Shown one piece after another: positions 1-64,000 of a stretch of 64,000 nucleotides of DNA. The notes beneath the pieces are model-generated. The model worked only from the letters and a program-made list of their open reading frames with translations, did no database searches and was not told the origin of the DNA. The translations under genes and the position numbers were made by a program. Numbering within the stretch: position 1 is the first letter of the stretch; each line of letters opens with the position of its first letter. The stretch covers positions 1,364,001-1,428,000 of the forward strand of contig NZ_CP101323.1 in assembly GCF_024300825.1 (NCBI RefSeq), written 5' to 3'. The stretch comes from Natronomonas gomsonensis (GTDB taxonomy: Archaea; Halobacteriota; Halobacteria; Halobacteriales; Haloarculaceae).

Positions 1-694
1 CACCGAGTTCGGTCAGCCGGACGGAGGGACCTGGGTCGTCCATGATGCCCTCGTGGGCTTCGGCTTCCTCCATGATGATGTCGGTGGCTTTCTCGATGTC
101 GTCGTCGTAGCCGATGCCGAAGACGAACTTCAGGCGGAGTTTGTTCGCGTCGACGGGGTTCTTGACGACGTTGTCAGTGAGTTGGGAGTTCGGGACGGTG
201 AGCAGTTCGTTGTCGAAGGTCCGCAGGCGCGTGACCCGAAGGCTGATGTCCTCGACGACGCCTGAGTTGCCGTCGAACTCTATCCAATCGCCGATTTTGA
301 ACGGCCTCTCGACGAAGATGAACACGCCGGCGACGAAGTTCGCGATAACGTCTTGCATCGCGAACCCGATGGCGAGCGTCGCCGCCGCGGCGACAGTCGC
401 AAGCGAGGTGAGGATGTTCCCGCGGCCGGAGGCGGCGAAAGCCGCACCGAGGGCGACGAAGACTATTATGAAGAAGAGAACCTTGTTCAAGGGCTTTTTC
501 GCATGACTGTCGAGACCGCGACGGTCCATCGCACGGCCGGCAAGCGGCAATACGAACGCCCGTCCGATGATGTAGACGAGGACGAACGCCACGATTCCGA
601 GTACGGCGTAGCCGATAGGGTTGGTGTACACCGGGGCAAGTCCGAACACGTCGGTGAGAACGTCGCTTACGGGATTGGTCTGAGCCGGTATCAT
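1..694 (-). CDS. MscS-family mechanosensitive ion channel (3' part outside window)
   Basis: Small-conductance mechanosensitive channel, releasing osmolytes on hypo-osmotic shock. About 231 residues from the N-terminus are visible and the C-terminus lies beyond base 1. The translation begins MIPAQTNPVSDVL and has a membrane segment near residues 25-45 (YAVLGIVAFVLVYIIG). A second segment precedes the Ala/Gly-rich pore helix, TVAAAATLAIGFAMQDVIANFVAG, which is the MscS signature. The beta domain follows (FKIGDWIEFDGNSGVVEDI, then LTVPNSQLTDNVVKNP). The ATG at 694 overlaps the stop of the upstream YhbY gene by four bases, so the two are probably co-transcribed. The family call is firm; the physiological role is inferred. 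Confidence 0.93.
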   Translation of the reverse strand, partial: MIPAQTNPVSDVLTDVFGLAPVYTNPIGYAVLGIVAFVLVYIIGRAFVLPLAGRAMDRRGLDSHAKKPLNKVLFFIIVFVALGAAFAASGRGNILTSLATVAAAATLAIGFAMQDVIANFVAGVFIFVERPFKIGDWIEFDGNSGVVEDISLRVTRLRTFDNELLTVPNSQLTDNVVKNPVDANKLRLKFVFGIGYDDDIEKATDIIMEEAEAHEGIMDDPGPSVRLTELG

Positions 695-939
695 CGATGG
701 AACACGGCCGTATGGCCACGTGTCTCGATTACTTCCCCGCTGACTCGCTCGGCGAGCTCCTCGGCCAGTTCCTCGGTCGTGGTGCCGCCACGTGCCGCCC
801 GAAGGAACTTCGCCTTCACGAGGTCGCGCTCCTGCAGTTGGTCCGACAGTTCCTCGACGACGGGGTCGAGGCCACCTTTCCCGACCCAGACGGTCACCTC
901 GACATCGTGGGCACGCTGACGCAAGTCCTTCTCCGACAT
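691..939 (-). CDS. YhbY/CRM-domain RNA-binding protein
   Basis: An 82-residue stand-alone CRM (CRS1-YhbY) domain. The central VWVGKGGLDPVVEELSDQL carries the family GxxG-type loop, and the C-terminus VIETRGHTAVFHR fits the last strand. CRM proteins bind RNA and in bacteria associate with pre-50S ribosomes; a ribosome or RNA-processing role here is inferred. It lies 74 bases downstream of the RNase P component 4 gene on the same strand, which fits an RNA-processing operon. Its stop overlaps the MscS start (ATGA). Confidence 0.93.
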   Translation of the reverse strand: MSEKDLRQRAHDVEVTVWVGKGGLDPVVEELSDQLQERDLVKAKFLRAARGGTTTEELAEELAERVSGEVIETRGHTAVFHR

Positions 940-1013
940 GCGCCTCCGTACTCGCGCCTTCGTTTTAAAGGATTAGTTTGCCGACGTGTATCGGGGGCGT
1001 CGAGGCCGTTTCG

Positions 1014-1289
1014 CTACTGGTATGGGTACCGCGCCTGGGCCCCACAGTCACAGGTGACCACGACGTGGCCGTCCCGCGTTCGGACCCGGGCGTTTCGACC
1101 CGGAATCAGATACGCATCACAGGCGTCGCAGGTGAACCGCTTGAACCGCTTCGGCAGCGGCAGGCGATTGCGTTCGGCGACCCGGCGCGCACGGCGGACG
1201 TACCGCTTTGCGAGGTCGTCGTTGCCCTCGCTGGCCGCCTCGCGGGCCAACTCGTGTAACCGCTCGATTCGCTCTGCGGCGACGCTCAC
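1014..1289 (-). CDS. rnp4: Ribonuclease P protein component 4 (Rpr2/Rpp21)
   Basis: Protein subunit of archaeal RNase P, which trims the 5' leader of pre-tRNA. The 91 residues start with an alpha-helical basic half (ERIERLHELAREAA, YVRRARRVAERNRL). A zinc-binding half follows, with Cys pairs CDAC and CDCG and the typical KRFTCDACDAYLIPG. The start is a GTG (MSVAAERIE). It leads a minus-strand group with the YhbY and MscS genes and is divergent from rps15. Length and motifs agree with haloarchaeal Rnp4. Confidence 0.95.
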   Translation of the reverse strand: MSVAAERIERLHELAREAASEGNDDLAKRYVRRARRVAERNRLPLPKRFKRFTCDACDAYLIPGRNARVRTRDGHVVVTCDCGAQARYPYQ

Positions 1290-1360
1290 GGCCCTGGGTT
1301 TTCGCCCGTCGCGTTTAGGCGTTCTGTAACGAGATGGGTCGAATCCCCGAGTAGAAACCG

Positions 1361-1366
1361 TTTAGT
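1361..1366 (+). promoter_or_regulatory. Candidate BoxA for the rps15 transcript
   Basis: TTTAGT preceded by a purine/C-rich stretch (AAACCG). With the usual 26-28 base spacing, transcription would start near 1388-1390, leaving a leader of about 140 bases before the rps15 ATG. This is long for haloarchaea, where leaderless mRNAs dominate. It is a weak match to the haloarchaeal TATA consensus. Confidence 0.4.
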
Positions 1367-1421
1367 GTCCGAGACGACCACGAACGAACGGGAACCGCAC
1401 GACCGCAAATCTGACTCGCCG

Positions 1422-1496
1422 GCCGATTGGTCGGCTCGGGATTGCGGTAGTGCTGGCGGAACGCCACCAGCGCCTTCGGGCCTGACGCGATACCGC
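1422..1496 (+). promoter_or_regulatory. Structured element (three-way junction) in the rps15 leader
   Basis: Seen directly: GCCGA/TCGGC forms a hairpin at 1422-1435. Then GCGGTA (1444-1449) pairs with TACCGC (1491-1496). This encloses one hairpin at 1452-1471 (GCTGG/CCAGC, or alternatively TGGCG/CGCCA) and another at 1472-1481 (GCC/GGC) closed by a cUUCGg tetraloop. The result is a three-way junction 35 bases before the S15 start codon. S15 binds a three-way junction in 16S rRNA and bacterial S15 represses its own mRNA through leader structures, so autoregulation is a reasonable inference. A separate small RNA or chance pairing in GC-rich DNA are alternatives. Confidence 0.45.
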
Positions 1497-1531
1497 CGAC
1501 TACGAGCGGTCCGTGCAGTTCCAACAGAAAC

Positions 1532-1996
1532 ATGGCACGAATGCATTCCCGCCGTCGAGGCTCGTCCGGTTCGGACCGGCCCGCGGCAGACGAACCGCCG
1601 GAGTGGAGCGACGTAGACGAAGACGCAATCGAAGAGCGCGTCGTCGAGTTGGCCGAGGAGGGGCACGACCCCAGCCAAATCGGCCTGAAACTGCGCGACG
1701 AGGGCGTCCAGGGCGTCCCGGTGCCGGACGTGAAACTCGCGACCGGCAAGAAGGTAACCGAAATCCTCGAGGCTAACGACGTGACCCCCGACTTCCCAGA
1801 GGACCTCCGGAACCTCATGGAGCGGGCCGTCCGTCTCCGCGACCACATGGAAGAACACCCCGGCGACGCCCAGAACAAGCGGGCACTCCAGAACACGGAG
1901 TCGAAGATTCGCCGGCTCGTCGACTACTACCGCGGCGACGAACTCGACGAGTCGTTCACCTACGAGTACGACGAAGCGAAGGAACTGCTGGAGTAA
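1532..1996 (+). CDS. rps15: 30S ribosomal protein S15 (uS15), archaeal type
   Basis: Primary 16S rRNA-binding protein of the small subunit platform, 154 residues. The archaeal/eukaryotic N-terminal extension (MARMHSRRRGSSGSDRP) precedes the S15 core. Recognisable stretches are DPSQIGLKLRDEGVQGVPVPD, then LMERAVRLRDHMEEHPGD, and the C-terminal SKIRRLVDYYRGDEL. The ATG at 1532 gives the conserved MARMHSRR start. It is the first gene of a plus-strand operon; the RecJ-like gene starts 7 bases after the stop. The leader upstream is discussed separately. Confidence 0.98.
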   Translation: MARMHSRRRGSSGSDRPAADEPPEWSDVDEDAIEERVVELAEEGHDPSQIGLKLRDEGVQGVPVPDVKLATGKKVTEILEANDVTPDFPEDLRNLMERAVRLRDHMEEHPGDAQNKRALQNTESKIRRLVDYYRGDELDESFTYEYDEAKELLE

Positions 1997-2003
1997 CAGT
2001 CAC

Positions 2004-3086
2004 ATGTCCGCCGCCGGCCACGAGGAACCCGTCGCCGACCGCGTCGCTTCGAGGCTCCGCGACGCCGACTTCGTTCGGCTCGTCGCGACAGCCGATGGCG
2101 ACGCGCTCGCGGCGACCGGCCTGCTCGCACGCGCGCTCCGAGAGTGTGACGTGCCGTATCAGGCCAGCCTCGCGGCCGTCCCCCGAACGCCTTCGACCGA
2201 CGCCGACTGCACGGTCGCAATCGGACACGCCACCGGCGACGTGACGCTGTCCTCGACGCCGCTGTCGGTGCGGGCGGTCGACGTAGCCCGGGTACTCGCC
2301 GCGGAATCAGTCGACCCCGAACTCGCCGTCGCGGGCGTGGTGTCCGCCGGGGTCGAGCCCTCGGGGTCGCTGCTCGAAGCCGTGGCCCTCGAACGGCACC
2401 TCGGCGTCGCCATCCCGACTGACGACCGCATCGACGGTCTCGCCGGGTCGACGCTGTTTCACGCGCCGTTCTCCGGCGACGAGACAGCCGTCGAGGAGGC
2501 GTTGGAGGGCTTCGACGGCGACGACCGCGAACTCGCCTCGCTCGTGGCACTGTCGGCGGTGCAGGACGCACCGCCGCGGGCCGCCGAGGCAGTCGAGCGG
2601 GCGCTGTACCCCTACGACTGCGACCGGTTCGAGACGCTCGGCGGCTACGCCGACGTGCTCGATGCGGTCGCCCGGGAGCGACCCGGTACGGGAATCGCGC
2701 TCGCACTCGGTAACGGCGTCGAATCCGCGGCGCTGGAGTCCTGGCGAAGCCACGGCCAGCGCGCCCACGAGGCGCTTCGAACGGCCAACACCGGCCGCTA
2801 CGACGGCGTCTTCGTCGCTCGCTGTGACGCGACCGATGAGGGGGATACCCCCCTCGGAACGGTCGCTCGCCTGCTGTTCGCCTACCGCTCGCCGGAGCCG
2901 GTCGCACTCGCCGTCACCGACGGCGAGGCGGCCGTCGTCGCCGAGGCCGACTCGGCGGCAGCCGACGCCCTCGGTGCCGCGGCAGCCGACCTCGACGGCC
3001 GGTCGACCGCCCGCGATGGCCACGGCGCAGCGACGTTCGACGGCACGGCGACCGACTACGTCGCGGCGTTCAGGGAGGCACTATGA
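2004..3086 (+). CDS. RecJ/Cdc45-like protein with degenerate DHH motifs
   Basis: A 360-residue protein in the position where archaea carry a RecJ-like gene between rps15 and pcc1. The N-terminal VATADGDALAATGLLARAL corresponds to motif I of DHH phosphoesterases (normally DxDGxxA), but the first Asp is replaced. The later DHH motif is also not intact: the expected place reads CTVAIGHATGD. The C-terminal half is Ala-rich and DHHA1-like only in outline. The family links to replication (GINS partners, Cdc45) and single-strand DNA degradation. Loss of metal ligands suggests a structural, Cdc45-like role rather than nuclease activity; this is inference. Its stop overlaps the pcc1 start by four bases. 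Confidence 0.8.
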   Translation: MSAAGHEEPVADRVASRLRDADFVRLVATADGDALAATGLLARALRECDVPYQASLAAVPRTPSTDADCTVAIGHATGDVTLSSTPLSVRAVDVARVLAAESVDPELAVAGVVSAGVEPSGSLLEAVALERHLGVAIPTDDRIDGLAGSTLFHAPFSGDETAVEEALEGFDGDDRELASLVALSAVQDAPPRAAEAVERALYPYDCDRFETLGGYADVLDAVARERPGTGIALALGNGVESAALESWRSHGQRAHEALRTANTGRYDGVFVARCDATDEGDTPLGTVARLLFAYRSPEPVALAVTDGEAAVVAEADSAAADALGAAAADLDGRSTARDGHGAATFDGTATDYVAAFREAL

Positions 3087-3304
3087 AGCGAGCGACCATC
3101 CGGACGACCCACGACCACCCCGAGTTGGTGGCCGCGGCGCTCGTCCCGGACAACACAGACGAGATGTCGACCCGCGTGACCGACTCGGTGGTCGAGACGA
3201 CCATCGAACGGGACTCGACGGGCGGCCTCCGAACGACGGCGGACGACTACGTGACGAACCTCACAGTAGCACAGCAGATAATCGACACGACAACCCAATC
3301 ATGA
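3083..3304 (+). CDS. pcc1: KEOPS complex subunit Pcc1
   Basis: A 73-residue subunit of KEOPS, the complex that makes the t6A37 modification of ANN-decoding tRNAs; Pcc1 is the dimerisation platform for Kae1. Diagnostic stretches are the N-terminal ATIRTTHDHPELVAAALVPDN and the C-terminal TTADDYVTNLTVAQQI, matching the small alpha/beta Pcc1 fold. It is translationally coupled on both sides: ATG overlaps the RecJ-like stop and its own stop overlaps the rps3ae ATG. Clustering with ribosomal protein genes supports the call. Confidence 0.93.
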   Translation: MKRATIRTTHDHPELVAAALVPDNTDEMSTRVTDSVVETTIERDSTGGLRTTADDYVTNLTVAQQIIDTTTQS

Positions 3305-3948
3305 GCGAACGATCCGTATCCAAGCGTAGAGAGGAGAAGCGATGGTACACCGTGATGGCCCCCGAGATGTTCGACCGGGCCGAACTCGGTGAGACCCCCG
3401 CAGACGACCCCGAGCAGGTGTACGACCGCACCATCGAGACGACGCTCGGCGAACTGAACAACGACCCAAGCGAGAACAACACGAAACTGACGTTCCAGAT
3501 TTCGGACGTGGGCAGCGACGCCGCCTACACCGACTTCATCCAGCACGAACTCACCCGGGACTACCTGCGCAGTCTCACCCGCCGCGGCACCTCGAAGGTC
3601 GACGCCTTCGTTACGGTGCTGACGACGGACGACTACCGCGTGCAGGTCCAGCCCGTCGCCTACACGACGAAGTCGGCCGACCGCAGCCAGGAGAAGGCTA
3701 TCCGGCGTGTGATGATTGACCTCGTCGAGGAGGCCGGCGCGGAGCGAACCTTCGAGGGGCTCGTCGAGAGCATCGTCGAAGGCCGACTCTCCTCGGCCAT
3801 CTACAACGAGGCCAAGACCATCTACCCGCTTCGACGCGTCGAAATCCAGAAGACCCGCCTCGAAGCGCGACCCTCCGAAGTCGCCGCCGAGGAGGAAGCC
3901 AGCGTCGACGTCGACGAAGAGGACGTCGCCGTCGACGACGAGGAGTAA
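3301..3948 (+). CDS. rps3ae: 30S ribosomal protein S3Ae (eS1)
   Basis: Archaeal/eukaryotic small-subunit protein eS1, 215 residues. Motifs include KRREEKRWYTVMAPEMFDRAELGET at the N-terminus and the central KLTFQISDVGSDAAYTDFIQHELTRDYLRSL. Next come RRGTSKVDAFVTVLTTDDYRV and then VMIDLVEEAGAERTFEGLVESIV. The acidic tail DVDEEDVAVDDEE is a typical halophilic addition. The ATG at 3301 overlaps the pcc1 stop by four bases and is the last gene of the operon. A T-rich stretch (3963-3977) after the stop could serve as terminator. Confidence 0.97.
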   Translation: MSERSVSKRREEKRWYTVMAPEMFDRAELGETPADDPEQVYDRTIETTLGELNNDPSENNTKLTFQISDVGSDAAYTDFIQHELTRDYLRSLTRRGTSKVDAFVTVLTTDDYRVQVQPVAYTTKSADRSQEKAIRRVMIDLVEEAGAERTFEGLVESIVEGRLSSAIYNEAKTIYPLRRVEIQKTRLEARPSEVAAEEEASVDVDEEDVAVDDEE

Positions 3949-4007
3949 TCGGACGCGAATTCGAATTTCTCGTTTCTTCGAGCGTCGAGCGGCCGCGCCG
4001 TCGAATC

Positions 4008-4421
4008 CTATTCTGAGACGACGATGACGCCGACCATGCCTTTCCGCTCGTGGGGGATACAGAAGTAGCCGTGTTCGCCCGCGACCTCGAAGGTGTGTTC
4101 GAAGGTGTCGCCGGGTTGGATGTTGCCGCTCCCATCGGATTCCCACGCCGTACGTGCCGCGTCGGTCGACTCGAAGCCACCCGACGCGAAGAACGCCGCG
4201 CCCTCCGGAAGCGCCGACTCGTAGGCGGTGACGGTGTGGCCGCGAGAGCCGTTGTTGCCCCAGACGACGGTGTCTCCCACCGATACCTCGTAGCGCTCGG
4301 GGACGAAGGCGTTCGACGACATGCCGATGTCGTAGTCGCCATCGGAGAGCGTCGCCTCCAGACAGCCCGCGAGCGGAACCGCCGCCGTTCCCGCCGCCGC
4401 GATGAACGACCGTCTGTCCAT
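4008..4421 (-). CDS. Halocyanin-like blue copper lipoprotein
   Basis: Exported plastocyanin-fold electron carrier, 137 residues. The N-terminus MDRRSFIAAAGTAAVPLAGC has a twin-arginine motif and a lipobox with Cys20, as in halocyanins that are Tat-exported and lipid-anchored. Type-1 copper ligands are visible: His in SRGHTVTAYE, then Cys, His and Met in GYFCIPHERKGMVG. The ATG at 4421 is chosen because longer in-frame upstream sequence has no conserved character and the Tat motif starts here. It is divergent from the phosphatidyltransferase gene. A role in the respiratory chain is likely but the partner is unknown. Confidence 0.93.
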   Translation of the reverse strand: MDRRSFIAAAGTAAVPLAGCLEATLSDGDYDIGMSSNAFVPERYEVSVGDTVVWGNNGSRGHTVTAYESALPEGAAFFASGGFESTDAARTAWESDGSGNIQPGDTFEHTFEVAGEHGYFCIPHERKGMVGVIVVSE

Positions 4422-4508
4422 ACATTGAGTGAGGACCGAACGGCAATAGGCGGCCCGGTTCCGGACGGAAGCGAACGTACTAAGACGGGCCTCTTCGACC
4501 GGAGATTC

Positions 4509-5192
4509 ATGCAGCCGCGCTTCGTGGGGCGACTCGGCCTCGCCGACGCCATCACGGTCGCCAACGCGGCGCTGGGCTTCGTCGCCGCAGCCGTCGCGAT
4601 GACCGACCCGGCGCTGGCCGCCCGACTCGTCTTGCTCGCGGCTATCGCGGACGGCCTCGACGGCGTCATCGCCCGCACCCGCGGCGGGACGCCGGTCGGT
4701 GACTTTCTCGATTCCCTCGCGGACGTGGCGTCGTTCGGCGTCGCCCCCGCCGTCTTCGTCTACGCCGTCGTCACCGACGGCGGGACGGCCGCCCTCGACA
4801 CCCCGCTTTTCGTCGCCTCCCTCGCCGTCCCCGCCCTGTTCGTTGCGATGGCGGTCGTCCGACTCGGATTCTACATGCTCGACGACCGCCACAGCCCCGA
4901 AACCGAGGGCGTCCAGACGACGCTCGCGGCAACCATCCTCGCGGTGTCGTATCTCGCCGGCATCACGAACCCGACGGTACTCCTCGCCGCCACCGCCGTT
5001 TTCGTCTATCTGATGGTCGCCGCGATAACGTACCCCGAACTGTACGCCCGCGATGCGATAATCCTCGGTGGACTGCAGGCACTTGCAGTCCTCTTTCCGA
5101 CCGCTATCGACCGGATGTTTCCCCGGGCGCTGCTGTTGTTCGCCGTTGCCTACCTCGTGTTAGCGCCGTTCATCTACTGGCGGGAGACGTGA
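4509..5192 (+). CDS. CDP-alcohol phosphatidyltransferase, PssA-like
   Basis: Membrane enzyme joining a CDP-activated lipid to an alcohol headgroup, 227 residues. The catalytic motif is DGLDGVIARTRGG followed by GDFLDSLAD, fitting D-x2-DG-x2-AR-x7-G-x3-D-x3-D; the spacer is one residue shorter than the common x8. The following VASFGVAPAVFVYAVV is characteristic of phosphatidylserine synthase-like members. Several membrane segments follow, up to LLLFAVAYLVLAPFIYW. Start ATG 4509 is preceded by a TATA-like ACTAAG near 4478. Archaetidylserine synthesis is the most likely role; headgroup specificity is inferred. Confidence 0.88.
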   Translation: MQPRFVGRLGLADAITVANAALGFVAAAVAMTDPALAARLVLLAAIADGLDGVIARTRGGTPVGDFLDSLADVASFGVAPAVFVYAVVTDGGTAALDTPLFVASLAVPALFVAMAVVRLGFYMLDDRHSPETEGVQTTLAATILAVSYLAGITNPTVLLAATAVFVYLMVAAITYPELYARDAIILGGLQALAVLFPTAIDRMFPRALLLFAVAYLVLAPFIYWRET

Positions 5193-5261
5193 CGGGGCAG
5201 GAAGGGATAGAGTGAGAGTAGTTGGCTCGCGTGAATCGGTCAGTAGAGGTGTGTATAGCGG

Positions 5262-5289
5262 CTCTTTTCCCCAAAAGAGTTTATGAAAT
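5262..5289 (+). promoter_or_regulatory. Inverted repeat and BoxA upstream of the lipoprotein gene
   Basis: A perfect 7-base inverted repeat CTCTTTT-cccc-AAAAGAG (5262-5279) abuts a TATA-like TTTATGAAAT (5280-5289). The BoxA is 28 bases before the ATG at 5308, the spacing of a leaderless haloarchaeal promoter. The repeat could be a regulator site overlapping the BRE, or the terminator of the upstream phosphatidyltransferase gene; the two are not exclusive. Confidence 0.5.
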
Positions 5290-5307
5290 AAGCATTGAGT
5301 GGTGCAC

Positions 5308-5733
5308 ATGCCGTCCATGTCGCGCCGTGACGCTCTCAAGGGTGTGGTAGTGAGTATCGGGGGCTTAGTCACTGCTGGCTGCACGGCCTTGGATGGGAGC
5401 ACAGATGGAAGTCTCGAACTTATCAACTTGTCTTCTGAACCCATCTATTTCACTGTGTCCGCCGAGTCTACAGAGAAGCCAGACAACCAGCAGACACCGA
5501 TGTTCAGAACGCAGTATTACGCCACTCCAGAGAAAGGCGTCATTCTCCCAAACGCGCTCACAGGAGACGAATACCGTGTCTCTATCCTTGTTCATGAAGA
5601 GACTGCTGGTGACCCCGGCTCAACGCTTGCGAGCGGACAAACAACGTTCGCTCCAAGTACGCAAGAACCGACCCTGTACGTTCGCTATGACTTCCAGAGC
5701 AACGAATCAGTCACGTTCGATGCTGGCCAGTAA
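5308..5733 (+). CDS. Putative Tat-exported lipoprotein, function unknown
   Basis: About 141 residues. The N-terminus MPSMSRRDALKGVVVSIGG has a twin-arginine SRRDALK motif, and LVTAGC is a lipobox, so the product is probably a lipid-anchored surface protein. The rest is a small, probably beta-rich domain (ELINLSSEPIYFTVSAES and PTLYVRYDFQSNESVTF) that I do not recognise. ATG 5308 is preferred over GTG 5299 because it fits a leaderless promoter; ATG 5317 is also possible. Codon use is visibly AT-richer than in its neighbours and the flanks are non-coding, so recent acquisition is plausible. Confidence 0.75.
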   Translation: MPSMSRRDALKGVVVSIGGLVTAGCTALDGSTDGSLELINLSSEPIYFTVSAESTEKPDNQQTPMFRTQYYATPEKGVILPNALTGDEYRVSILVHEETAGDPGSTLASGQTTFAPSTQEPTLYVRYDFQSNESVTFDAGQ

Positions 5734-5827
5734 CTGGTAGGGAGCGAACAACCCAATGGTTCGTCTGTACCGAGCGAAGAATTCACGAATGATTCTCCCT
5801 AAGAATTCAGATGACTAACAGCTGAGT

Positions 5828-5966
5828 AGCATCCGCGAGGGCGGCGAAGCCGCCCGAAGCGGTTCACGCCGCGCGAGCGGAGTGAGCGCGGCGGCAAGGC
5901 GGGTGACCGTAGGGAACCCGCCGCCGCTTTTTCATCGAAGTTTTTGCCGGGCGCCGCAGGCGCCCG
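5828..5966 (+). repeat. Hairpin-rich intergenic element, copy A
   Basis: Conserved framework words alternate with unrelated hairpins. The order is AGCATCCGCG (5828-5837), then the stem GGCGGC-gaa-GCCGCC, then GCGGTTCACGC (5859-5869). A G/C hairpin cluster follows, then GCTTTTTCATCGAAGTTTTT (5926-5945), and finally CGGGCGCC-gca-GGCGCCCG (5948-5966). The same framework in the same order occurs inverted at 21664-21839. It may be a mobile non-coding repeat, a transcription terminator between the lipoprotein and HEAT genes, or a nucleoid site; function is unknown. Confidence 0.7.
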
Positions 5967-6024
5967 TGCAAAAAGTTCGGTGTGAAGGGAAACGCTCTTG
6001 GCTTATTCTTTCGGATACCCATAC

Positions 6025-7401
6025 ATGAGCAACGGGGACGACGAGAACGCTGACGCCCCCGAGGACGCCGCCGACGAGGAGGCGCCCGCGGACGCCGAAG
6101 AACCGACGGACGCATCGGAGCCGTCCGAAGAGACTACGGAGGAACCTGCCGAGGAAGCCCCCGACGAAACCGAGGGCGTGCCGGCGACGGAGGTCACCGT
6201 CGAGACCCTCGAAGAGACACTCGACGAGGTGGCCGCCGCCGTCGAAGAAGCCGAGACGGAAGCCGACCTCGACGACGCCGAGGCGAAACTCGACGGGGCC
6301 GAATCGGACCTCGAAGCCGCTGATTTCGAGGAACCCGAGGACGAAGACGAGGAGGACCCGACCGAGGCGCTGCAGTCCCGCGTCAACGACCTCCGTGGCG
6401 ACATCGAGGAAGCCCGCGGTCCCTACGCCGAGGACGTCGAGGAGACCGTCGCCGCGGCGGCGGAGACGGTCCGAGAGACGCGGTGGACCGAGGACGGGGA
6501 ACCCGACGTTCATGCCGCCGTCGAGACGTTCCTCGCCGATGCAAGCGAGGAGGTCGGCGCGGACTTCAACGCTGGCGATGACCTCGACTCGCAGGCCGAC
6601 GCGCTCGAACGCGCCGGCACCGCCATCGTGGACGCCGGTCTCGACGCCGACGACGACGCCGACACCATCGCGGCGCTGGTCGAAATCGCCGAAACGCTCG
6701 AAGACGACCTCGAGGATGCCGAAGAGTGGAGCGACCTGACGGTCGTCGAGCAACTGACCGCCCAGGGGTTCTACGACCGGATGAACGCCGAGAACCGCAA
6801 GGACTTCCCGCCGGAACTCACCGCGATTCGACTCGCGGAGGCCGAAAACGATCCCGAGCGCATCCTGCTCGCCATGGAGAACCTCGAATCGGACTTCATG
6901 CAGGAGAACTGTATCGACGCGCTCCGTCGGATGGGCTCGGAGGAGGCCTTCGAGGTCATGCACGAACGCGCCCAGAAGCGCAAGCGACCGGAAATCGAAG
7001 TGCTGGGCAAAATCGGCGACGAGCGTGCCGTCGACACCCTCGTCGAGTTCGTCGACGGGGGCAACCCGCCGCTGCAGAAGGTTACGCTCCGTGCGCTCGG
7101 CGAAATCGGCAGCGACGAGGCGACCCAAGCCGTCGCTAACGCTCTCGACGACGAGGAGAGCGTCGTCCGCTCACAGGCCGCCCGAGCGTTGGGTCTCATC
7201 GGCGACACCCGCGCAATCGACCCCCTCAGCGACACTCTCGGCGACGAGAGCGAGGACGATTCGGTTCGTGCCTCCGCCGCGTGGGCGCTCGTCCAAATCG
7301 GCACCGAGCGAGCGCTCGAAGCCGCCGCCGAGTACGACGACGACCGAGCCTACACCGTGCAGGCCGAAGCCGAGAAGGCCCGCGACGCGACCGCGGCCTG
7401 A
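6025..7401 (+). CDS. HEAT-repeat protein with acidic coiled N-terminus
   Basis: 458 residues. Residues 1-130 are extremely acidic and Ala/Glu-rich low complexity, with a probable coiled coil around the repeated AAVEEAETEADLDDAEAKL type sequence. The C-terminal third holds HEAT-like repeats: VLGKIGDERAVDTLVEFV, then ALGEIGSDEATQAVANAL, ALGLIGDTRAIDPLSDTL and ALVQIGTERALEAAAEY. HEAT arrays mediate protein contacts; no enzyme motif is visible. The start at 6025 is chosen because an upstream in-frame ATG (5998) would add only residues encoded by promoter-like DNA (CTTATTC near 6002). Partner and function are unknown. Confidence 0.88.
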   Translation: MSNGDDENADAPEDAADEEAPADAEEPTDASEPSEETTEEPAEEAPDETEGVPATEVTVETLEETLDEVAAAVEEAETEADLDDAEAKLDGAESDLEAADFEEPEDEDEEDPTEALQSRVNDLRGDIEEARGPYAEDVEETVAAAAETVRETRWTEDGEPDVHAAVETFLADASEEVGADFNAGDDLDSQADALERAGTAIVDAGLDADDDADTIAALVEIAETLEDDLEDAEEWSDLTVVEQLTAQGFYDRMNAENRKDFPPELTAIRLAEAENDPERILLAMENLESDFMQENCIDALRRMGSEEAFEVMHERAQKRKRPEIEVLGKIGDERAVDTLVEFVDGGNPPLQKVTLRALGEIGSDEATQAVANALDDEESVVRSQAARALGLIGDTRAIDPLSDTLGDESEDDSVRASAAWALVQIGTERALEAAAEYDDDRAYTVQAEAEKARDATAA

Positions 7402-7444
7402 GCCGTCCGACCCTTTTTGTACGAAGCCGGGACCAACCCGGCGC

Positions 7445-9091
7445 GTGAGGTACCGACCGCTCGCACTCGCTGTCGTACTCGTGGTGTTTCTGTGTAGCGG
7501 TGTCGCCGTGACCGCGACGACGGCAGAACCGACGACGACCGCGACAGCCGAGGGGAACGCGACGCTCGTCGGCGCGTATCCGAACCCGGTCGCAGAGGAC
7601 GACCGCGGGGAGTTCGTCACCGTCCGTTTCGAGCACCCGACGAACACCACCGGGTGGGCGCTCGGAGACGGGACGACGGCCGTCCAGTTGCCGAACCGGA
7701 CGTTTCGAGGGACGGTCGCCTTCACTTCGACGCCGGAGGCGGCACGAAACCACACCGACACGCACGTCGTCGAACTCGACGGCCGGCTTCGACTCGCCAA
7801 TGGCGGTGAGGGACTCGTACTTCGAGCGGGCGAGGAAAGGGTCGATACGGCCCGGTACCGCGATGCTCCGGAGTCCCGAATCCGGTCGTTTCAGACGGGC
7901 ACGTGGCGACCAATCGGCGCAACCGATATCGACCCGATTTCGGCACGTGAAAGCGAAGTGACCGCCTTTACACTCCCCGATTCGCCGACGCAAGTCGTCG
8001 AGACTCTCCGTGGCGCCGACGACAGACTGCTGCTCGGCGGCTACACGCTCACCTCCGAACGAGTGACCGACCTGCTGGTGGACGCTCACGAGCGAGGCGT
8101 GACGGTCCGCGTGCTGCTCGATGGGTCGCCAGTCGGCGGGATGAGCGAACGACAGGCCGAGCAGTTGACTCGGCTATCCGAGGCGGGCGTGGACGTTCGG
8201 CTGCTCGACGGCCCACACACGCGATACGCCCATCACCACCCGAAGTACGCGGTCGTCGACGACCGAGCGCTCGTTTTGACCGAGAACTTCAAGCCCGCCG
8301 GAACCGGTGGCATGTCGAGTCGGGGGTGGGGCGTCGTACTCTCGGATGCCGAACTCGCGTCGGCGTTGGCGGACCTCCACGCCGCGGACCGAACGTGGCG
8401 TGCGGCGACACCGTGGTCGACCTACCGGCGGGGCCGTGACTTCGTCGCCGCCGATCCCGCAGTCGGCGATTTCGAGACGAGACATCACCCGAAACAAGTC
8501 ACGGTCGACGCTGCGACGCTCCTCGTCGCTCCGGACAACGCCGCGAGTGCGGTCGAACGACGAATCGACCGCGCCGAAACGAGAGTGCTCGTCCAGCAGG
8601 TGGAGATAGATAGCCGCGAGAACCGACTGCTACGTGCCGCCATTCGTGCCGCCGACCGCGGCGTGCGCGTCCGCATCCAACTGTCGAGTGGCTGGTACGT
8701 CGAAGAAGAGAACGCGGCGCTCGTGGAGTGGCTGAACCGTCGTGCGGATGCCGAGGGGTGGGACTTAGACGCCCGCGTCGACGACCCGGATGGGTACAGA
8801 AAGATACACACCAAGGGTGTAATCGTCGACGATACCGCGATACTCGGAAGCCTCAACTGGGGCCGGACCGCGATGAGCGAAAATCGCGAGGTTGCCGTCG
8901 CACTGGACGGAGAATCGGTCGCCGACTACTACGCTGGCGTCTTCGACGACGACTGGTCGGAGTCGAATCGCAGAAAAACACCAGCCGGACTGTTCGGCGT
9001 GGCGGCGGTCGCTATCGCCGGCGCATTATTGTTTGCCCGCCGAATCCAGTTCCGCGGTCGGGACGGTGTCGTCACCGACTGGCAGTGGTGA
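7445..9091 (+). CDS. Secreted/membrane-anchored phospholipase D-like nuclease with lamin-tail-like domain
   Basis: 548 residues from GTG 7445. A signal segment (RPLALAVVLVVFLCSGVAV) is followed by a region resembling a lamin-tail domain (LVGAYPNPVAEDDRGEFVTV, GWALGDGT). Two PLD domains come next: the first has HHPKYAVVDDRALVLTEN and the second HTKGVIVDDTAILGSLNWG, both HxK(x)4D(x)nN as in an active two-motif enzyme. A C-terminal membrane helix (GLFGVAAVAIAGALLF) and basic tail anchor it. The layout implies action outside the cell on nucleic acid or lipid; the substrate cannot be read from sequence. It lies 43 bases after the HEAT gene. Confidence 0.88.
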   Translation: MRYRPLALAVVLVVFLCSGVAVTATTAEPTTTATAEGNATLVGAYPNPVAEDDRGEFVTVRFEHPTNTTGWALGDGTTAVQLPNRTFRGTVAFTSTPEAARNHTDTHVVELDGRLRLANGGEGLVLRAGEERVDTARYRDAPESRIRSFQTGTWRPIGATDIDPISARESEVTAFTLPDSPTQVVETLRGADDRLLLGGYTLTSERVTDLLVDAHERGVTVRVLLDGSPVGGMSERQAEQLTRLSEAGVDVRLLDGPHTRYAHHHPKYAVVDDRALVLTENFKPAGTGGMSSRGWGVVLSDAELASALADLHAADRTWRAATPWSTYRRGRDFVAADPAVGDFETRHHPKQVTVDAATLLVAPDNAASAVERRIDRAETRVLVQQVEIDSRENRLLRAAIRAADRGVRVRIQLSSGWYVEEENAALVEWLNRRADAEGWDLDARVDDPDGYRKIHTKGVIVDDTAILGSLNWGRTAMSENREVAVALDGESVADYYAGVFDDDWSESNRRKTPAGLFGVAAVAIAGALLFARRIQFRGRDGVVTDWQW

Positions 9092-11005
9092 TTACTCGCC
9101 GCCGTCCCGAAGGAGCGTACTCCGGAGTTCCTCGTCGAGTTCGGCGTTCTCCATCTTCTCGATGAGGGCGTCGATGACGGGTTCACGCATGCCGGAGACG
9201 AACTTGATGGACCCGACGACGAGGTGTCCACCGCCGGAGACGCCCGCGCCCGGGATTTCGTCCTGCAGTTCGGTCACCATGTTCGGGATGTCGAGTCGGA
9301 CGCCGTCCGAGCGGAGGACGGCGAAGTCCGGCCCGTAGCCGATTGTGATGACGGGATCGCCGGTCTCGGTGACCTTCCGGTCGTGGAGTTCGCCGGTCGT
9401 CTTCCCGGGTGCGGGGTAGGTGAATCGGCGGGCGTGGTTCTCCACGTCGAGTCGGTAGAGGTGGGCGCCGTTGTCGAGTGCCTCGTGTTCGACGTGAGGT
9501 TCGGCGTCGTCGAGTTGTTCGTCGACGTCCCGCTGGGCACGCGTCGAGAGGAACTCGACGAGTTCCTCGTGGCGTTCGGGGTCGTCACAGTCGAGGTTGA
9601 GAACGTCGTTGATGAGGTTCTCCCCGGAGTTGTATCGGAGCCAGTGAGCCGCGTAATCCATCGCTTCGCCGATGGCCCGGAGGTCAGCCTCGGAGTAGCC
9701 GGCGTCGTCGGCCAACGCGAGGTAGTCGTCCATGGCGTCGGCTTTCGAGCGGTCCGACAGCCCCGCGACCGCCGGAACGTGTTCGAGTTGGTCGGTAATC
9801 GTGGGGTCAATCATCCGAGCCAACTCAACGCACATCATCCCGGTCGTGATGCGGTAGTCCTCGTCGTGGAGGTAGGGGTTGACGTGCTCTTCGAGGAGCG
9901 GACCGACCGCGTCGGGGTCGGGGTGGTGGTGGTCGACGACGAGAATCGGGATGTCGTACTGCGCCAGCGCGCGGTAGGCGGGCGTGTCCTCCTCGGTCGA
10001 GCCGTTGTCGACCATGAACAGTAGCGGAAGCCGCTGGCCGTGGCGCTCCTCGTCTTCCAGCGCGAAGTTGAGGTCCCGTGTCACGTCCTCCATCTCGTAG
10101 TACGGTGCTTTCGAGGGGAGCCGTTTGAACAGGTGCTGGGGTGCGTCGCCGTCCTCGTGAACCTCGGCGATGAAGTTCTCCAAGGCGAGTTGGACAGGGA
10201 CCGAGGCACACATCCCGTCGCCGTCGGCGTGGTGGCGGAGTCGGATGGGTCTGGAGTCGAGGACGGCCAACCGGAGTTGGCGGGCGACGGCCGCGAGGTC
10301 CTCACGGAGTTTCTCGAAGGCGGGCCACTCGATGAGGGGTTCGACGTCAGCGGGTTCGGCCCGTTCTTCGAGGGCCGCGTCGACGCGTGCACGAACTTCG
10401 TTTTCGGCCGCACCGCGGAGGCGAACGAGGTTGTCGGTCTCGATTTGGACTGACCCCTCGCGCGTCTCGACGTCGCCGGTGATACGAACCGTGTCGTCGA
10501 GTTCGATGTCTGGGTAGGCGCGGACGCCCGCTTCCTCGAAGGCAGCACAGGGGACGACGCCGGTGCCGTCCCGAACCGCGAATATCGTCGGGCCGGCGGT
10601 CTGTTTGATTTGCACCACGTCGCCTTCCAGGTGGATGGTGTCGCCGACGTGTTCATCGAGGTCCTCAACGCGGGCGTCGTCGCCGTGGACGACCGCCTCA
10701 ACGTCGACGGCGTCGATGTCGACATCGACTTCTTCGAAGCCGAGATCGCCGTTCTCTCGGATTTCGACGAGGTCGACAACGAGGTCGTCACCGGCGTCAT
10801 AGTCGCCGACGAGATTCGATTCGTGGACGAGTCCGGAGACATGGTCGGAGATGTCGACGAACACGCCGTACTTGACGACGCCGTTGACAGTTGCGAGATA
10901 CCGTGCGCCCTCTTCGATGTCCTCCTGAGTACAGTCGGCAGCTAAATCGTAGACGACCCCGTCGGCGGGGTCGGTGCCGGAATCGCCGGCAGCGGAACGA
11001 GTCAT
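9092..11005 (-). CDS. S1/OB/DHH phosphoesterase (archaeal RecJ-like nuclease)
   Basis: 637 residues. The N-terminus has an S1 RNA-binding domain (GARYLATVNGVVKYGVFVDI, then VSGLVHESNL). An OB-fold follows (GDTIHLEGDVVQIKQTAGPT...RDGTGVVPC), then a DHH core with HHADGDGMCASVPVQ, LLFMVDNGS and ILVVDHHHPDP. A C-terminal DHHA1-like part ends in GAGVSGGGHLVVGSIKF. Metal-binding Asp and His residues are intact, unlike the paralog at 2004. Haloarchaeal members are annotated RecJ-like exonucleases; the S1 domain suggests it may handle RNA or DNA. It is convergent with the PLD gene with no gap. Confidence 0.92.
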   Translation of the reverse strand: MTRSAAGDSGTDPADGVVYDLAADCTQEDIEEGARYLATVNGVVKYGVFVDISDHVSGLVHESNLVGDYDAGDDLVVDLVEIRENGDLGFEEVDVDIDAVDVEAVVHGDDARVEDLDEHVGDTIHLEGDVVQIKQTAGPTIFAVRDGTGVVPCAAFEEAGVRAYPDIELDDTVRITGDVETREGSVQIETDNLVRLRGAAENEVRARVDAALEERAEPADVEPLIEWPAFEKLREDLAAVARQLRLAVLDSRPIRLRHHADGDGMCASVPVQLALENFIAEVHEDGDAPQHLFKRLPSKAPYYEMEDVTRDLNFALEDEERHGQRLPLLFMVDNGSTEEDTPAYRALAQYDIPILVVDHHHPDPDAVGPLLEEHVNPYLHDEDYRITTGMMCVELARMIDPTITDQLEHVPAVAGLSDRSKADAMDDYLALADDAGYSEADLRAIGEAMDYAAHWLRYNSGENLINDVLNLDCDDPERHEELVEFLSTRAQRDVDEQLDDAEPHVEHEALDNGAHLYRLDVENHARRFTYPAPGKTTGELHDRKVTETGDPVITIGYGPDFAVLRSDGVRLDIPNMVTELQDEIPGAGVSGGGHLVVGSIKFVSGMREPVIDALIEKMENAELDEELRSTLLRDGGE

Positions 11006-11133
11006 TGGCGTTTTTCGGCCCCGGGCGGGTTTAAGAGTGTTGTTGTCCGATTCGTCTCGGTTCTCACCTCGTCTCGGCGGGGCGAGTCAGCCGGTCCGGA
11101 AGCCTTAGTTGTCACGCGGTCGGATGCATCGAC

Positions 11134-11640
11134 ATGGGCCTGTTCGGGTCGATGTTGAAACCGAAACTGTTCCGGTCGAGTGAGATACTCGGCATCGCGG
11201 AGGACGCACTCCAGTTCGCCCTGCAGGCGTCCGAGGACTCCCACCCCAACGAGTACATGGGACAACTCCGCGGAACCGACGCGGGCAAACTCGGGTTGGA
11301 CCGCGACGGGACCGTCATCACCGACGTACTGCTCGCTCCCGGGACGAAGACGAACCCCGTCAGCGCGGAGTTCAATCCATCCTATCTCCCCAACGACCCG
11401 AACAGCGTCGGTTCGATACACTCCCACCCCAACGGCGTGTTGCGGCCGAGCGACGCCGACCTCGCCACGTTCTCCCGCGGCAAGATACACATCATCGTCG
11501 GCGCCCCCTACGGCCGGACCGACTGGCGGGCCTTCGACCGCGACGGCGAGCCGACGACGCTGGACGTACTCGACGTCGAGTTGCCGGACGACCAGTTCTT
11601 CGACTTCACACAGGAAGACATAGACCGGGAGTTACGATGA
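11134..11640 (+). CDS. JAMM/MPN (Mov34) metalloprotease family protein
   Basis: 168 residues. The JAMM zinc motif is complete: Glu in [10 protein letters not shown], then [16 protein letters not shown] (HxHPx7SxxD). Archaeal JAMM proteins include desampylases that remove ubiquitin-like SAMPs in Haloferax. This one may act similarly, or on a sulfur-carrier precursor; the substrate is inferred. Its stop overlaps the ribL start by four bases, so it is co-expressed with FAD synthase. N-terminal [13 protein letters not shown] is basic/hydrophobic but too short for a membrane anchor. Confidence 0.9.
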
Positions 11641-12062
11641 GACGCGTCGTCGCACAGGGGACGTTCGATTTGTTGCACCCCGGCCACCTCCACTACCTCG
11701 AGGAGGCCAAATCGATGGGCGAGGAACTCCACGTCATCATCGCCCGCTCGGAGAACGTCACCCACAAGGCGAAACCCGTCGTTCCCGACCGCCAGCGCCG
11801 CGACATGGTCGCTGCGCTCGACCCCGTCGACGAGGCGCGTCTCGGCCACACCGAGGATTTCTTCGTCCCCATCCGCGACATCGACCCCGACGTCATCGTT
11901 CTCGGCCACGACCAACACCACGACGAGGCGACGCTCGCGGCGATGCTGGAAGACGAAGGCATCGACTGTGAGGTCGCCCGCGGAACGCCCCGCGAAGCCG
12001 ACGACCACGAGGTGCTGTCGACCGGCAGCATCATCGAACGAGTCTGCGAGCGTCGCTGTTAA
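11637..12062 (+). CDS. ribL: FAD synthase RibL
   Basis: Archaeal cytidylyltransferase-fold enzyme that adenylates FMN to FAD, 141 residues. The nucleotide-binding motif is [18 protein letters not shown], including HPGH, and the second conserved motif is [10 protein letters not shown] near the C-terminus. [19 protein letters not shown] and [12 protein letters not shown] fit the family. It is coupled to the JAMM gene upstream. The last 32 bases overlap the 3' end of a glycosyltransferase gene on the opposite strand. Confidence 0.93.
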
Positions 12063-13155
12063 CGACGGTATCGTACACGTTTTCGAGGGCGTCGATGGAA
12101 CGTTCGACGCTGAGTGCGTCGCGTCTGGAGAGACACCGCTCGGAGAGTCGTTGGCGGTCCGCGAGCGCCCTCCGGATGGCCGCGGTGAGTCCGTCGACGT
12201 TCCCCGGTTCGAAGTGATAGCCAGTCTCGCCGTCGACGACGGTTTCGGAGAGTGCAGCGCCGTCGGCAGCGACGACCGGCGTACCACAGGCGATAGCCTC
12301 CAGTGCGACCAACCCCTGTGTTTCGACCGGACTCGGGAACCCGAAGGCGTCCAACGCCGTATAGAACGTCGGCAACTCCGAACGGTCGAGAAAGCCGAGG
12401 AATACCACGTCGTCTCGGGCGGCCGCCGCTCGCTCCAGTTCCGAGCGCGCGGGGCCGTCGCCGCCGACGACGAGCGTCGCCTCGATTCCACGAGTCGCCG
12501 TGAGGAGTTCCTCGAGTCGTTTCTCGTGGCCGTGGCGACCGGTGTAGCCGACGAGCGGCCCCTCGGGAATGTCGTGGCGGTCCCGAAACGCCGCGACCGC
12601 CGCCTCCGACGACGGTTGAAACAGGTCGGTGTCGACGCCGTTGGAGACGACGTGGACGGGCGTTCCGCCGTCAGGGACCTGCGCTGCGGCCGCTCGCGAG
12701 GGGACCACGACGGCATCGGCCTGTCGAAAGAACCACCGCTCGTAGCGTTCTGCGATGCGGCGGAGCGGCCCGGAGAGGTGGTCGCTGATGTATTCAGCGT
12801 ACTCGCTGGCCGGCGTATGATAGGAGGCGACGAGCGGGAGGTCCGCACGCGTTGCGAGCCGACGACCCGCGAGTCCGAGTGCGAACGGCGTGTGCGTGTG
12901 GACGACATCGGGGTCGGCCTCGGAGATTGCCGAGGGAATTCGTGGCCGCCCGAGACGGAATCCCGGATAAAACGGAAACGGAAGACTCGACACCGGATGT
13001 TCGTCCGGCGCGGGTCGGTACCCGTCACTTCCCGGGTAGACGACGGGCATCCGCCCGCCGCGGGCACACCAGTAGTCACGCCACGTCTCGATGGTGTAGG
13101 TGACACCGTTGACCGTCGGGAGATACGTGTCGGTAAACACCGCGACGGTCTGCAT
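12031..13155 (-). CDS. GT4-family glycosyltransferase
   Basis: 374 residues with GT-B fold features. The N-terminal domain has [19 protein letters not shown] and [15 protein letters not shown]. The C-terminal donor domain has [27 protein letters not shown] and the EX7E-like [18 protein letters not shown]. The start FTDTYxPxxNGVxx is typical of GDP-mannose-dependent mannosyltransferases making glycolipids, so a cytosolic lipid-mannosylating role is likely but not proven. A second GT4 gene lies directly upstream on the same strand, 23 bases away. Its 3' end overlaps ribL. Confidence 0.9.
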
Positions 13156-13178
13156 AGTCGCGGTTCGACGAGGCGGCG

Positions 13179-14258
13179 TTAATCGGTTGTGGATTCCGGA
13201 CGGCTGCCGACGCGATTCGCGGCGTCATAGGCGTCTCGCAATCCTTCGGCGACTCGGTCGAGTCCGTGTTCAGTCGCCGTCTCGCGGGCGTTTTCACCGA
13301 GGCGCTCCCGGAGGTCAGGGTTCTCGGCCAACCGCTGCAGCGCTGTCCGGAACTCGGGGAGCGTCTCACATTTCAGGCAGTCGATACCGTCGGAGCACAG
13401 CGGTTCGAACGTCGGGATGTCGCGGACGACGACCGGCTTGCCGCACGCCATCGCCTCCAGCGCCGCGATGCCCTGCGTTTCGTTTTTCGTCGGAAACAGG
13501 TACACGTCGCCGGCCGCGTAGGCGCCGCGAACGTCGTCTATCCAGCCGGTGAACGTCGCGTTCGCCGGCGGGTGTCGAACCCGCCGGCGAACGGTCGAGG
13601 AAGCCAACGGCCCGGTGTCGTATGGGCCGAACCAGACGAACTCGTAGTCGGTCGATTCGGCGAGTCGGCAGAACGTCGTCAACCCCTTGCGCTCGAAGAC
13701 GTTGCCGACCGAGAAGACGACCAGTCCCTCGAGGTCGAACCGACGCCGGTAGGGCTCCCGGAGCGCCTCGAACCCCGACAGCGAGTCGATGTCGACGCCG
13801 TTCGTGACGACGCGAATCGGGGCATCGACACCCGCCTCCGAGAGCACTCGGCGGGTGTGTTCGCTCGGTGCGACTACGACATCGGCCTGCGAGTAGAACC
13901 ATCGAAGGTAGCGACCGAACGCAGGAGCGACCGCATTCGACCCGCGAAAACTCTCCTCGAAGTTCTTCGCGGTCGTGTGCGCGTGGATGACGAGCGGAAT
14001 CCCGTTGCGTCGGGCGTGGGCCGCAATCGCGAGGCTCTCGGGACCCATCAGGTTACAGTGAGCGACGTCGTAGGACTCAAACAGCCCGTCACCGACCGCG
14101 CGTTTCAGCGCCGCCGTGGACGGTCGACCGCCGTTCCACGGCGAGGTCACCACCTCGATTGACGTGTCGGCCAGCGCCTTCCGCTGGTGGCGGACGGACG
14201 TGCCGATGCCGCTTCGGTCGAGGTGGGATTCGAGTTCGAGGTGGTTCAGAACGCGCAC
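13179..14258 (-). CDS. GT4-family glycosyltransferase
   Basis: 359 residues from a GTG at 14258 (VRVLNHLELESHLDRSGIG); upstream in-frame sequence overlaps the divergent DUF420 gene and is unlikely to be coding. Donor-domain motifs are VVTNGVDIDSLSG, VVFSVGNVFERKGLTTFCRL and the EX7E stretch NETQGIAALEAMACGKPVVV. The N-terminal domain has IPLVIHAHTTAKNFEES. It is probably co-transcribed with the following GT4 gene. Sugar and acceptor are unknown; surface glycolipid or glycoprotein synthesis is inferred. Confidence 0.88.
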   Translation of the reverse strand: MRVLNHLELESHLDRSGIGTSVRHQRKALADTSIEVVTSPWNGGRPSTAALKRAVGDGLFESYDVAHCNLMGPESLAIAAHARRNGIPLVIHAHTTAKNFEESFRGSNAVAPAFGRYLRWFYSQADVVVAPSEHTRRVLSEAGVDAPIRVVTNGVDIDSLSGFEALREPYRRRFDLEGLVVFSVGNVFERKGLTTFCRLAESTDYEFVWFGPYDTGPLASSTVRRRVRHPPANATFTGWIDDVRGAYAAGDVYLFPTKNETQGIAALEAMACGKPVVVRDIPTFEPLCSDGIDCLKCETLPEFRTALQRLAENPDLRERLGENARETATEHGLDRVAEGLRDAYDAANRVGSRPESTTD

Positions 14259-14360
14259 GTACGACGGGGTATCCCCCGGTCGGCCATAAACGCCCCCGAA
14301 CACCGGCAGACGGGACCGGAAAGCGAAGCGACCATTGGGACGGATGCCGAACGGACGCGT

Positions 14361-14963
14361 ATGTCGACAGTCCGCGGACCGCAGTTCGCACGCGAGCATC
14401 CCCGCGTCCTTACGGCCGTTCTCACCGTCGTCGGCTACGTCGTCGTCGTCGGGACGCTGTACGCCGACGTGGGACTGTATCCGACGATAGCCGAGTCGAC
14501 CGTTGACCTCCTTTCTCACGCCATCTCCGTCGTGAACACGCTGACGGTCGCCTGTCTGGTGGCGGGTGTCTACTGGATTCGAAACGACGAGGTAGAGAAA
14601 CACCGCGCTGCGATGCTTGCGGCCTTTTCGCTCATCCTGTTGTTCCTCGTCATGTACCTCCTGAAGACGGGCGGCGGTGGCCGCAAGGAGATAATCGCCG
14701 GCGCGCCGCTTCGAAGCTTCTATCTCGGTATGTTAGGGATTCACATCGTCTTGTCGGTGCTCGCGGTGCCGTTCGTCCTCTATGCTATCACGCTCGGGCT
14801 CACCCACACGCCGGCCGAACTGCGAGAGACCGCCCACGCAAAGGTGGGTCGCCTCGCCGTCTCGACGTGGCTCATCAGCCTCGTGTTGGGCGTCATCGCC
14901 TACCTCATGTTGACGTTCTACTACGACCCGACACAAATCGAGTTCGTCCGCGGGATGGCTTGA
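14361..14963 (+). CDS. DUF420 polytopic membrane protein
   Basis: 200 residues with five to six predicted membrane segments. These include TAVLTVVGYVVVVGTLYADV, VVNTLTVACLVAGVYWIR and LAAFSLILLFLVMYLLK. Two more are MLGIHIVLSVLAVPFVLYAI and STWLISLVLGVIAYLML. Conserved His residues (HAISVVN, HRAAML, HIVLSV, HAKVGR) match DUF420, a family often found near cytochrome oxidase genes and suspected in heme or copper handling. No function is established. Its stop overlaps the start of the folate cyclo-ligase gene. Confidence 0.85.
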   Translation: MSTVRGPQFAREHPRVLTAVLTVVGYVVVVGTLYADVGLYPTIAESTVDLLSHAISVVNTLTVACLVAGVYWIRNDEVEKHRAAMLAAFSLILLFLVMYLLKTGGGGRKEIIAGAPLRSFYLGMLGIHIVLSVLAVPFVLYAITLGLTHTPAELRETAHAKVGRLAVSTWLISLVLGVIAYLMLTFYYDPTQIEFVRGMA

Positions 14964-15685
14964 TGTCCGAGAAGGACCCGATTCGACGGCGCGTCTGGGA
15001 CCGACTGGAAGCCGATGACATCGCGCGGTTTCCTTTCCCGCCGCACGGCCGAATTACGAACTTCGACGGGGCCGACGCCGCCGCCGACCGGGCGGTGTCG
15101 CTGCCGGAGTTGGCCGACGCCGACGCGGTGAAGGCCAACCCCGACGCCCCACAACTCCCGCTTCGGCGCAAACTGTTGCACAACGGAACGACGGTGTACA
15201 TGGCGGTGCCGCGACTGGCCGCCGACCGCCCGTTCGTCGAGTTGGACCCCGAGGAAATCAGCGACCTCGACGCCGCGGCGACCATCTCCCAGATGAGCAA
15301 CTACGGCCGGAAGGTCGGTCCCGAGGAGGTTCCCCCACTGGACGCCATCGTCGTCGGCAGCGTCGCGGTCACCGAAGACGGCGCCCGAGTCGGGAAGGGC
15401 GAGGGGTACAGCGACCTCGAATACGCGGTGTTGCGGGGACTCGAACTGGTCGACGACGATACGCCGGTCGTGACGACGGTCCACGACGTACAACTCCTCG
15501 AGGAAGAGGTCGACACCGAGCGCTACGACGTGCCGATTGACGTGGTGTGTACGCCGACCCGAACCGTTCGAACCGAGACGACGCGCCCCCGGCCGACGGG
15601 AATTTTCTGGGACGACCTCGATGCCAAGCGCCTCGAAGAGATTCCGGTGTTGGACCGACTCCGCGAGGAGGAGTCGGACGGCTAA
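14963..15685 (+). CDS. 5-formyltetrahydrofolate cyclo-ligase family protein
   Basis: Converts 5-formyl-THF to 5,10-methenyl-THF with ATP, salvaging folate; 240 residues. The C-terminal half has VPPLDAIVVGSVAVTEDGARVGKGEGYSD, holding the family G-x-G-K-G-E/G-Y-x-D/E signature, followed by LEYAVLRGLELV. The N-terminal half has VKANPDAPQLPLRRKLL. The ATG at 14963 overlaps the DUF420 stop. Archaeal family members are distant, so the exact reaction is a family inference. It converges on the ABC permease gene with a four-base overlap. Confidence 0.85.
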   Translation: MSEKDPIRRRVWDRLEADDIARFPFPPHGRITNFDGADAAADRAVSLPELADADAVKANPDAPQLPLRRKLLHNGTTVYMAVPRLAADRPFVELDPEEISDLDAAATISQMSNYGRKVGPEEVPPLDAIVVGSVAVTEDGARVGKGEGYSDLEYAVLRGLELVDDDTPVVTTVHDVQLLEEEVDTERYDVPIDVVCTPTRTVRTETTRPRPTGIFWDDLDAKRLEEIPVLDRLREEESDG

Positions 15686-16470
15686 TCCGTCCGAGGTAGG
15701 GCGTACGCGCCGACGGCGAAGAATCCGACCGACAGCAGCACCAAGACGAGGAGGTTAAGATACGGGTCCGCGCCGACGAGTCCCGTCCCGCCGACGGGCG
15801 GCAACTCGCCCGTCGGACGATACGTCGCCGCCCGGATACCCCGGGCGAAGTACGTCAGCGGCGAGAGGTCCATCAGCGGAACGAACCACGACGGCAGCAT
15901 CTCGACGGTGACGAACGTCTCCGAGAGGAACAGAAGCGGCAGCGCGACGCCGTTGGATGCGGCGACGACGCCGTCCTGTGAGTCGGCGACGCGGCCGAGA
16001 ATCGCGCCGAACCCACAGAACAGCGCTACGGCGAAGGCGAGATACGGCACCACGAGCGGCGAGAACGCGAACGTCGCGTCGGTGACGACGAGGACGAGCG
16101 CGAGGATGAGAATCGACGCCAACCCGATGACGACGACGTTGACGAGCGTCTGGGCGAGTAGCCACTCCGCGCGCGTCAGCGGCGTCGTCGCGAGTTTCTC
16201 GAAGCGGTTGCCGTCGCGGTGTCTGGCCACCTCGCTGCCGACGCGTGACAGCGGCGTAAAGAGGACGACGACGGCGAGATACCCCGCAATGTAGTAGCCC
16301 GCGGGTTCGGCGAACAGCCCCCCGCCGGTCGGTTCTGTCCCGACCAGCGCGCCGAAGATGAGGATGATGATGGCCGGGAAGAAGAACGTGAAGAACACCG
16401 CGGTCCGGCGGCGAGTGAAGGCGCGCCACGCCGCGGTCGTCTCGGCGGCGATACGGCCGAGACGGCTCAC
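15682..16470 (-). CDS. ABC-2 type transporter permease
   Basis: 262 residues with six membrane segments. These include TAVFFTFFFPAIIILIFGALV, AGYLAVVVLFTPLSRVG and VNVVVIGLASILILALVLVV. Two more are VVPYLAFAVALFCGFGAILG and LLVLVLLSVGFFAVGAYAL. The ABC-2 signature appears as PLLFLSETFVTVEMLPSWFVPLMDLSPLTYF near the fifth segment. Together with the ATPase gene just upstream (four-base overlap) it forms a complete simple exporter. Substrate is unknown; lipids, drugs or peptides are possible. Confidence 0.92.
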   Translation of the reverse strand: MSRLGRIAAETTAAWRAFTRRRTAVFFTFFFPAIIILIFGALVGTEPTGGGLFAEPAGYYIAGYLAVVVLFTPLSRVGSEVARHRDGNRFEKLATTPLTRAEWLLAQTLVNVVVIGLASILILALVLVVTDATFAFSPLVVPYLAFAVALFCGFGAILGRVADSQDGVVAASNGVALPLLFLSETFVTVEMLPSWFVPLMDLSPLTYFARGIRAATYRPTGELPPVGGTGLVGADPYLNLLVLVLLSVGFFAVGAYALPRTD

Positions 16471-17387
16471 GACTGACCCTCCGTTATCGGGTCGCCGGTC
16501 GCGGTCACGTCAGTTCCCGTCAGGGCGACGTACACGTCGTCGAGACCCGGCTGTCGCCAGAGTAGCCCCTCGTAATCGACGCCGGCGTCGTCGAGGGCGT
16601 CGGCAAGGTCGGGGATGTCCCGTGGACCGGCCGCGACGGCGACGTGGGTTTCGTCCGGAAGGAGGTGATAGCCCGCTCGTTCTAAGGCCCGTGTGGCGCC
16701 GGCAGGGTCGTCGGCTTCGACGACGAGTCGGCTGTCGCCGCCGTGGCGCTCGATGAGTTCCTCGGGCGACCCGAGTTCGACGAGTTTCCCGTCGGCCAAC
16801 AGGCCGACGCGGTCGGCCAGCGTCTCGGCTTCCTCCATGTAGTGAGTCGTCAACAGGACGGTCGTTCCGGTGTCGGCGAGCCCCTCGATGAGCGCCCACA
16901 GTTCGCGACGACCGTTCGGGTCGATGCCCGTCGTCGGTTCGTCGAGAATCAACACGTCTGGCGCGTTGACGAGGGCAGTGCCGACACAGACGCGTCGTTT
17001 CTGCCCGCCCGAGAGGTTCTCGTAGTGAGTGTCCGCACTGTCAGTCAGGCCCACGTCGGCCAAAACCGAGTCGGGGTCTCGCGATTCGTCGTAGAGACCG
17101 GCGTAGTAGGCGAGTAACTCGCGGGCGGTGAGCCGTTCGGCCGGCGAGAACTCCTGTGGCAGGAGGCCGATGCGGTGGCGGGCGGCGTCTTCGGGGGCGC
17201 CGCCCAACAGTTCGACGGTTCCCTCGGCTTGGGTCGTCCCCGTCAGCGCACGGATGAGCGTCGTCTTGCCGGCGCCGTTCGGCCCGATGAGGGCGAACAC
17301 CTCGCCGCTCTCGACGGAAAACGAGACGCCGTCCAACGCCACCGTATCGCCGTAGCGGCGGCGGACGTTCTCGGCGCGAATGACCAT
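16467..17387 (-). CDS. ABC transporter ATP-binding protein
   Basis: 306 residues. Walker A is GPNGAGKTT, the Q-loop is LLPQEF, the signature is LSGGQKRR, Walker B is VLILDEPTTGID, and the H-loop is LLTTHYMEE. After the nucleotide-binding domain there is a C-terminal DUF4162-like region (RLVVEADDPAGATRALERAGY), as in drug- and lipid-export ATPases. It is the first gene of a two-gene operon with the ABC-2 permease. Confidence 0.95.
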   Translation of the reverse strand: MVIRAENVRRRYGDTVALDGVSFSVESGEVFALIGPNGAGKTTLIRALTGTTQAEGTVELLGGAPEDAARHRIGLLPQEFSPAERLTARELLAYYAGLYDESRDPDSVLADVGLTDSADTHYENLSGGQKRRVCVGTALVNAPDVLILDEPTTGIDPNGRRELWALIEGLADTGTTVLLTTHYMEEAETLADRVGLLADGKLVELGSPEELIERHGGDSRLVVEADDPAGATRALERAGYHLLPDETHVAVAAGPRDIPDLADALDDAGVDYEGLLWRQPGLDDVYVALTGTDVTATGDPITEGQS

Positions 17388-17438
17388 ATCGAGAAGGCGG
17401 TCGGCGCGGGCCTAAAGGCTACCCTTCGCCGCCGCCAG

Positions 17439-17669
17439 TTACATCGCCTCCCGAACGCGACGAGTGATTTCGTCGACATCGTAGTCGTCATCCGCCTTCC
17501 GGAATATGGCCTCGCCGTCGACCCGTACCTCGAAGACGCCGTGGTCGCCGGTGACCAACGCGACGCTTTCGAGGTCCGCACCGAACGTCGACAGCAGGTG
17601 TTCGGAGAGGTCAGAGGCGCGATTCAGGAAGCCACACGGGACGCAGTACTCGATTTCGACAGCAGACAT
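17439..17669 (-). CDS. SelT/SelW/SelH-family (Rdx) thioredoxin-like protein
   Basis: 76 residues from ATG 17669 (MSAVEIEYCVPCGFLNRA). The N-terminal CVPC is the redox CxxC at the end of the first beta strand, as in Rdx-family selenoprotein W-like proteins; Cys replaces selenocysteine here. GVFEVRVDGEAIFRKADD matches the family Gx(F/V)EVxxDG signature. A small cytosolic redox role is likely. An upstream in-frame start would add 15 residues (MGRTTVLCLRGLLPP) that are not typical. Confidence 0.88.
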   Translation of the reverse strand: MSAVEIEYCVPCGFLNRASDLSEHLLSTFGADLESVALVTGDHGVFEVRVDGEAIFRKADDDYDVDEITRRVREAM

Positions 17670-17738
17670 GGGTGGGAGTAGACCCCGGAGACACAAAACC
17701 GTGGTCCGTCCCAAACGGTCATCCGGATGTCGACGGCG

Positions 17739-18422
17739 TCAGAGCCGCGTTCGGAGCCACACGAGACCCGGACGGTAGACGAGCAGGCCGACGGTAATCA
17801 CGTACACGACGGTTCCGAGCGCGTAGGTCTGGGCGGAGGCCGCAGCGGCCAGCGCCGCGCCGCCACCGACGACGCCGCTCAACACCGACGCGACCACCGG
17901 AAGCGTACACGACACACAGGAGAACAGCCCGAGGACGCCGCCAGCGACGGCACTTTCGGCTTCGATGGCCGTCGCGTAGACGAGATACGACAGGACCGCG
18001 TAGCCGATGGCAGTGAAGGGGACGATTGCAAACTGGACGGTCCCACCCCCGTAGAGAACCGCCGGATTCCATCCCGGCGGGAGTTGGGTGAACTGAACGG
18101 TCAGCCCGGTTACCGGACCGGTAGCGGGGCCGAACAGGCCGCCGACAAAGCCCAGTATAACGAAGTACCCACCCGCGATGGCTCCGGCGATGAGTTTCGT
18201 TCGGCGCTCCGCCGGTGCCGGGTCGGTTCGAAACACCGCCCACGCGGCCGCCGTGAGCCATATCACCGGAAACGCCCAGTAGGTAGTCGGCGTACTGTCG
18301 GTGAAGTACGCGTACAGAAGCGAGAGGAGAACGAGGGTGTTCGCCATCGCAACCGTGTAGACGACGGTTCGCTGGCTGTCACCGTCGAGTGCACGGAAGT
18401 GCTGCGTTGCGGCGTCGAACAT
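17739..18422 (-). CDS. Polytopic membrane protein adjacent to ctaB, function unknown
   Basis: 227 residues from ATG 18422 (MFDAATQHFRALDG), one base after the ctaB stop, so the two genes are an operon. About six membrane segments are visible, for example VAMANTLVLLSLLYAYF, TKLIAGAIAGGYFVILGFVGG, FTAIGYAVLSYLVYATAI and ALGTVVYVITVGLLVY. A pair of cysteines sits in LGLFSCVSCTLPVVASVLSG, a CxxC next to a helix that might bind metal or be redox-active. Homologs sit near cytochrome oxidase genes in haloarchaea, so a role in oxidase assembly is possible but unproven. Confidence 0.8.
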   Translation of the reverse strand: MFDAATQHFRALDGDSQRTVVYTVAMANTLVLLSLLYAYFTDSTPTTYWAFPVIWLTAAAWAVFRTDPAPAERRTKLIAGAIAGGYFVILGFVGGLFGPATGPVTGLTVQFTQLPPGWNPAVLYGGGTVQFAIVPFTAIGYAVLSYLVYATAIEAESAVAGGVLGLFSCVSCTLPVVASVLSGVVGGGAALAAAASAQTYALGTVVYVITVGLLVYRPGLVWLRTRL

Positions 18423-18423
18423 T

Positions 18424-19791
18424 TCAGATTGCCAGGGCGTCGACGACAACGGCGACGAGGACGAGTCCGAGATAGGCGTTTGAGGCGTGGAACGCCCGGA
18501 ACGCCGCCGATTCGGTTTGCTCGCGGTGCAGTCGGACGACCGTATACAGGAACAGCGCTCCGAGAGCGACCGTCGTCACACCGTAGAGCCACCCGAGGTC
18601 AGCCAACTCAGCAAGGACGCCCGCGCTCAGAAGCGTCGCCCCGAGATACAGGAGGATGTGCTTGCGGGTCTCGGTCTCCCCACGGACGACGGGCATCATC
18701 GGGAAGCCGCCACGCTCGTAGTCGTCCTTGTAGGCCAACGCGAGGTTGTAGAAGTGCGCCGGCGTCCACAGGAAGATGACGCCCGCGAGCGTGAGGCCGA
18801 CGGGGCCGACCGTTCCGGCGACGGCGGCGTAGCCGATAAGCGCCGGAAGCGCGCCGGCAGCGCCACCCAACACCGTGTTCTGGACGGTGTTCGGCTTCAA
18901 CAGCAGAGTGTACACGACCGAGTAGAACATGATGGCGGCGAGGCCGAGCGCCGCGACCAGCAGATTCACCGAGAGAAACGCCGCCAGCGAGCCAACCGCC
19001 AACAGGCCACCGAAGGCCAGTGCGTTCCGGACCGGAACCTCGTGGGTCGCGACCGGTCGGTCGGCGGTCCGCTCCATCCGCTTGTCGATGTCGCGTTCGA
19101 GGACGTGATTGAACGTTCCGGAGGCGCCGATGGCGAGGACGCCGCCGCCGAGCGTGGCGAGAACCGTCCGAACGGTCGGCGTGCCCGCAAGCGCCATCCC
19201 GGCGCCGGCGACGAGACACAGCAGCCACATCAGCCGCGGTTTCATCAATTCGAAGTACGCCCACGCGGTCGCTTTCAGGCGCTCGACACCGGTCAGCGTC
19301 GGCGCGACCGAGCCGTCGTCGATTGGCTCCTCGGCGAGAGACGGTTCGGGCACCGCACCCGGAGCGTCGTCGGTTCCGGTCTCGGCTTCCAGTTGCCACG
19401 CCAACGCGAGGACGAGCGCGGCGAAGATACTCATCGCGACGGCGAGGTGGAGGCCGGCGAAGGTACCACCGGTCGCAACGAACGCGCCGACGGCGACCTG
19501 TGCCGGATAGAGGAGCAGCGCCACACCGAGGGCGGCCTTCACGCGACGGCCAACACGGTTCCAGCCGAGGACGGCCGAGGTGAGAACGAGCAGTCCGACG
19601 ACGGCCGCGGCCGCACGGTGCAGCAGCGCGACGAGAACCGCCGGATTCGAGAGGTCGCCACCACAGAGCGGCCACCCAGAACACGCCGCGGCGGAATCGG
19701 AGAGTGCCGCCGTCGCGCCGACGACGACGAGGACGTACACACCGACGACCGCCGCCGCGAGCAGCGCGGTAATCGAAGGGCGGCGAATCAT
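18424..19791 (-). CDS. ctaB: Heme O synthase (protoheme IX farnesyltransferase) with CtaA-like N-terminal domain
   Basis: 455 residues. The C-terminal ~290 residues are a UbiA-type prenyltransferase: NHVLERDIDKRMERTADRP carries the first Asp-rich motif, and YKDDYERGGFPMMP the second. This enzyme farnesylates heme B to heme O for the oxidase. Residues 1-135 form about four helices (GATAALSDSAAACSGWPLCGG, LLHRAAAAVVGLLVL, GLHLAVAMSIFAALVLAL). They look like half of a CtaA/Cox15 heme A synthase, with conserved His in LHRAAA and LHLAVA and the CxxxxxC of CSGWPLC. The fused form suggests coupled heme O/A synthesis. It is divergent from coxB. Confidence 0.93.
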   Translation of the reverse strand: MIRRPSITALLAAAVVGVYVLVVVGATAALSDSAAACSGWPLCGGDLSNPAVLVALLHRAAAAVVGLLVLTSAVLGWNRVGRRVKAALGVALLLYPAQVAVGAFVATGGTFAGLHLAVAMSIFAALVLALAWQLEAETGTDDAPGAVPEPSLAEEPIDDGSVAPTLTGVERLKATAWAYFELMKPRLMWLLCLVAGAGMALAGTPTVRTVLATLGGGVLAIGASGTFNHVLERDIDKRMERTADRPVATHEVPVRNALAFGGLLAVGSLAAFLSVNLLVAALGLAAIMFYSVVYTLLLKPNTVQNTVLGGAAGALPALIGYAAVAGTVGPVGLTLAGVIFLWTPAHFYNLALAYKDDYERGGFPMMPVVRGETETRKHILLYLGATLLSAGVLAELADLGWLYGVTTVALGALFLYTVVRLHREQTESAAFRAFHASNAYLGLVLVAVVVDALAI

Positions 19792-19810
19792 ACGGGAATC
19801 TTGGTGTGGT

Positions 19811-19838
19811 CGTACTTAGGCCCCGCGCTTCCGGGGCC
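19811..19838. promoter_or_regulatory. ctaB-side promoter region with perfect inverted repeat
   Basis: On the minus strand, CCTAAG (19816-19821) lies about 25-30 bases before the ctaB ATG and could be its BoxA. It overlaps a perfect 7-base inverted repeat GGCCCCG-cgcttc-CGGGGCC (19819-19838) in the middle of the ctaB/coxB divergent region. The repeat is a candidate regulator site; it could also be chance in GC-rich DNA. Confidence 0.4.
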
Positions 19839-19858
19839 ACGTACAGGAAGTCAGCAAC

Positions 19859-19882
19859 TATTTAATCCGGTGTTCCTAACCG
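19859..19882 (+). promoter_or_regulatory. coxB promoter: BoxA plus shared 15-base motif
   Basis: TATTTAAT (19859-19866) is a strong haloarchaeal BoxA, 24-31 bases before the coxB ATG at 19890, implying a leaderless mRNA. Directly downstream, CGGTGTTCCTAACCG (19868-19882) is flanked by the half-sites CGGT and ACCG. The same 15 bases occur in the nuoA promoter (45547-45561, minus strand), again next to the BoxA. A protein bound here would cover the transcription start. Confidence 0.7.
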
Positions 19883-19889
19883 GCCGGTA

Positions 19890-20648
19890 ATGAGAGTCAC
19901 GCGCACCGTCACGGCGGCGCTCGCCGGGCTCGTGCTACTCGCCATCTCGGCTGACCCCGTGTTCGCACAGAGCCAAGGCGTAGAGCAGATAAACGGCCTC
20001 AACACGAAACTGCTCGCGGTGGCCATCCCCATCGCCATCCTCGTTGAGGTAATCCTCATCTACGCAGTTGTGAAGTTCAAGGGCAACGACGACCCCAAGC
20101 CGACCCACGAGAACCGCCGGCTGGAGATTACGTGGACGGTGGCGACCGCCATCGTGCTGCTGTTCGTCGGCTTCGCCTCCTACCAAGTGCTCGCCGTCGA
20201 GGAAGTCGGGAACCCCATCGACAGCGATGAACGCATCGAACCGCAGGTGTCCCAAGACCTCGAAGGCGCCGTCGGACCGCTGCAGTCCGAACAGAACGAG
20301 GCAGTCGAAATCGAAATCGAGGCGTTCCGCTACGGCTGGCGAGCGACCTACGAAGGGACCGACGTAACGACCAACAACGAGATACGCGTCCCAACAGACA
20401 GACCGGTGTACTTCCACATCACGTCGACCGACTGGCTCCACATGCTGTCGGTTCCGGACCTCGGTCTGAAGCAGACCGCCTTCCCCGGTGAGTACAACAC
20501 CATCAAGACGATTCCCACCGAGACCGGTGAACACCAGTTCTACTGTACGGAGTACTGCGGCATCGGTCACTCCCAGATGAACGGGAAGTTCGTCGTCATG
20601 GACGGCGACGACTACGACGAGTGGCTGGCGAACCAGCAGTCCGAGTAA
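19890..20648 (+). CDS. coxB: Cytochrome c oxidase-type subunit II
   Basis: Subunit carrying the CuA electron-entry site of a heme-copper oxidase, 252 residues. A signal peptide (VTAALAGLVLLAISADPVFAQ) and two membrane helices (LLAVAIPIAILVEVILIYAVV and TWTVATAIVLLFVGFASYQVL) precede the cupredoxin domain. CuA ligands are visible: His in TSTDWLHMLSVPDLGLK, and CTEYCGIGHSQM giving Cys, Glu, Cys, His and Met. Aromatic FRYGWRATYEG is the electron-entry patch. The donor in haloarchaea is probably halocyanin rather than cytochrome c. It starts the plus-strand cox cluster. Confidence 0.96.
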   Translation: MRVTRTVTAALAGLVLLAISADPVFAQSQGVEQINGLNTKLLAVAIPIAILVEVILIYAVVKFKGNDDPKPTHENRRLEITWTVATAIVLLFVGFASYQVLAVEEVGNPIDSDERIEPQVSQDLEGAVGPLQSEQNEAVEIEIEAFRYGWRATYEGTDVTTNNEIRVPTDRPVYFHITSTDWLHMLSVPDLGLKQTAFPGEYNTIKTIPTETGEHQFYCTEYCGIGHSQMNGKFVVMDGDDYDEWLANQQSE

Positions 20649-20766
20649 CGGTCCGCACGTTCTTTTCGGCCCTACCCGGTTTTCCTGTCGATAGCGACCG
20701 CCCCAGTTTCAGGGATAGCCGTCGGCTTTGGGAGGGTTTTTACCCCTCGACTCGAATGACCCGCGT

Positions 20767-21642
20767 ATGAGTGTCGACCACGACGACGGACATCACGGTG
20801 GCCACGAACACCACCTGCCCGCGGTCGAGGACTGGCCGCGCGGCTTCGGTGAAGCCTCCTGGTGGCCGTTCATCACCGCCCTCGGCGGCGCCGGGTTCTA
20901 CATCGGCGCGGCCCTGTTCGTCCTTGGACGTCCCGAGTATGGCATCGTACCTTCGACGGTCGGACCGGCCGCCTTCGTCATCAGCACGTTCCTGTTCCTG
21001 ACAGGCCTGTACGGCTGGCTGTATCACGCCTTCATCGTCAACTTCTGGGAGGGCGAAGCCGACGACTTCGGCTTCCCGCTGAAGCTCACGATGCTGTTGT
21101 TCCTCGGGACGGAGGTTGCGACGTTCGGCGCCGGCTTCATCTACTACTTCTTCATCCGCGGTGGCGAAGTGTGGACCGAAGAGGCACTGCCGGAACTCGT
21201 CGTCTCGGGTGACGTTCTCAGCTCGCTCGTCATCGTCAACACCCTCATCCTGATTGCCAGTTCGTTCACCATCCACTACGCCCACCACGCACTGCTGAAG
21301 GACAACCGCAAGCGCTTCGTTCGACTCCTCGGTGCGACGCTGGTCCTCGGACTCGTGTTCCTCGGCGGCCAGGTGTACGAGTACTACGAGTTCATCGTCC
21401 ACGAGGGCTTCACCGTCACGCAGGGCGCCTACGGCTCTGCCTTCTACGGACTGACCGGCCTCCACGGCCTGCACGTCTCCCTCGGTGCCGTCCTCATCGG
21501 CATCCTCTTCATCCGGGCGCTGTTCGGACACTACTCCTCCGAGAAACACGTCTCGGTGTCGACCGTCTCGATGTACTGGCACTTCGTCGACGTGGTCTGG
21601 GTGTTCCTCGTCATCGTGCTGTACGCGGGCGCTATCGTCTAA
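20767..21642 (+). CDS. coxC: Cytochrome c oxidase-type subunit III
   Basis: 291 residues, seven-helix subunit III. After a His-rich N-terminus (DDGHHGGHEHHLP) comes PWxFxxA-like SWWPFITALGGAGFYIG. The conserved KLTMLLFLGTEVATFGAGFIYYFF follows, then GSAFYGLTGLHGLHVSLGAV and the final VSMYWHFVDVVWVFLVIVLY. It stabilises the catalytic core and supplies a proton-uptake path. ATG 20767 is used; a TTTTTA stretch about 30 bases upstream (20738-20743) may be its own BoxA. A T-run (21652-21656) after the stop may terminate transcription. Confidence 0.96.
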   Translation: MSVDHDDGHHGGHEHHLPAVEDWPRGFGEASWWPFITALGGAGFYIGAALFVLGRPEYGIVPSTVGPAAFVISTFLFLTGLYGWLYHAFIVNFWEGEADDFGFPLKLTMLLFLGTEVATFGAGFIYYFFIRGGEVWTEEALPELVVSGDVLSSLVIVNTLILIASSFTIHYAHHALLKDNRKRFVRLLGATLVLGLVFLGGQVYEYYEFIVHEGFTVTQGAYGSAFYGLTGLHGLHVSLGAVLIGILFIRALFGHYSSEKHVSVSTVSMYWHFVDVVWVFLVIVLYAGAIV

Positions 21643-21663
21643 ACAGCGACCTTTTTCTGCGTC

Positions 21664-21839
21664 GGGTTTCCTCACGCCCTTCGGGCGCTGCGGGAACCGC
21701 GTGGCGGCTTCGCCGCCAAGACATATGGTTGCGGGCCATTGGCCCGCAACCCACTCCTTGAAAAACGTCGATGAAAAAAGCGCGAACGCGCCGACGGCGC
21801 GTTCGCGTGAACCGCGCTCCCTTCGGTCGCGCGGATGCT
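21664..21839 (-). repeat. Hairpin-rich intergenic element, copy B
   Basis: Inverted relative to copy A at 5828-5966. On the minus strand the order is AGCATCCGCG (21839-21830), a hairpin, GCGGTTCACGC (21815-21805), then the perfect hairpin GCGAACGCGCC/GGCGCGTTCGC. The word GCTTTTTTCATCGACG followed by TTTTT (21781-21761) comes next, then the perfect hairpin GGGTTGCGGGCC/GGCCCGCAACCC. A final GGCGGC-gaa-GCCGCC stem is identical to one in copy A. The framework words are conserved and the stems are not, which argues for a structured element rather than simple duplication. It fills the gap between coxC and the next gene. Confidence 0.7.
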
Positions 21840-21940
21840 CTTTCGACACTGCTCCGGCCTTCTACGAACGCTTTGGTCCATCCATCGAACGACCCGCCGA
21901 TTCCGGAAGGTTCTCCGGTACCCGACGACTACCGCCGACA

Positions 21941-23308
21941 ATGACCGCCCGTCGTCGTTTGGCGTTCACGCTGTTCGGCGTTCTCCTCGGCGTCGTGGGG
22001 ACCGCCGGCGCCCACGGTGCTGGATTGGCGAGCGCCTCCGGGCGGAGCCTCAACGTACCGACGTGGCTGTTCTTGCTCACCGGCGGCGGCGTCATCGGCG
22101 CGTCGTTTCTGCTCGCCTCGTTCGTCACCGATCGGACGTTCATCCGTCGTATCCACGGGTGGCGCCGCACCTTCTCGATCCCGGCGATTCGAGTGCTTAC
22201 CGGAATCGGGCGAGTCGTCGGCATCGTCGGCCTCCTGTTCGTTCTGGTGGTCGGCTTCGTCGGACCACAGGAATCGCTGTACAACGCCGCTATCCTCGTC
22301 GTCTGGGCGGGGTGGTGGTCGGGGTACGCGATGACCACCTACCTCGTCGGGAACACCTGGCCGATTCTCAATCCGTGGCGCTCGATTGCGGCGGTGCTGC
22401 CCTCGTTGGAGCGGCCGTACCCGGACCGACTCGACGCGTGGCCGAGCGTCGTCGGCCTGCTCGCGTTGATTTGGCTGGAGGTCGTCAGCCCCGTCGCCGA
22501 CCAACCGCGGTTCCTCGCGGGCATCGTCGCCGGCTATACCGTCGTCACGCTGGCCGGTGCGGTCGTCTTCGGCGAAGAGACGTGGTTCGGGATGGTCGAC
22601 CCGGTGTCGCGGGTGTTCCGATACTTCGGTCGCGTCGCCCCGCTGTACGCCGACGACGGAATCAGCGTTCGGCTGCCTGGGGCGGGGTTGAGCGAGGCGA
22701 AACTCGTCACCTCCCGAGCGGAGGTGGGTTTCGTCGTCGCGGTGCTGTGGGTGACGACCTACGACGGCCTCGTCGCGACGCCGCTGTGGCGCCGCTATGC
22801 GGTCACAGTCGTCGAAAGCGGCGTCCCGCCAAACCTCCTGTACGCCGCTGCGCTCGTCGTCGGCTATCTCGTCTTCCTCGGTATCTACCGGGCGGCAGCG
22901 AAAGAGAGCAAGCGACGCGCCCGGACGTACGTCCCGGTCGAGACTCTCGCCCACCGGTTTGCGCCGCCGCTCGTCGCCATTGCGGCCGGTTACCACGTCG
23001 CACACTTCCTGGGATACTTCCTCGAGTTGTCCCCGACGCTGGTCGGGACGCTCCCCGCGCCGCTGTCGCCGCCGGAACCGGTCGCGCTCGTCTTGCCGGC
23101 GTGGTTCGGCGGCCTCGAACTGTCGTTCGTCATTCTGGGACATCTGTTGGCCATCTGGGTCGCCCACGCCGCAGCGTACGACGTCTTCCCCGGGAAACTG
23201 CAGGCCATCCGAAGCCAGTACCCGACCACCGCGGCGATGGTGTGTTACACCATCGTCAGTCTCTGGATAGTCTCCCAACCGTACGCAGTCCCACCGTACG
23301 TCTCCTGA
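21941..23308 (+). CDS. Large polytopic membrane protein in the cox cluster, function unknown
   Basis: 455 residues with about ten membrane segments. Examples are LAFTLFGVLLGVVGTAGAHG, VPTWLFLLTGGGVIGASFLL, VLTGIGRVVGIVGLLFVLVVGFV and LVAIAAGYHVAHFLGYFL. A longer loop near residues 225-265 holds LYADDGISVRLPGAGL. Conserved-looking His residues sit in membrane parts (GAHGAG, GYHVAHFLGY, LGHLLAIWVAHAAAYDVF) and could bind heme or metal; this is only an observation. I recognise no named family. It is preceded by hairpin element B and followed after three bases by the zinc-finger gene, so it may start a new transcript. Confidence 0.8.
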   Translation: MTARRRLAFTLFGVLLGVVGTAGAHGAGLASASGRSLNVPTWLFLLTGGGVIGASFLLASFVTDRTFIRRIHGWRRTFSIPAIRVLTGIGRVVGIVGLLFVLVVGFVGPQESLYNAAILVVWAGWWSGYAMTTYLVGNTWPILNPWRSIAAVLPSLERPYPDRLDAWPSVVGLLALIWLEVVSPVADQPRFLAGIVAGYTVVTLAGAVVFGEETWFGMVDPVSRVFRYFGRVAPLYADDGISVRLPGAGLSEAKLVTSRAEVGFVVAVLWVTTYDGLVATPLWRRYAVTVVESGVPPNLLYAAALVVGYLVFLGIYRAAAKESKRRARTYVPVETLAHRFAPPLVAIAAGYHVAHFLGYFLELSPTLVGTLPAPLSPPEPVALVLPAWFGGLELSFVILGHLLAIWVAHAAAYDVFPGKLQAIRSQYPTTAAMVCYTIVSLWIVSQPYAVPPYVS

Positions 23309-23311
23309 CCG

Positions 23312-23590
23312 ATGACCGAACACACCAACCCTCGACAGACGCCACCGTCGGACCCGCCCGAGGAGCCAGCCACCTGTTCGTACTGCGGTGAGAAGTTCGT
23401 CGACGAGCAGTTGCTCGCGCTCCACCGCGGCATCGAACACGAGTCACGGCTCTCCGAGGCGGAAGCGGACGCCTATCGTGCGGCCCGCGACACCGAACGC
23501 GAGGACATCCGGCTGTTCCGACTGAAAGCACTGGCCGCGCTGCTCGCCATCTACTTCGGGTTCATCTTCGTGTACGCGTTCGTCGTGTAG
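23312..23590 (+). CDS. Small membrane protein with C2H2 zinc finger
   Basis: 92 residues. CSYCGEKFVDEQLLALHRGIEH is a C2H2-like finger (C-x2-C-x12-H-x4-H). A charged helix rich in Glu/Arg follows, then one membrane segment ALAALLAIYFGFIFVYAFVV at the C-terminus. Such membrane-anchored single fingers recur in haloarchaeal cox clusters. Possible roles are protein contact in oxidase assembly or metal sensing; no direct evidence exists here. It starts three bases after the preceding gene and is likely co-transcribed. Confidence 0.85.
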   Translation: MTEHTNPRQTPPSDPPEEPATCSYCGEKFVDEQLLALHRGIEHESRLSEAEADAYRAARDTEREDIRLFRLKALAALLAIYFGFIFVYAFVV

Positions 23591-23642
23591 AGTGCGAGCG
23601 AGACACCGACGGCCCTTTGTCTCGGCAGTTCTTACATGGAGT

Positions 23643-24050
23643 ATGGAAGCGGAACCAGAGCCGGAATCGGCGCTCTCCGAGCAGTACGCCAAGTCCAGTC
23701 CCTGGCCGGTCGTCGTGGCGCTGGGACTCGTCATCAGCGAGATTGGCATCCTGTTCGGACTGTATCCCGTCGCCATCGCGGGGCTCGTCATGTTCGCCGG
23801 CAGCGTCTCGGGAATCGTCCACGAAGCGGGCTACGTGGCGAGCCCGTGGCGCCTGCTGTCCGGGTTGGGCGTCGCGCTCGTCGTCGTCGGGCTGGCCTTG
23901 GTCTCGACGCAGGTCGACGGCGGCGTGTCGGCGTACGTCGCACAGGCAAGCGTCGAAAACGGCGTCACGCTTCGCGGGTTCACCATCGCAGCGACGGGCG
24001 CCATCGTTGCAGTTGCCGGTATCGTCGTCCCCCGCGTCACGAATCAGTAA
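23643..24050 (+). CDS. Cox-cluster membrane protein (DUF7541-like)
   Basis: 135 residues from ATG 23643 (MEAEPEPESALSEQYAKSSPWP). Four membrane segments are visible: PVVVALGLVISEIGILFGLYP, VAIAGLVMFAGSVSGIVHEAG, LLSGLGVALVVVGLALVST and GFTIAATGAIVAVAGIVVP. It resembles the small hypothetical 'cox cluster proteins' found between coxC and coxA in other haloarchaea; the DUF number is from memory. Function is unknown. An oxidase-assembly or supernumerary-subunit role is suggested only by its position. Confidence 0.8.
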   Translation: MEAEPEPESALSEQYAKSSPWPVVVALGLVISEIGILFGLYPVAIAGLVMFAGSVSGIVHEAGYVASPWRLLSGLGVALVVVGLALVSTQVDGGVSAYVAQASVENGVTLRGFTIAATGAIVAVAGIVVPRVTNQ

Positions 24051-24082
24051 CCTCTTTGTATCCGTGTTCGAATTCACGCCCA

Positions 24083-24391
24083 ATGAGTAACCGCACGTTC
24101 GACCGGGAAACGTTGTTGGACCTGTCGGTCAACGTTATCCCCCTCGCGATACTCGCGTTCTTCGTCATCGTGTACGGCGTTATGGGTAATTATCCCGACG
24201 ACCCGGTCGTTCTCGTCGTCCAGATGTCCATCATCATCGTCACGGGCATCGCCCTGACGCTGTTGACGTACTTCTCTGGGAAGGCCATCGCCGGCTCCGA
24301 AGAGGAAGACGAAATACCGCCGGGATACTCCGCCGAGGACGCGGCGGCCGCACCCGACCCCGAGGCAGAATCCACGGCCGAGGACGTATAG
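24083..24391 (+). CDS. Cox-cluster membrane protein (DUF6684-like)
   Basis: 102 residues from ATG 24083 (MSNRTFDRETLLDLSVNVIPL). Two membrane helices, NVIPLAILAFFVIVYGVMG and VVLVVQMSIIIVTGIALTLLTYF, are followed by an acidic, probably disordered tail (EEEDEIPPGYSAEDAAAAPD). Size and arrangement agree with the small cox-cluster proteins of haloarchaea. It lies 32 bases after the previous gene. It may be an accessory subunit of the oxidase, but this is inferred from context. Confidence 0.82.
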   Translation: MSNRTFDRETLLDLSVNVIPLAILAFFVIVYGVMGNYPDDPVVLVVQMSIIIVTGIALTLLTYFSGKAIAGSEEEDEIPPGYSAEDAAAAPDPEAESTAEDV

Positions 24392-24489
24392 CCACGGTCT
24401 CGGTTTCGTTTTCGTCCCCGTCCTCGTTGATTTCCGGAGCTACAGGACCGACAGAAGAACCGACGGCAGTGGCGGCGGCAAGCGCAACC

Positions 24490-24512
24490 TTTCTTTACCA
24501 GTAGTCCTACCG
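24490..24512 (+). promoter_or_regulatory. coxA promoter region with degenerate copy of the cox/nuo motif
   Basis: TTCTTTACC (24491-24499) lies about 30-36 bases before the coxA ATG at 24528 and may be BoxA. CAGTAGTCCTACCG (24499-24512) directly follows. It matches the coxB/nuoA motif CGGTGTTCCTAACCG at 11 of 15 positions when one gap is allowed, in the same place relative to the TATA box. The match is weak alone. Confidence 0.4.
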
Positions 24513-24527
24513 CATTCCTAGAGACAC

Positions 24528-26327
24528 ATGGCTGCAGAACAGCTTGCGCTGACGGTTCTCATGGGGGTGCTCCTCATCGGGGTGTTCGCCCTCGTCGCCC
24601 GCATGGAGAACTGGCGCACGTACACTCCGCTCGCCAGTGGCGAAGCCGCTGGTGCGGCGGGTCACGGACACAAGCCACCGGGACTGACCCGCTGGCTGAC
24701 CACGGTCGACCACAAAGACATCGGCATCCTCTACGGCACCTACGGCGTCATCGCGTTCATCTGGGGTGGCGTCGCCGTGATGCTCATGCGCATCGAGTTG
24801 ACGACGCCGGGAACGGCGTTCCTCGAACCCTCGATGTACAACGCGCTGTTGACGAGTCACGGCATCACGATGCTGTTCCTGTTCGGGACGCCCATCATCG
24901 CGGCGTTCTCGAACTACTTCGTGCCGCTGCTCATCGGCGCCGACGACATGGCGTTCCCGCGCATCAACGCAATCGCCTTCTGGCTGTTGCCGCCGGGGGC
25001 GTTGCTCATCTGGGCTGGGTTCTTCTTCATCCCGTTCGGTGTCGGTATCGGCCCGGCCGAGACCTCCTGGACGATGTACGCGCCGCTGTCCATCGAACAG
25101 ACCAACCCCGGCGTCGACCTGATGTTGCTCGGGCTCCACCTCACCGGCGTCTCGGCGACGATGGGGGCTATCAACTTCATCGCGACCATCTTCACCGAGC
25201 GTGGTGACGACGTGACGTGGGCGAACCTCGACATCTTCTCGTGGACCATCCTCACGCAGTCGGGGCTCATCCTGTTCGCGTTCCCGCTTCTGGGCAGTGC
25301 GCTCATCATGCTGCTGCTCGACCGTAACTTCGGGACGACGTTCTTCGCCATCGAAGGCGGCGGCCCAATCCTCTGGCAGCACCTGTTTTGGTTCTTCGGC
25401 CACCCCGAGGTGTACATCCTCGTCCTCCCGATGATGGGTATCGTCTCGTGGGTGCTCCCGAAGTTCGCCGGCCGGAAACTGTTCGGCTTCAAGTTCGTCG
25501 TCTACTCGACGCTCGCCATCGGTGTCCTCTCGTTCGGCGTGTGGGCTCACCACATGTTCGGCTCGGGAATGGACCCCCGAATCCGTGCGTCGTTCATGGC
25601 GACCTCACTGGCTATCGCGATACCATCGGCGGTGAAGACGTTCAACTGGATTACGACGCTGTGGAACGGTGAGGTGCGACTGACCGCACCGATGCTGTTC
25701 TGTCTCGGCTTCGTCTCGAACTTCGTGTTGGGCGGCATCACCGGCGTCTTCCTCGCGGCGATTCCGGTGAACCTCCTGCTTCACGAGACGTACTACGTCG
25801 TCGGGCACTTCCACTACGTCGTCATGGGGATGATTGCCTTCGCCGGCTTCGGTGGCGTCTACTACTGGTTCCCCATCGTCACCGGGAAGATGTACCAGCG
25901 CACGCTGGCGAAGTGGCACTTCTGGCTGTCGATGATTGGCGTCAACATCACGTTCTTCTCGATGTTGGTGCTCGGTTACCTCGAGATGCCGCGTCGCTAC
26001 GCGACCTACGAGTTTGACCCCGTGTTGGCGCCGCTGGCACAGGTCCAACTGCTCCACCAGGCCGCGACCGTCGGCGCGTTCCTCATCGCCATCGGGACGG
26101 TCATCTGGCTGTGGAACATCGTCCAGTCGTGGCTCGAAGGCCCCGAAGTCACCGACCCCGACCCCTGGAACACCAAGGAGTACGGTCTCCACGGCCGTGA
26201 GTTCGCGTGGTTCGAGGACCGACTCTCGACGGAGGGTAAACTCGCGACGACTGACGGCGGCGAAGAAGACGTTGCGGCCGACGGCGGCGAGGACGTCGCC
26301 ACGGACGGCGGCAGCGTCGACGAGTAA
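24528..26327 (+). CDS. coxA: Heme-copper oxidase subunit I
   Basis: Catalytic subunit reducing O2 at the heme a3-CuB centre and pumping protons, 599 residues with at least 12 membrane helices. The low-spin heme ligand is in TSHGITMLFLF. FWFFGHPEVYILVLP contains the D-channel Glu, the CuB His and the cross-linked Tyr, as in A1-type oxidases. WAHHMFGSG gives the two CuB His residues, and VVGHFHYVVMG gives the heme a3 and second low-spin ligands. The acidic C-terminus (GGEEDVAADGGEDVATDGG) is halophile-specific. With CoxB, CoxC and the heme O synthase it completes an aa3-like oxidase. Confidence 0.97.
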   Translation: MAAEQLALTVLMGVLLIGVFALVARMENWRTYTPLASGEAAGAAGHGHKPPGLTRWLTTVDHKDIGILYGTYGVIAFIWGGVAVMLMRIELTTPGTAFLEPSMYNALLTSHGITMLFLFGTPIIAAFSNYFVPLLIGADDMAFPRINAIAFWLLPPGALLIWAGFFFIPFGVGIGPAETSWTMYAPLSIEQTNPGVDLMLLGLHLTGVSATMGAINFIATIFTERGDDVTWANLDIFSWTILTQSGLILFAFPLLGSALIMLLLDRNFGTTFFAIEGGGPILWQHLFWFFGHPEVYILVLPMMGIVSWVLPKFAGRKLFGFKFVVYSTLAIGVLSFGVWAHHMFGSGMDPRIRASFMATSLAIAIPSAVKTFNWITTLWNGEVRLTAPMLFCLGFVSNFVLGGITGVFLAAIPVNLLLHETYYVVGHFHYVVMGMIAFAGFGGVYYWFPIVTGKMYQRTLAKWHFWLSMIGVNITFFSMLVLGYLEMPRRYATYEFDPVLAPLAQVQLLHQAATVGAFLIAIGTVIWLWNIVQSWLEGPEVTDPDPWNTKEYGLHGREFAWFEDRLSTEGKLATTDGGEEDVAADGGEDVATDGGSVDE

Positions 26328-26371
26328 CCGAAACGCTCGTTTCTCGAATTACGTTCCTATTCAGTTACTTC

Positions 26372-26485
26372 TCAGATAGACGTGAGGACGAGGATTAGCC
26401 CGGTCACCGCCATCAACACGGCGACACCGACGAGAACGACGAGCAGATACTCCTTTTCCGTGAACCGACGAGATGTTTCAGACAT
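26372..26485 (-). CDS. 37-residue single-pass membrane protein
   Basis: Short minus-strand frame that reads MSETSRRFTEKEYLLVVLVG and then AVLMAVTGLILVLTSI. It has a polar, positively charged N-terminus and one hydrophobic helix that runs to the C-terminus. The start is at 26485 and TGA at 26372-26374. It sits convergent to coxA (44 bases after its stop) and divergent from the next small membrane protein gene. Position and composition suggest a small oxidase-associated subunit, as found in many respiratory complexes. Reading-frame quality is good but expression is unproven. Confidence 0.7.
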   Translation of the reverse strand: MSETSRRFTEKEYLLVVLVGVAVLMAVTGLILVLTSI

Positions 26486-26573
26486 ATGCCCACTTGGGAG
26501 TAGACCGGCAAAAGGGTTTCAGAAGGGTCGCTGTTTCACAAAACTAATCGCCCGGCCCACCGTATCGGTTCCT

Positions 26574-26843
26574 GTGACCGACACCGAAGGGGCGAGCCCA
26601 CGGGGCGGCAACCGAATCATCATCGCGCTGTATCTCATCGTCGTCGCCGTCGCCGGACTGATGGGTGGCGTCATCGGAAGCATCGGGCTTCGGGACCTGG
26701 AAGCCGTCTCGTTTCTCGGTTTAGTCACCTTCCAGCCGACGCCGCTCGGACTCGCGCTGTTCGGGATGTTGACCATCGGAACGATGCTCGGCGTGTTGCT
26801 GTTGCTCGTCGTCTTCGTCTCCCGGCGCTACGCGGACGGCTGA
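26574..26843 (+). CDS. Small cox-cluster membrane protein (DUF7520-like)
   Basis: 89 residues from GTG 26574 (translated MTDTEGASPRGGNRIII). Two membrane helices are evident: IIIALYLIVVAVAGLMGGVIG and LGLALFGMLTIGTMLGVLLLLVVFV, ending in SRRYADG. The upstream in-frame extension lacks protein-like composition and overlaps the opposite-strand microprotein region, so the GTG start is preferred. Similar proteins accompany coxA in haloarchaea; the DUF number is from memory. Function is unknown. Confidence 0.78.
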   Translation: MTDTEGASPRGGNRIIIALYLIVVAVAGLMGGVIGSIGLRDLEAVSFLGLVTFQPTPLGLALFGMLTIGTMLGVLLLLVVFVSRRYADG

Positions 26844-26870
26844 ACGGAGCGACCGATTCGGGAAGGGAAA

Positions 26871-26880
26871 GCACTTAGTT
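26871..26880 (+). promoter_or_regulatory. Candidate BoxA of the universal stress protein gene
   Basis: GCACTTAGTT contains a TATA-like CTTAGT 24-29 bases before the ATG at 26903, consistent with a leaderless transcript. Confidence 0.4.
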
Positions 26881-26902
26881 CAGCACCACCGACCGAAAAC
26901 CG

Positions 26903-27298
26903 ATGTATCACGTCGTCGTCGGTGTCGCCACGGCGGACGAACAGCTATCGCATAAGGTCGAGGCCGTCACGGAGTTGCCGACCTCGGCCGATGAACTCCG
27001 CGTGACGCTCGTCCACGTCCACAACGGCGAGGAGTCGGTTGAGTCGATTCCAGCCGTCGAGGAGGCAGTGGAGTCCTTCGCAACCGCCGGTATCGACGCC
27101 GAGATTCACGGCATCGTCGACGACGACGCCCCTCGCGGACTGGTCGAGGCGGCCGCGACGCTGGATGCTGACCTGCTCTGTATCGGTGGTCGGCGCCGCT
27201 CGCCGGCCGGAAAACGGCAGTTGAAACCCGGTGCGCAGGAAGTGCTGTTGCACGCCGACCAGCCCGTGGTCGTCGCCGGGCAACTCGGGTCGGAGTAA
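26903..27298 (+). CDS. Universal stress protein (UspA family)
   Basis: 131 residues, one Usp domain. The N-terminal strand MYHVVVGVATADEQLSHKV replaces the usual D of the first strand with A. The C-terminal LDADLLCIGGRRRSPAGKRQLKPGAQEVLLHADQPVVV resembles the ATP-binding G-x2-G-x9-G(S/T) segment but is not canonical. Nucleotide binding is therefore uncertain. Its stop is a few bases from the convergent acyl-CoA ligase gene. Function in stress is a family inference. Confidence 0.88.
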   Translation: MYHVVVGVATADEQLSHKVEAVTELPTSADELRVTLVHVHNGEESVESIPAVEEAVESFATAGIDAEIHGIVDDDAPRGLVEAAATLDADLLCIGGRRRSPAGKRQLKPGAQEVLLHADQPVVVAGQLGSE

Positions 27299-27305
27299 GG
27301 TAGCG

Positions 27306-28916
27306 TTATCCCTGTCCGACCATCCGGTCTTCGTCGTCCCACTCCTCGGTCCGCAGTTCGTACTTCTGTACCTTTCCGGTCGCCGTCGTCGGGAGTTCCT
27401 CGACGAACTCGATTCGACGGACCGTCTTGTAACTCGCGAGGTGTTCGCGAGTGAACGCGACGAGTTCGTCGCTGGTGATACCGGGGTTCTCGGGGTCACC
27501 GTTGGCCGGAACGACGAACGCCTTCGGCGTCTCACCCCACTCGTCGCTCGGCGAGGGGATGACGGCCACGTCGTCGACCGCCTCGTGTTCGAACAGCGTG
27601 TCCTCCAGTTCGATGCTGGAGATGTTCTCGCCGCCTGAGATGATGATGTCCTTCTTGCGGTCCTGAATCGAAATCATCCCGTGTTCGTCGATGGTGGCGA
27701 GGTCACCCATGTGGTAGTACCCCTCGATGCGGTCGGAAAAGGCCTCCTCGGTCGCCTCGGGGTTCTCCCAGTAGCCCTCCATCACCTGATTCCCTCGAAC
27801 GACGATTTCGCCGATGGAGTTGCCGTCGCGTGCCACGTCGTTGCCGTCCTCGTCGACGACGCGGACTTCGGTGCCGAGATAGCCGATACCCTGTTTCTTC
27901 TTCACCGCGAATCGGTCGGCGGAGTCGTCGTCGAACAGTCGCCGGGCGTCGGAGGTGGTGATGAGCGGCCCCGTCTCGGTCGCGCCGTAGACGTGTTTGA
28001 GATACCAGCCGAAATCGTCTTCGACGGTCCGGATGGTGGCCTCCGGCGGCGCGCTGCCGGCAGTCGCGACCCGAACGTCGTTTTCGCCGGTCGTCGCGGG
28101 GTCGTTTTCCTCGTAATAGCTCATCAGTTGGTTGAGGACAGTCGGTGCCGCACACAGATACGACACGTCCTCGGTCGTGATGGCGTCGAAGATGCCGCCG
28201 GCGTCGACGCCGCGCGTACAGACGTGTTTCGCACCGATGCCCGTGACGGCGTAGATGTGCCCCCAGCCGTTGACGTGGAACATCGGCAGCGTCCACAGGT
28301 AGATGTCGTCGTCGGTGAGTTCCTGATGGATAGTTATCAGGTGGGCGTGAATCGTCTCCGAGCGGTGGGTTCGCATCACGCCCTTCGGGTCGCCCGTCGT
28401 CCCCGAGGTGTAGTTGATGGTGATGACCTCGTCTTCGGCCATCTCCGGGCGGTCGAAGGCGCCGTCGTTGTCGAGCCACGATTCGAAGTCGTCCCACTCG
28501 CCGTCGACGGCGTCGGGGTCGTTCGTGACGAACAACTCGGTCGAGACGTCGTCTCGAATCGCCTCGATTTTCTCGGCGTACTCGTAGTCGGCGAACACCG
28601 CTTTCACGCCGGCGTCCTCGAGGATGTACTCGAAGTCCGACGGGGTGAGTCGGTAGTTCAGCGGCGTGTGGACTGCCCCGATTTGCATCGACCCGTAGGC
28701 CGCCTCCAGATGGAAGTGGGTGTTCGGGTCGAGGACGGCGACGCGGTCGCCCTTCTCGACGCCGCGAGCCTGCAGTGCGGCCGAAAACCGGTCCGCGCGG
28801 TCGCCCAGCTCGGCGTAGCTGTAGCGTTCGCCGGTCGTCGCGACCACCGCCTCCTCGTCTGCGTAGTGATTCCGTGCACGGTCGAGAAAGTCCGTCACCA
28901 GCAGTGGCTTGTGCAT
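27306..28916 (-). CDS. AMP-dependent acyl-CoA synthetase/ligase
   Basis: 536 residues of the ANL superfamily, activating a carboxylic acid to its acyl-CoA through an acyl-AMP. The P-loop is YTSGTTGDPKGV, and the A5 motif is HVYGATETGP. YHMGDLATIDEHG and the hinge DRKKDIIISGGENISSIELE follow, then the catalytic Lys in PTTATGKVQKYELR. The closest general type is medium/long-chain fatty acid or aryl-acid CoA ligase; substrate cannot be fixed. ATG 28916 is used; a TTG six bases upstream is unlikely. It lies 80 bases downstream of the methylmalonyl-CoA mutase gene on the same strand. Confidence 0.93.
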   Translation of the reverse strand: MHKPLLVTDFLDRARNHYADEEAVVATTGERYSYAELGDRADRFSAALQARGVEKGDRVAVLDPNTHFHLEAAYGSMQIGAVHTPLNYRLTPSDFEYILEDAGVKAVFADYEYAEKIEAIRDDVSTELFVTNDPDAVDGEWDDFESWLDNDGAFDRPEMAEDEVITINYTSGTTGDPKGVMRTHRSETIHAHLITIHQELTDDDIYLWTLPMFHVNGWGHIYAVTGIGAKHVCTRGVDAGGIFDAITTEDVSYLCAAPTVLNQLMSYYEENDPATTGENDVRVATAGSAPPEATIRTVEDDFGWYLKHVYGATETGPLITTSDARRLFDDDSADRFAVKKKQGIGYLGTEVRVVDEDGNDVARDGNSIGEIVVRGNQVMEGYWENPEATEEAFSDRIEGYYHMGDLATIDEHGMISIQDRKKDIIISGGENISSIELEDTLFEHEAVDDVAVIPSPSDEWGETPKAFVVPANGDPENPGITSDELVAFTREHLASYKTVRRIEFVEELPTTATGKVQKYELRTEEWDDEDRMVGQG

Positions 28917-28996
28917 ACACAACTCCTTACAACGAGTCGAACGTTAATTGTTCGGTAACTGTCCCACACAGCGGGATTCGGCGTCGTGACCCTCCC

Positions 28997-30694
28997 TCAG
29001 GCGAGGCCGATTTTCTCCTGGTAGGCGCCGTAGTGCTCCTCGAAGACCTCCATAATCTCGCCCATCGTCACGTAGGCTTTCACCGCGTCGATGATGTAGG
29101 GCATCACGTTCTCGCCGTCGTCGATAGCATCGGAGAGCGCCTCGAGCGTCGCCTCGACTTCGGCGTCGTCGCGTTCCTCCTTGGTGCGCTCCAGTCGGTC
29201 GAGTTGGCGGTCCCGCGTCTCGGGGTCGATTTTCAGGATGTCGGGGTCCGGTTCCTCGTCGATGGTGTACTGATTGACGCCGACGACGACCTCCTCGCCG
29301 GCGTCGACGCGTTTCTGGTACTCGTAGGAGGCGTCCTGAATCTCCCGGTGGAAGTACCCCTGCTCGATACCCTCGAGGACGCCGTCGCGCACGGACCCCT
29401 CACCGATGTCGCGTATCTCCTCGATGTACTCCATGATTTCGGCCTCCATCTCGTCGGTGAGTGTCTCGATGGCGAAACTGCCGCCCATCGGGTCGACGAT
29501 GTCGGCGGCGCCCGATTCCTCGGCGATTATCTGCTGGGTCCGAAGTGCCACCCGAACCGCTTCCTCGCTCGGCAGGGCGAGTGCCTCGTCGTAGCTGTTG
29601 GTGTGCAGCGACTGGGTGCCGCCGAGGACACCGGCCAGCGCCTGAATCGTCGTCCGGACGACGTTGTTCAGTGGCTGTTGGGCCGTCAGCGATTGCCCCG
29701 CCGTCTGGGTGTGGAACTTCAGGCGTTTCGACTCGTCGGCCTCGGCGCCGTACCACTCGGCCATCACGCGGGCGTACACGCGGCGGGAGGCGCGGAACTT
29801 CGCGACTTCCTCGAAGATGGAGTTGTGGGAGTTGAAGAAGAAGGAAAGTAGCGGCGCGAACTCGTCGATTTCGAGGCCGCGGTCCAGACAGTCCTCGACG
29901 TAGGCGAAGCCGTCTGCGAGCGTGAACGCCGCCTCCTGGGCGGCGGTCGACCCCGCCTCGCGGATGTGATACCCCGACACCGAAATCGGGTGGAACTTCG
30001 GCGTCTCCTCGACGGCGAACTCGACGGTGTCGGTGACGACGTCGAGGGAGGGTTCCGGCGGGATGACCCACTCCTTCTGGGCGATGAACTCCTTGAGCAT
30101 GTCGTTCTGGAGGGTGCCGCGGACCTCCTTTCGGTCGACGCCCTGCTGGTCGGCCAACGCGATGTACATCGCGTAGATAACGGCCGCACTGGGGTTGATA
30201 GTGAAACTCGTCGAGATTTCGCTGATGTCGATGCCGTCGAACAGCACCTCCATGTCCCGAAGCGTGTCGACGGCGACACCCTCCTTGCCGACCTCGCCCT
30301 CGCTCATCGGGTGGTCCGAATCGATACCCATCAGCGTCGGCATGTCGAAGGCCGTCGACAGGCCCGTCTGGCCCTCGTCGATGAGGTAGTGGAACCGCTC
30401 GTTGGTTTCCTCGGCGGTGCCGAAGCCGGCGAACTGCCGCATCGTCCACGTTCGACCGCGGTACATCGTCGGGTATGGCCCTCGGGTGTACGGCGGTTCG
30501 CCCGGGTAGCCGAGGTCCTCATCGTAGTCGATGTCCGCGACGTCCTCGGGGGTGTACAGTCGGTCGACCTCGTGGTTGGAGACGGTGACGAACTCGTCTT
30601 TCCGCTCTCCCTTCTCCAGGAACGGCTCAAGCGTCTCGGATTCCCAGCGCTCACGCTCGGCGCGTATCTCCGCTAAATCCTCCTCGTCGAACAT
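28997..30694 (-). CDS. mcmA: Methylmalonyl-CoA mutase large (catalytic) subunit
   Basis: 565 residues, the TIM-barrel substrate domain without the C-terminal B12-binding domain, which archaea encode separately. Motifs are YTRGPYPTMYRGRTWTMRQFAGF, then GLSTAFDMPTLMGIDSDHP, and FHPISVSGYHIREAGSTAAQE. TAGQSLTAQQPLNNVVRT and GGTQSLHTNSYDEALALPSE follow. It interconverts methylmalonyl-CoA and succinyl-CoA, used in propionate metabolism and in the haloarchaeal methylaspartate cycle. The small B12 subunit is not in the window. Confidence 0.97.
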   Translation of the reverse strand: MFDEEDLAEIRAERERWESETLEPFLEKGERKDEFVTVSNHEVDRLYTPEDVADIDYDEDLGYPGEPPYTRGPYPTMYRGRTWTMRQFAGFGTAEETNERFHYLIDEGQTGLSTAFDMPTLMGIDSDHPMSEGEVGKEGVAVDTLRDMEVLFDGIDISEISTSFTINPSAAVIYAMYIALADQQGVDRKEVRGTLQNDMLKEFIAQKEWVIPPEPSLDVVTDTVEFAVEETPKFHPISVSGYHIREAGSTAAQEAAFTLADGFAYVEDCLDRGLEIDEFAPLLSFFFNSHNSIFEEVAKFRASRRVYARVMAEWYGAEADESKRLKFHTQTAGQSLTAQQPLNNVVRTTIQALAGVLGGTQSLHTNSYDEALALPSEEAVRVALRTQQIIAEESGAADIVDPMGGSFAIETLTDEMEAEIMEYIEEIRDIGEGSVRDGVLEGIEQGYFHREIQDASYEYQKRVDAGEEVVVGVNQYTIDEEPDPDILKIDPETRDRQLDRLERTKEERDDAEVEATLEALSDAIDDGENVMPYIIDAVKAYVTMGEIMEVFEEHYGAYQEKIGLA

Positions 30695-30751
30695 ACACCC
30701 GTTTCGGTAGGCGCAAGTATGAAGGTTGGCGTCGAACCGGGGGTCGTCGGC

Positions 30752-31570
30752 TTACTCCGGTTCCTGGAGTCGCTTCGTCGTCTCGACGAGGGGGTGGTGT
30801 GCGTAATCGACCTCCTGGATGTCGGAGATGGAGTTCAGGTTCGACTTCCGTGCGGTTTCGGCCATCCCGAGACTGACGCGTTCGTCCAACACGATGACGT
30901 AGGCGTCCATCTCCTCGATGTCGAGGCGGTCGGCTGCCTTCACCCGGTGGTGGCCATCGGCGAGGAGCAGCTGTCCGCCGTTGTCGATGACCACGAGCGG
31001 TTCGGCGAGTCCGTTTTCGAGTTCGTAGGACCGACCTTCGAGTTCGTCGGTGTACACCTTCGTCTGTGTCGGCGTCAAGTCGGAGAGTTTCACGGTTCGG
31101 CGCTCCTCGCTCGTGCCGACGCCGTGGATGCTTTCCAGCGTCTGCTGGAGTTTGCCGACCTTCTCCGGCGTCGCACGCTCGATTTGGGAGCGGATTACAT
31201 CCGCATTCGAGATGATGCCGACGAGGTTGCCGGCGTCGTCGACGACCGGAAGCCGCTGAATGCCCGACCGGAGGATGACGCGCGCGGCGTCGGTGATCTT
31301 CATCTCCGGATGCGCGACGATGATGTCCTGGGTCATCACCTTGAAAATCGGGTCGGAGTCCCCGGCCAACAGCAAATCGCGCGCACTGATGAACCCCTCG
31401 ACGTGGCGGCCGTCACACACCGGAAAGCCACTGTGTGCGTCGCTGTCGGCGATTCGTTTCGACACCTCGAGGACCGTATCGTCGGGGGAGACTGTCGCCA
31501 CGTCGCGAGTCATGTAGTCTTTCACTCGCGGTTTGTCCTGGTACAGCGTGTTCTCGGGGTCATCGGCCAT
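30752..31570 (-). CDS. CBS-pair protein with ParB/Srx-like domain
   Basis: 272 residues. Two CBS domains occupy about 15-127 (MTRDVATVSPDDTVLEVSKRI with GFISARDLL, and MTQDIIVAHPEMKITDAARV with VGIISNADVI). These usually bind adenine nucleotides. Residues ~160-240 look like a ParB N-terminal domain: VKLSDLTPTQTKVYTDELEG and LLLADGHHRVKAADRLDIEEM, with the GHHRVKAA box II. ParB-like domains can bind CTP or transfer phosphate. A nucleotide-responsive regulator is inferred; the target is unknown. The TrkA-N/DHH gene lies 33 bases upstream on the same strand. Confidence 0.88.
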   Translation of the reverse strand: MADDPENTLYQDKPRVKDYMTRDVATVSPDDTVLEVSKRIADSDAHSGFPVCDGRHVEGFISARDLLLAGDSDPIFKVMTQDIIVAHPEMKITDAARVILRSGIQRLPVVDDAGNLVGIISNADVIRSQIERATPEKVGKLQQTLESIHGVGTSEERRTVKLSDLTPTQTKVYTDELEGRSYELENGLAEPLVVIDNGGQLLLADGHHRVKAADRLDIEEMDAYVIVLDERVSLGMAETARKSNLNSISDIQEVDYAHHPLVETTKRLQEPE

Positions 31571-31603
31571 TACCCGGAGTGTGGGGGCGACGACGCAAAA
31601 ACC

Positions 31604-33061
31604 TCACTCAAGCCCGTCGACGCCAATGAAGTCGGCGTAGACGGACGCCGCCGCGCGGTTCAGCGAGATACCGAGCGTCTCGAAGAACCGCTCGGAGATG
31701 GTCTCCTCGATGACGTCGCCGCGATCGGCCTCGTCGCTTTCCTCCAACAGCATGCCGACGGGAATCTGTGCGCCGGCCATCTCCGCGTGGCCTCCCGCGC
31801 TACCGATTTGGCTGAAAGCGTTGCGAAGCACTTCCCCGAGGTCGATATTGTCGTCCCTGGAGCGTGCCGAAACGAACACCATCTCGTCGGTGTAGCCGAA
31901 GACGAGCGTCGTCGAGACACCGTTCATCTCAAGCAGTTTGTCCGCAGCCTGTGGTAATGCGTCCCTGTCAGCGAGTTTGCCCACGCAGGACGTGAGAACG
32001 TCTTTCTGCCGTCGTCGATTGACGATGGCGTTGGCGATGATGTCCAACGTTTCGCCGGTCGTACTCGGCGATTCGATGCGTTGGATGGCGCTTCCGTCGA
32101 CGAACTCGACGAGGTGGGCGGCGGCCTCGAAATCCGCTTCGGCCACTTCGCGACTGAACGCCTTCGTGTCGGTCCGGACGCCGTACAGCAATCCCGTGGC
32201 GAGCGCCGCGTCGGGGTCGATGTCGAGATGGTCGAGATAGCCGAGTATCAGCGTACTCGTCGAGCCGACATTGCTCCGCAAGTCGACGAACCGCGCCTCG
32301 ATGGGCGCCCGCGTCGGGTGGTGGTCGACGACGATGTCGATGTCGGTGTCCTCGGGAAGGCCGTCGTTGACACCGGGTCGGGAGTGGTCGACCAGCGCGA
32401 AGCCGTCGAACTCCGAGAGGTCCGACTCCGGCGTGAGGTTCCGAAGGTCGTACTCGAGGAGGTTCACGAGCGCTCGGTTCTCCTGGTGGTTGATGTTGCC
32501 GTAGTAACACGCTTCGGCGTCGGTGCCGGCGGCCTCCGCGATTCGCTTGAGACCCACCGCCGACGCGATGGCGTCGGGGTCGGGGTTGTCGTGGGCGACG
32601 ACCGCAAGCGTGCCGTCGATGTTCCGGAGAACGCGCTGGAGTCGGCGTGTCCTGATACCCTCATCGCCGGCACGGTCGAAGAGGAACTCCGTCGTCGGGT
32701 CGGTGAACGTCACGACTCGGTCGGCACGCGCCTCGATGGCGTCGGTAGCGTCGTCGGTTGCGTTGGGGCCGACACACGCGAGAACGAACGCCTCCGGGTA
32801 GGCAGCCCGAGCGACACCGACGAAGTTCCGGGTCTGCTCGGGGTCGTCGGGCGCGACGATTACCGACTCAACTGCGCCCGCGACGGTCCGAACCGCGTCC
32901 GCGTCGGTTGCATCGACGTCTCGGGCGTCGATGCCCCCATCACGGAGCGTCTTCGCGCGGCGCTCGTCGGCGACCAACACCAAAAGCGACCCTGCCCGGT
33001 CGAGCAGTCGTTCGACGAGTGAGAGCCCGACCGAGCCACACCCCAACACCAGCCGGTCCAT
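31604..33061 (-). CDS. TrkA-N (RCK-like) plus DHH/DHHA1 phosphoesterase
   Basis: 485 residues. Residues 1-125 are a Rossmann TrkA-N domain (LVLGCGSVGLSLVERLL with GxGxxG, and ACVGPNATDDATDAIEA). From ~150 a DHH domain has VVAHDNPDPDAIASAVGL, DGFALVDHSRPG and IDIVVDHHPTRAPIE. The DHHA1 part ends in SQIGSAGGHAEMAGAQIPVG with the GGHxxMAGA signature. All metal ligands look present, so activity as a nanoRNase or cyclic-di-AMP phosphodiesterase is plausible, with NAD or nucleotide sensing by the Rossmann domain. The substrate is inferred from the family. It probably forms an operon with the CBS/ParB-like gene. Confidence 0.92.
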   Translation of the reverse strand: MDRLVLGCGSVGLSLVERLLDRAGSLLVLVADERRAKTLRDGGIDARDVDATDADAVRTVAGAVESVIVAPDDPEQTRNFVGVARAAYPEAFVLACVGPNATDDATDAIEARADRVVTFTDPTTEFLFDRAGDEGIRTRRLQRVLRNIDGTLAVVAHDNPDPDAIASAVGLKRIAEAAGTDAEACYYGNINHQENRALVNLLEYDLRNLTPESDLSEFDGFALVDHSRPGVNDGLPEDTDIDIVVDHHPTRAPIEARFVDLRSNVGSTSTLILGYLDHLDIDPDAALATGLLYGVRTDTKAFSREVAEADFEAAAHLVEFVDGSAIQRIESPSTTGETLDIIANAIVNRRRQKDVLTSCVGKLADRDALPQAADKLLEMNGVSTTLVFGYTDEMVFVSARSRDDNIDLGEVLRNAFSQIGSAGGHAEMAGAQIPVGMLLEESDEADRGDVIEETISERFFETLGISLNRAAASVYADFIGVDGLE

Positions 33062-33125
33062 ATCGGTGCTGGGTAGCCAACGGTCTAAAGCGTGCTGGGA
33101 CGACCGCGAAAAAGAGCGACCCGAG

Positions 33126-34607
33126 TTACAGGAGCGCGGCCGCGGCGTCGAAGGCCGCGTTGTCGAAGATGAGGATACCGGGCAGCAACACCACGGTCAC
33201 GACGGCGGCCGTGACGACCGCGGCGTACAGCGCCGTGGGGTACCCCTCGATGTCGCGCGGTTCGTCGGGTTCGTCAATCCACATCGCCTTGACGACCCGG
33301 CTGTAGTAGAACAGGCTCAAGGCGCTGTTGACGGCACCGACCAACGCGAGCCACCAGAATCCGGCACCGACCGCGCCGGCGAAGAGGTAGTACTTCGAGA
33401 TAAAGCCCCCGCCGACCGGCAGTCCCGCAAGCGAGAACATGAACACGGTCATGGCGACACACGCCACCGGTGCCTCCTTTGCGAGTCCGTTGTAGTCACG
33501 GAAGGTGCGGCCGACATCCCAGTACTCCGCGAGGGCGATGAACAGGAACGCGCCCGTGTTCATGAAGCCGTAGACGAGCAGGTGAATCATCCCCGAGCCG
33601 AGGACGAGTCCCTCGGTCCCCGGCGAGAACGCCGCCAGCGCGATGAGGACGTAGCCGGCGTGGCCGATACTCGAGTACGCGAGCATCCGCTTGACGTTCT
33701 CCTGTGTCGCGGCCGCGAAGTTACCGAGCGTCATCGTCACGACGGCGAGAATCTGGAATGCGAGCACCCAGTCGACGCTTGCCGCCACCGTGTCGATGGG
33801 GAAGGCAACGACGAACACGCGGAACGCGACGACGAACCCAGCGGCTTTCGAAGCCGACGACAGGAACGCCGAAATCGGGGCGGGCGCGCCCTCGTAGGCC
33901 TCCGGCGCCCAGAAGTGGAACGGGACGGAGGCGGTCTTGAACGCGAAGCCAGCCAGCACCATCAGGATGCCGACGCCGAAGACGCCGGCGTAGAGGTCGG
34001 TCGCCTCGCCTGCGGCCGCGGCGACATCGGGCAACAGCAGGCTCCCGGTCGCGGCGTACACCAGCGAGATACCGTAGGCGAGTATCGACGACGACAGCGC
34101 GCCGACGAGGAAGTACTTCAACGCCGCCTCGACGGAGCCACGGTTCGTCTTCAGATACGCCACCAACGCGTACGACGGCAGCGAGGCCAGCTCCAAGGCG
34201 ACGAACACGACGGCGAGGCTGTTGGCGGAGGCCATCAGCGACATCCCCGTCGCCGCAAGCAGGACGAGCAGGTAGTACTCGGCTTTGTGCGGGAGGTCCT
34301 CGATGTAGTCCGCCGAGGCCAGCCCGACCAGTGCGGTCACGCTCCCGAAGATGAACGTGAAGATGAGGCTCATCCCGTCGACGACGAGTTGACCGCCGAA
34401 CAGTTCGACGCCGGGGTCGGCCACACCCGACAGCAGCAGGGCCGCCGAGACGACCATCGCGACGGTCGCACCCGCCGTCGTGACCGCCGCGAGCAGCGTG
34501 TCGTGTTTGCTCTCGGGGTCGAACGAGTCGATGACGAACAACAGCATCGCCGAGACGACGAACGCCCCAGCGGGTGCCAACAGGAGCCAATTACTGACGT
34601 GTTCCAT
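33126..34607 (-). CDS. nuoN: Complex I subunit NuoN
   Basis: Antiporter-like membrane subunit of the proton-pumping quinone reductase, 493 residues and about 14 helices. Typical stretches are ASLPSYALVAYLKTNRGSVEAALKYFLVGALSSS, where a Lys/Glu pair takes part in proton transfer. Others are TASVPFHFWAPEAYEGAPAPISAFLSSASKAAGF and VKRMLAYSSIGHAGYVLIAL. It is the last nuo gene. Its ATG overlaps the nuoM stop by one base, so translation is coupled. Confidence 0.96.
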   Translation of the reverse strand: MEHVSNWLLLAPAGAFVVSAMLLFVIDSFDPESKHDTLLAAVTTAGATVAMVVSAALLLSGVADPGVELFGGQLVVDGMSLIFTFIFGSVTALVGLASADYIEDLPHKAEYYLLVLLAATGMSLMASANSLAVVFVALELASLPSYALVAYLKTNRGSVEAALKYFLVGALSSSILAYGISLVYAATGSLLLPDVAAAAGEATDLYAGVFGVGILMVLAGFAFKTASVPFHFWAPEAYEGAPAPISAFLSSASKAAGFVVAFRVFVVAFPIDTVAASVDWVLAFQILAVVTMTLGNFAAATQENVKRMLAYSSIGHAGYVLIALAAFSPGTEGLVLGSGMIHLLVYGFMNTGAFLFIALAEYWDVGRTFRDYNGLAKEAPVACVAMTVFMFSLAGLPVGGGFISKYYLFAGAVGAGFWWLALVGAVNSALSLFYYSRVVKAMWIDEPDEPRDIEGYPTALYAAVVTAAVVTVVLLPGILIFDNAAFDAAAALL

Positions 34608-36139
34608 CAGATACCACCTCCGAGGGTAGCGACGATGTCAAGCGTTGCGTCCTGAATCGACTCGAAGAACACCATCGGTGCCGAGCCGAGCAGGATGATG
34701 AGCAGTACGAGCGTCACGAGCGGCACCACGTCGTGAAGGGCCGCCGGCCCGATTTCGTAGTCGGTTTCGAGCCGGAACGGACCGAACAGCGACCGCTGCA
34801 TCGCCCACAGCAGGTAGCCGGCGACGATGACGATGCCGAACATCGCAACTGCCGTGAACAGCGGTGCGTACGGGAGCACCGTCGACTCGAAGGCGCCGAG
34901 GAAGATGAACAGCTCGGCGGCGAAGCCGGCCATCAGCGGCAGGCCCATGTAGGCGAAGGCACCGGCGACGAACACGCCCGCGGTGACGGGCATCTTCTCG
35001 GCCATCCCGGCCATGTCGCCGACCATCCGCGTGTGGGTCGTGTTGTAGATGACGCCGACCGTCATGAACAGCAGCCCCGAGATGAGGCCGTGGGCGACCA
35101 TCTGGAACGTTGCCCCACCGACGCCGTAGACGGTGTAGGCGATGAGACCCAGGATGACGTAGCCCATCGAGGACACCGACGAGTAAGCGACGATGCGCTT
35201 GAGGTCCGACTGTGCCAACGCGAGCAGGGCACCGTAGATGATGGAGATGACCGCGATGACGGCGATGGGAATCGCCAGTATCTCGGCCTGTCCGGGCAGC
35301 ATCGTGAAGTTGAACCGGAGCAGGGCGTAGGTCCCCATCTTCAGCAGGACGCCAGCCAACATCACCGACGCCGGGGTCGGCGCCTCGACGTGGGCGTCCG
35401 GCAGCCACGTGTGGAACGGGACGACCGGCACCTTCACCGCAAACCCGAGGAACATCGCCACGAACGCACCCAACGCGAGTGCGTCCGGGCCGATGATGCC
35501 GAGGCTACCGAGTTGGCCGGCCCGCAACGCCTGTGCGATTTCGGGTAGTCCCGTCGAGGACACCGAATCACCCAGTCCGAACACCAGCGCGAAGTAGCCG
35601 ATGAACATCACGATGGACGCGATGTTGGTGTAGACGAAGAACTTGATAGCGGCGTACTTCCGGCGCGGACCGCCCCAGATGCCGATGAGGAAGTACATCG
35701 GGATGAGAACGGCCTCCCAGAAGACGAACCAGAGCAGGAAATCGAGCGCCCCGAAGACGCCGATGAGGCTGGCTTCGAGGAACAACATCAGTCCGTAGAA
35801 CTGACTCTGCCGTTCGTCGATGGGCGTCCACGCGCTCAGGATGGCCAGCGTCGTCAGAATCGTCGAGAGGACGACCAGCGGCAGCGAGATGCCGTCCAGT
35901 CCCATGTGGTAGTTGACCGTGTAGGAGCCCAACTGGAGCCACTGGGCGAACGTCTCGTAGGCGATATCGCCGCCGAGTAAGGCGTTACCGCTGCCATCGA
36001 AGGCGAAGTACATGTACAGCGAGATGACCAGCGGCGGGAGGCTGAATCCGACCGCGAGTTTGTGCGCGAATCGGTTGGGGGCGAGGAAGACGACCGCCGC
36101 ACCAACGAGACACAGCGCGATGAGGGCTTCTATCAGCAT
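34607..36139 (-). CDS. nuoM: Complex I subunit NuoM
   Basis: 510 residues, antiporter-like subunit. Conserved features are FLLWFVFWEAVLIPMYFLIGIWGGPRRKYAAIKFFVYT with the key Glu. VPVVPFHTWLPDAHVEAPTPASVMLAGVLLKMGTYALLRFN and LKRIVAYSSVSSMGYVILGL with the conserved Lys follow. It pumps protons with NuoL and NuoN. It begins directly at the nuoL stop and overlaps nuoN by one base. Confidence 0.97.
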   Translation of the reverse strand: MLIEALIALCLVGAAVVFLAPNRFAHKLAVGFSLPPLVISLYMYFAFDGSGNALLGGDIAYETFAQWLQLGSYTVNYHMGLDGISLPLVVLSTILTTLAILSAWTPIDERQSQFYGLMLFLEASLIGVFGALDFLLWFVFWEAVLIPMYFLIGIWGGPRRKYAAIKFFVYTNIASIVMFIGYFALVFGLGDSVSSTGLPEIAQALRAGQLGSLGIIGPDALALGAFVAMFLGFAVKVPVVPFHTWLPDAHVEAPTPASVMLAGVLLKMGTYALLRFNFTMLPGQAEILAIPIAVIAVISIIYGALLALAQSDLKRIVAYSSVSSMGYVILGLIAYTVYGVGGATFQMVAHGLISGLLFMTVGVIYNTTHTRMVGDMAGMAEKMPVTAGVFVAGAFAYMGLPLMAGFAAELFIFLGAFESTVLPYAPLFTAVAMFGIVIVAGYLLWAMQRSLFGPFRLETDYEIGPAALHDVVPLVTLVLLIILLGSAPMVFFESIQDATLDIVATLGGGI

Positions 36140-38182
36140 CTAGAACCACCCCCCGAGCGCCGCGAAGGCACCCAGAAGCACCAACAGGCTGAGAACGATG
36201 AGCGCCGCGTAGTTGGTCACGATACCCGTCTGGAGCCGACGCAGGCGGTCGCCGGAGAACAGACTCACGCTGGAGACGCCGTTGACGACGCCGTCGATGA
36301 CGCCCTGGTCGAAGGTGTCGGCGGCTCCCGAGAGCCGCAGCGTGAGGCCTTCGGCGAGCCACACCTGGTATTCGTCTTGGTAGTAGTTGTGCATGAGCAG
36401 CGTCTGCAGACCGCCGAGTTTCTCGGTGTGTCGAGTCGGTTCTGCCCCACGATACAGCGCGAAGGCGAGTCCCGCACCCAACAGCGCCAAGCCGAGACTG
36501 ACGCCGGCGCCGGCGAGCATCGTCACCGTCTCGCCGCCACCGATGGTGCCGACCGAGTAGCCGGCGTAGTCGTGTGTGAGGTCGCCGTAGTGGTGTGAGC
36601 TCGTCAACAGCGCCTCGGGGCCGGAATCGAGGAACTGATGGAGGAAGTCGACCTCCAGTCCGGTGAGTTTCTTGATCGGAAGCGGGTTCAGGAAGCCGAT
36701 GACCGCCGCGAGAACGCCCAGCACGGCCAGCGGGAGCTTGACGTTCCAGCGGACGCCGTGGGGGTCTTCGGCGGTATCGGAGCGGGCCTCACCGTGGAAG
36801 GTGAGAAGCACCATCCGGATGGTGTAAAAGCCCGTCAGGAAGACGGCTGCCAGCCCCATCGCGTAGGCACCGAGCAACAGGGGACTGCCGCCGAGGCCGT
36901 GGACGAGCGCCTCGTACAGCACCTCGTCTTTCGACCAGAAGCCCGAGAACGGGAAGATGCCAGCCAGCGCGAGCGACCCCGAGAGGAACGCGAGGTACGT
37001 CACGCGCATGTGGTCTTTGAGGCCGCCCATGTCCCACATGTTCTCGTTGTGGTGCATCGCGATGATGACCGACCCGGCGCCGAGGAACAGCAGCGCCTTG
37101 AACACCGCGTGGGTCGTCAGGTGGAAGAACGCGGCGACGTAGCCGCCGGTCCCGAGTGCGAGCATGATGTAGCCGTACTGGCTAATCGTCGAGTACGCCA
37201 GCACCTGCTTGATTTCGTTCTTGACGACGCCCATCGTCGCCGCGAACAGCGCGGTGAACCCGCCGACGAAGGCGATGACCGCGAGCACCGTCGGGAGCAG
37301 CGCGTAGAAGCCGTACATCCGTGCGACGAGGAAGACGCCGGCGGCGACCATCGTCGCGGCGTGAATCAAAGCCGAGACGGGGGTCGGGCCCTCCATGGCG
37401 TCCGGCAGCCACGTGTGGAACGGGAACTGGGCGGATTTGCCCATCACGCCACCCAACACGAGTAGTCCGAGAATCGCGAACCACGTCGCCGGCTCGAAGC
37501 CGAAGGTGTTGACCGCTTGGGTCGTCGTTTCGGGGTTCAGGACCGTCTCTGCCAGCGCCGGGAAGCCCTCTTCACCGGCGAACTGTGCGGTGCCGAACGT
37601 CGTCAGGACGCCGACGACGGCGACGAGGAAGAAGTAGTCACCGAATCGGGTGACGAGGAACGCCTTCTTGGCCGCCGACGGCGGGCCCGCACGGCGGAAC
37701 CAGAAGCCGATGAGGAGGTACGAACACAGCCCCACCAGCTCGAAGAACATGAACGCCATCAGCAGGTTATCCGAGAAGACGAAGGCGAGCATGCTCGCGG
37801 TGAACAGACCGAGGCTAGCGTAGTACCGTGGCAGCCCCGTCTCGCCCTCGTCGTTCATGTAGCCGAGCGAGAAGACGTGAACGAGGAAGGCGATGAGCGA
37901 GACGATGACCAACATCGCCGCCGACAGCGGGTCGAGAAGCAGTCCGAACGTCAACTCGAACGGCACGTCGCCGCCGACGAACGTGTACAGCGTCTCGTTG
38001 TACGTCTCGCCGAGGAAAACGGTGACGAGGACGGCAATCGAGAGGCCGAGCGACCCTGCGGTCGCGATGATGCCCGCGAGGGCGCCCTTCTTCGGCATGT
38101 ACTTGCCTGCCAACAGTGCGACGACGAACGACACGAACGGGAGCGCGGCGATAGCCGGCGCGTATGCGAATACTCCTGCCAT
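36140..38182 (-). CDS. nuoL: Complex I subunit NuoL
   Basis: 680 residues, the largest antiporter-like subunit. MAFMFFELVGLCSYLLIGFW carries the conserved Glu. SAQFPFHTWLPDAMEGPTPVSALIHAATMVAAGVFLVARM and KQVLAYSTISQYGYIMLALG give the Lys/His proton path. The C-terminal extension around YYQDEYQVWLAEG corresponds to the lateral helix and last anchor. ATG 38182 (MAGVFAYAPAIAALP) is preferred because it starts two bases after the nuoK stop. Confidence 0.97.
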   Translation of the reverse strand: MAGVFAYAPAIAALPFVSFVVALLAGKYMPKKGALAGIIATAGSLGLSIAVLVTVFLGETYNETLYTFVGGDVPFELTFGLLLDPLSAAMLVIVSLIAFLVHVFSLGYMNDEGETGLPRYYASLGLFTASMLAFVFSDNLLMAFMFFELVGLCSYLLIGFWFRRAGPPSAAKKAFLVTRFGDYFFLVAVVGVLTTFGTAQFAGEEGFPALAETVLNPETTTQAVNTFGFEPATWFAILGLLVLGGVMGKSAQFPFHTWLPDAMEGPTPVSALIHAATMVAAGVFLVARMYGFYALLPTVLAVIAFVGGFTALFAATMGVVKNEIKQVLAYSTISQYGYIMLALGTGGYVAAFFHLTTHAVFKALLFLGAGSVIIAMHHNENMWDMGGLKDHMRVTYLAFLSGSLALAGIFPFSGFWSKDEVLYEALVHGLGGSPLLLGAYAMGLAAVFLTGFYTIRMVLLTFHGEARSDTAEDPHGVRWNVKLPLAVLGVLAAVIGFLNPLPIKKLTGLEVDFLHQFLDSGPEALLTSSHHYGDLTHDYAGYSVGTIGGGETVTMLAGAGVSLGLALLGAGLAFALYRGAEPTRHTEKLGGLQTLLMHNYYQDEYQVWLAEGLTLRLSGAADTFDQGVIDGVVNGVSSVSLFSGDRLRRLQTGIVTNYAALIVLSLLVLLGAFAALGGWF

Positions 38183-38184
38183 AA

Positions 38185-38499
38185 TTACCACTTGAGAGTC
38201 GTTGCTTCCGTCACGTCGACGCTATCGAAGTTGCGGTACAACACGAGGATGATGCCGATGCCGATGGCGACCTCGGCGGCGGCTAGCGCCATCACGAACA
38301 GTCCGAACACCTGCCCGGTGAGGTTCCCCCAGTAGAACGCGAACGCGATGAGGTTGATGTTCGCCGCGTTGAGCATCAACTCGACGCTCATCAGGAAGAT
38401 GAGCGCGTTCTCACGGGTCAGGATGCCGAAGATGCCGACACAGAAGACGGCGGCCGACAGCACGAGGTAGTACTCGGCCGGAACGGCTCCGAGCACCAT
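38185..38499 (-). CDS. nuoK: Complex I subunit NuoK
   Basis: 104 residues, three membrane helices. Two membrane Glu residues important for proton transfer are visible in FLMSVELMLNAANINLIAF and LAAAEVAIGIGIILVLYRN. It overlaps the nuoJ2 stop by one base and precedes nuoL by two bases. Confidence 0.96.
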   Translation of the reverse strand: MVLGAVPAEYYLVLSAAVFCVGIFGILTRENALIFLMSVELMLNAANINLIAFAFYWGNLTGQVFGLFVMALAAAEVAIGIGIILVLYRNFDSVDVTEATTLKW

Positions 38500-38792
38500 C
38501 AGGAATCACCCTCCTCGTCTCTCTTTGCGAGCATGACGGCGCCGTCCAGTGCCGCGTCCAACACGATTGCGATGGTGATGAACGACACGAGGAAGCCCTC
38601 GCTGGCGAAGTCACCGGCATCGAGGTTGAACATCGCATAGCCGATGGAGCGAGTTATCGACCCTTCGGCGAACCCGGTAGCGGTGCCGAACCCCGAGGTG
38701 AGGAACACCGCTGCGAGGAAGCCGAACAGGGCGACGGCGAGGATGCCGGCGGCCTTGCTCGTTTCGGTGTGGAGCTGTGGGCGCGTCGTCAT
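38499..38792 (-). CDS. nuoJ2: Complex I subunit NuoJ, C-terminal part (NuoJ2)
   Basis: 97 residues from ATG 38792 (MTTRPQLHTETSKAAGILAV). The two helices AAGILAVALFGFLAAVFLTSG and FLVSFITIAIVLDAALDGAVML correspond to the second half of bacterial NuoJ. Haloarchaea split NuoJ into two proteins. The start overlaps the nuoJ1 stop (ATGA). Confidence 0.9.
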   Translation of the reverse strand: MTTRPQLHTETSKAAGILAVALFGFLAAVFLTSGFGTATGFAEGSITRSIGYAMFNLDAGDFASEGFLVSFITIAIVLDAALDGAVMLAKRDEEGDS

Positions 38793-39070
38793 TGTGCCAC
38801 CTCCTCGGCTTCGGGAGCGGGGTCCCGACGAACCAACATGACGGCGAAGGTGATCAGGATGAGCACCCCACCGACGTACACGAGCACCTGCATCGCTGCA
38901 AGGAACTCGGCGCGTAACATCACGTAGTGGACCGCGACGGATAGCAACGCTACACCCAACAGTAGCGCGGAGTGCCACACGTCACGGACCAACACGACGC
39001 CCAGACTCGCTCCGACGGTCAACAGAGCGAACAACAGGAACGCCAGTGTCTCATACGGTACTACAGCCAT
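38789..39070 (-). CDS. nuoJ1: Complex I subunit NuoJ, N-terminal part (NuoJ1)
   Basis: 93 residues, three helices. LLGVALLSVAVHYVMLRAEFLAAMQVLVYVGGVLILITFAVML contains the NuoJ region with the pi-bulge helix at the quinone/membrane-arm junction. A Shine-Dalgarno-like GAGGT precedes the ATG by 7 bases. This gene should follow nuoI directly in haloarchaeal operons, but here about 2.2 kb of unrelated DNA intervenes. nuoJ1-N therefore probably needs its own promoter; I do not see a strong TATA box in the 132 bases upstream. Confidence 0.94.
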   Translation of the reverse strand: MAVVPYETLAFLLFALLTVGASLGVVLVRDVWHSALLLGVALLSVAVHYVMLRAEFLAAMQVLVYVGGVLILITFAVMLVRRDPAPEAEEVAQ

Positions 39071-39169
39071 TGTTTACCTCTGCAGTCGGGTTCCCTTTGA
39101 AGATTTCCGTTTCCGCCCACGTATCTCCGTACGAGCGCGCACGCGAGGGGCGAACGAGGTTCTCCGATA

Positions 39170-39202
39170 TCCGTCCTATAAAAAGAGTCGCCGTGGGCCG
39201 GC
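39170..39202 (-). terminator. Possible terminator of the cupin gene
   Basis: Immediately after the cupin stop, on the minus strand, the GC-rich GCCGGCCCACGGCGAC is followed by CTTTTTATAG. A T-run of this kind ends many archaeal transcripts. If it works it would separate the cupin gene from nuoJ1. Confidence 0.45.
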
Positions 39203-39655
39203 CTACATCTCGACGACGTTACCACAATCCGGACACGTGAGCGTCACGCCCGACTCGTCGACCTCGGTGACGTGGTAGTCGGCGCCGCATTCGGCACACG
39301 GGAGCTTCGCGCGCGTCTCCCCCATCCCCTTGGGCGCACCGAGCGCCAGCGCGCGCACCCGGTCGTCGCTCTCGTTGCGACCCTCTTGATACTCGCCGGG
39401 GCCGAACCGGACGACCTCGTCGGGGCCGACCTCGTAGTCCTCGTCCGGCGTCTGGAACGTCGCCGTCCCGTCCATCACGTAGAACACCTCCTCTTGGTCC
39501 ATGTGGGTGTGCATCCCGCCGGAGAAGGACTCTCCCGGCGCCAACTCGTAGTAGTTCAGCGCCATATCCGAGAGCCCGAGGGGCTCGGTGGCGTGTTTCT
39601 GTACGTCCGCGACGCGTGGGTCGTTGTCCAGCTCGTCGATGGATACCTTCTCCAT
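39203..39655 (-). CDS. Cupin-domain protein with C-terminal zinc ribbon
   Basis: 150 residues from ATG 39655 (MEKVSIDELDNDPRVADV). Cupin motif 1 is GGMHTHMDQEEVFYVMDG, with the His-x-His and Glu ligands. Motif 2 (DEVVRFGPGEYQEGRN) lacks the usual His, so the metal site is incomplete. Residues ~120-150 form a zinc ribbon (CAECGADYHVTEVDESGVTLTCPDCGN). Function is unknown; a small-molecule sensor or modification role is possible. It is transcribed in the nuo direction but lies between the two halves of the nuo operon. Confidence 0.88.
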   Translation of the reverse strand: MEKVSIDELDNDPRVADVQKHATEPLGLSDMALNYYELAPGESFSGGMHTHMDQEEVFYVMDGTATFQTPDEDYEVGPDEVVRFGPGEYQEGRNESDDRVRALALGAPKGMGETRAKLPCAECGADYHVTEVDESGVTLTCPDCGNVVEM

Positions 39656-40058
39656 TGTGAACGGACGCTGTACATCTTGGATGGTAAGCCTTGACATTTC
39701 ACGCTGCATTTGCCGCGGTCGCCATCAGGGTACAGTATTACGGCGTTTTCTATGCCGGTCGAGTCCTGAAACTCGCGGCCACTGTAGACTAAGCAGTTAT
39801 CGGTGTGCATCAGTCTCAGCAGAAAGACGTGGCCGACCGTCTGCTCATGCAACAATCAACGACTCTCGTCAAGCGATGATGCGCGATGGGCATTACGTCA
39901 GTATTGAGTGAGTAATTACCCATTGTTGTGGGACGAGAGTAGACGCAGTAATGTTAACTAACAATTAGTAATGTGTTGTGACTTTCTGAACGTCGATTTA
40001 ACTATCTGCGCGTTATTTATCTTTCAATATTGTAACTAAAATCGGGGTGAGGGCTACA
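39656..40058. other. AT-rich stretch inside the nuo gap, no convincing gene
   Basis: About 400 bases with clearly higher A+T than the surroundings, especially from 39895. Short open frames exist but none has recognisable or well-composed protein. Features seen are two direct copies of AGTAATGT at 39948-39955 and 39967-39974 (19 bases apart, about two helical turns) around a GTTAAC palindrome. A good BoxA TTATTTAT lies at 40013-40020, and a GGTGA ribosome site at 40046-40050 serves the downstream gene. It may be the control region of that gene, or remnant foreign DNA. Confidence 0.6.
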
Positions 40059-40927
40059 ATGACAAAGCCAAAAAATCGCGGCCGGAGAATCAATCGGAGA
40101 ACTGTACTGAGGGGTGCAGCCACGGGAACCGGTATCGGAGTCGTTGGTCTATCGGGATTCAGTGGCACAGTTGGTGCGAACGGCAGGGGGAAAGCTGCTT
40201 CCGAACCGTGTGATGATTGTGGCGCCCTGCTCGCGAAGTACGAGTGGGATGACGGCGAGTTCGTGTTCAAGAAGGGGCGTGAGTCGCTCGATATCGACGG
40301 CTCCGACTTCGACCTCACTGTCACGGATGCCAACGACGACGGCGAGCCGCTCGCGTTCGATTGGTCGTCGGACGACGGCATCTACGACGCGACGTGTCTC
40401 ACTGTCAAAACCGGCGAGGATACGTTCAAGCAGGAGGGTGATTGGCGTACGAGCGGTTCGTTCCACGCCACTGAGTACGACGAGAACAGTCCCGTCCAGG
40501 CCATCAGTTACGTCGCTCTCTGTATCGAGTGTGCGTTCTGGCAGGTCGATTTCGGCACAGGAACCGTCCCAACCCTCTACACCGAGGGGAGGAACAACGC
40601 GACACGTACGGGAACTCCGACGAACGGACCTTGCTTGCAGCCGCGACACACGGACGGTACGGGGGCGGCTGTGGTTCCGTCAACAAGACGATGTGGGAAG
40701 GCCGAAAGCCCCACGTTGTTATCAGTTCCTTCGAGGTGACCCCTGGTGATCAGGCAACCGTCGAGTTCGAGGTAACGGAGACGGAGCACGTTCACTTCGG
40801 GGTCTGGGAGATGCCCGGCCCGTTCGACAAGAGCGAAATTCCATGGGGGGTGCGATACGACCTCATCAACGAGGAATCGCTGGAGCCAGGTACGTACAGT
40901 TGGAACCTCAGCCTGCCATCGGTGTAA
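40059..40927 (+). pseudogene. Tat-secreted protein gene with a frameshift
   Basis: The first frame starts at ATG 40059 with a twin-arginine signal (NRRTVLRGAATGTGIGVVGL) and continues as an acidic secreted protein (CDDCGALLAKYEWDDGEFVF, SYVALCIECAFWQVDFGTG). Near 40586-40589 (a run of four G) good coding character moves to the -1 frame: EEQRDTYGNSDERTLLAAAT, GGCGSVNKTMWEGRKPHVV, HVHFGVWEMPGPFDKSEIP, ending at 40927. The intact product would be about 289 residues. A missing G in the run explains it; mutation, sequencing error or programmed -1 slippage are the options. No family is recognised. Confidence 0.7.
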
Positions 40928-41236
40928 CACCCGAGCAACTACATTTTTGACCGAGGTGTAGCACCGAACCAGTTGGAGGCCATCCGCTGGAGTACTGCGC
41001 TGCAACAGTGAGTCGAACCACTATCCATCACAAAATTCCTCGGAGTGAGATTCCGATGTAGTCGCCCGAAAAGCACAGTGGGTATTTCGGGATGACCAGA
41101 GAGCGACGCACGCTCGAATCACCCATCAGAACTCGACGGTTCCGGAGGACGTCTTTGTCGGTTGTAGAAAACGCCTGTCGAAAAGGGGTCGACAGGTGGA
41201 GCAGGTCAAGTACCTCGGGTCAATCCCCGAAGCAGT
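40928..41236. other. Intergenic stretch between the frameshifted gene and nuoI, no gene seen
   Basis: 309 bases between convergent 3' ends. It is AT-richer than the nuo genes and carries only short frames without protein-like composition. No insertion-sequence ends, attachment-site repeats or tRNA could be identified. The AAAACGCCTGTCGAAAAG segment near 41167-41184 and ACATTTTTGACC near 40941-40952 may act as terminators for the flanking genes. Confidence 0.5.
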
Positions 41237-41698
41237 TCACTGGTAGTCGACTTCCCCTTCGCCTTCCCCAATCCAAGCACCACGGTCGGGTTCGCGCGAG
41301 GCGAGCGGGTCGATGTCCTTGAACCACGGGACGTTCTTCAGCTGCTCTTTGTTGTAGGCGAGGTCGTCCTTCGTGTCGCCCGTGAACTCGAAGTTCTGGG
41401 TGAGCAAAATGGCGTCGACGGGGCAGACCTCCTCACACAGTCGGCAGTAGATACACTGGCCGATGTGGAGGTTGTACTCCTCGCCGTTGCGCTGGTCGTC
41501 CGTGATAATCTGGATGGTGTCGTTCGGACAGACGTTCTCACACTGTCGACACCAGATGCAGCGCTCCTGGGAGAACTTGTGGACGCCGCGGAACCGCGGC
41601 GACACGTCGGGGGTCTCCTCGGGGTACTGGACGGTGAACTTCTCGCCGTCCAAGGCGTGTTTCATCGTCGTTGCCATCGATTTGAGCATTCCAATCAT
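41237..41698 (-). CDS. nuoI: Complex I subunit NuoI
   Basis: 153 residues from ATG 41698 (MIGMLKSMATTMKHALDGE). Two 4Fe-4S clusters: CIWCRQCENVCPNDTIQI and CIYCRLCEEVCPVDAILL. It relays electrons to NuoB. The C-terminal WIGEGEGEVDYQ is acidic. It ends the first nuo block; the next expected gene, nuoJ1, is 2.2 kb away. It lies two bases after the nuoH stop. Confidence 0.97.
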   Translation of the reverse strand: MIGMLKSMATTMKHALDGEKFTVQYPEETPDVSPRFRGVHKFSQERCIWCRQCENVCPNDTIQIITDDQRNGEEYNLHIGQCIYCRLCEEVCPVDAILLTQNFEFTGDTKDDLAYNKEQLKNVPWFKDIDPLASREPDRGAWIGEGEGEVDYQ

Positions 41699-41700
41699 GG

Positions 41701-42768
41701 TTAGGCAATCACCCCCACGATAACGGCGGTGAGGACGAGGTTCGCGAGTGCGAGCACGAGCATGCCCTTCCAGCCCACCTCGATGAGCTGGTCGATTCGG
41801 AGCCGCGGCAGCGCCGAGCGCGCCCACTGCGTGAACAGGAAGACGGCCCAGATTTTGATGATGAACCACAGGATGCCCGGCAGCACCGGTCCGGCGGGGC
41901 CACCGAGGAACAGCGTCGCGATGATGGCGCCGCCGAGGAAGATGTGGATGAACTCACCGAGGTAGATGAGCACGAAGTACGCACTCGAGTACTCGGTCTG
42001 GTAGCCGGCGACGATTTCGGTCGGCGCCTCCGGGATGTCGAAGGGGTTGCGGCCGACCTCCATCAGGTTCGCGACCATGAACAGCACGAACGCGAAGGGG
42101 TTGACGAAGACGTACCACGACGGAATCGCGACGCCGCCGAGGGAGACGAGCGTCTCGGCCTGTGCGGCGACGATTTCGCTCATCTGAAGCGAGCCGGCAA
42201 AGAGGACGACCGACGCCGCGATGAGCACCAGCGGAATCTCGTAGGCGAGGTTCTGTGCGACCGCGCGCAGACCGCCGAGCATCGAGAACTTGTTGTTCGA
42301 CGCGTAGCCGGCCATCACCAGACCGACCGAGGCGATGGAGGCGACGGCGAAGACGTAGACCAGTCCCGCTTCGGGGTCAGCGAGGTGGATGCCGTTGCCC
42401 ATCGGGATGACAGCGAAACCGAGCAGTGCGGAACTCGCGATGACGATGGGTGCGAGGTCCCACGCCGGGCGGTCGACGCCCTCGGGGACGATGAGTTCCT
42501 TCGACAGCAGTCGGACCGCGTCGGCGACAATGATGAGCAATCCGGCGGGACCGATGCGATTGACCGCATAGCGGTCCGTGAACGCGGCGGTAATCTTCCG
42601 CTTGGCCCACGGGCCGGCCAGTGCCGTCATCGTCAGCATCAGCGTGCCGACGAGCGCCGCGCCGATGAACGACGCGATGAACGTCTCGCCGGGACCCATC
42701 TCGGTGCCGAACCCGAGTAGGTCGCCGATGATGTCGGGCAGCGGCGTCTGGGTCTGGGCCGGAATCAT
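41701..42768 (-). CDS. nuoH: Complex I subunit NuoH
   Basis: 355 residues, about eight helices, forming the quinone chamber with NuoB and NuoD. Conserved features are NRIGPAGLLIIVADAVRLLSKELIVPE, AQNLAYEIPLVLIAASVVLFAGSL and NLMEVGRNPFDIPEAPTEIVAGYQTEYSSAYF with the conserved Glu and Arg loop. The start overlaps nuoCD by four bases. Confidence 0.97.
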   Translation of the reverse strand: MIPAQTQTPLPDIIGDLLGFGTEMGPGETFIASFIGAALVGTLMLTMTALAGPWAKRKITAAFTDRYAVNRIGPAGLLIIVADAVRLLSKELIVPEGVDRPAWDLAPIVIASSALLGFAVIPMGNGIHLADPEAGLVYVFAVASIASVGLVMAGYASNNKFSMLGGLRAVAQNLAYEIPLVLIAASVVLFAGSLQMSEIVAAQAETLVSLGGVAIPSWYVFVNPFAFVLFMVANLMEVGRNPFDIPEAPTEIVAGYQTEYSSAYFVLIYLGEFIHIFLGGAIIATLFLGGPAGPVLPGILWFIIKIWAVFLFTQWARSALPRLRIDQLIEVGWKGMLVLALANLVLTAVIVGVIA

Positions 42769-44444
42769 CGGTCCACCTCACCCAGGACGATGTCGAGGCT
42801 GCCCAGCGACGCGATGAGGTCCGGAATGTACTCGCCTTCGGTCATCTCTCGCAGCGTGTGCAGGTTACAGAAGCACGGACTGCGAATCTTGAACCGGGCG
42901 GGCTTGTCGGTGCCGTCCGAGCGCATGTAGATGCCGAGTTCGCCCTTCGCGGCCTCGACGCCGCGGTAAATCTCGGTGTCGGGGTCGGGCTTGAGCGTCC
43001 GCGGGACGTTGGCCTGAATCGTCCGTTCCTCTTCGGGCCACTCTTCGAGCAGGTCGACACACTGCTCGATAATCTTCGCGGATTCCTCGACTTCGCGCAT
43101 CCGGACGAGGACGCGGCTGTAGTTGTCACAGCCGTCCTCGGTGATGACGTCCCAGTCGAGTTCCTCGTAGTAGCCGTAGGGGTCGTCACGGCGCAGGTCG
43201 ATGTCGACGCCGGAGCCACGGGCGACCGGACCGGTGGCGCCGTACTGTTTTGCGACCTCCGGCGGGAGTTCGCCGGTGTTGACACACCGGAGCTGGAAGA
43301 TTTCGTTCGACGTGATGAGGTTGTGATACTCCTGGGTCTTCTTCGGGAGCCCGTCGAGGAAGTCACGGACCTTCTCGAAGAACTCCTCTCGGGGTTCGGG
43401 AATGTCCCAAGCGACGCCGCCGAGACGGAGGTAGTTGAACATCAGTCGCTGACCGGTGAGGTCTTCGAGGATGTCCTGGACGACCTCGCGGTCGCGGAAG
43501 GCATATTGGAAGACGGCCGTGAAGTCACCGAAGACGTCCAGCGCGAACGTCCCCAGCGCGAGCATGTGACTCGCGATTCGGCACAGTTCCGCGGACATCG
43601 TCCGGATGACCTGTGCGTACTCCGGCACCTCGATGTCCGCCATGTCCTCGGCCGCGCGGGCGTAGGCCCACTCGTTGAGGATGCCGGCGGAAACGTAGTC
43701 CCAGCGGTCGGGGTACGGCATAATCTGGTGCCGATAGGTCGACTGCTGGCACATCTGCTCCTCACAGCGGTGGAGGTAGCCGATGTCGGGTTCCACGTCG
43801 GCGATTTGCTCGCCGTCGAGCACCGTCTCGACGTGCAGGACGCCGTGGGTGGCGGGGTGGTGCGGTCCGATGTTGATGAACATCGTATCGGACTCCGCCC
43901 CGTCACCGCGCTGGTCCGGCTCTAGGGGATTGGCGTTTTCTCGGAACGGGACGACCTGCGGCTTCTCGGGATTGTAGTCCTTTCCGAGGGGGTGTCCTTG
44001 CCAGGTCTCCGGTAGCAGGATGCGGCGCAGGTCGGGGTGGTCGGCGTACTCGATGCCGACGAGGTCGTAGGCCTCCCGCTCGTGCCAGTCGGCCGTTCGG
44101 TACACCGCTTCGCCGGACTGACTAATCGGTTCGTCGCGCGTCGTGGGGACGACGACGCCGACCTCCTGTGTCGGGTCGTCGTACTTCTTCAGGTGGTAGA
44201 TGGACTCATACCGGTCCTCGTACTCCTGGGCAGTGACGCACGAACAGTAGTCGAAGCCCGCCTCCTCGCGGAGCGCACCGAGAGCTTCCTGCACCTCGTC
44301 GGGACGGACGACGAACGCCGGCGCGTTGACGTGTTCTTCTCGTCCGATGACGGCGTCGCCGAGCAGCGCCTCGAGTTCGGCGTAGTCGACGGTTCCGTCG
44401 GGCGCTTCACCGACGTCCGTGGCTTTTGGTTCTTCCAGACTCAT
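42765..44444 (-). CDS. nuoCD: Complex I fused subunit NuoCD
   Basis: 559 residues. Residues 1-~165 are the NuoC part (ADWHEREAYDLVGIEYADHPDLRRILLPETWQGHPLGKDY). The remainder is NuoD (GPHHPATHGVLHVETVLDGE, then DIGYLHRCEEQM and MFNYLRLGGVAWDIP). The C-terminal SLDIVLGEVDR ends as usual. NuoD shapes the quinone site and retains the hydrogenase-like fold without the Ni ligands. It overlaps nuoB and nuoH by four bases each, indicating coupled translation. Confidence 0.97.
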   Translation of the reverse strand: MSLEEPKATDVGEAPDGTVDYAELEALLGDAVIGREEHVNAPAFVVRPDEVQEALGALREEAGFDYCSCVTAQEYEDRYESIYHLKKYDDPTQEVGVVVPTTRDEPISQSGEAVYRTADWHEREAYDLVGIEYADHPDLRRILLPETWQGHPLGKDYNPEKPQVVPFRENANPLEPDQRGDGAESDTMFINIGPHHPATHGVLHVETVLDGEQIADVEPDIGYLHRCEEQMCQQSTYRHQIMPYPDRWDYVSAGILNEWAYARAAEDMADIEVPEYAQVIRTMSAELCRIASHMLALGTFALDVFGDFTAVFQYAFRDREVVQDILEDLTGQRLMFNYLRLGGVAWDIPEPREEFFEKVRDFLDGLPKKTQEYHNLITSNEIFQLRCVNTGELPPEVAKQYGATGPVARGSGVDIDLRRDDPYGYYEELDWDVITEDGCDNYSRVLVRMREVEESAKIIEQCVDLLEEWPEEERTIQANVPRTLKPDPDTEIYRGVEAAKGELGIYMRSDGTDKPARFKIRSPCFCNLHTLREMTEGEYIPDLIASLGSLDIVLGEVDR

Positions 44445-45127
44445 GGTGAATTCGCCCAGTTGTACCGCATGACGAGATCCTCCTCATCGATTTCGTCTGC
44501 GAGGTGCTGTACCAACTCGTCGCGTTCGAGGTCGCCGAACTGTTCGAGTTCGTACGGTTTGACCGTCACCGGCGAGGTCTCACCGTTTGCGACTCGCTCC
44601 TGCAGTTTGGCGATGCCGTAGATGAGCGCCTCGGGACGCGGCGGACAGCCGGGGACGTGAATGTCGACCGGGATGACCTCCTCTGCACCCTTGATGACGT
44701 TGTACCCTTCCTGGAACGGACCGCCGGAGATGGTACACGACCCCATGCCGACGACGAACTTCGGTTCGGGCATCTGGTCGTAGACGCGCTTCATCCGCGG
44801 GGCGAACTTCGAGACGATAGTCCCCGGGACGATAATCACGTCGGCCTGTCGCGGGGAGGCCCGCGGCACACCCGCACCGAAGCGGTCGAGGTCGTGCTTG
44901 ATGGCGTAGGTGTGAATCATCTCGATGCTGCAGCACGCAATACCGAACTGCAGCATGAACATCGACGACCCCCGGACCCAGTTCATGAACTTGTCGAACT
45001 TGGTGAGGATGAACGGCGAGGAGCCGAAGGCCTCCCGAAGTTTCGAATTGAACCGGTTGTCGACGCCGTCGCCCATCCGGGCTTCCTGCGTCGAGACTGT
45101 GTCGTGGATTTCCTGTTCGCTACTCAT
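44441..45127 (-). CDS. nuoB: Complex I subunit NuoB
   Basis: 228 residues. The N2 4Fe-4S ligands are visible: adjacent Cys in [10 protein letters not shown], Cys in [10 protein letters not shown] and Cys in [10 protein letters not shown]. This cluster hands electrons to quinone. The N-terminal ~40 residues are acidic and variable. It overlaps nuoA and nuoCD by four bases. Confidence 0.97.
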
Positions 45128-45528
45128 AGTTCACTCTTGATTTCCGCACGTCCGCTCTTGACCCAGCGAACGGCACCGTTGCGCCACGCCCACCCGAGTC
45201 CGATAACGAGAATCGCGAGGAAGACGAGCATCGGGCCCAACACCGGAGTCAGTCCGAACTCGGCTACTGCGTCGCTGTAAATCAGTGCCCACGGGAAGAT
45301 GAGCACCGTCTCGATGTCGAAGACGACGAACAGCAGCGCGACCAGGTAGTACTGGATGTTGAACCGAATGCGCGTATCGCCCGTCGGAATCTCGCCGGAT
45401 TCGTAGGTGGCGCGTTTACCTTGTTCGGGCACGCTCGGCCGGAGGAGACTCGATATCCCGATCATCGAGAGGGGTATCGCGACTCCCACCAACGCCAGCG
45501 CCCCGACGGCGATCCATGGATTGCTCAT
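45124..45528 (-). CDS. nuoA: Complex I subunit NuoA
   Basis: 134 residues, three helices. Conserved YESGEIPTGDTRIRFNIQYYLVALLFVVFDIETVLIFPWAL holds the family motif with Glu and Asp residues near the quinone channel. It is the first gene of the nuo operon. The promoter upstream carries the same 15-base motif as coxB. Confidence 0.96.
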   Translation of the reverse strand: MSNPWIAVGALALVGVAIPLSMIGISSLLRPSVPEQGKRATYESGEIPTGDTRIRFNIQYYLVALLFVVFDIETVLIFPWALIYSDAVAEFGLTPVLGPMLVFLAILVIGLGWAWRNGAVRWVKSGRAEIKSEL

Positions 45529-45546
45529 CGCTTCTGTATCGTATGA

Positions 45547-45570
45547 CGGTTAGGAACACCGATACATAAG
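45547..45570 (-). promoter_or_regulatory. nuoA promoter: BoxA plus shared 15-base motif
   Basis: On the minus strand CTTATGTATC (45570-45561) is a TATA-like element about 35-40 bases before the nuoA ATG. CGGTGTTCCTAACCG (45561-45547) follows at once, overlapping its last base. The same 15 bases stand next to the BoxA of coxB (19868-19882). The motif has CGGT and ACCG half-sites separated by seven bases, as expected for a dimeric regulator. A short leader of about 10 bases is predicted. Confidence 0.7.
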
Positions 45571-45598
45571 AGTTGATTTGTCCGCCGGCGGGGCCGGC

Positions 45599-46222
45599 TC
45601 ACTGTCGATTTGCGCGGAACATCTCGGTTCCGTCGCGATGGAGCGCCAAAGACACCTCTCCGACACCGTCTTGGAGGTCGTCGTGATACGCTTCCAGTCG
45701 GTCTTCGAGTTCGGGGTGTGCACGCGAGAGCGTCTGGACTGCCGACAGCGCCGCGTTGAAGGACTTGCCCGCATCGACAGCGACGATTGGGGCGCCCGTC
45801 GGCATCCCGATGACCGAGTCGACGGACTTCTCTTGGACCGGGACGCCGACGACCGGAATCGGGTAGGCGATGGAGGCGGTCATGTTCGGGAGGTCGGCGG
45901 ACTTCCCGCCCGCACCGGCGATGATGACATCGAGTCCGCGCTCCTTGGCCGTCTCGCCGTAGACGTACATCAGTTCGGGCGTCCGATGAGCGGAGACGAC
46001 GAACGTCTCGAAGGTGAACCGCGATTCCGGCGGGTCGTCGTAGTCGGTCACTTCCTCGAAGCCGAGTTCCGTTAGGGCCTCGTAGGCCCCGTACATGGTG
46101 TCGAGGTCCGAATCCGACCCCATGATGATGCCCACGTCGGGCGTCTCCTCGTCGGAGCGGTCGGCCTCGGCTTCGGCCTCCAGCAGGTCGATGACTTCCT
46201 GAACCTCCGTAGAGCGTGTCAT
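45599..46222 (-). CDS. purE: 5-(carboxyamino)imidazole ribonucleotide mutase PurE
   Basis: 207 residues, class I PurE of purine synthesis, converting N5-CAIR to CAIR. Motifs are VGIIMGSDSDLDTMYGAYEAL, then VVSAHRTPELMYVYGETAKERG and VIIAGAGGKSADLPNMTASI. VVGVPVQEKSVDSVIGMPTGAPIVAVDAGKSFNAAL follows. The N-terminal ~30 residues (VIDLLEAEAEADRSDEETPD) are an acidic extension. Its partner purK is on the same strand about 1.5 kb upstream, with a protease gene between them. ATG 46222 is used. Confidence 0.96.
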   Translation of the reverse strand: MTRSTEVQEVIDLLEAEAEADRSDEETPDVGIIMGSDSDLDTMYGAYEALTELGFEEVTDYDDPPESRFTFETFVVSAHRTPELMYVYGETAKERGLDVIIAGAGGKSADLPNMTASIAYPIPVVGVPVQEKSVDSVIGMPTGAPIVAVDAGKSFNAALSAVQTLSRAHPELEDRLEAYHDDLQDGVGEVSLALHRDGTEMFRANRQ

Positions 46223-46333
46223 GGGTGTGTTCCCGAACGGGTAGCGCTTTGTCGTTGTGGTTGACAGCGGCCCCCGGCAAACCTCATTTGTCAGACCACC
46301 GAAAACACAAAAACCGCCACACATCGACGGCGG

Positions 46334-46343
46334 TAAAATTACG
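46334..46343 (+). promoter_or_regulatory. Candidate promoter of the subtilase gene
   Basis: TAAAATTACG lies about 28-37 bases before the ATG at 46371 in GC-rich DNA and fits a haloarchaeal BoxA, giving a very short or absent leader. Confidence 0.45.
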
Positions 46344-46370
46344 ACAGTTGAGCCGCCGAATGCAATCGGA

Positions 46371-47681
46371 ATGCATCGCAGACGGAGGTTTCTGAAAGGC
46401 GCTGGAATCGTCGGGGCGGCCGGCATCGTCGGGGTCGGCAGCGTGGCGGCGACGACCGCGACTCGAATCGACGACACCCTCGACCTCACCGGCGGGATAC
46501 AGGACGGGATTGCCGTACTTGACGCCGAGGCGGCGGTCGAGGGAATCGCCGACGCAATAACTGGCCTCGATGTCGACGCCGAGAGTCGAGCGTTCGAGGT
46601 GCTGCCGCTCGTGTACTTCCGAGCGCCGGGACTCGTCATCGAGGCGGTCGCCGAACTCGACGGCGTTCGCTACGTCGCCGCCAACCGCGAGTTGGAGTAT
46701 TACAACGACGACGCCGCGGACGTGACCGACGTGGACGCCGCGCGGTCGAGTCGGAACGTCGACGGGTCTGGAACTCACGTCGCCGTCATCGACAGCGGTA
46801 TCGACGCTCTCCACCCCGATTTGACCGTCGAGAACAACTACCAGTGGGTAGGCAATCCCCTCGGGTCGCCGACGCTGTGGGTGCCGGCCCACGACCTCGA
46901 CACCGACGAACTCGGCCACGGGACGCACTGCTCGGGAACCGTCGCCGGACGGGGCGACACCGACAGTGGGATGGCCCCCGGTGCGTCGCTGACGGGCTAT
47001 TCGACCGGCGCGGCCGTCTCCGTGTTGAAGTCGGCCGCGGCCTTCGACCACCTGCTCGCGAATCACGCCGCCGCCGTCGACGTGGTCTCGAACTCCTACG
47101 GTGCGGCCTCGGGCGCTGATTTCGACCCGAATGCGCCGCTGAACGTCGCCACCGAGACAGCGACGTTCGAAGAGAATATCGTCTGTGTCTTCGCCGCCGG
47201 CAACGACGGCCCGAGTTCGAACACGCTGAACGACTACGCGAAGGCGCCGTGGGTGCTCGGCGTCGCCGCGACGAACGACGACAAGGCGCTGATGGACTTC
47301 TCTTCGCGCGGGCGACCCGGCGGAAAACACGACCGCTCGGCCGCTCTCGAGGACGAGACGGGCATCTACCGCCCCGGCGTCGCCGCCCCCGGCAACCAAA
47401 TCAACAGCACGATGTCGCCGACCGACATCCTGCAGGCGACTTCGCCCGACACCGACCCGTTCTACGCCGCGATTTCGGGCACGTCGATGGCGTGTCCGGT
47501 CGTCTCCGGCGTCGCCGCGCTCATGCTGGAGGCCGCAAGCGGCACGCCCGACGCTCTCGAAGTCATCAAAACCATCGAGGCCACCGCCGACGACATCGGC
47601 TTCGACCCCTACGAGACCGGCCGCGGGTTCGTCGACGCCGACGCCGCCGTCGACCGCGCCGCCGCCGGCGACTGGGCCTGA
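46371..47681 (+). CDS. Secreted subtilisin-like serine protease (halolysin type)
   Basis: 436 residues. The signal is of Tat type: RRRRFLKGAGIVGAAGIVG followed by SVAATTAT. A propeptide-like region (~35-125) includes GVRYVAANRELEYYNDDAA. The S8 catalytic triad is visible: Asp in THVAVIDSGIDALHPDLT, His in ELGHGTHCSGTVAGRG, Ser in ISGTSMACPVVSGVAALML; the oxyanion Asn is in VFAAGNDGP. Halolysins fold in the cytosol and leave by Tat. There is no C-terminal extension. It sits in opposite orientation between purE and purK, with its stop abutting the purK stop. Confidence 0.96.
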   Translation: MHRRRRFLKGAGIVGAAGIVGVGSVAATTATRIDDTLDLTGGIQDGIAVLDAEAAVEGIADAITGLDVDAESRAFEVLPLVYFRAPGLVIEAVAELDGVRYVAANRELEYYNDDAADVTDVDAARSSRNVDGSGTHVAVIDSGIDALHPDLTVENNYQWVGNPLGSPTLWVPAHDLDTDELGHGTHCSGTVAGRGDTDSGMAPGASLTGYSTGAAVSVLKSAAAFDHLLANHAAAVDVVSNSYGAASGADFDPNAPLNVATETATFEENIVCVFAAGNDGPSSNTLNDYAKAPWVLGVAATNDDKALMDFSSRGRPGGKHDRSAALEDETGIYRPGVAAPGNQINSTMSPTDILQATSPDTDPFYAAISGTSMACPVVSGVAALMLEAASGTPDALEVIKTIEATADDIGFDPYETGRGFVDADAAVDRAAAGDWA

Positions 47682-48833
47682 CTACTCGAAGGTCAGCCCG
47701 TCGCGCAGTTCTCGCGTTTCTTCCAGCAGCGCCGAACAGTCCATCGCCTCGTCGTCGACCAACGTGACGTGGCCCATCTTCCGGAGCGGCCGGACCTCGC
47801 GTTTCCCGTACCAGTGTAGCGACGCTTTCGGCGATTCGAGGACCGAATCGGTTCCCGACAGGGTCGCGCTTTCGGGTTCGTCGACGTCGCCGAGCAGGTT
47901 CGTCGTCACGCTCGGGCCGCGGCGCTCGGCCGACCCGAGAGGCCACCCCAACACCGCTCGGACGTGCTGTTCGAACTGCGAGGTGCGTGCGCCCTCGATG
48001 GTCCAGTGCCCGGAGTTGTGCGGCCGGGGAGCGATTTCGTTGACGAGTATCTCGCCGTCGACTTCGAACAGCTCGATACCGTAGACACCGCGGCCGTCGA
48101 GGGTCTCCAGTACCTCGAAAGCAACCTCGCGGGCGCGCTCTCTGGTTTCAGGGTCGGTACGTGCCGGAGACGCCGTCTCTCGGAGAATCTCTTCTTCGTG
48201 AATCGTCTCGGTAACCGGATAGGCACGGACCTCCTCGGCCCCTTTCACGCCCATCACCGCGAGTTCGCGCTCGAAGTCGACCATCTCCTCGGCCAGAGCG
48301 GGGCCGCCGAGGGCGTCCAAAACCTCTTCGGCCGCCTCGGGACCTTCCGCTGGCATGTTCCCGCGACCGTCGTAGCCGCCCTTTCGGGCCTTACACATCA
48401 GCGGCCAGCCCAGTTCCTCGCCGGCCGCCAGCAGGTCCTCTGCGTCGTCGACCTGTCGGAACTCGGGAACCGGAATCCCGGCGTCGGCGAGCGCTCGGTT
48501 CTGGACGAGTTTGTCCTGAATCGTACGCAAGGTGTCGGGGTCGGGATGGACCGGCGTGTCCGTCTCCTCGCTGACCCGCTGCATCTCGTCGGGGTCCGCG
48601 AGTTCGATTTCGAAAGTGAGTACGTCGACGCGCTCTGCGAGTTCTCGAATCGCGTCGTAGTCGTCGAAGTCGCCGACGATTTGCTCGCGGACGACCGGTG
48701 CGGCCGGACAGTCCGGCGTCGGGTCCGAGACGACCAACTCGACGCCCAGCGGGCCGGCGGCCTCGCCCATCATCCGTCCGAGTTGTCCGCCGCCGACGAC
48801 GCCCAGCGTCGCGGCTGGCGTGGTGTGGTTCAT
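47682..48833 (-). CDS. purK: 5-(carboxyamino)imidazole ribonucleotide synthase PurK
   Basis: 383 residues, ATP-grasp enzyme that carboxylates AIR to N5-CAIR. Features are LGVVGGGQLGRMMGEAAGPLG, then FEIELADPDEMQRV and DKLVQNRALADAGIPVPEF. MCKARKGGYDGRGN and VNEIAPRPHNSGHWTIEGARTSQFEQHVRAVLG follow. Normally purK and purE are adjacent; here a secreted protease gene separates them. The three-base spacing of motifs and length agree with the family. Confidence 0.97.
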   Translation of the reverse strand: MNHTTPAATLGVVGGGQLGRMMGEAAGPLGVELVVSDPTPDCPAAPVVREQIVGDFDDYDAIRELAERVDVLTFEIELADPDEMQRVSEETDTPVHPDPDTLRTIQDKLVQNRALADAGIPVPEFRQVDDAEDLLAAGEELGWPLMCKARKGGYDGRGNMPAEGPEAAEEVLDALGGPALAEEMVDFERELAVMGVKGAEEVRAYPVTETIHEEEILRETASPARTDPETRERAREVAFEVLETLDGRGVYGIELFEVDGEILVNEIAPRPHNSGHWTIEGARTSQFEQHVRAVLGWPLGSAERRGPSVTTNLLGDVDEPESATLSGTDSVLESPKASLHWYGKREVRPLRKMGHVTLVDDEAMDCSALLEETRELRDGLTFE

Positions 48834-48885
48834 ATGTACCTCCGGGCGGCCACTGGCCGAGAAAGTTGCTATCTGGAGCGACCGG

Positions 48886-50622
48886 TCACTCCAGTCGCGA
48901 TTCGTCGACGTAGAAGACGAACGGCGTATCGAAGGTCCGCATCAGGTGGACGCGAGCCTCGTAGCGGTCGTCGATGCGCTCGTCGACGGCGCCGCGTTCG
49001 TCGGCGTGGACGATGACGACCGGCGGGTTCTCCGCCAGCGCCGATTCGAGCGTCCCGTTGTCGGGCGCACAGTCGACGTTCATCTCGCCAGCCTCGAAGT
49101 ACCACGGCAACGGTAGCGAATTGAACCAGTTCGAACACGTCGGCCGCCGCTCTAACTCCTCGTCGCCGGTCGGGTTGTGGAGGTGTTCGCCGTACAACAC
49201 CACGTCCGTTCCCTCGTTTTCGTCGGCCAGCGTACGCATATCGGTCAGCGTCGGTTTCACGTCGCCGGAGGGTTGGGCGTACTGAACGAGGGGGTTGTCG
49301 TCGGACTTCGGGTCGGCGAAACTCGTCGCATAGCCCGTCCAGGCCATCGACCCGACGAGGACGACGCCGAGGAGGACGACCAAGGCGACGCTGACGGTGT
49401 CGTCGTCGAGTTGGGCGTCCCGGCCCCATCGGTAAAGCAAACCGAGGCCGTAGGCGGCCGGAATCGCAAGCGGCAGGACGATGTGGACGACGAGCCACGC
49501 CGAGCCGCCGATGTCGGTGATGAAAGGGTAACCGACGAGCGAGGCGGCCCCCCAGTAGAAGCTAAAGGAAACGAGGTCGTCGGGGCGGTCGGCGGCGTAC
49601 AGCGTGACGGCGAAACCGACCAGCGCCAGTGCGACGAGCGCAGTCGAGGACTCGGCGGTGATGAGCGCCATCTCGCCGAGGTATTCGAGGTAGGGGTTGG
49701 GGTCGTCGGCTCGGGGCGTAATCCACTGACAGCCGTACAGTTCGGCTGTCGACCCGAGCGTGAACGCGACGAGATGCGGGAGTTCGAGCGGGTTCGCGAG
49801 CGCCTCCCAGAGCGTCGGCGCAGCGCCCACGTCGAAGTAACCATCGTAGCCACTACAGGAGCGGTAGTACAGCCCCCGTGAGGGGAGGCTACCGCGCGGT
49901 GCGTACACGTACGTGACGGTTACGAGGAACAGCGCGACGCTGCCGGCGATGGAGCGAGCGTGGCGGACGACGCTTCCGAGCGCCCACGCGAGATACTGCC
50001 GAAGAACTGCCGTCGGGGACTGCTCGCTGAACCGGGCAAACAGCAGTCGGTGATGGAGAAGCAGGACGGTCGCGCCGACGAACGCCAGCAGGTACGCCAG
50101 CACGTTCTCCTTGGCACCGAAACCGATGGCGAGGGCAAACGTCGCCCCGTAGAGATAGCGGCCGTCGTCGAAGTCGACCGCACGAACGAAGCAGGCGAAG
50201 GCGAGAAACGAGAAGGTGGCCGCGAGGATGTCGCTCCGCATGAACCGCGAGAAGTACAGCAACACGGGGTTCAACGCGAGCAACAGCGCCAGCGAGACGA
50301 CGGTCTCATCACGCAGTCGGTGTCGGAACAGCAGCGCGACGAGCGGCAGGAGGCCGCCGACCAAGGCGGGAAACAGCCGCATCACGAAGTCGGTCGCACC
50401 GAGCAACTCGAACAGCGGTGCGTTGACGAGATGCAACAGCGGGCCGTGGATGATGGGGCGGTAGAACGTCACCCCCGAGGCGGCGTAGTCAGCAATCCAG
50501 TAGGCGACGCGGCCCTCGTCCCAGTGGGCGACGCGGCTGCCGAGGAAGGCGATACGGAGGGCGAGCGAGACGACAGTGAGACCGAAAACAGCGAGCAGCG
50601 TTCTGTCGCGACGAACGTTCAT
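48886..50622 (-). CDS. GT-C membrane glycosyltransferase-like protein (Agl23/TIGR03663 type)
   Basis: 578 residues with about 12 membrane segments in the first 430 residues. The N-terminal LGSRVAHWDEGRVAYWIADYAASG is the acidic catalytic-loop motif of GT-C transferases. IIHGPLLHLVNAPLFELLGATDFVMRLFPAL follows. A soluble C-terminal domain (~430-578) faces outside (VVLYGEHLHNPTGDEELERRP). The family is linked to lipid-linked glycan handling; 'flippase-associated' is the database naming. A role in surface glycosylation is inferred. It lies 52 bases upstream of purK on the same strand. Confidence 0.85.
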   Translation of the reverse strand: MNVRRDRTLLAVFGLTVVSLALRIAFLGSRVAHWDEGRVAYWIADYAASGVTFYRPIIHGPLLHLVNAPLFELLGATDFVMRLFPALVGGLLPLVALLFRHRLRDETVVSLALLLALNPVLLYFSRFMRSDILAATFSFLAFACFVRAVDFDDGRYLYGATFALAIGFGAKENVLAYLLAFVGATVLLLHHRLLFARFSEQSPTAVLRQYLAWALGSVVRHARSIAGSVALFLVTVTYVYAPRGSLPSRGLYYRSCSGYDGYFDVGAAPTLWEALANPLELPHLVAFTLGSTAELYGCQWITPRADDPNPYLEYLGEMALITAESSTALVALALVGFAVTLYAADRPDDLVSFSFYWGAASLVGYPFITDIGGSAWLVVHIVLPLAIPAAYGLGLLYRWGRDAQLDDDTVSVALVVLLGVVLVGSMAWTGYATSFADPKSDDNPLVQYAQPSGDVKPTLTDMRTLADENEGTDVVLYGEHLHNPTGDEELERRPTCSNWFNSLPLPWYFEAGEMNVDCAPDNGTLESALAENPPVVIVHADERGAVDERIDDRYEARVHLMRTFDTPFVFYVDESRLE

Positions 50623-50729
50623 CGCCGGTACCCAGACGCCCGGGGATTAGAATCCTTCTGGTCTACAGATAGTTGGGTGGTAACACGCAACAAGACTCAA
50701 GTCGGTCCGGGTTCAATACTTTCGGGACC

Positions 50730-51464
50730 ATGTCGAGCGAACGGCCCATGTTCGAAACCCGGGACCGAAGAGAGTTGTACGAGTTTATCGACTCACGCGG
50801 CGAGGTGACCTATGACGACCTCATCGAGTCGGACCTTCTGACCGACCCCGACCGGTATCGACAACTGGTCGCGGTGATGAAACGGGACGGCATTCTGGAG
50901 GAACACGACGGCACGCTCCGGCCGGCGTTGGACGCCGGAACCGAAGAGACACACCACATCGACGGGACGGAGGTAACCATCCGACCGGCGAGACAGGAGG
51001 ACATCTCCGGCATCCTCGGCGTGATGCGGCAGGTGGCTGAGGAGAAACGCTACATCGTCGCCGAAGACGTAGCCGAGCAACTATCGAGCGACAGCGCACT
51101 CGTCCGCGATGACCTCGAAGACCAGCGGTTCTTCGTCGCCACGATAAACGACGAGGTCGTCGGGTGGTGTGCCGTCGAGACGCCCAAGCTCGACAAACTC
51201 GCCCACACCGGCGAACTCACCCTCGGCGTCTTAGAGGAGTACCGGGGACGGGACATCGGCAGTCACCTGATACAGCGGGCGCTGTCGTGGGCCTCGAAAG
51301 CCGGCTTCCATAAGGTGTACAACAGCATCCCGGCGACGAACGCAGCAGGCATCGAGTTCCTCGAGGAACACGGCTGGAACACCGAAGCCATCCGCCGGGA
51401 TCACTACCGCATCGACGGGGAGTTCGTCGACGAAGTGATGATGGCACTGCAGTTGAACGACTGA
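50730..51464 (+). CDS. GNAT N-acetyltransferase with N-terminal helical domain
   Basis: 244 residues from ATG 50730 (MSSERPMFETRDRRELYEFI). Residues 10-70 look like a winged-helix or HTH (FIDSRGEVTYDDLIESDLLTDPDRYRQLVAVMKRDGIL). From ~80 a GNAT domain has VTIRPARQEDISGILGVMRQ, LTLGVLEEYRGRDIGSHLIQRAL with the acetyl-CoA-binding R-x2-G-x-G/I motif, and HKVYNSIPATNAAGIEFLEEHGW. Acetylated target is unknown. The longer in-frame start at 50673 reads through promoter-like DNA. Confidence 0.9.
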   Translation: MSSERPMFETRDRRELYEFIDSRGEVTYDDLIESDLLTDPDRYRQLVAVMKRDGILEEHDGTLRPALDAGTEETHHIDGTEVTIRPARQEDISGILGVMRQVAEEKRYIVAEDVAEQLSSDSALVRDDLEDQRFFVATINDEVVGWCAVETPKLDKLAHTGELTLGVLEEYRGRDIGSHLIQRALSWASKAGFHKVYNSIPATNAAGIEFLEEHGWNTEAIRRDHYRIDGEFVDEVMMALQLND

Positions 51465-51553
51465 CGCGACTCGGCACGACGGTTCGTATAACGACCCCGG
51501 CAGTCGACGGTCGTTCCGGCAGTTCTTTTAGGCGGCCTACCCCAGCGACAGAC

Positions 51554-51964
51554 ATGGTAGCGCTCGGGCTGGTGGTCGCGCAGTTCAACAAGGAGCGGCC
51601 GATTACCCACGAGATGGAGGACCGCGGACGGGCGGCCGCCGACGACGCCGGTGCCGACATCGTCGAAACTATCGAGGTACCAGGGGCCTACGACACGCCG
51701 CTGGCCGCCGACCGACTGGCACGCCGAGATGATATCGACGCCGTCGCCGTCCTTGGTGCCATCATCACCGGCGACACCGACCACGACCAGGTCATCGCCG
51801 ACGCCGCCGCACAGGGGTTGACCGACGTGTCCCTACAGCGGGACACACCGGTCGCCTTCGGCGTTATCGGCCCCGGAATGAGCCAGGCGGAGGCCGAAGA
51901 GCGAATCGAATACGGGGCGACCACCGTCCGGAGCGCTATTGAACTCGCAGAGGAACTACAATGA
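51554..51964 (+). CDS. ribH: 6,7-dimethyl-8-ribityllumazine synthase
   Basis: 136 residues, penultimate enzyme of riboflavin synthesis. Motifs are GLVVAQFNKERPITHEME, then IVETIEVPGAYDTPLAADRLARRD, and AVAVLGAIITGDTDHDQVIADAAAQGL with the catalytic His. DTPVAFGVIGPGMSQAEAEERI follows. It links functionally to the FAD synthase RibL elsewhere in the window. Its stop overlaps the start of the aminotransferase gene by four bases. Confidence 0.95.
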   Translation: MVALGLVVAQFNKERPITHEMEDRGRAAADDAGADIVETIEVPGAYDTPLAADRLARRDDIDAVAVLGAIITGDTDHDQVIADAAAQGLTDVSLQRDTPVAFGVIGPGMSQAEAEERIEYGATTVRSAIELAEELQ

Positions 51965-53109
51965 CAATGGATTTCGCAGACCGCCTCGAGCGCGTCGAAC
52001 CGAGTGCAACGCTCGCTATCAGCAACCTCGCATCGCAACTCGAAGCCGACGGCGTCGACGTCGTCGACCTCTCGGTGGGTGAGCCCGACTTCCCGACGCC
52101 GGCGAACATCGTCGACGCGGGCAAGCAGGCCATCGACGACGGCCACACTGGCTACGCACCTTCCAACGGGATTCCCCCGCTGAAGGAAGCCATCGTCGAG
52201 AAACTCGACGGCGACGGCCTCGACTATTCGACCGACGAAGTCATCGTCACCCCCGGCGCCAAACAGGCGCTGTACGAGACGTTTCAGGCGCTCATCGAGG
52301 AGGGCGATGAGGTCGTCCTCTTGGACCCCGCGTGGGTGAGTTACGAAGCGATGGCGAAGATGGCCGGCGCCGACATCTCCCGTGTCGACCTCTCGAAGCA
52401 CGGCTTCCAGTTGGCGCCGGCACTCGAGGAACTGGCGGCGACGGTTTCGGACGACACCGAACTGCTCGTCGTCAACTCGCCGTCGAACCCCTCCGGGGCG
52501 GTGTTCGGCGACGACGCCCTCGAGGGCGTCCGCGACCTCGCCGTCGACCACGACATCACCGTCATCTCCGACGAGATTTACGACGCCATCACCTACGACA
52601 CCGACCAGACCTCGCTGGGTTCCCTCAGCGGAATGGGCGAGCGCACGGTGACCATCAACGGCTTCTCGAAGGCCTACTCGATGACCGGCTGGCGACTCGG
52701 CTACCTCGCCGCGCCCGAAGCCCTCGTCGAGCAGGCGTCGAAACTCCACAGCCACTCGGTGTCGTGTGCGACGCACTTCGTCCAGTACGCTGGTGTCGAG
52801 GCGCTGGAGAACACCGACGACGCCGTCGTCGAGATGCGCGATGCCTTCGAGGACCGCCGTGACATGCTCGTCGACCTCTTCGCCGAACACGGCAAGGACG
52901 TCCCGGTTCCGGACGGCGCGTTCTACATGATGCTGCCGGTCGACTCCGACGACCAGGCGTGGTGCGAGGGTGCCATCGAGGAGGCCCACGTTGCCACCGT
53001 TCCGGGGAGCGCCTTCGGAACGCCCGGCTACGCGCGACTCTCGTATGCGGCCAGCGAAGAGCGACTCCGCGAGGGCGTCGAACGATTGGCCGACGCCGGC
53101 TACCTGTAG
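51961..53109 (+). CDS. PLP-dependent aminotransferase, class I/II (aspartate aminotransferase-like)
   Basis: 382 residues. The N-terminal VDLSVGEPDFPTPANIVDAG and GHTGYAPSNGIPPLKEAI match the aspartate/aromatic aminotransferase I-gamma group. The PLP sites are VTPGAKQALYETFQAL, VNSPSNPSGAVF, VISDEIYDAITYD and the PLP lysine in GFSKAYSMTGWRLGYLA. The carboxylate-binding Arg is in YARLSYAAS. Amino-acid specificity cannot be read. It is translationally coupled to ribH. Confidence 0.95.
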   Translation: MTMDFADRLERVEPSATLAISNLASQLEADGVDVVDLSVGEPDFPTPANIVDAGKQAIDDGHTGYAPSNGIPPLKEAIVEKLDGDGLDYSTDEVIVTPGAKQALYETFQALIEEGDEVVLLDPAWVSYEAMAKMAGADISRVDLSKHGFQLAPALEELAATVSDDTELLVVNSPSNPSGAVFGDDALEGVRDLAVDHDITVISDEIYDAITYDTDQTSLGSLSGMGERTVTINGFSKAYSMTGWRLGYLAAPEALVEQASKLHSHSVSCATHFVQYAGVEALENTDDAVVEMRDAFEDRRDMLVDLFAEHGKDVPVPDGAFYMMLPVDSDDQAWCEGAIEEAHVATVPGSAFGTPGYARLSYAASEERLREGVERLADAGYL

Positions 53110-53355
53110 TCGAATCGGTTACGACATCGAGACCTTTCTCGGAGAGAGACGTCCGCGGCTCAAAACGGAGACGTTCAGGGGCGGCGGTAAAGTGCATCCC
53201 CACCCCATCCCCCACCGCCGGCGAATCGAAGACCTCGATAGAGGGCGACGGCCGTCTTTTGCGGCCGCGACGGGCTCGGCGACCACCCCCCGCCGCCGAG
53301 TCCCGAGTGAGGTCTCCACCTACGTCTGGCACCCACTGCAGTATGAACGGTTCTT
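53110..53355. other. Intergenic region with C-rich tract, no gene seen
   Basis: 246 bases between convergent 3' ends. It contains a C-rich tract near 53199-53216 (CATCCCCACCCCATCCCC) and short GC hairpins. No coding frame or named element is supported. Confidence 0.5.
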
Positions 53356-54939
53356 CTAGTCCTCTAGATGCTGGAGGTACGCCTCGACGAGCGCCTGCTG
53401 TGCGTGGCGGAGGTGGTAGTGGAACGTCGGGGAACTGATGTCCATCGTGTCGGCGATATCCTCGGCGGTGGCGTCCCGTGGCCACGAGAAGTAGCCGCCG
53501 AAGAAGGCGTGTCTGAGCGCCGCCAACTGTTTGTCAGTCAGTCGGTCCTCGACGCCGTCTTGGTACGCCTCGACGGTCCGAACCGGCCGTTCGACCTCGT
53601 GTTTCGATACCAACTCGGCGTCGTAGAACTCCTTGGCCGCCTCGACTATCGGGCGAGGGTCCGCATCACCCGGAACTTCCGCGACGAAGGTCGTCTCTCC
53701 GTCCCGAGCGACGAGGGAGACCGGCGACGCGCCGGCCTCCAGCAGTCGACGGATGAGGGAGTCGGTCGTCACGACCTCGAAGACGCCATCGTCGCCGTTG
53801 GAGCTGACGTACTCCGCGGATTCGACCGTCTGCGTCTCCTCGGCAATCGCCTCGACCCGCTCCGGTGGGAGCCCCGAGACCGTGATGTAGTGGCGATACC
53901 GGTCGGCACCCGCCGGCGTACTCCACTCGTGTCGACAGGGACCGTCAGCGAGCGTCGACACGGACGCGAGGAACGCGTCGGGACTCTCGATGCGGAAGGT
54001 GAGTCGCGTCGCGCTGTCGGAGAGAAGCAGGCGTTCGGTCTGGACGGCGTTGATGGCGAACCCGACGATTTCTCCGAGGCGTCGGAACGCCGCCTGCTCG
54101 CGGTCGTTGAACGCCTCCGACCGCGAGGAGTACACGACGAGGACGCCCAGGGCGTTCCCCCGGTGGACCAACGGAACGGCGACGCCGGATTCGATACCGC
54201 GCTCGATGGCCACCTCCCGAACGGGGTCAGGGAACTGCAACTCCGGAATCCTCTGTGTCGCCTGTGACTCGCCGGTATCGAGCGCTTTCTGTGCCGGCCG
54301 GGTCCACTCGAACTCGTTGAGTTCCTCCATTGCGTCGACGAAGTCCTCGTCGACGCCGATACCGGTCTCCGGGATGACCGTCTCTTCGGGCGTGTTCCGT
54401 CCGACCCACACCGCCCGATACAGTTCGGAGGCGGCGAGTCGTTCACACACCGTGGATTCGATTTCCTCCCGGCTCGCGGCGTCGACGACACCGCGAATGA
54501 CCCCGTGAACCGTCTCGCTGATTCGGTTCATCGTGTCGAGTTCGTCGCGCTGTCGCCGGAGGGCAGCCTCCCGGTCGTGTCGAAGCGAGATGTCGCGTGC
54601 GATGCTCACGACCACCGTCTCGTCGGCAACCTCCAAGACGGTGCTGTTGAACTCGTGGGGGATTCGTCTACCGTCCGTCGTTAGAACGTCGAACTCCATC
54701 GTATAGCCCGGCGGGAGCGACTCGAAATCGCCGAGAGCCTCTTTCGCGTCGACGCGCTGCTCGGACGGGAGGAGGTCGAAGCCGTCCATCCCGGATAGTT
54801 CATCATCGTCGTACCCCGTCACCTCCCGGACCCGGTCGTTCCACCACAGGAGCCGGCCATCGAGGCCGAAGATGTACACGGGGTCCGGAAGCGATTCCAA
54901 CAGTTTCGCCGTCGACGCGTCGATATCGAAGTCCGACAT
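53356..54939 (-). CDS. Bat-type regulator: PAS, GAF and HTH-10 domains
   Basis: 527 residues from ATG 54939 (MSDFDIDASTAKLLESLPD). A PAS domain (~10-120) has PVYIFGLDGRLLWWNDRVREVTGYDDDELSG. A GAF domain (~140-300) has GVAVPLVHRGNALGVLVVYSSRSEAFNDREQAAFRRLGEIV. The C-terminal HTH-10 (~465-520) has LTDKQLAALRHAFFGGYFSWPRDATAEDIADTMDISSPTFHYHL. Bacterio-opsin-activator relatives respond to oxygen, redox or light and activate transcription. Target genes are unknown; the nearby respiratory clusters are possible but unproven. Confidence 0.93.
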   Translation of the reverse strand: MSDFDIDASTAKLLESLPDPVYIFGLDGRLLWWNDRVREVTGYDDDELSGMDGFDLLPSEQRVDAKEALGDFESLPPGYTMEFDVLTTDGRRIPHEFNSTVLEVADETVVVSIARDISLRHDREAALRRQRDELDTMNRISETVHGVIRGVVDAASREEIESTVCERLAASELYRAVWVGRNTPEETVIPETGIGVDEDFVDAMEELNEFEWTRPAQKALDTGESQATQRIPELQFPDPVREVAIERGIESGVAVPLVHRGNALGVLVVYSSRSEAFNDREQAAFRRLGEIVGFAINAVQTERLLLSDSATRLTFRIESPDAFLASVSTLADGPCRHEWSTPAGADRYRHYITVSGLPPERVEAIAEETQTVESAEYVSSNGDDGVFEVVTTDSLIRRLLEAGASPVSLVARDGETTFVAEVPGDADPRPIVEAAKEFYDAELVSKHEVERPVRTVEAYQDGVEDRLTDKQLAALRHAFFGGYFSWPRDATAEDIADTMDISSPTFHYHLRHAQQALVEAYLQHLED

Positions 54940-55001
54940 ATCCCACCCTACCTTCAACTCTCAACGCTGAAACAAAAAACAGCCGACTGGGGGTTCGATA
55001 G

Positions 55002-55436
55002 TCAGTCGTCGAGTGCGTCGGCGACGCGCTCGAGTTCGCGTCGGATGTCGTGGAGTTCGTCGCGGACCTTCCGGACCTCGCGGACGAGCTCTTCGTTGTC
55101 CTCGCTTTCGCCGCGGGCGCCGGGGCCGCCGGGGCCACCGCCCATGCCGCCGGGGGCGCCACCGGGACCGCCGCCGCCCATCATGCCGCCCATCATCTGT
55201 GCGAAGGGGCTGCCGCCACCGCCGCCCATGCCGCCGGGGGCACCGCCGGGACCGCCGCCGCCCATCATCTCTTCGAGTTTCTCCTCGCGGCTCAGGCCCT
55301 CGCCCTCGCCACCCTCGCCTTCGCGCTCTTCGGCTCGCTGTTGGCGAATCTCCTCGACTCGCTCGCGGAAGGACTTCTCCTCGCCGCCTTCCTCGCCGCC
55401 CTCTGCTTCGTCGGACGCGTCGTCGTTGTCCGTCAT
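55002..55436 (-). CDS. Gly/Met-rich low-complexity protein, function unknown
   Basis: 144 residues from ATG 55436 (MTDNDDASDEAEGGEEGGEEK). A charged N-terminal part (FRERVEEIRQQRAEEREGEG) is followed by two near-identical Gly/Pro/Met blocks (MMGGGGPGGAPGGMGGG, twice, joined by SPFAQMMGG). A heptad-like helix ends the protein (VREVRKVRDELHDIRRELERV), probably a coiled coil. The layout suggests a flexible linker between two interaction ends, or a scaffold or condensate-forming protein. No family is recognised. A small two-helix membrane protein gene lies 44 bases upstream on the same strand. Confidence 0.78.
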   Translation of the reverse strand: MTDNDDASDEAEGGEEGGEEKSFRERVEEIRQQRAEEREGEGGEGEGLSREEKLEEMMGGGGPGGAPGGMGGGGGSPFAQMMGGMMGGGGPGGAPGGMGGGPGGPGARGESEDNEELVREVRKVRDELHDIRRELERVADALDD

Positions 55437-55480
55437 GACCCCCTCTTTCGTCTCACCGCAGAAAAGTCCACAGGTCTCGG

Positions 55481-55756
55481 CTATCGGACGCGGCGCAACA
55501 GTGCGACCATTCCGGCGATAGAAACACACAGTACGGCGAAGTTGAGTCCGATTCGCGCGAACGGCTGGAAGCGGTCGGCGACCCACACGTCGATGACCGC
55601 CGAGAGGCTCGTGTAGAGGCCGATACCGGCGACGACCGCGAGGATGCCGAGCGCGACGAGTCCGCCCCACGACAGATACGCGAGCACCGTCTGGACGTCG
55701 ACGTTCGGACCCTTCGAGGCATCCTCCCCGGTGGCCCCTTCGGAGTCGTCGCTCAC
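55481..55756 (-). CDS. Two-helix membrane protein, function unknown
   Basis: 91 residues from GTG 55756 (read MSDDSEGATGEDASKG), preferred because GGAGGTG lies 7 bases before it and it forms a GTGA overlap with the upstream gene's stop; a GTG three codons earlier is possible. Two membrane segments are AYLSWGGLVALGILAVVAGIGLY and IGLNFAVLCVSIAGMVALL. The acidic N-terminus is probably cytoplasmic. It is co-transcribed with the PGF-CTERM protein gene and may help it in the envelope; this is inference. Confidence 0.78.
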   Translation of the reverse strand: MSDDSEGATGEDASKGPNVDVQTVLAYLSWGGLVALGILAVVAGIGLYTSLSAVIDVWVADRFQPFARIGLNFAVLCVSIAGMVALLRRVR

Positions 55757-56757
55757 ACCGACCACCTCCGGGCGGCGAACAGCGAACCGAATAGCGCAAC
55801 GATGGCGACGACCGGGCCGAATCCGGGTTGGCCCTCTCCTGCTGTCGGTGACTCCCGGTCGGGACGGCCAACACCACCGTCACCCGTCTCGAAGTCGCTG
55901 GCTTCGAAGGCGACTGGACGGCGCGTTTCGTTGGCCGCGAGTGTCTCCTCGGGGTCGAGGTTCGCGACCGACCGCGTCGAGTCGAGAATCACGCCGTCGC
56001 GCCACAGCGTCACATCGAGGTAGTAGTTGTAGTTCTCCGGGACCGACAACTCGACGCTGGGCGTCGCGGTTCGACCCGGTTCGATGGCTCCGACGGTCGT
56101 CTCGGTGCGTGCGGCGACGACGTTCGAGTCGGACTGGCGTGCGGTGACGACGAGACGGAGCCCCGATTCGGGAGCATCGCCGCCGTTGGTGAGATAGCTC
56201 GTCACGTCGAGCGTCGTCGTCTCGCCGTCGCTGGATTGGATGGTGTACTCGACGGCCGGCTGGGCGGCGAAGCGATGGAAGGCGACGCTGGTTTCGGCGT
56301 ACGGCGGCGTCAGCGCCGAGACGCCGCTGACGCTCGCCCGTGCGGCGTCGACCCGCTGGCCGTCGACGTACAACAGCGCGGATATCTCGTAGCCACCTTC
56401 GCGTGGGACGGTCACCGAGACGGGCGCCTCGTGTTCGGTTTCGCCGTCGACCGAACCGAGGTCCGTTCGGGCGGTGTCGGCGACGAGGCCGCTGTCGGCG
56501 TCGGTCGCGCGAACGACGACGGTCACGTTGTCGGCGGGGCCGCCGCGGTGGGAGAGGTACGTGGTCACGTCGAGCGTCGCCGTCTCTCCGGTCACCTCTC
56601 CGACGGCGAGCGTCGTCTCGGAGACATCCAATCGGGCTGGCGGTGCGTCCCGTTCGGGCGTCGGGTCGCTGACGAACCCGGGGACCAGCGCGGCGATAGC
56701 CACCATCGCGAGGAGGGCGACGATGGCAACGCCGGCGAGGAGGGCATCAGTTCGCAT
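55753..56757 (-). CDS. Surface protein with PGF-CTERM-like anchor
   Basis: 334 residues. A signal-anchor (LLAGVAIVALLAMVAIAALVP) leads two similar beta domains: SETTLAVGEVTGETATLDVTTYLSHRGG and then SDGETTTLDVTSYLTNGGDAPESG. The internal duplication is obvious. The C-terminus has GEGQPGFGPVVAIVALFGSLFAARR, a PGF motif, a hydrophobic helix and Arg residues, the layout of PGF-CTERM substrates cut by archaeosortase A and linked to lipid. Role is unknown; the repeats look adhesive or structural. It overlaps the next gene by GTGA. Confidence 0.85.
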   Translation of the reverse strand: MRTDALLAGVAIVALLAMVAIAALVPGFVSDPTPERDAPPARLDVSETTLAVGEVTGETATLDVTTYLSHRGGPADNVTVVVRATDADSGLVADTARTDLGSVDGETEHEAPVSVTVPREGGYEISALLYVDGQRVDAARASVSGVSALTPPYAETSVAFHRFAAQPAVEYTIQSSDGETTTLDVTSYLTNGGDAPESGLRLVVTARQSDSNVVAARTETTVGAIEPGRTATPSVELSVPENYNYYLDVTLWRDGVILDSTRSVANLDPEETLAANETRRPVAFEASDFETGDGGVGRPDRESPTAGEGQPGFGPVVAIVALFGSLFAARRWSV

Positions 56758-56804
56758 GTAAACGACTGACAGAGCCTTGGATAAAGGTCTTCTGTGGCCG
56801 GAAC

Positions 56805-57572
56805 TCAGCCGAACGCGCCGAGACTCGACTGCAACTGCCGTGCGGAGGAACCCTCCCGGAGTTCGTAGCCGACGAGGTCACGCATGTCGACGGCGAAGGT
56901 CCCCCCATCCCGTTCGAGGAGGAGTACACGGCCTTTCGTCCCGAGAACCGTCCCCGAGGCGAGCGTCTCGGCGACCGGCGCGGCCTCGAGGGCCAGTCCG
57001 TACTCGAAGGCATAGGTTCCCTGTACGTCGAACTCCGAGAGCAGACGGGTCCAGGCGGCCTCGTCGACGGTCCGTCCCATCCCATCGATTTTCGTCGGCA
57101 CGCGGACGGCGTCGGGAATCGGGAGGTCGGCGGCGAGTTCCGCCTCGATTTCCCGCGCGATACGGCCGTTTTCGACGGTGTAGAGGTGAGCACCGCGGTC
57201 GGCGCCCTGCTCGCGGAAGCGGGTCTCAAGCCGGCGCAGTTTCGTCACGCCGACCTTGAACGTCTTCGGCGCGAACGCCGCGAAGTAGACGGCATGCCTC
57301 TGATAGCAGTCCATCTCTGCCTTCAGACACGTGCCGGTACAGCGGGCACACACCCACGTCGAGTCGTGGGCCTCACAGTACGGCGCCGTGGGGTTCTCAC
57401 AGGCGAGGTGGTCGGTTCCGTCGACGGTACCGGCACAGCGGCGCTTCCCGAGGGACCACTGGAGTTGCCGGCCCGCTTCCAGCGATTCCCGCTCGACGAC
57501 GCCGTCGGTGGCGACCAACAGCGCGGCCGCTGTCTCCCGGCCCGCACCCGACTCGTAGCCGACGACTTGCAC
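56805..57572 (-). CDS. DUF2797 family protein
   Basis: 255 residues from GTG 57572, which suits a leaderless start: CCTAAAG lies about 26-32 bases upstream. Cys-rich N-terminal elements are RRCAGTVDGTDHLACENPTAPYC and WVCARCTGTCLKAEMDC, which may form a zinc site. The core YQRHAVYFAAFAPKTFKVGVTKLRRLETRFREQGA matches DUF2797, whose GIY-YIG-like outline (YxxAF...KVGVT) suggests nucleic acid or base handling. No function is established. Confidence 0.83.
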   Translation of the reverse strand: MQVVGYESGAGRETAAALLVATDGVVERESLEAGRQLQWSLGKRRCAGTVDGTDHLACENPTAPYCEAHDSTWVCARCTGTCLKAEMDCYQRHAVYFAAFAPKTFKVGVTKLRRLETRFREQGADRGAHLYTVENGRIAREIEAELAADLPIPDAVRVPTKIDGMGRTVDEAAWTRLLSEFDVQGTYAFEYGLALEAAPVAETLASGTVLGTKGRVLLLERDGGTFAVDMRDLVGYELREGSSARQLQSSLGAFG

Positions 57573-57647
57573 GCCTCCACGTAGTCCGGGCGCGGCTTTA
57601 GGCGTTTCTTCGCGGATTCGTGACAACCCTTTTATGAAGGAGAACGA

Positions 57648-57983
57648 ATGGAGTCCATGCTCGATGCGGCGCTGGAGGTGACCGTCGGCGACGGCGTCCG
57701 CTTTACGTTCACCGTCGTCAATCCCGGGAACACCCCGCTCGAAGTGACGTTTCGGGACGCCTGTCGGGCCGACTTCACCGTCTACGAGGACGACACGGAG
57801 GTGTGGCGCTACAGCGACGGCGAGGCCTTCGCACAGGTCCTCACCTCGGCGGACCTCCAGCCCGGCGAAGCGGCCACCTTCGAGGAGACATGGCCGGACC
57901 CAAAGCCCGGTGACTACACCGCCGAGGCGACGCTCCGAATCCTGGAGGATGACGTGTCGGCGCGCACCCCGTTTTCGGTGTAG
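57648..57983 (+). CDS. BsuPI-like domain protein
   Basis: 111 residues. ATG 57648 is supported by AAGGAG about 8 bases upstream. The beta-rich sequence VTVGDGVRFTFTVVNPGNTPLEVTFRDACRADFTVYEDDTEVWRYSDG and LQPGEAATFEETWPDPKPGDYTAEATLRI matches the BsuPI intracellular proteinase inhibitor fold. There is no signal peptide, so it should be cytosolic. Inhibitory activity is only a family suggestion; the secreted subtilase about 10 kb away is not an obvious partner. It converges on the epimerase gene with no gap. Confidence 0.87.
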   Translation: MESMLDAALEVTVGDGVRFTFTVVNPGNTPLEVTFRDACRADFTVYEDDTEVWRYSDGEAFAQVLTSADLQPGEAATFEETWPDPKPGDYTAEATLRILEDDVSARTPFSV

Positions 57984-58919
57984 CTACTCGAAGTCGGCCG
58001 CAAGCAATTCTCGAACCGCCCGCCGGACGGCGTCGTCGGACGAACCCTCCGGTTTCCATCCGAGGCCGGCGAGTTTCTCGACGGAGAGTCTCATTCGTGG
58101 CACGTCGCCGACCCACCCGCGGTCGCCGCCGGTGAAGGAGTAGGCGGGGTCGAGGTCCATCTCCGCGGCGACGATGTCGGCGATGGTGCGCACCGAGGTC
58201 GTCGTCCGCGTTCCGAGGTTGTAGGTGTTCATCGCCGTGTCGGCATTATTAACGACGTAACACATCGCGTCGATGCAGTCGTCGATGTGCATGTAGGATT
58301 TCTCCTGTCTCCCGTCGCCGAGGATTTCTAATTCGGAGGAGTCCTCTCGGAGTTTGTGGATGAAGTCGGGGATGACCGCGCCGAGTTGGAGCCGCGGGCC
58401 GACGATATTGGCGAATCGGAAGTTCCACACCTGGAAGCCGTAGCTGTTGGCGTACACCGACAACAGCGACTCCTCGGCCAACTTCGCGGCGCCGTACATG
58501 CTGATGGGTTCAAGCGGTGCGTAGTCCTCGGGCGTCGGGCGCGGGGCCTCGCCGTACACCGTCGAGGAGGACGTGAAGGCGACGTGCTCGCAGCCGACCG
58601 ACCGCATCCGTTCGAGGACGGTCGCGGTCAACTCCGTGTTCAGCCGGAACTGTTCGTTGGGGGCGTCGCTGTCGACCGCCTTGTCGGCGGCGAAGTGAAA
58701 CACCGCGTCGGTGTCTTCGTCGATGGCTCTGGCGACGACCGAGTCTTCACGCAGGTCGCCTTCGACGAACTCGGCGTCGTCGGGGACCCACTCGCGGCGG
58801 CCGTTGCCAAGGCGGTCGACGACGACGACTTCGTTGTCGGCGACGAGACGGTCGGCGAGGTGTGAGCCGACGAAACCCGCGCCACCGGTGATACAGAGCC
58901 GCTTGCCGGAGAGGTTCAT
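57984..58919 (-). CDS. NAD-dependent nucleotide-sugar epimerase/dehydratase
   Basis: 311 residues, extended short-chain dehydrogenase. Motifs are ITGGAGFVGSHLADRL (NAD-binding GxxGxxG), FHFAADKAVDS, FTSSSTVYGEAPRPTPED and the catalytic YxxxK in SMYGAAKLAEE. YSFTGGDRGWVGDVPRMRLSVEKLAGLGWKPE is typical of UDP-glucose 4-epimerase relatives. It makes a sugar donor for surface glycans, which agrees with the glycosyltransferases in the window. Exact substrate is unknown. ATG 58919. Confidence 0.93.
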   Translation of the reverse strand: MNLSGKRLCITGGAGFVGSHLADRLVADNEVVVVDRLGNGRREWVPDDAEFVEGDLREDSVVARAIDEDTDAVFHFAADKAVDSDAPNEQFRLNTELTATVLERMRSVGCEHVAFTSSSTVYGEAPRPTPEDYAPLEPISMYGAAKLAEESLLSVYANSYGFQVWNFRFANIVGPRLQLGAVIPDFIHKLREDSSELEILGDGRQEKSYMHIDDCIDAMCYVVNNADTAMNTYNLGTRTTTSVRTIADIVAAEMDLDPAYSFTGGDRGWVGDVPRMRLSVEKLAGLGWKPEGSSDDAVRRAVRELLAADFE

Positions 58920-59006
58920 TGGCGGCGCTGGGAGTGGCGAGCGTAAGTCGGTTTCGAGAGCGGCCGTTCCGAAACCCCCTAAGCCGTCGACCGGAAAGCA
59001 ACGGGC

Positions 59007-59552
59007 ATGCAACAGGGAAACGAGGTGTGCGTCCTCCGTCTCGGCCACCGCCCGGGCCGGGACAACCGGATGACCACCCACGTCGGACTCACCGCGCGGG
59101 CGCTCGGCGCCGACCGGGTGGTCATTTCGGGCGACGCCTCGCAATCGGCCGAGACCATCGCGGACATCACCGACCGCTTCGGTGGTCCCTTCGAGGTGGA
59201 GTTGACCGACAGCCACCGGAAACTCCTCCGGGAGTTCGACGGCATCGTCGTCCACCTCACGATGTACGGCCTGCCGGTACAGGACGTGGAGGCCGACGTT
59301 CGAGCCGACTTCGAGGAGGGACCGGTTCTCGTCGTCGTCGGCGCCGAGAAAGTCTCCTTCGACGTCTACGAGGCCGCCGACTACAACGTCGGCGTGACGA
59401 ACCAGCCCCACTCGGAGGTGGCCGGACTGGCGGTGTTTCTCGACCGACTGTTCGAGGGGCGGGAACTCGACCGCGAGTGGGTCGGCGCCAGCCACGAAGT
59501 CGTTCCGAAGGCCACGGGGAAGCAGGTCGAGCCGGTCGACGAGGAGGAGTAG
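59007..59552 (+). CDS. trm56: tRNA (cytidine(56)-2'-O)-methyltransferase
   Basis: 181 residues, SPOUT methyltransferase that ribose-methylates C56 in the T-loop of archaeal tRNAs. CVLRLGHRPGRDNRMTTHVGLTARALGADRVVISGD is diagnostic. The knot region has VLVVVGAEKVSFDVYEAADYNVGVTNQPHSEVAGLAVFLDRLF. Family length matches. The tfe gene follows 48 bases later with its own strong TATA box. Confidence 0.96.
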   Translation: MQQGNEVCVLRLGHRPGRDNRMTTHVGLTARALGADRVVISGDASQSAETIADITDRFGGPFEVELTDSHRKLLREFDGIVVHLTMYGLPVQDVEADVRADFEEGPVLVVVGAEKVSFDVYEAADYNVGVTNQPHSEVAGLAVFLDRLFEGRELDREWVGASHEVVPKATGKQVEPVDEEE

Positions 59553-59568
59553 AATCCGGGAGCGGAGC

Positions 59569-59576
59569 TTTTAAAC
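59569..59576 (+). promoter_or_regulatory. BoxA of the tfe operon
   Basis: TTTTAAAC centred about 28 bases before the tfe ATG at 59601, the ideal spacing for a leaderless haloarchaeal promoter. It lies right after the trm56 stop. Confidence 0.65.
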
Positions 59577-59600
59577 GACTCGCTGGCGCACGTTTACACA

Positions 59601-60140
59601 ATGGCTTTTGACGAACTGTTGAACGACCCCGTGATTCAGAAGTACCTCCACGAACTCGTGGGGCCGACGGGGATGCCGGTCGCGGCCGCACCGCCGGACG
59701 GCGAGGTGACAGACGAGGAACTCGCCGAGGAGCTCGGCCTTGAGCTCAACGACGTTCGTCGGGCGCTGTTCATTCTCTACGAGAACGACCTCGCGACGTA
59801 CCGCCGGCTCCGCGACGAGGACTCCGGGTGGCTCACCTATCTGTGGACCTTCGAGTACGAGAACATCCCCGAACAGCTCGAAGAGGAGATGCACCGGCTG
59901 TTGGAGTCGCTCGAAGAGCGCCGCAGCTACGAACAGGACAACGAGTTCTACCTCTGTAACAACTGCCAACTCCGCTTCGAGTTCGGCGAAGCAATGGAGT
60001 TCGGCTTCGAATGTCCCGACTGTGGCGGCCCGCTGGAGACGATGGACAACCAGCGGCTCGTCGACGCGATGGACCGACGCATCGAGGAGTTGCGCGAGGA
60101 ACTACACATAGACGAAGGGACCGACGGGGCGGAAGCGTAG
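59601..60140 (+). CDS. tfe: Transcription initiation factor E subunit alpha
   Basis: 179 residues. The N-terminal winged helix is MAFDELLNDPVIQKYLHELVG with VTDEELAEELGLELNDVRRALFILYENDLATYRRLRDEDSGWLTYLW. The C-terminal zinc ribbon is FYLCNNCQLRFEFGEAMEFGFECPDCGGPLE. TFE stabilises the open complex between RNA polymerase, TBP and TFB. It is followed by a DUF2110 gene after three bases, so they share a transcript. Confidence 0.97.
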   Translation: MAFDELLNDPVIQKYLHELVGPTGMPVAAAPPDGEVTDEELAEELGLELNDVRRALFILYENDLATYRRLRDEDSGWLTYLWTFEYENIPEQLEEEMHRLLESLEERRSYEQDNEFYLCNNCQLRFEFGEAMEFGFECPDCGGPLETMDNQRLVDAMDRRIEELREELHIDEGTDGAEA

Positions 60141-60143
60141 TCG

Positions 60144-60821
60144 ATGGTCGTTCTCGCAACGAAACTGTACGTCGGCGGCGATGCAAAGCAGCGGTCGTTG
60201 GACTCACTGACGTCGCTCGTCGAAAACGACCTCGCGGACCTCGACGTCGAATTCACCGTCGGGCTTCGAGACGACGGCTTCCCGTCGGTGACGATTACCG
60301 GCGAGGACGCACCCGTGGCACGGAACCTGTTGGCCGAGGAGTGGGGTGCAGTCACGCCACACCGCGACGCCAGCGAAACGTACGTCGGCACGCTGGAATC
60401 GTGGGATGACGAAGGGTTCATCCTCGATGCGGGCGAACCGGTCCGGATTCCGGCCGACGAACTCGGCTTGGGACAGGGCAATCCCGACCAGATTCGCAGG
60501 CGGTTCGGCCTCGTCCAGCACATGCCGCTTCGGTTCGTCGAGGGCGAAGCGGACGAACCGGCCCGCCTCGCCGACGACGAGCGGGACCGACTGTACGAGT
60601 GGACGCGCGGAACCGACCGCGTGAACGTCAACAGCGCGACGCGTGCGGAGGTTCGGGCGACCGTCAACCGGTCTGGCCACGCCGAGGACATCGTCACCGT
60701 CGAGCGCCTCGGTCTGCTCGAACAGAGCATCATCTGCCGTGAGGAAACCGACGGCCCGGGACTGCTCTCCGACATCGGCCCGCACCTCCGCTCGGAGTTA
60801 CTCGTCGTCGTCACCGACTGA
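60144..60821 (+). CDS. DUF2110 family protein
   Basis: 225 residues, archaeal family of unknown function. The N-terminal MVVLATKLYVGGDAKQRSLDSL and central ESWDDEGFILDAGEPVRIPADELGLGQGNPDQIRRRFGLVQHMP are recognisable. RVNVNSATRAEVRATVNRSGHAEDIVTVERLGLLEQSIIC follows. Tight coupling to tfe (three bases) suggests a role in transcription, but none has been shown to my knowledge. Confidence 0.85.
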   Translation: MVVLATKLYVGGDAKQRSLDSLTSLVENDLADLDVEFTVGLRDDGFPSVTITGEDAPVARNLLAEEWGAVTPHRDASETYVGTLESWDDEGFILDAGEPVRIPADELGLGQGNPDQIRRRFGLVQHMPLRFVEGEADEPARLADDERDRLYEWTRGTDRVNVNSATRAEVRATVNRSGHAEDIVTVERLGLLEQSIICREETDGPGLLSDIGPHLRSELLVVVTD

Positions 60822-60824
60822 GCC

Positions 60825-61640
60825 ATGAACCGACGCCTCCTCGCCGCCGTCGCCCTCGTCTGTTTCCTCGGATTATCCGGCTGTACGGCCATCTTCGGCG
60901 CCAACGTCGACGACCCCGAGGCGCTGTCGGCCGATGCCAACTACGACTACGACACCGACTACGACGCCTCACTCGTCCTCAACCGCGACAACTACACCGC
61001 CGTCTACAACGTCTCACGGAAGACGGTCGGTGACGAGGGCGAAATCGAGTTGTACACCACCGACGCGCTGGCGGTCGAGCGGCCCTTGGAGCTACGCGGC
61101 CTGCAGTTCCGCTACCCCAACGGGACGGTGTTGCGCTACACCAGCGACGGCGATGTCGTCCGCACAGACACCGGTGAAACCGTCGACACACTCGAAGTCG
61201 ACAGCACCCGACAGCGCTCAATCGTGGAGTTGCCGGCCGAGGAGGGCCAACTTGCCTTCACGACGCCCCGGAACGGAAAACAGCTAACCGTCGAAACACC
61301 CGTCAACGGCAGTTACGAGGTCGCGCTGCCCCCGAACACGGACGCCTCGATTCCGCTGTTGTCACAGGTTCGCCCCGAAAACGACGACCGCCGCGAAGTC
61401 GGCGACCGCGTCGTCCTGACCTGGGAGAACCTCGATAGCTCGGTGCTCGTCCTGCGGTGGTACCTCAACCGCGACATCTGGCTGTTCGGCGGACTGGCTG
61501 CCATCGGGACCCTCATCGGCCTCGTTGGCGGCGTCTACTACTACCTGCAGATACAGCGAGCGAAGGAACGCCGCCAGGAGGAGGGCATCGACATCGAGTA
61601 CGACGACGACGGCGACGGGCCACCGCCGGGAATGCGTTGA
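60825..61640 (+). CDS. DUF5803-like membrane lipoprotein
   Basis: 271 residues. The N-terminus MNRRLLAAVALVCFLGLSGC has a lipobox with Cys20, and the twin Arg at positions 3-4 hints at Tat export. An extracellular beta-rich domain follows (SLVLNRDNYTAVYNVSRKT, LELRGLQFRYPNGTVLRYTSD). A C-terminal membrane helix (WLFGGLAAIGTLIGLVGGVYYYL) and a charged, Pro-rich tail (YDDDGDGPPPGMR) end it. It starts three bases after DUF2110. Function is unknown; the family name is from memory. Confidence 0.82.
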   Translation: MNRRLLAAVALVCFLGLSGCTAIFGANVDDPEALSADANYDYDTDYDASLVLNRDNYTAVYNVSRKTVGDEGEIELYTTDALAVERPLELRGLQFRYPNGTVLRYTSDGDVVRTDTGETVDTLEVDSTRQRSIVELPAEEGQLAFTTPRNGKQLTVETPVNGSYEVALPPNTDASIPLLSQVRPENDDRREVGDRVVLTWENLDSSVLVLRWYLNRDIWLFGGLAAIGTLIGLVGGVYYYLQIQRAKERRQEEGIDIEYDDDGDGPPPGMR

Positions 61641-61670
61641 GGTTTACCGGGTGGCTCACCTACGCCGTGT

Positions 61671-62363
61671 ATGAACATCGCTGTGGTGTGTGTCGGCGAC
61701 GAACTGCTCTCCGGTGACACCGTCAACACGAACGCCGCGTGGCTCGGCGAACGACTCACCGAACGTGGTGTAACCGTCGAGCGGACGACGGTCGTCCCCG
61801 ACCGCATCGCCGACATCGCACGCGTCGTCAACGAGTACCGAGCGGAGTACGACGCCGTCGTCACGACGGGCGGTCTCGGCCCGACGCACGACGACATGAC
61901 GATGGATGGCGTCGCCGCCGCCTTCGGCCGGAGCGTCGAGACGAACGAGGCGGCACTCGAGTGGCTCGACGCCGAGGGCGGTTACCACGCCGCGGACCTC
62001 GCGGCGGGGACGGCCGACCTTCCGGTCGGTTCGGAGCCGATACACAACCCCGAAGGCGTCGCACCCGGCTGTGTCATCGAGAACGTCTACGTCCTGCCGG
62101 GCGTTCCCACGGAGATGAAAGCGATGTTCGAGGCGATAAAAGACGACTTCGAAGGCGAGCGACGCCACGTCACCGAAGTCGTCGTCGACGAACCCGAAAG
62201 CGCCCTCGTCGAGCGATTCAACGAGTTACAGGAGCGCTTCGGCGTGAAAGTCGGAAGCTATCCCGGCGAGTTCGTCCGGGTGAAAATCGAGAGTACCGAC
62301 GAGGCAGCCATCGAAGCGGCCGAAGCGTGGCTCCGGGAGCGAGCCGACGCGGTCGAGGCCTGA
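61671..62363 (+). CDS. CinA-like molybdopterin-binding domain protein
   Basis: 230 residues with only the MoaB/MogA-like N-terminal domain of CinA. Motifs are VCVGDELLSGDTVNTNAAWLGERL and VVTTGGLGPTHDDMTMDGVAAAFG. VYVLPGVPTEMKAMFEAIKDDF follows. In CinA the domain has ADP-ribose pyrophosphatase or nucleotide-repair activity; in archaea the activity is not settled. The C-terminal nicotinamide-nucleotide amidase part is absent, which is usual for archaeal members. Confidence 0.9.
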   Translation: MNIAVVCVGDELLSGDTVNTNAAWLGERLTERGVTVERTTVVPDRIADIARVVNEYRAEYDAVVTTGGLGPTHDDMTMDGVAAAFGRSVETNEAALEWLDAEGGYHAADLAAGTADLPVGSEPIHNPEGVAPGCVIENVYVLPGVPTEMKAMFEAIKDDFEGERRHVTEVVVDEPESALVERFNELQERFGVKVGSYPGEFVRVKIESTDEAAIEAAEAWLRERADAVEA

Positions 62364-62480
62364 TTATCGGTAGAGATACCACAGCCAGCCGACGGTGATG
62401 AGCAGACAGGCAGCGAAGACGAGCCAGCCGGAGGCGTTGATAGCGAGTTCGTTGACGTTCTCCTGCAGTGGGATGTACAT
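62364..62480 (-). CDS. 38-residue single-pass membrane protein
   Basis: Reads MYIPLQENVNELAINASG, then a hydrophobic helix LVFAACLLITVGWLWYLYR ending at TAA. Start ATG at 62480 and stop at 62364-62366, directly after the CinA-like gene's stop on the other strand. The Trp/Tyr-rich membrane end and well-formed frame suggest a real small protein. A TATA-like CTTAATAAAT (62514-62505 on the minus strand) lies about 25-34 bases upstream, fitting a leaderless transcript. Function is unknown. Confidence 0.7.
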   Translation of the reverse strand: MYIPLQENVNELAINASGWLVFAACLLITVGWLWYLYR

Positions 62481-62504
62481 GCCGTTTCGTTGCCGGGGGC
62501 CGCT

Positions 62505-62514
62505 CTTAATAAAT
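62505..62514 (-). promoter_or_regulatory. BoxA of the 38-residue membrane protein gene
   Basis: The plus strand reads ...CTCTTAATAAATTCCC; on the minus strand ATTTATTAAG is a strong AT-rich TATA element in otherwise GC-rich DNA, 25-34 bases before the ATG at 62480. This supports real expression of the short gene. Confidence 0.6.
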
Positions 62515-62578
62515 TCCCTTTCGAGCGGTGGGGTTGACGGACCGCGTCGTTTTTGGCCGGGGCGGCCCGTGCTCCGGT

Positions 62579-63649
62579 ATGCGACGCATCGGGCTCGTGG
62601 TCAACCCAATCGCGGGGATGGGCGGCCGCGTCGGGCTGAAAGGTACCGACAACAAGGTCGAGGAGGCCCGCCGCCGCGGCGCCGAACCGCGGGCACCGAC
62701 CCGCGCTCGACAGGCGCTGGAACACCTGCGCGAACAGCCCGTCGAGGTCGAGTTGTACACCTACGGCGGTGTGATGGGCGAAGACGAGGCCGTCGCCGCC
62801 GGGTTCGACCCCGTCGTCGTCGGCGACTCCGAAACGGACGAGACCGCCTCGGCCGACACCCGCGAGGCCGTTCGGCGACTCGTCGAGGCCGGCGTCGACC
62901 TCGTGTTGTTCGTCGGCGGCGACGGGACTGCCGTCGACGTGGCCGAGGCCCTCGAAGACATCGACGGTGAGGTTCCGGTGCTCGGCGTCCCCGGTGGCGT
63001 GAAGGTGTACTCGTCGGTGTTCGCGGTCACTCCCCGGGCCGCCGGCCGCATCGCCACCACCTTCGAGCGAACCGAAACCCGCGAGGTCAACGACATCGAC
63101 GAGGACGCCTACCGCGGCGGCGACGTGAACACCGAACTGAAAGCGCTCGTCGAAGTCCCCGTCGGCGACGAGATACAGTCCTCGAAGCAAATCGGCGGCG
63201 GTACCGTCGAAGCGCTCGCGGCCGCCGTCGCCGGCGACATCCGCGACGACGACGCGACCTACGTGCTCGGGCCCGGCTCTACGGTCGACGCCGTCAAGAC
63301 CGAACTCGGGTTCAACGGGTCGCCACTGGGCGTCGACGTGTGGCGCGGGGATAGCGTTCTCGCGGCCGACGCCAGCGAGTCCGACATCCTCGCTTCCCTC
63401 GGCGAGCGCAACGTCATCGTCGTCTCCCCCATCGGCGGACAGGGGTTCATTTTCGGCCGTGGCAACGACCAAATCTCCCCCGAAGTTATCCAGCGCTCGG
63501 ATATCGAAGTCATCGCCTCCAAACAGAAACTCGACGATATCGGCGTCCTCCGGGTCGACACGGGCGACCCCGAACTCGACGAGGCGTTGCGGGGCTGGCA
63601 GCGCGTCCGCGTCGGGAAGTTCGAACGCCGCCTGCTGAAAGTCGTCTGA
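62579..63649 (+). CDS. ATP-NAD kinase family protein
   Basis: 356 residues. The N-terminal IGLVVNPIAGMGGRVGLKGTDN and LVLFVGGDGTAVDVAEAL give the NAD-kinase/diacylglycerol-kinase fold GGDGT motif. VLGVPGGVKVYSSVFAVTPRAAG and VLGPGSTVDAVKTELGFNGSPLGVDVW identify the archaeal/proteobacterial 'ATP-NAD kinase family' group distinct from classical NadK. VVVSPIGGQGFIFGRGNDQISPEVI follows. Substrate is not certain; NAD(H) or acetoin/dihydroxyacetone-type kinase activity has been proposed for relatives. ATG 62579. Confidence 0.9.
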   Translation: MRRIGLVVNPIAGMGGRVGLKGTDNKVEEARRRGAEPRAPTRARQALEHLREQPVEVELYTYGGVMGEDEAVAAGFDPVVVGDSETDETASADTREAVRRLVEAGVDLVLFVGGDGTAVDVAEALEDIDGEVPVLGVPGGVKVYSSVFAVTPRAAGRIATTFERTETREVNDIDEDAYRGGDVNTELKALVEVPVGDEIQSSKQIGGGTVEALAAAVAGDIRDDDATYVLGPGSTVDAVKTELGFNGSPLGVDVWRGDSVLAADASESDILASLGERNVIVVSPIGGQGFIFGRGNDQISPEVIQRSDIEVIASKQKLDDIGVLRVDTGDPELDEALRGWQRVRVGKFERRLLKVV

Positions 63650-63652
63650 CCG

Positions 63653-64000
63653 TCAGTCCCACTCGGGGAGATACTCGCCCTCGATTGGTGGGTCGGTGCT
63701 GACCCACTCCGCGCGGGCGGCGTCGCTCGTTATCGTCGTCGCCGGGCCGCCGTCGAGGCTGTAGGTGAGTGTCACATCCGACAGCGAGCAGTGTGCGTTG
63801 TACCGGAGGGCGTCGTCCGGCGCCATGTACGACACCGTCTGCCAGTGGTCGGTGTCGGCCTCAACGGTCGCCTGTAGTTCGATGCCTTCGCCCTCGCCGC
63901 GGAACCGCCAGTGACCCGGTTCGTCGTGGAGGGTTCGGTTCGCCGAGGGACTCCACGGGACGACGTGTTTCACGCGATTGAGTGGGTACACCTCGCCGTC
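63653..64000 (-). CDS. Unidentified protein, C-terminal part (5' end outside window)
   Basis: About 115 residues up to the window edge. The frame stays open to base 64000 and continues DGEVYPLNRVKHVVPWSPS, so the gene probably starts beyond the window. Visible sequence is RFRGEGEGIELQATVEADTDHWQTVSYM, then ALRYNAHCSLSDVTLTYSLDG, ending STDPPIEGEYLPEWD. It looks like an antiparallel beta barrel of lipocalin or tocopherol-cyclase type, but I cannot confirm a family. It converges on the ATP-NAD kinase gene with a three-base gap. Confidence 0.65.
   Translation of the reverse strand, partial: DGEVYPLNRVKHVVPWSPSANRTLHDEPGHWRFRGEGEGIELQATVEADTDHWQTVSYMAPDDALRYNAHCSLSDVTLTYSLDGGPATTITSDAARAEWVSTDPPIEGEYLPEWD

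Follow-up and report, generated by a model that had tools for sequence, protein, structure and literature searches.

A rare, position-locked 15-base element shared by the coxB and nuoA promoters of a haloarchaeon

Introduction

Operators of archaeal repressors can lie between the TATA box and the transcription start. The element described here, an exact 15-mer common to the coxB and nuoA promoters, resembles such operators in its TATA-to-start position and in its short inverted arms, spaced by roughly one turn of the helix. It differs from them in having only two sites, arms of 4 bp and no relocated or additional operators seen. A second point of reference is the haloarchaeal basal promoter, in which an A/T pair ('WW') at -10 is reported by literature cited in PMC4983044. 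The likeness consists of an AA at -10, an upstream TATA box and a leaderless or short-leader gene, whereas the added flanks of our motif (CGGTG, YC and CCG) are absent from other promoters of the same genome.

Results

The same 15 bases follow the TATA box at coxB and nuoA

The window, which is the whole stretch of 64,000 nucleotides analyzed, contains two exact copies of CGGTGTTCCTAACCG, located by reading both strands, at 19868-19882 (+) and 45547-45561 (-). The two promoters comprise the following features.

19859-19865, + strand: coxB TATA box TATTTAA, read from the sequence; TATTTA is kept in many orthologs
19868-19882, + strand: coxB copy of the 15-mer CGGTGTTCCTAACCG, from sequence and genome search
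19868-19871 and 19879-19882, + strand: CGGT and ACCG arms of the coxB copy, from sequence
19878-19879, + strand: AA of the -10 element in the coxB copy, from sequence
19890-20648, + strand: coxB, cytochrome c oxidase subunit II (Pfam COX2)
45563-45570, - strand: nuoA TATA box CTTATGTA, read from the sequence; CTTATRTR is kept in most orthologs
45547-45561, - strand: nuoA copy of the 15-mer CGGTGTTCCTAACCG, from sequence and genome search
45124-45528, - strand: nuoA, which opens the nuo cluster and encodes Complex I chain 3 (Pfam Oxidored_q4)

Both copies have the same orientation relative to the TATA box and equal distances to it within a base or two, the first base falling 2-3 bases past the box, and both carry CGGT and ACCG arms seven bases apart. 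The initial annotation was accurate on each of these points, including coordinates and strands. It had also placed the motif over the transcription start, which the usual TATA-to-start spacing speaks against: with starts deduced from the customary distance of about 27 nt from the TATA box at both promoters, CGGTGTTCCTAACCG would span about -22 to -8, between the TATA box and the start. On the same reckoning, the coxB transcript is probably leaderless or nearly so, and a leader of about 12 nt is predicted for nuoA, starting near a CGATA block conserved in most congeners. In the same intergenic region, a TATA-like box, CTAAGT, is conserved about 27 nt before the start of the UbiA-type heme gene that runs divergently (18424-19791, -); the box (window 19805-19840) adjoins a GC-rich block kept in several genera.

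The in-register match is rare, the bare repeat is not

The sharing had been judged unlikely by chance, a verdict that depends on what is counted. It does not hold for a bare 15-mer repeat, as the 64-kb window contains 164 distinct repeated 15-mers (versus 20-43 in Markov-1 sequence) and about 0.24 would be expected within its 5.9 kb of non-coding DNA alone. It does hold for a 15/15 match within two bases of the TATA register, which has a probability of about 5e-8 per promoter pair when base frequencies are taken column by column from 182 own promoters in 864 kb; about 0.016 such pairs are expected genome-wide for some 770 promoters. The best match among the 16,471 pairs of these sampled promoters was 13/15. 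At the level of the window, the expectation was 2e-6 with 9 promoters from a simple caller and would be near 1e-5 with about 25. Backgrounds were sampled stretches of the own genome (864 kb, window included), G033 (400 kb) and G018 (800 kb), and automatic TATA placement put some promoters wrongly, for example in G002. Chance repetition explains the shared 15-mer poorly.

Coincidence could also have been kept by descent, if two promoters constrained at -10 drifted into an identical 15-mer in a single ancestor and passed it on to close species. We consider this unlikely. The abundance of 15-mer repeats in a GC-rich window speaks for it, as does the fact that scanning many windows will turn up rare pairs, but the expected 0.016 pairs were obtained before requiring any related function.

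No further promoter copies in the genome

Genome-wide, 16 places lay within two mismatches of CGGTGTTCCTAACCG: the two exact promoter copies and 14 others that, judged from context, read as coding DNA. No further promoter copy within this limit was found in the own genome, including before functionally related genes; the search took in the sdh promoter, the sdh genes having been located. A pattern of TATA-like bases plus CGGTG-N5-AACCG matched exactly at the coxB and nuoA promoters only. When the combination was relaxed, the possible promoters among the 30 own matches inspected were few, all before unrelated genes. Enrichment before respiratory genes, which the initial annotation had anticipated, was therefore not seen.

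Two other promoters contain parts of the motif. A search for TATA plus TCCNAACC returned one more convincing promoter, that of a tandem UspA gene, which carries TTATATCGCTACCGTCCTAACC (L133 near 1500-1522; own genome C1:2814540-2814561) and is organized as TATA-TCCTAACC, so that it has one half of the motif, TCCTAACC, where the -10 element lies. The promoter of a gene resembling glutamate dehydrogenase contains CTTAAACGGTGACTAACCG (own genome, L201 near 10347-10378), in which the arms recur with a gap shorter by two bases and at a smaller distance from the TATA box.

A third site had been proposed at coxA.

24499-24512, + strand: CAGTAGTCCTACCG, past the coxA TATA box, matching 11/15 with one gap; rejected as a site

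The letters are present, but as a site the match fails: random 34-mers reach this score in about 2% of cases, the position reads CAGTAGTCCTACTCC with ACCG gone in the 99% identical coxA of G001, one of the two nearest species, and a nuoA-derived profile (see below) gives it a background score. Many haloarchaeal coxA promoters have a GTCCT core of their own at about the -10 element (window 24490-24510), unlike nuoA and coxB. Because no other promoter copy was found, coxA failed and the relaxed matches lie at unrelated genes, a genome-wide respiratory regulon is not supported by these sequence comparisons.

The full element appears in few species

In the two nearest species, G015 and G001, both promoters keep the motif, with one substitution at one site; the hits of a coxB scan that correspond to G015 and G001 were Natronomonas gomsonensis (95% identity) and Natronomonas sp. 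CBA1123 (97%). G018 is more distant, with just 72% identity in the coxB protein, yet the arms are kept there (10/10 bases at coxB, 9/10 at nuoA) over changed five-base centres (CATCC, CCTCT), and TATA plus CGGTG-N5-AACCG occurs within one mismatch at the coxB and nuoA promoters only. G002 largely shares this pattern of inverted-repeat arms over a changed centre, keeping 9/10 and 8/10 arm bases at the two promoters. Most other congeners have lost an arm at one or both promoters, the CGGTG left arm in particular, and none of those lacking the element showed a convincing relocated dyad upstream. Beyond G018 and G002, mostly a YCNAA core remains. In its full form, the element is confined to a few Natronomonas-related species; the nuo protein tree is poorly resolved and does not settle whether the five species that bear it group together. 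At the coxB locus, a perfect 10-bp palindrome, ACCGGCCGGT (window 19879-19888), lies before the start codon and overlaps the ACCG arm; G001 has it in broken form and G018 lacks it.

Conservation to G018 has to be read against ordinary promoters. Of 32 own/G018 promoter pairs, 11 agreed at 11 or more of the 15 bases that follow the TATA box, including nuoA, coxB and coxA, so conservation to G018 alone is no evidence of special selection. This ordinary level, together with near-full identity in just three very close species, is what an inherited coincidence would leave behind; the likeness of the coxB and nuoA promoters to each other also in G018 and G002 weighs against it.

The right half coincides with the -10 element

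Promoters of the own genome show an A/T peak at the -10 position, and the AA of CTAACC in the motif falls there in both copies. Where the alignment was usable, the YCNAA core was kept in 25/30 genomes at nuoA and 11/20 at coxB, versus about 7% of promoters in the background. Part of the right half of the motif is thus basal promoter, with the AA within YCNAA as the -10 WW; the CGGTG half is not accounted for by this element.

The whole motif might instead be a core-promoter variant, an extended -10 element (YCNAA plus preferred flanks) read by basal TFB and RNA polymerase, so that two respiratory operons with housekeeping roles would be similarly strong and need no regulator of their own. This is a serious, though somewhat doubtful, alternative. 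The AA coincides with the own-promoter A/T peak and with the -10 WW position reported for haloarchaea (PMC4983044), the YCNAA core is enriched at both genes, the element never shifts relative to the TATA box across the genomes compared, and an unrelated UspA promoter has TATA-TCCTAACC. However, a general preference is not apparent, with CCTAA in 1/182 and YCNAANC in 6/182 own promoters; GGTR-N2..5-YCNWA occurs in just 0.4% of the background, and a WW leaves CGGTG unexplained.

A nuoA profile ranks coxB first

Using a profile built from 27 nuoA promoters outside the trio of own genome, G015 and G001, we found that the own coxB promoter ranked first among the sampled promoters, a result that also counts against coincidence. 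In other species, 14/27 non-trio coxB promoters fell in the top 5% of background, versus 1/23 coxA promoters; these are not independent trials, the species being related, and several profile and pattern choices were tried. Without the two -10 AA columns the counts were 7/27 for coxB versus 2/23 for coxA, so the -10 AA carries a large part of the signal across species. This cross-promoter test is stronger evidence than conservation to G018. The converse profile, built from coxB, fixed on the TATA box and gave no information.

Discussion

The shared element is real, rare and position-locked at two linked operons. We tentatively read it as a lineage-restricted two-operon operator overlapping the -10 element, a putative site for a dimeric regulator that we prefer slightly over an extended -10 core variant. 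This reading draws on the in-register 15/15 match between linked operons, for which the genome-wide expectation is about 0.016 pairs, on the own genome having no other promoter within two mismatches, on arms kept while the centre changes in G018 and at 9/10 and 8/10 in G002, and on the nuoA profile, which ranks own coxB first and recovers 14/27 coxB versus 1/23 coxA promoters. Counted against it are the two sites only, arms of 4 bp and loss of the left arm in most congeners, with no relocated copy where the element is lost, as a free operator might show. The share of the signal carried by the -10 AA, the ordinary identity to G018 (11/32) and the non-independence of the species counts also count against an operator.

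As an operator, the 15-mer would be a promoter-proximal control element common to two operons only. Its CGGT and ACCG arms are 11 bp apart, about one helical turn, which makes a dimeric helix-turn-helix protein on both arms the likeliest mechanism. The bound protein may block or gate RNA polymerase loading, presumably as a repressor, and Complex I and the coxB operon would then be adjusted together. A Pfam scan of 30 window proteins revealed no clear DNA-binding regulator beside the cox or nuo genes; the nearest to one was a cupin protein (39203-39709) that matched a zinc ribbon weakly. A literature search, judged by titles, returned nothing relevant on a haloarchaeal nuo/cox regulator. The common regulator and the redox or oxygen link of the initial annotation are conjecture, with no support here for a redox signal. 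It is improbable, if conceivable, that a new haloarchaeal transcription factor reads CGGT-N7-ACCG over the -10 element and, in a Natronomonas lineage, coordinates the expression of cytochrome oxidase with that of Complex I, other haloarchaea having a degenerate version at the two promoters.

In appearance this is a small element of local control; it does not look like the signature of a regulator of respiration as a whole. With just two sites, it offers a small, cheap handle for testing whether the complexes at the two ends of an archaeal respiratory chain, entry and exit, are co-regulated, and whether the -10 region holds gene-specific information beyond WW.
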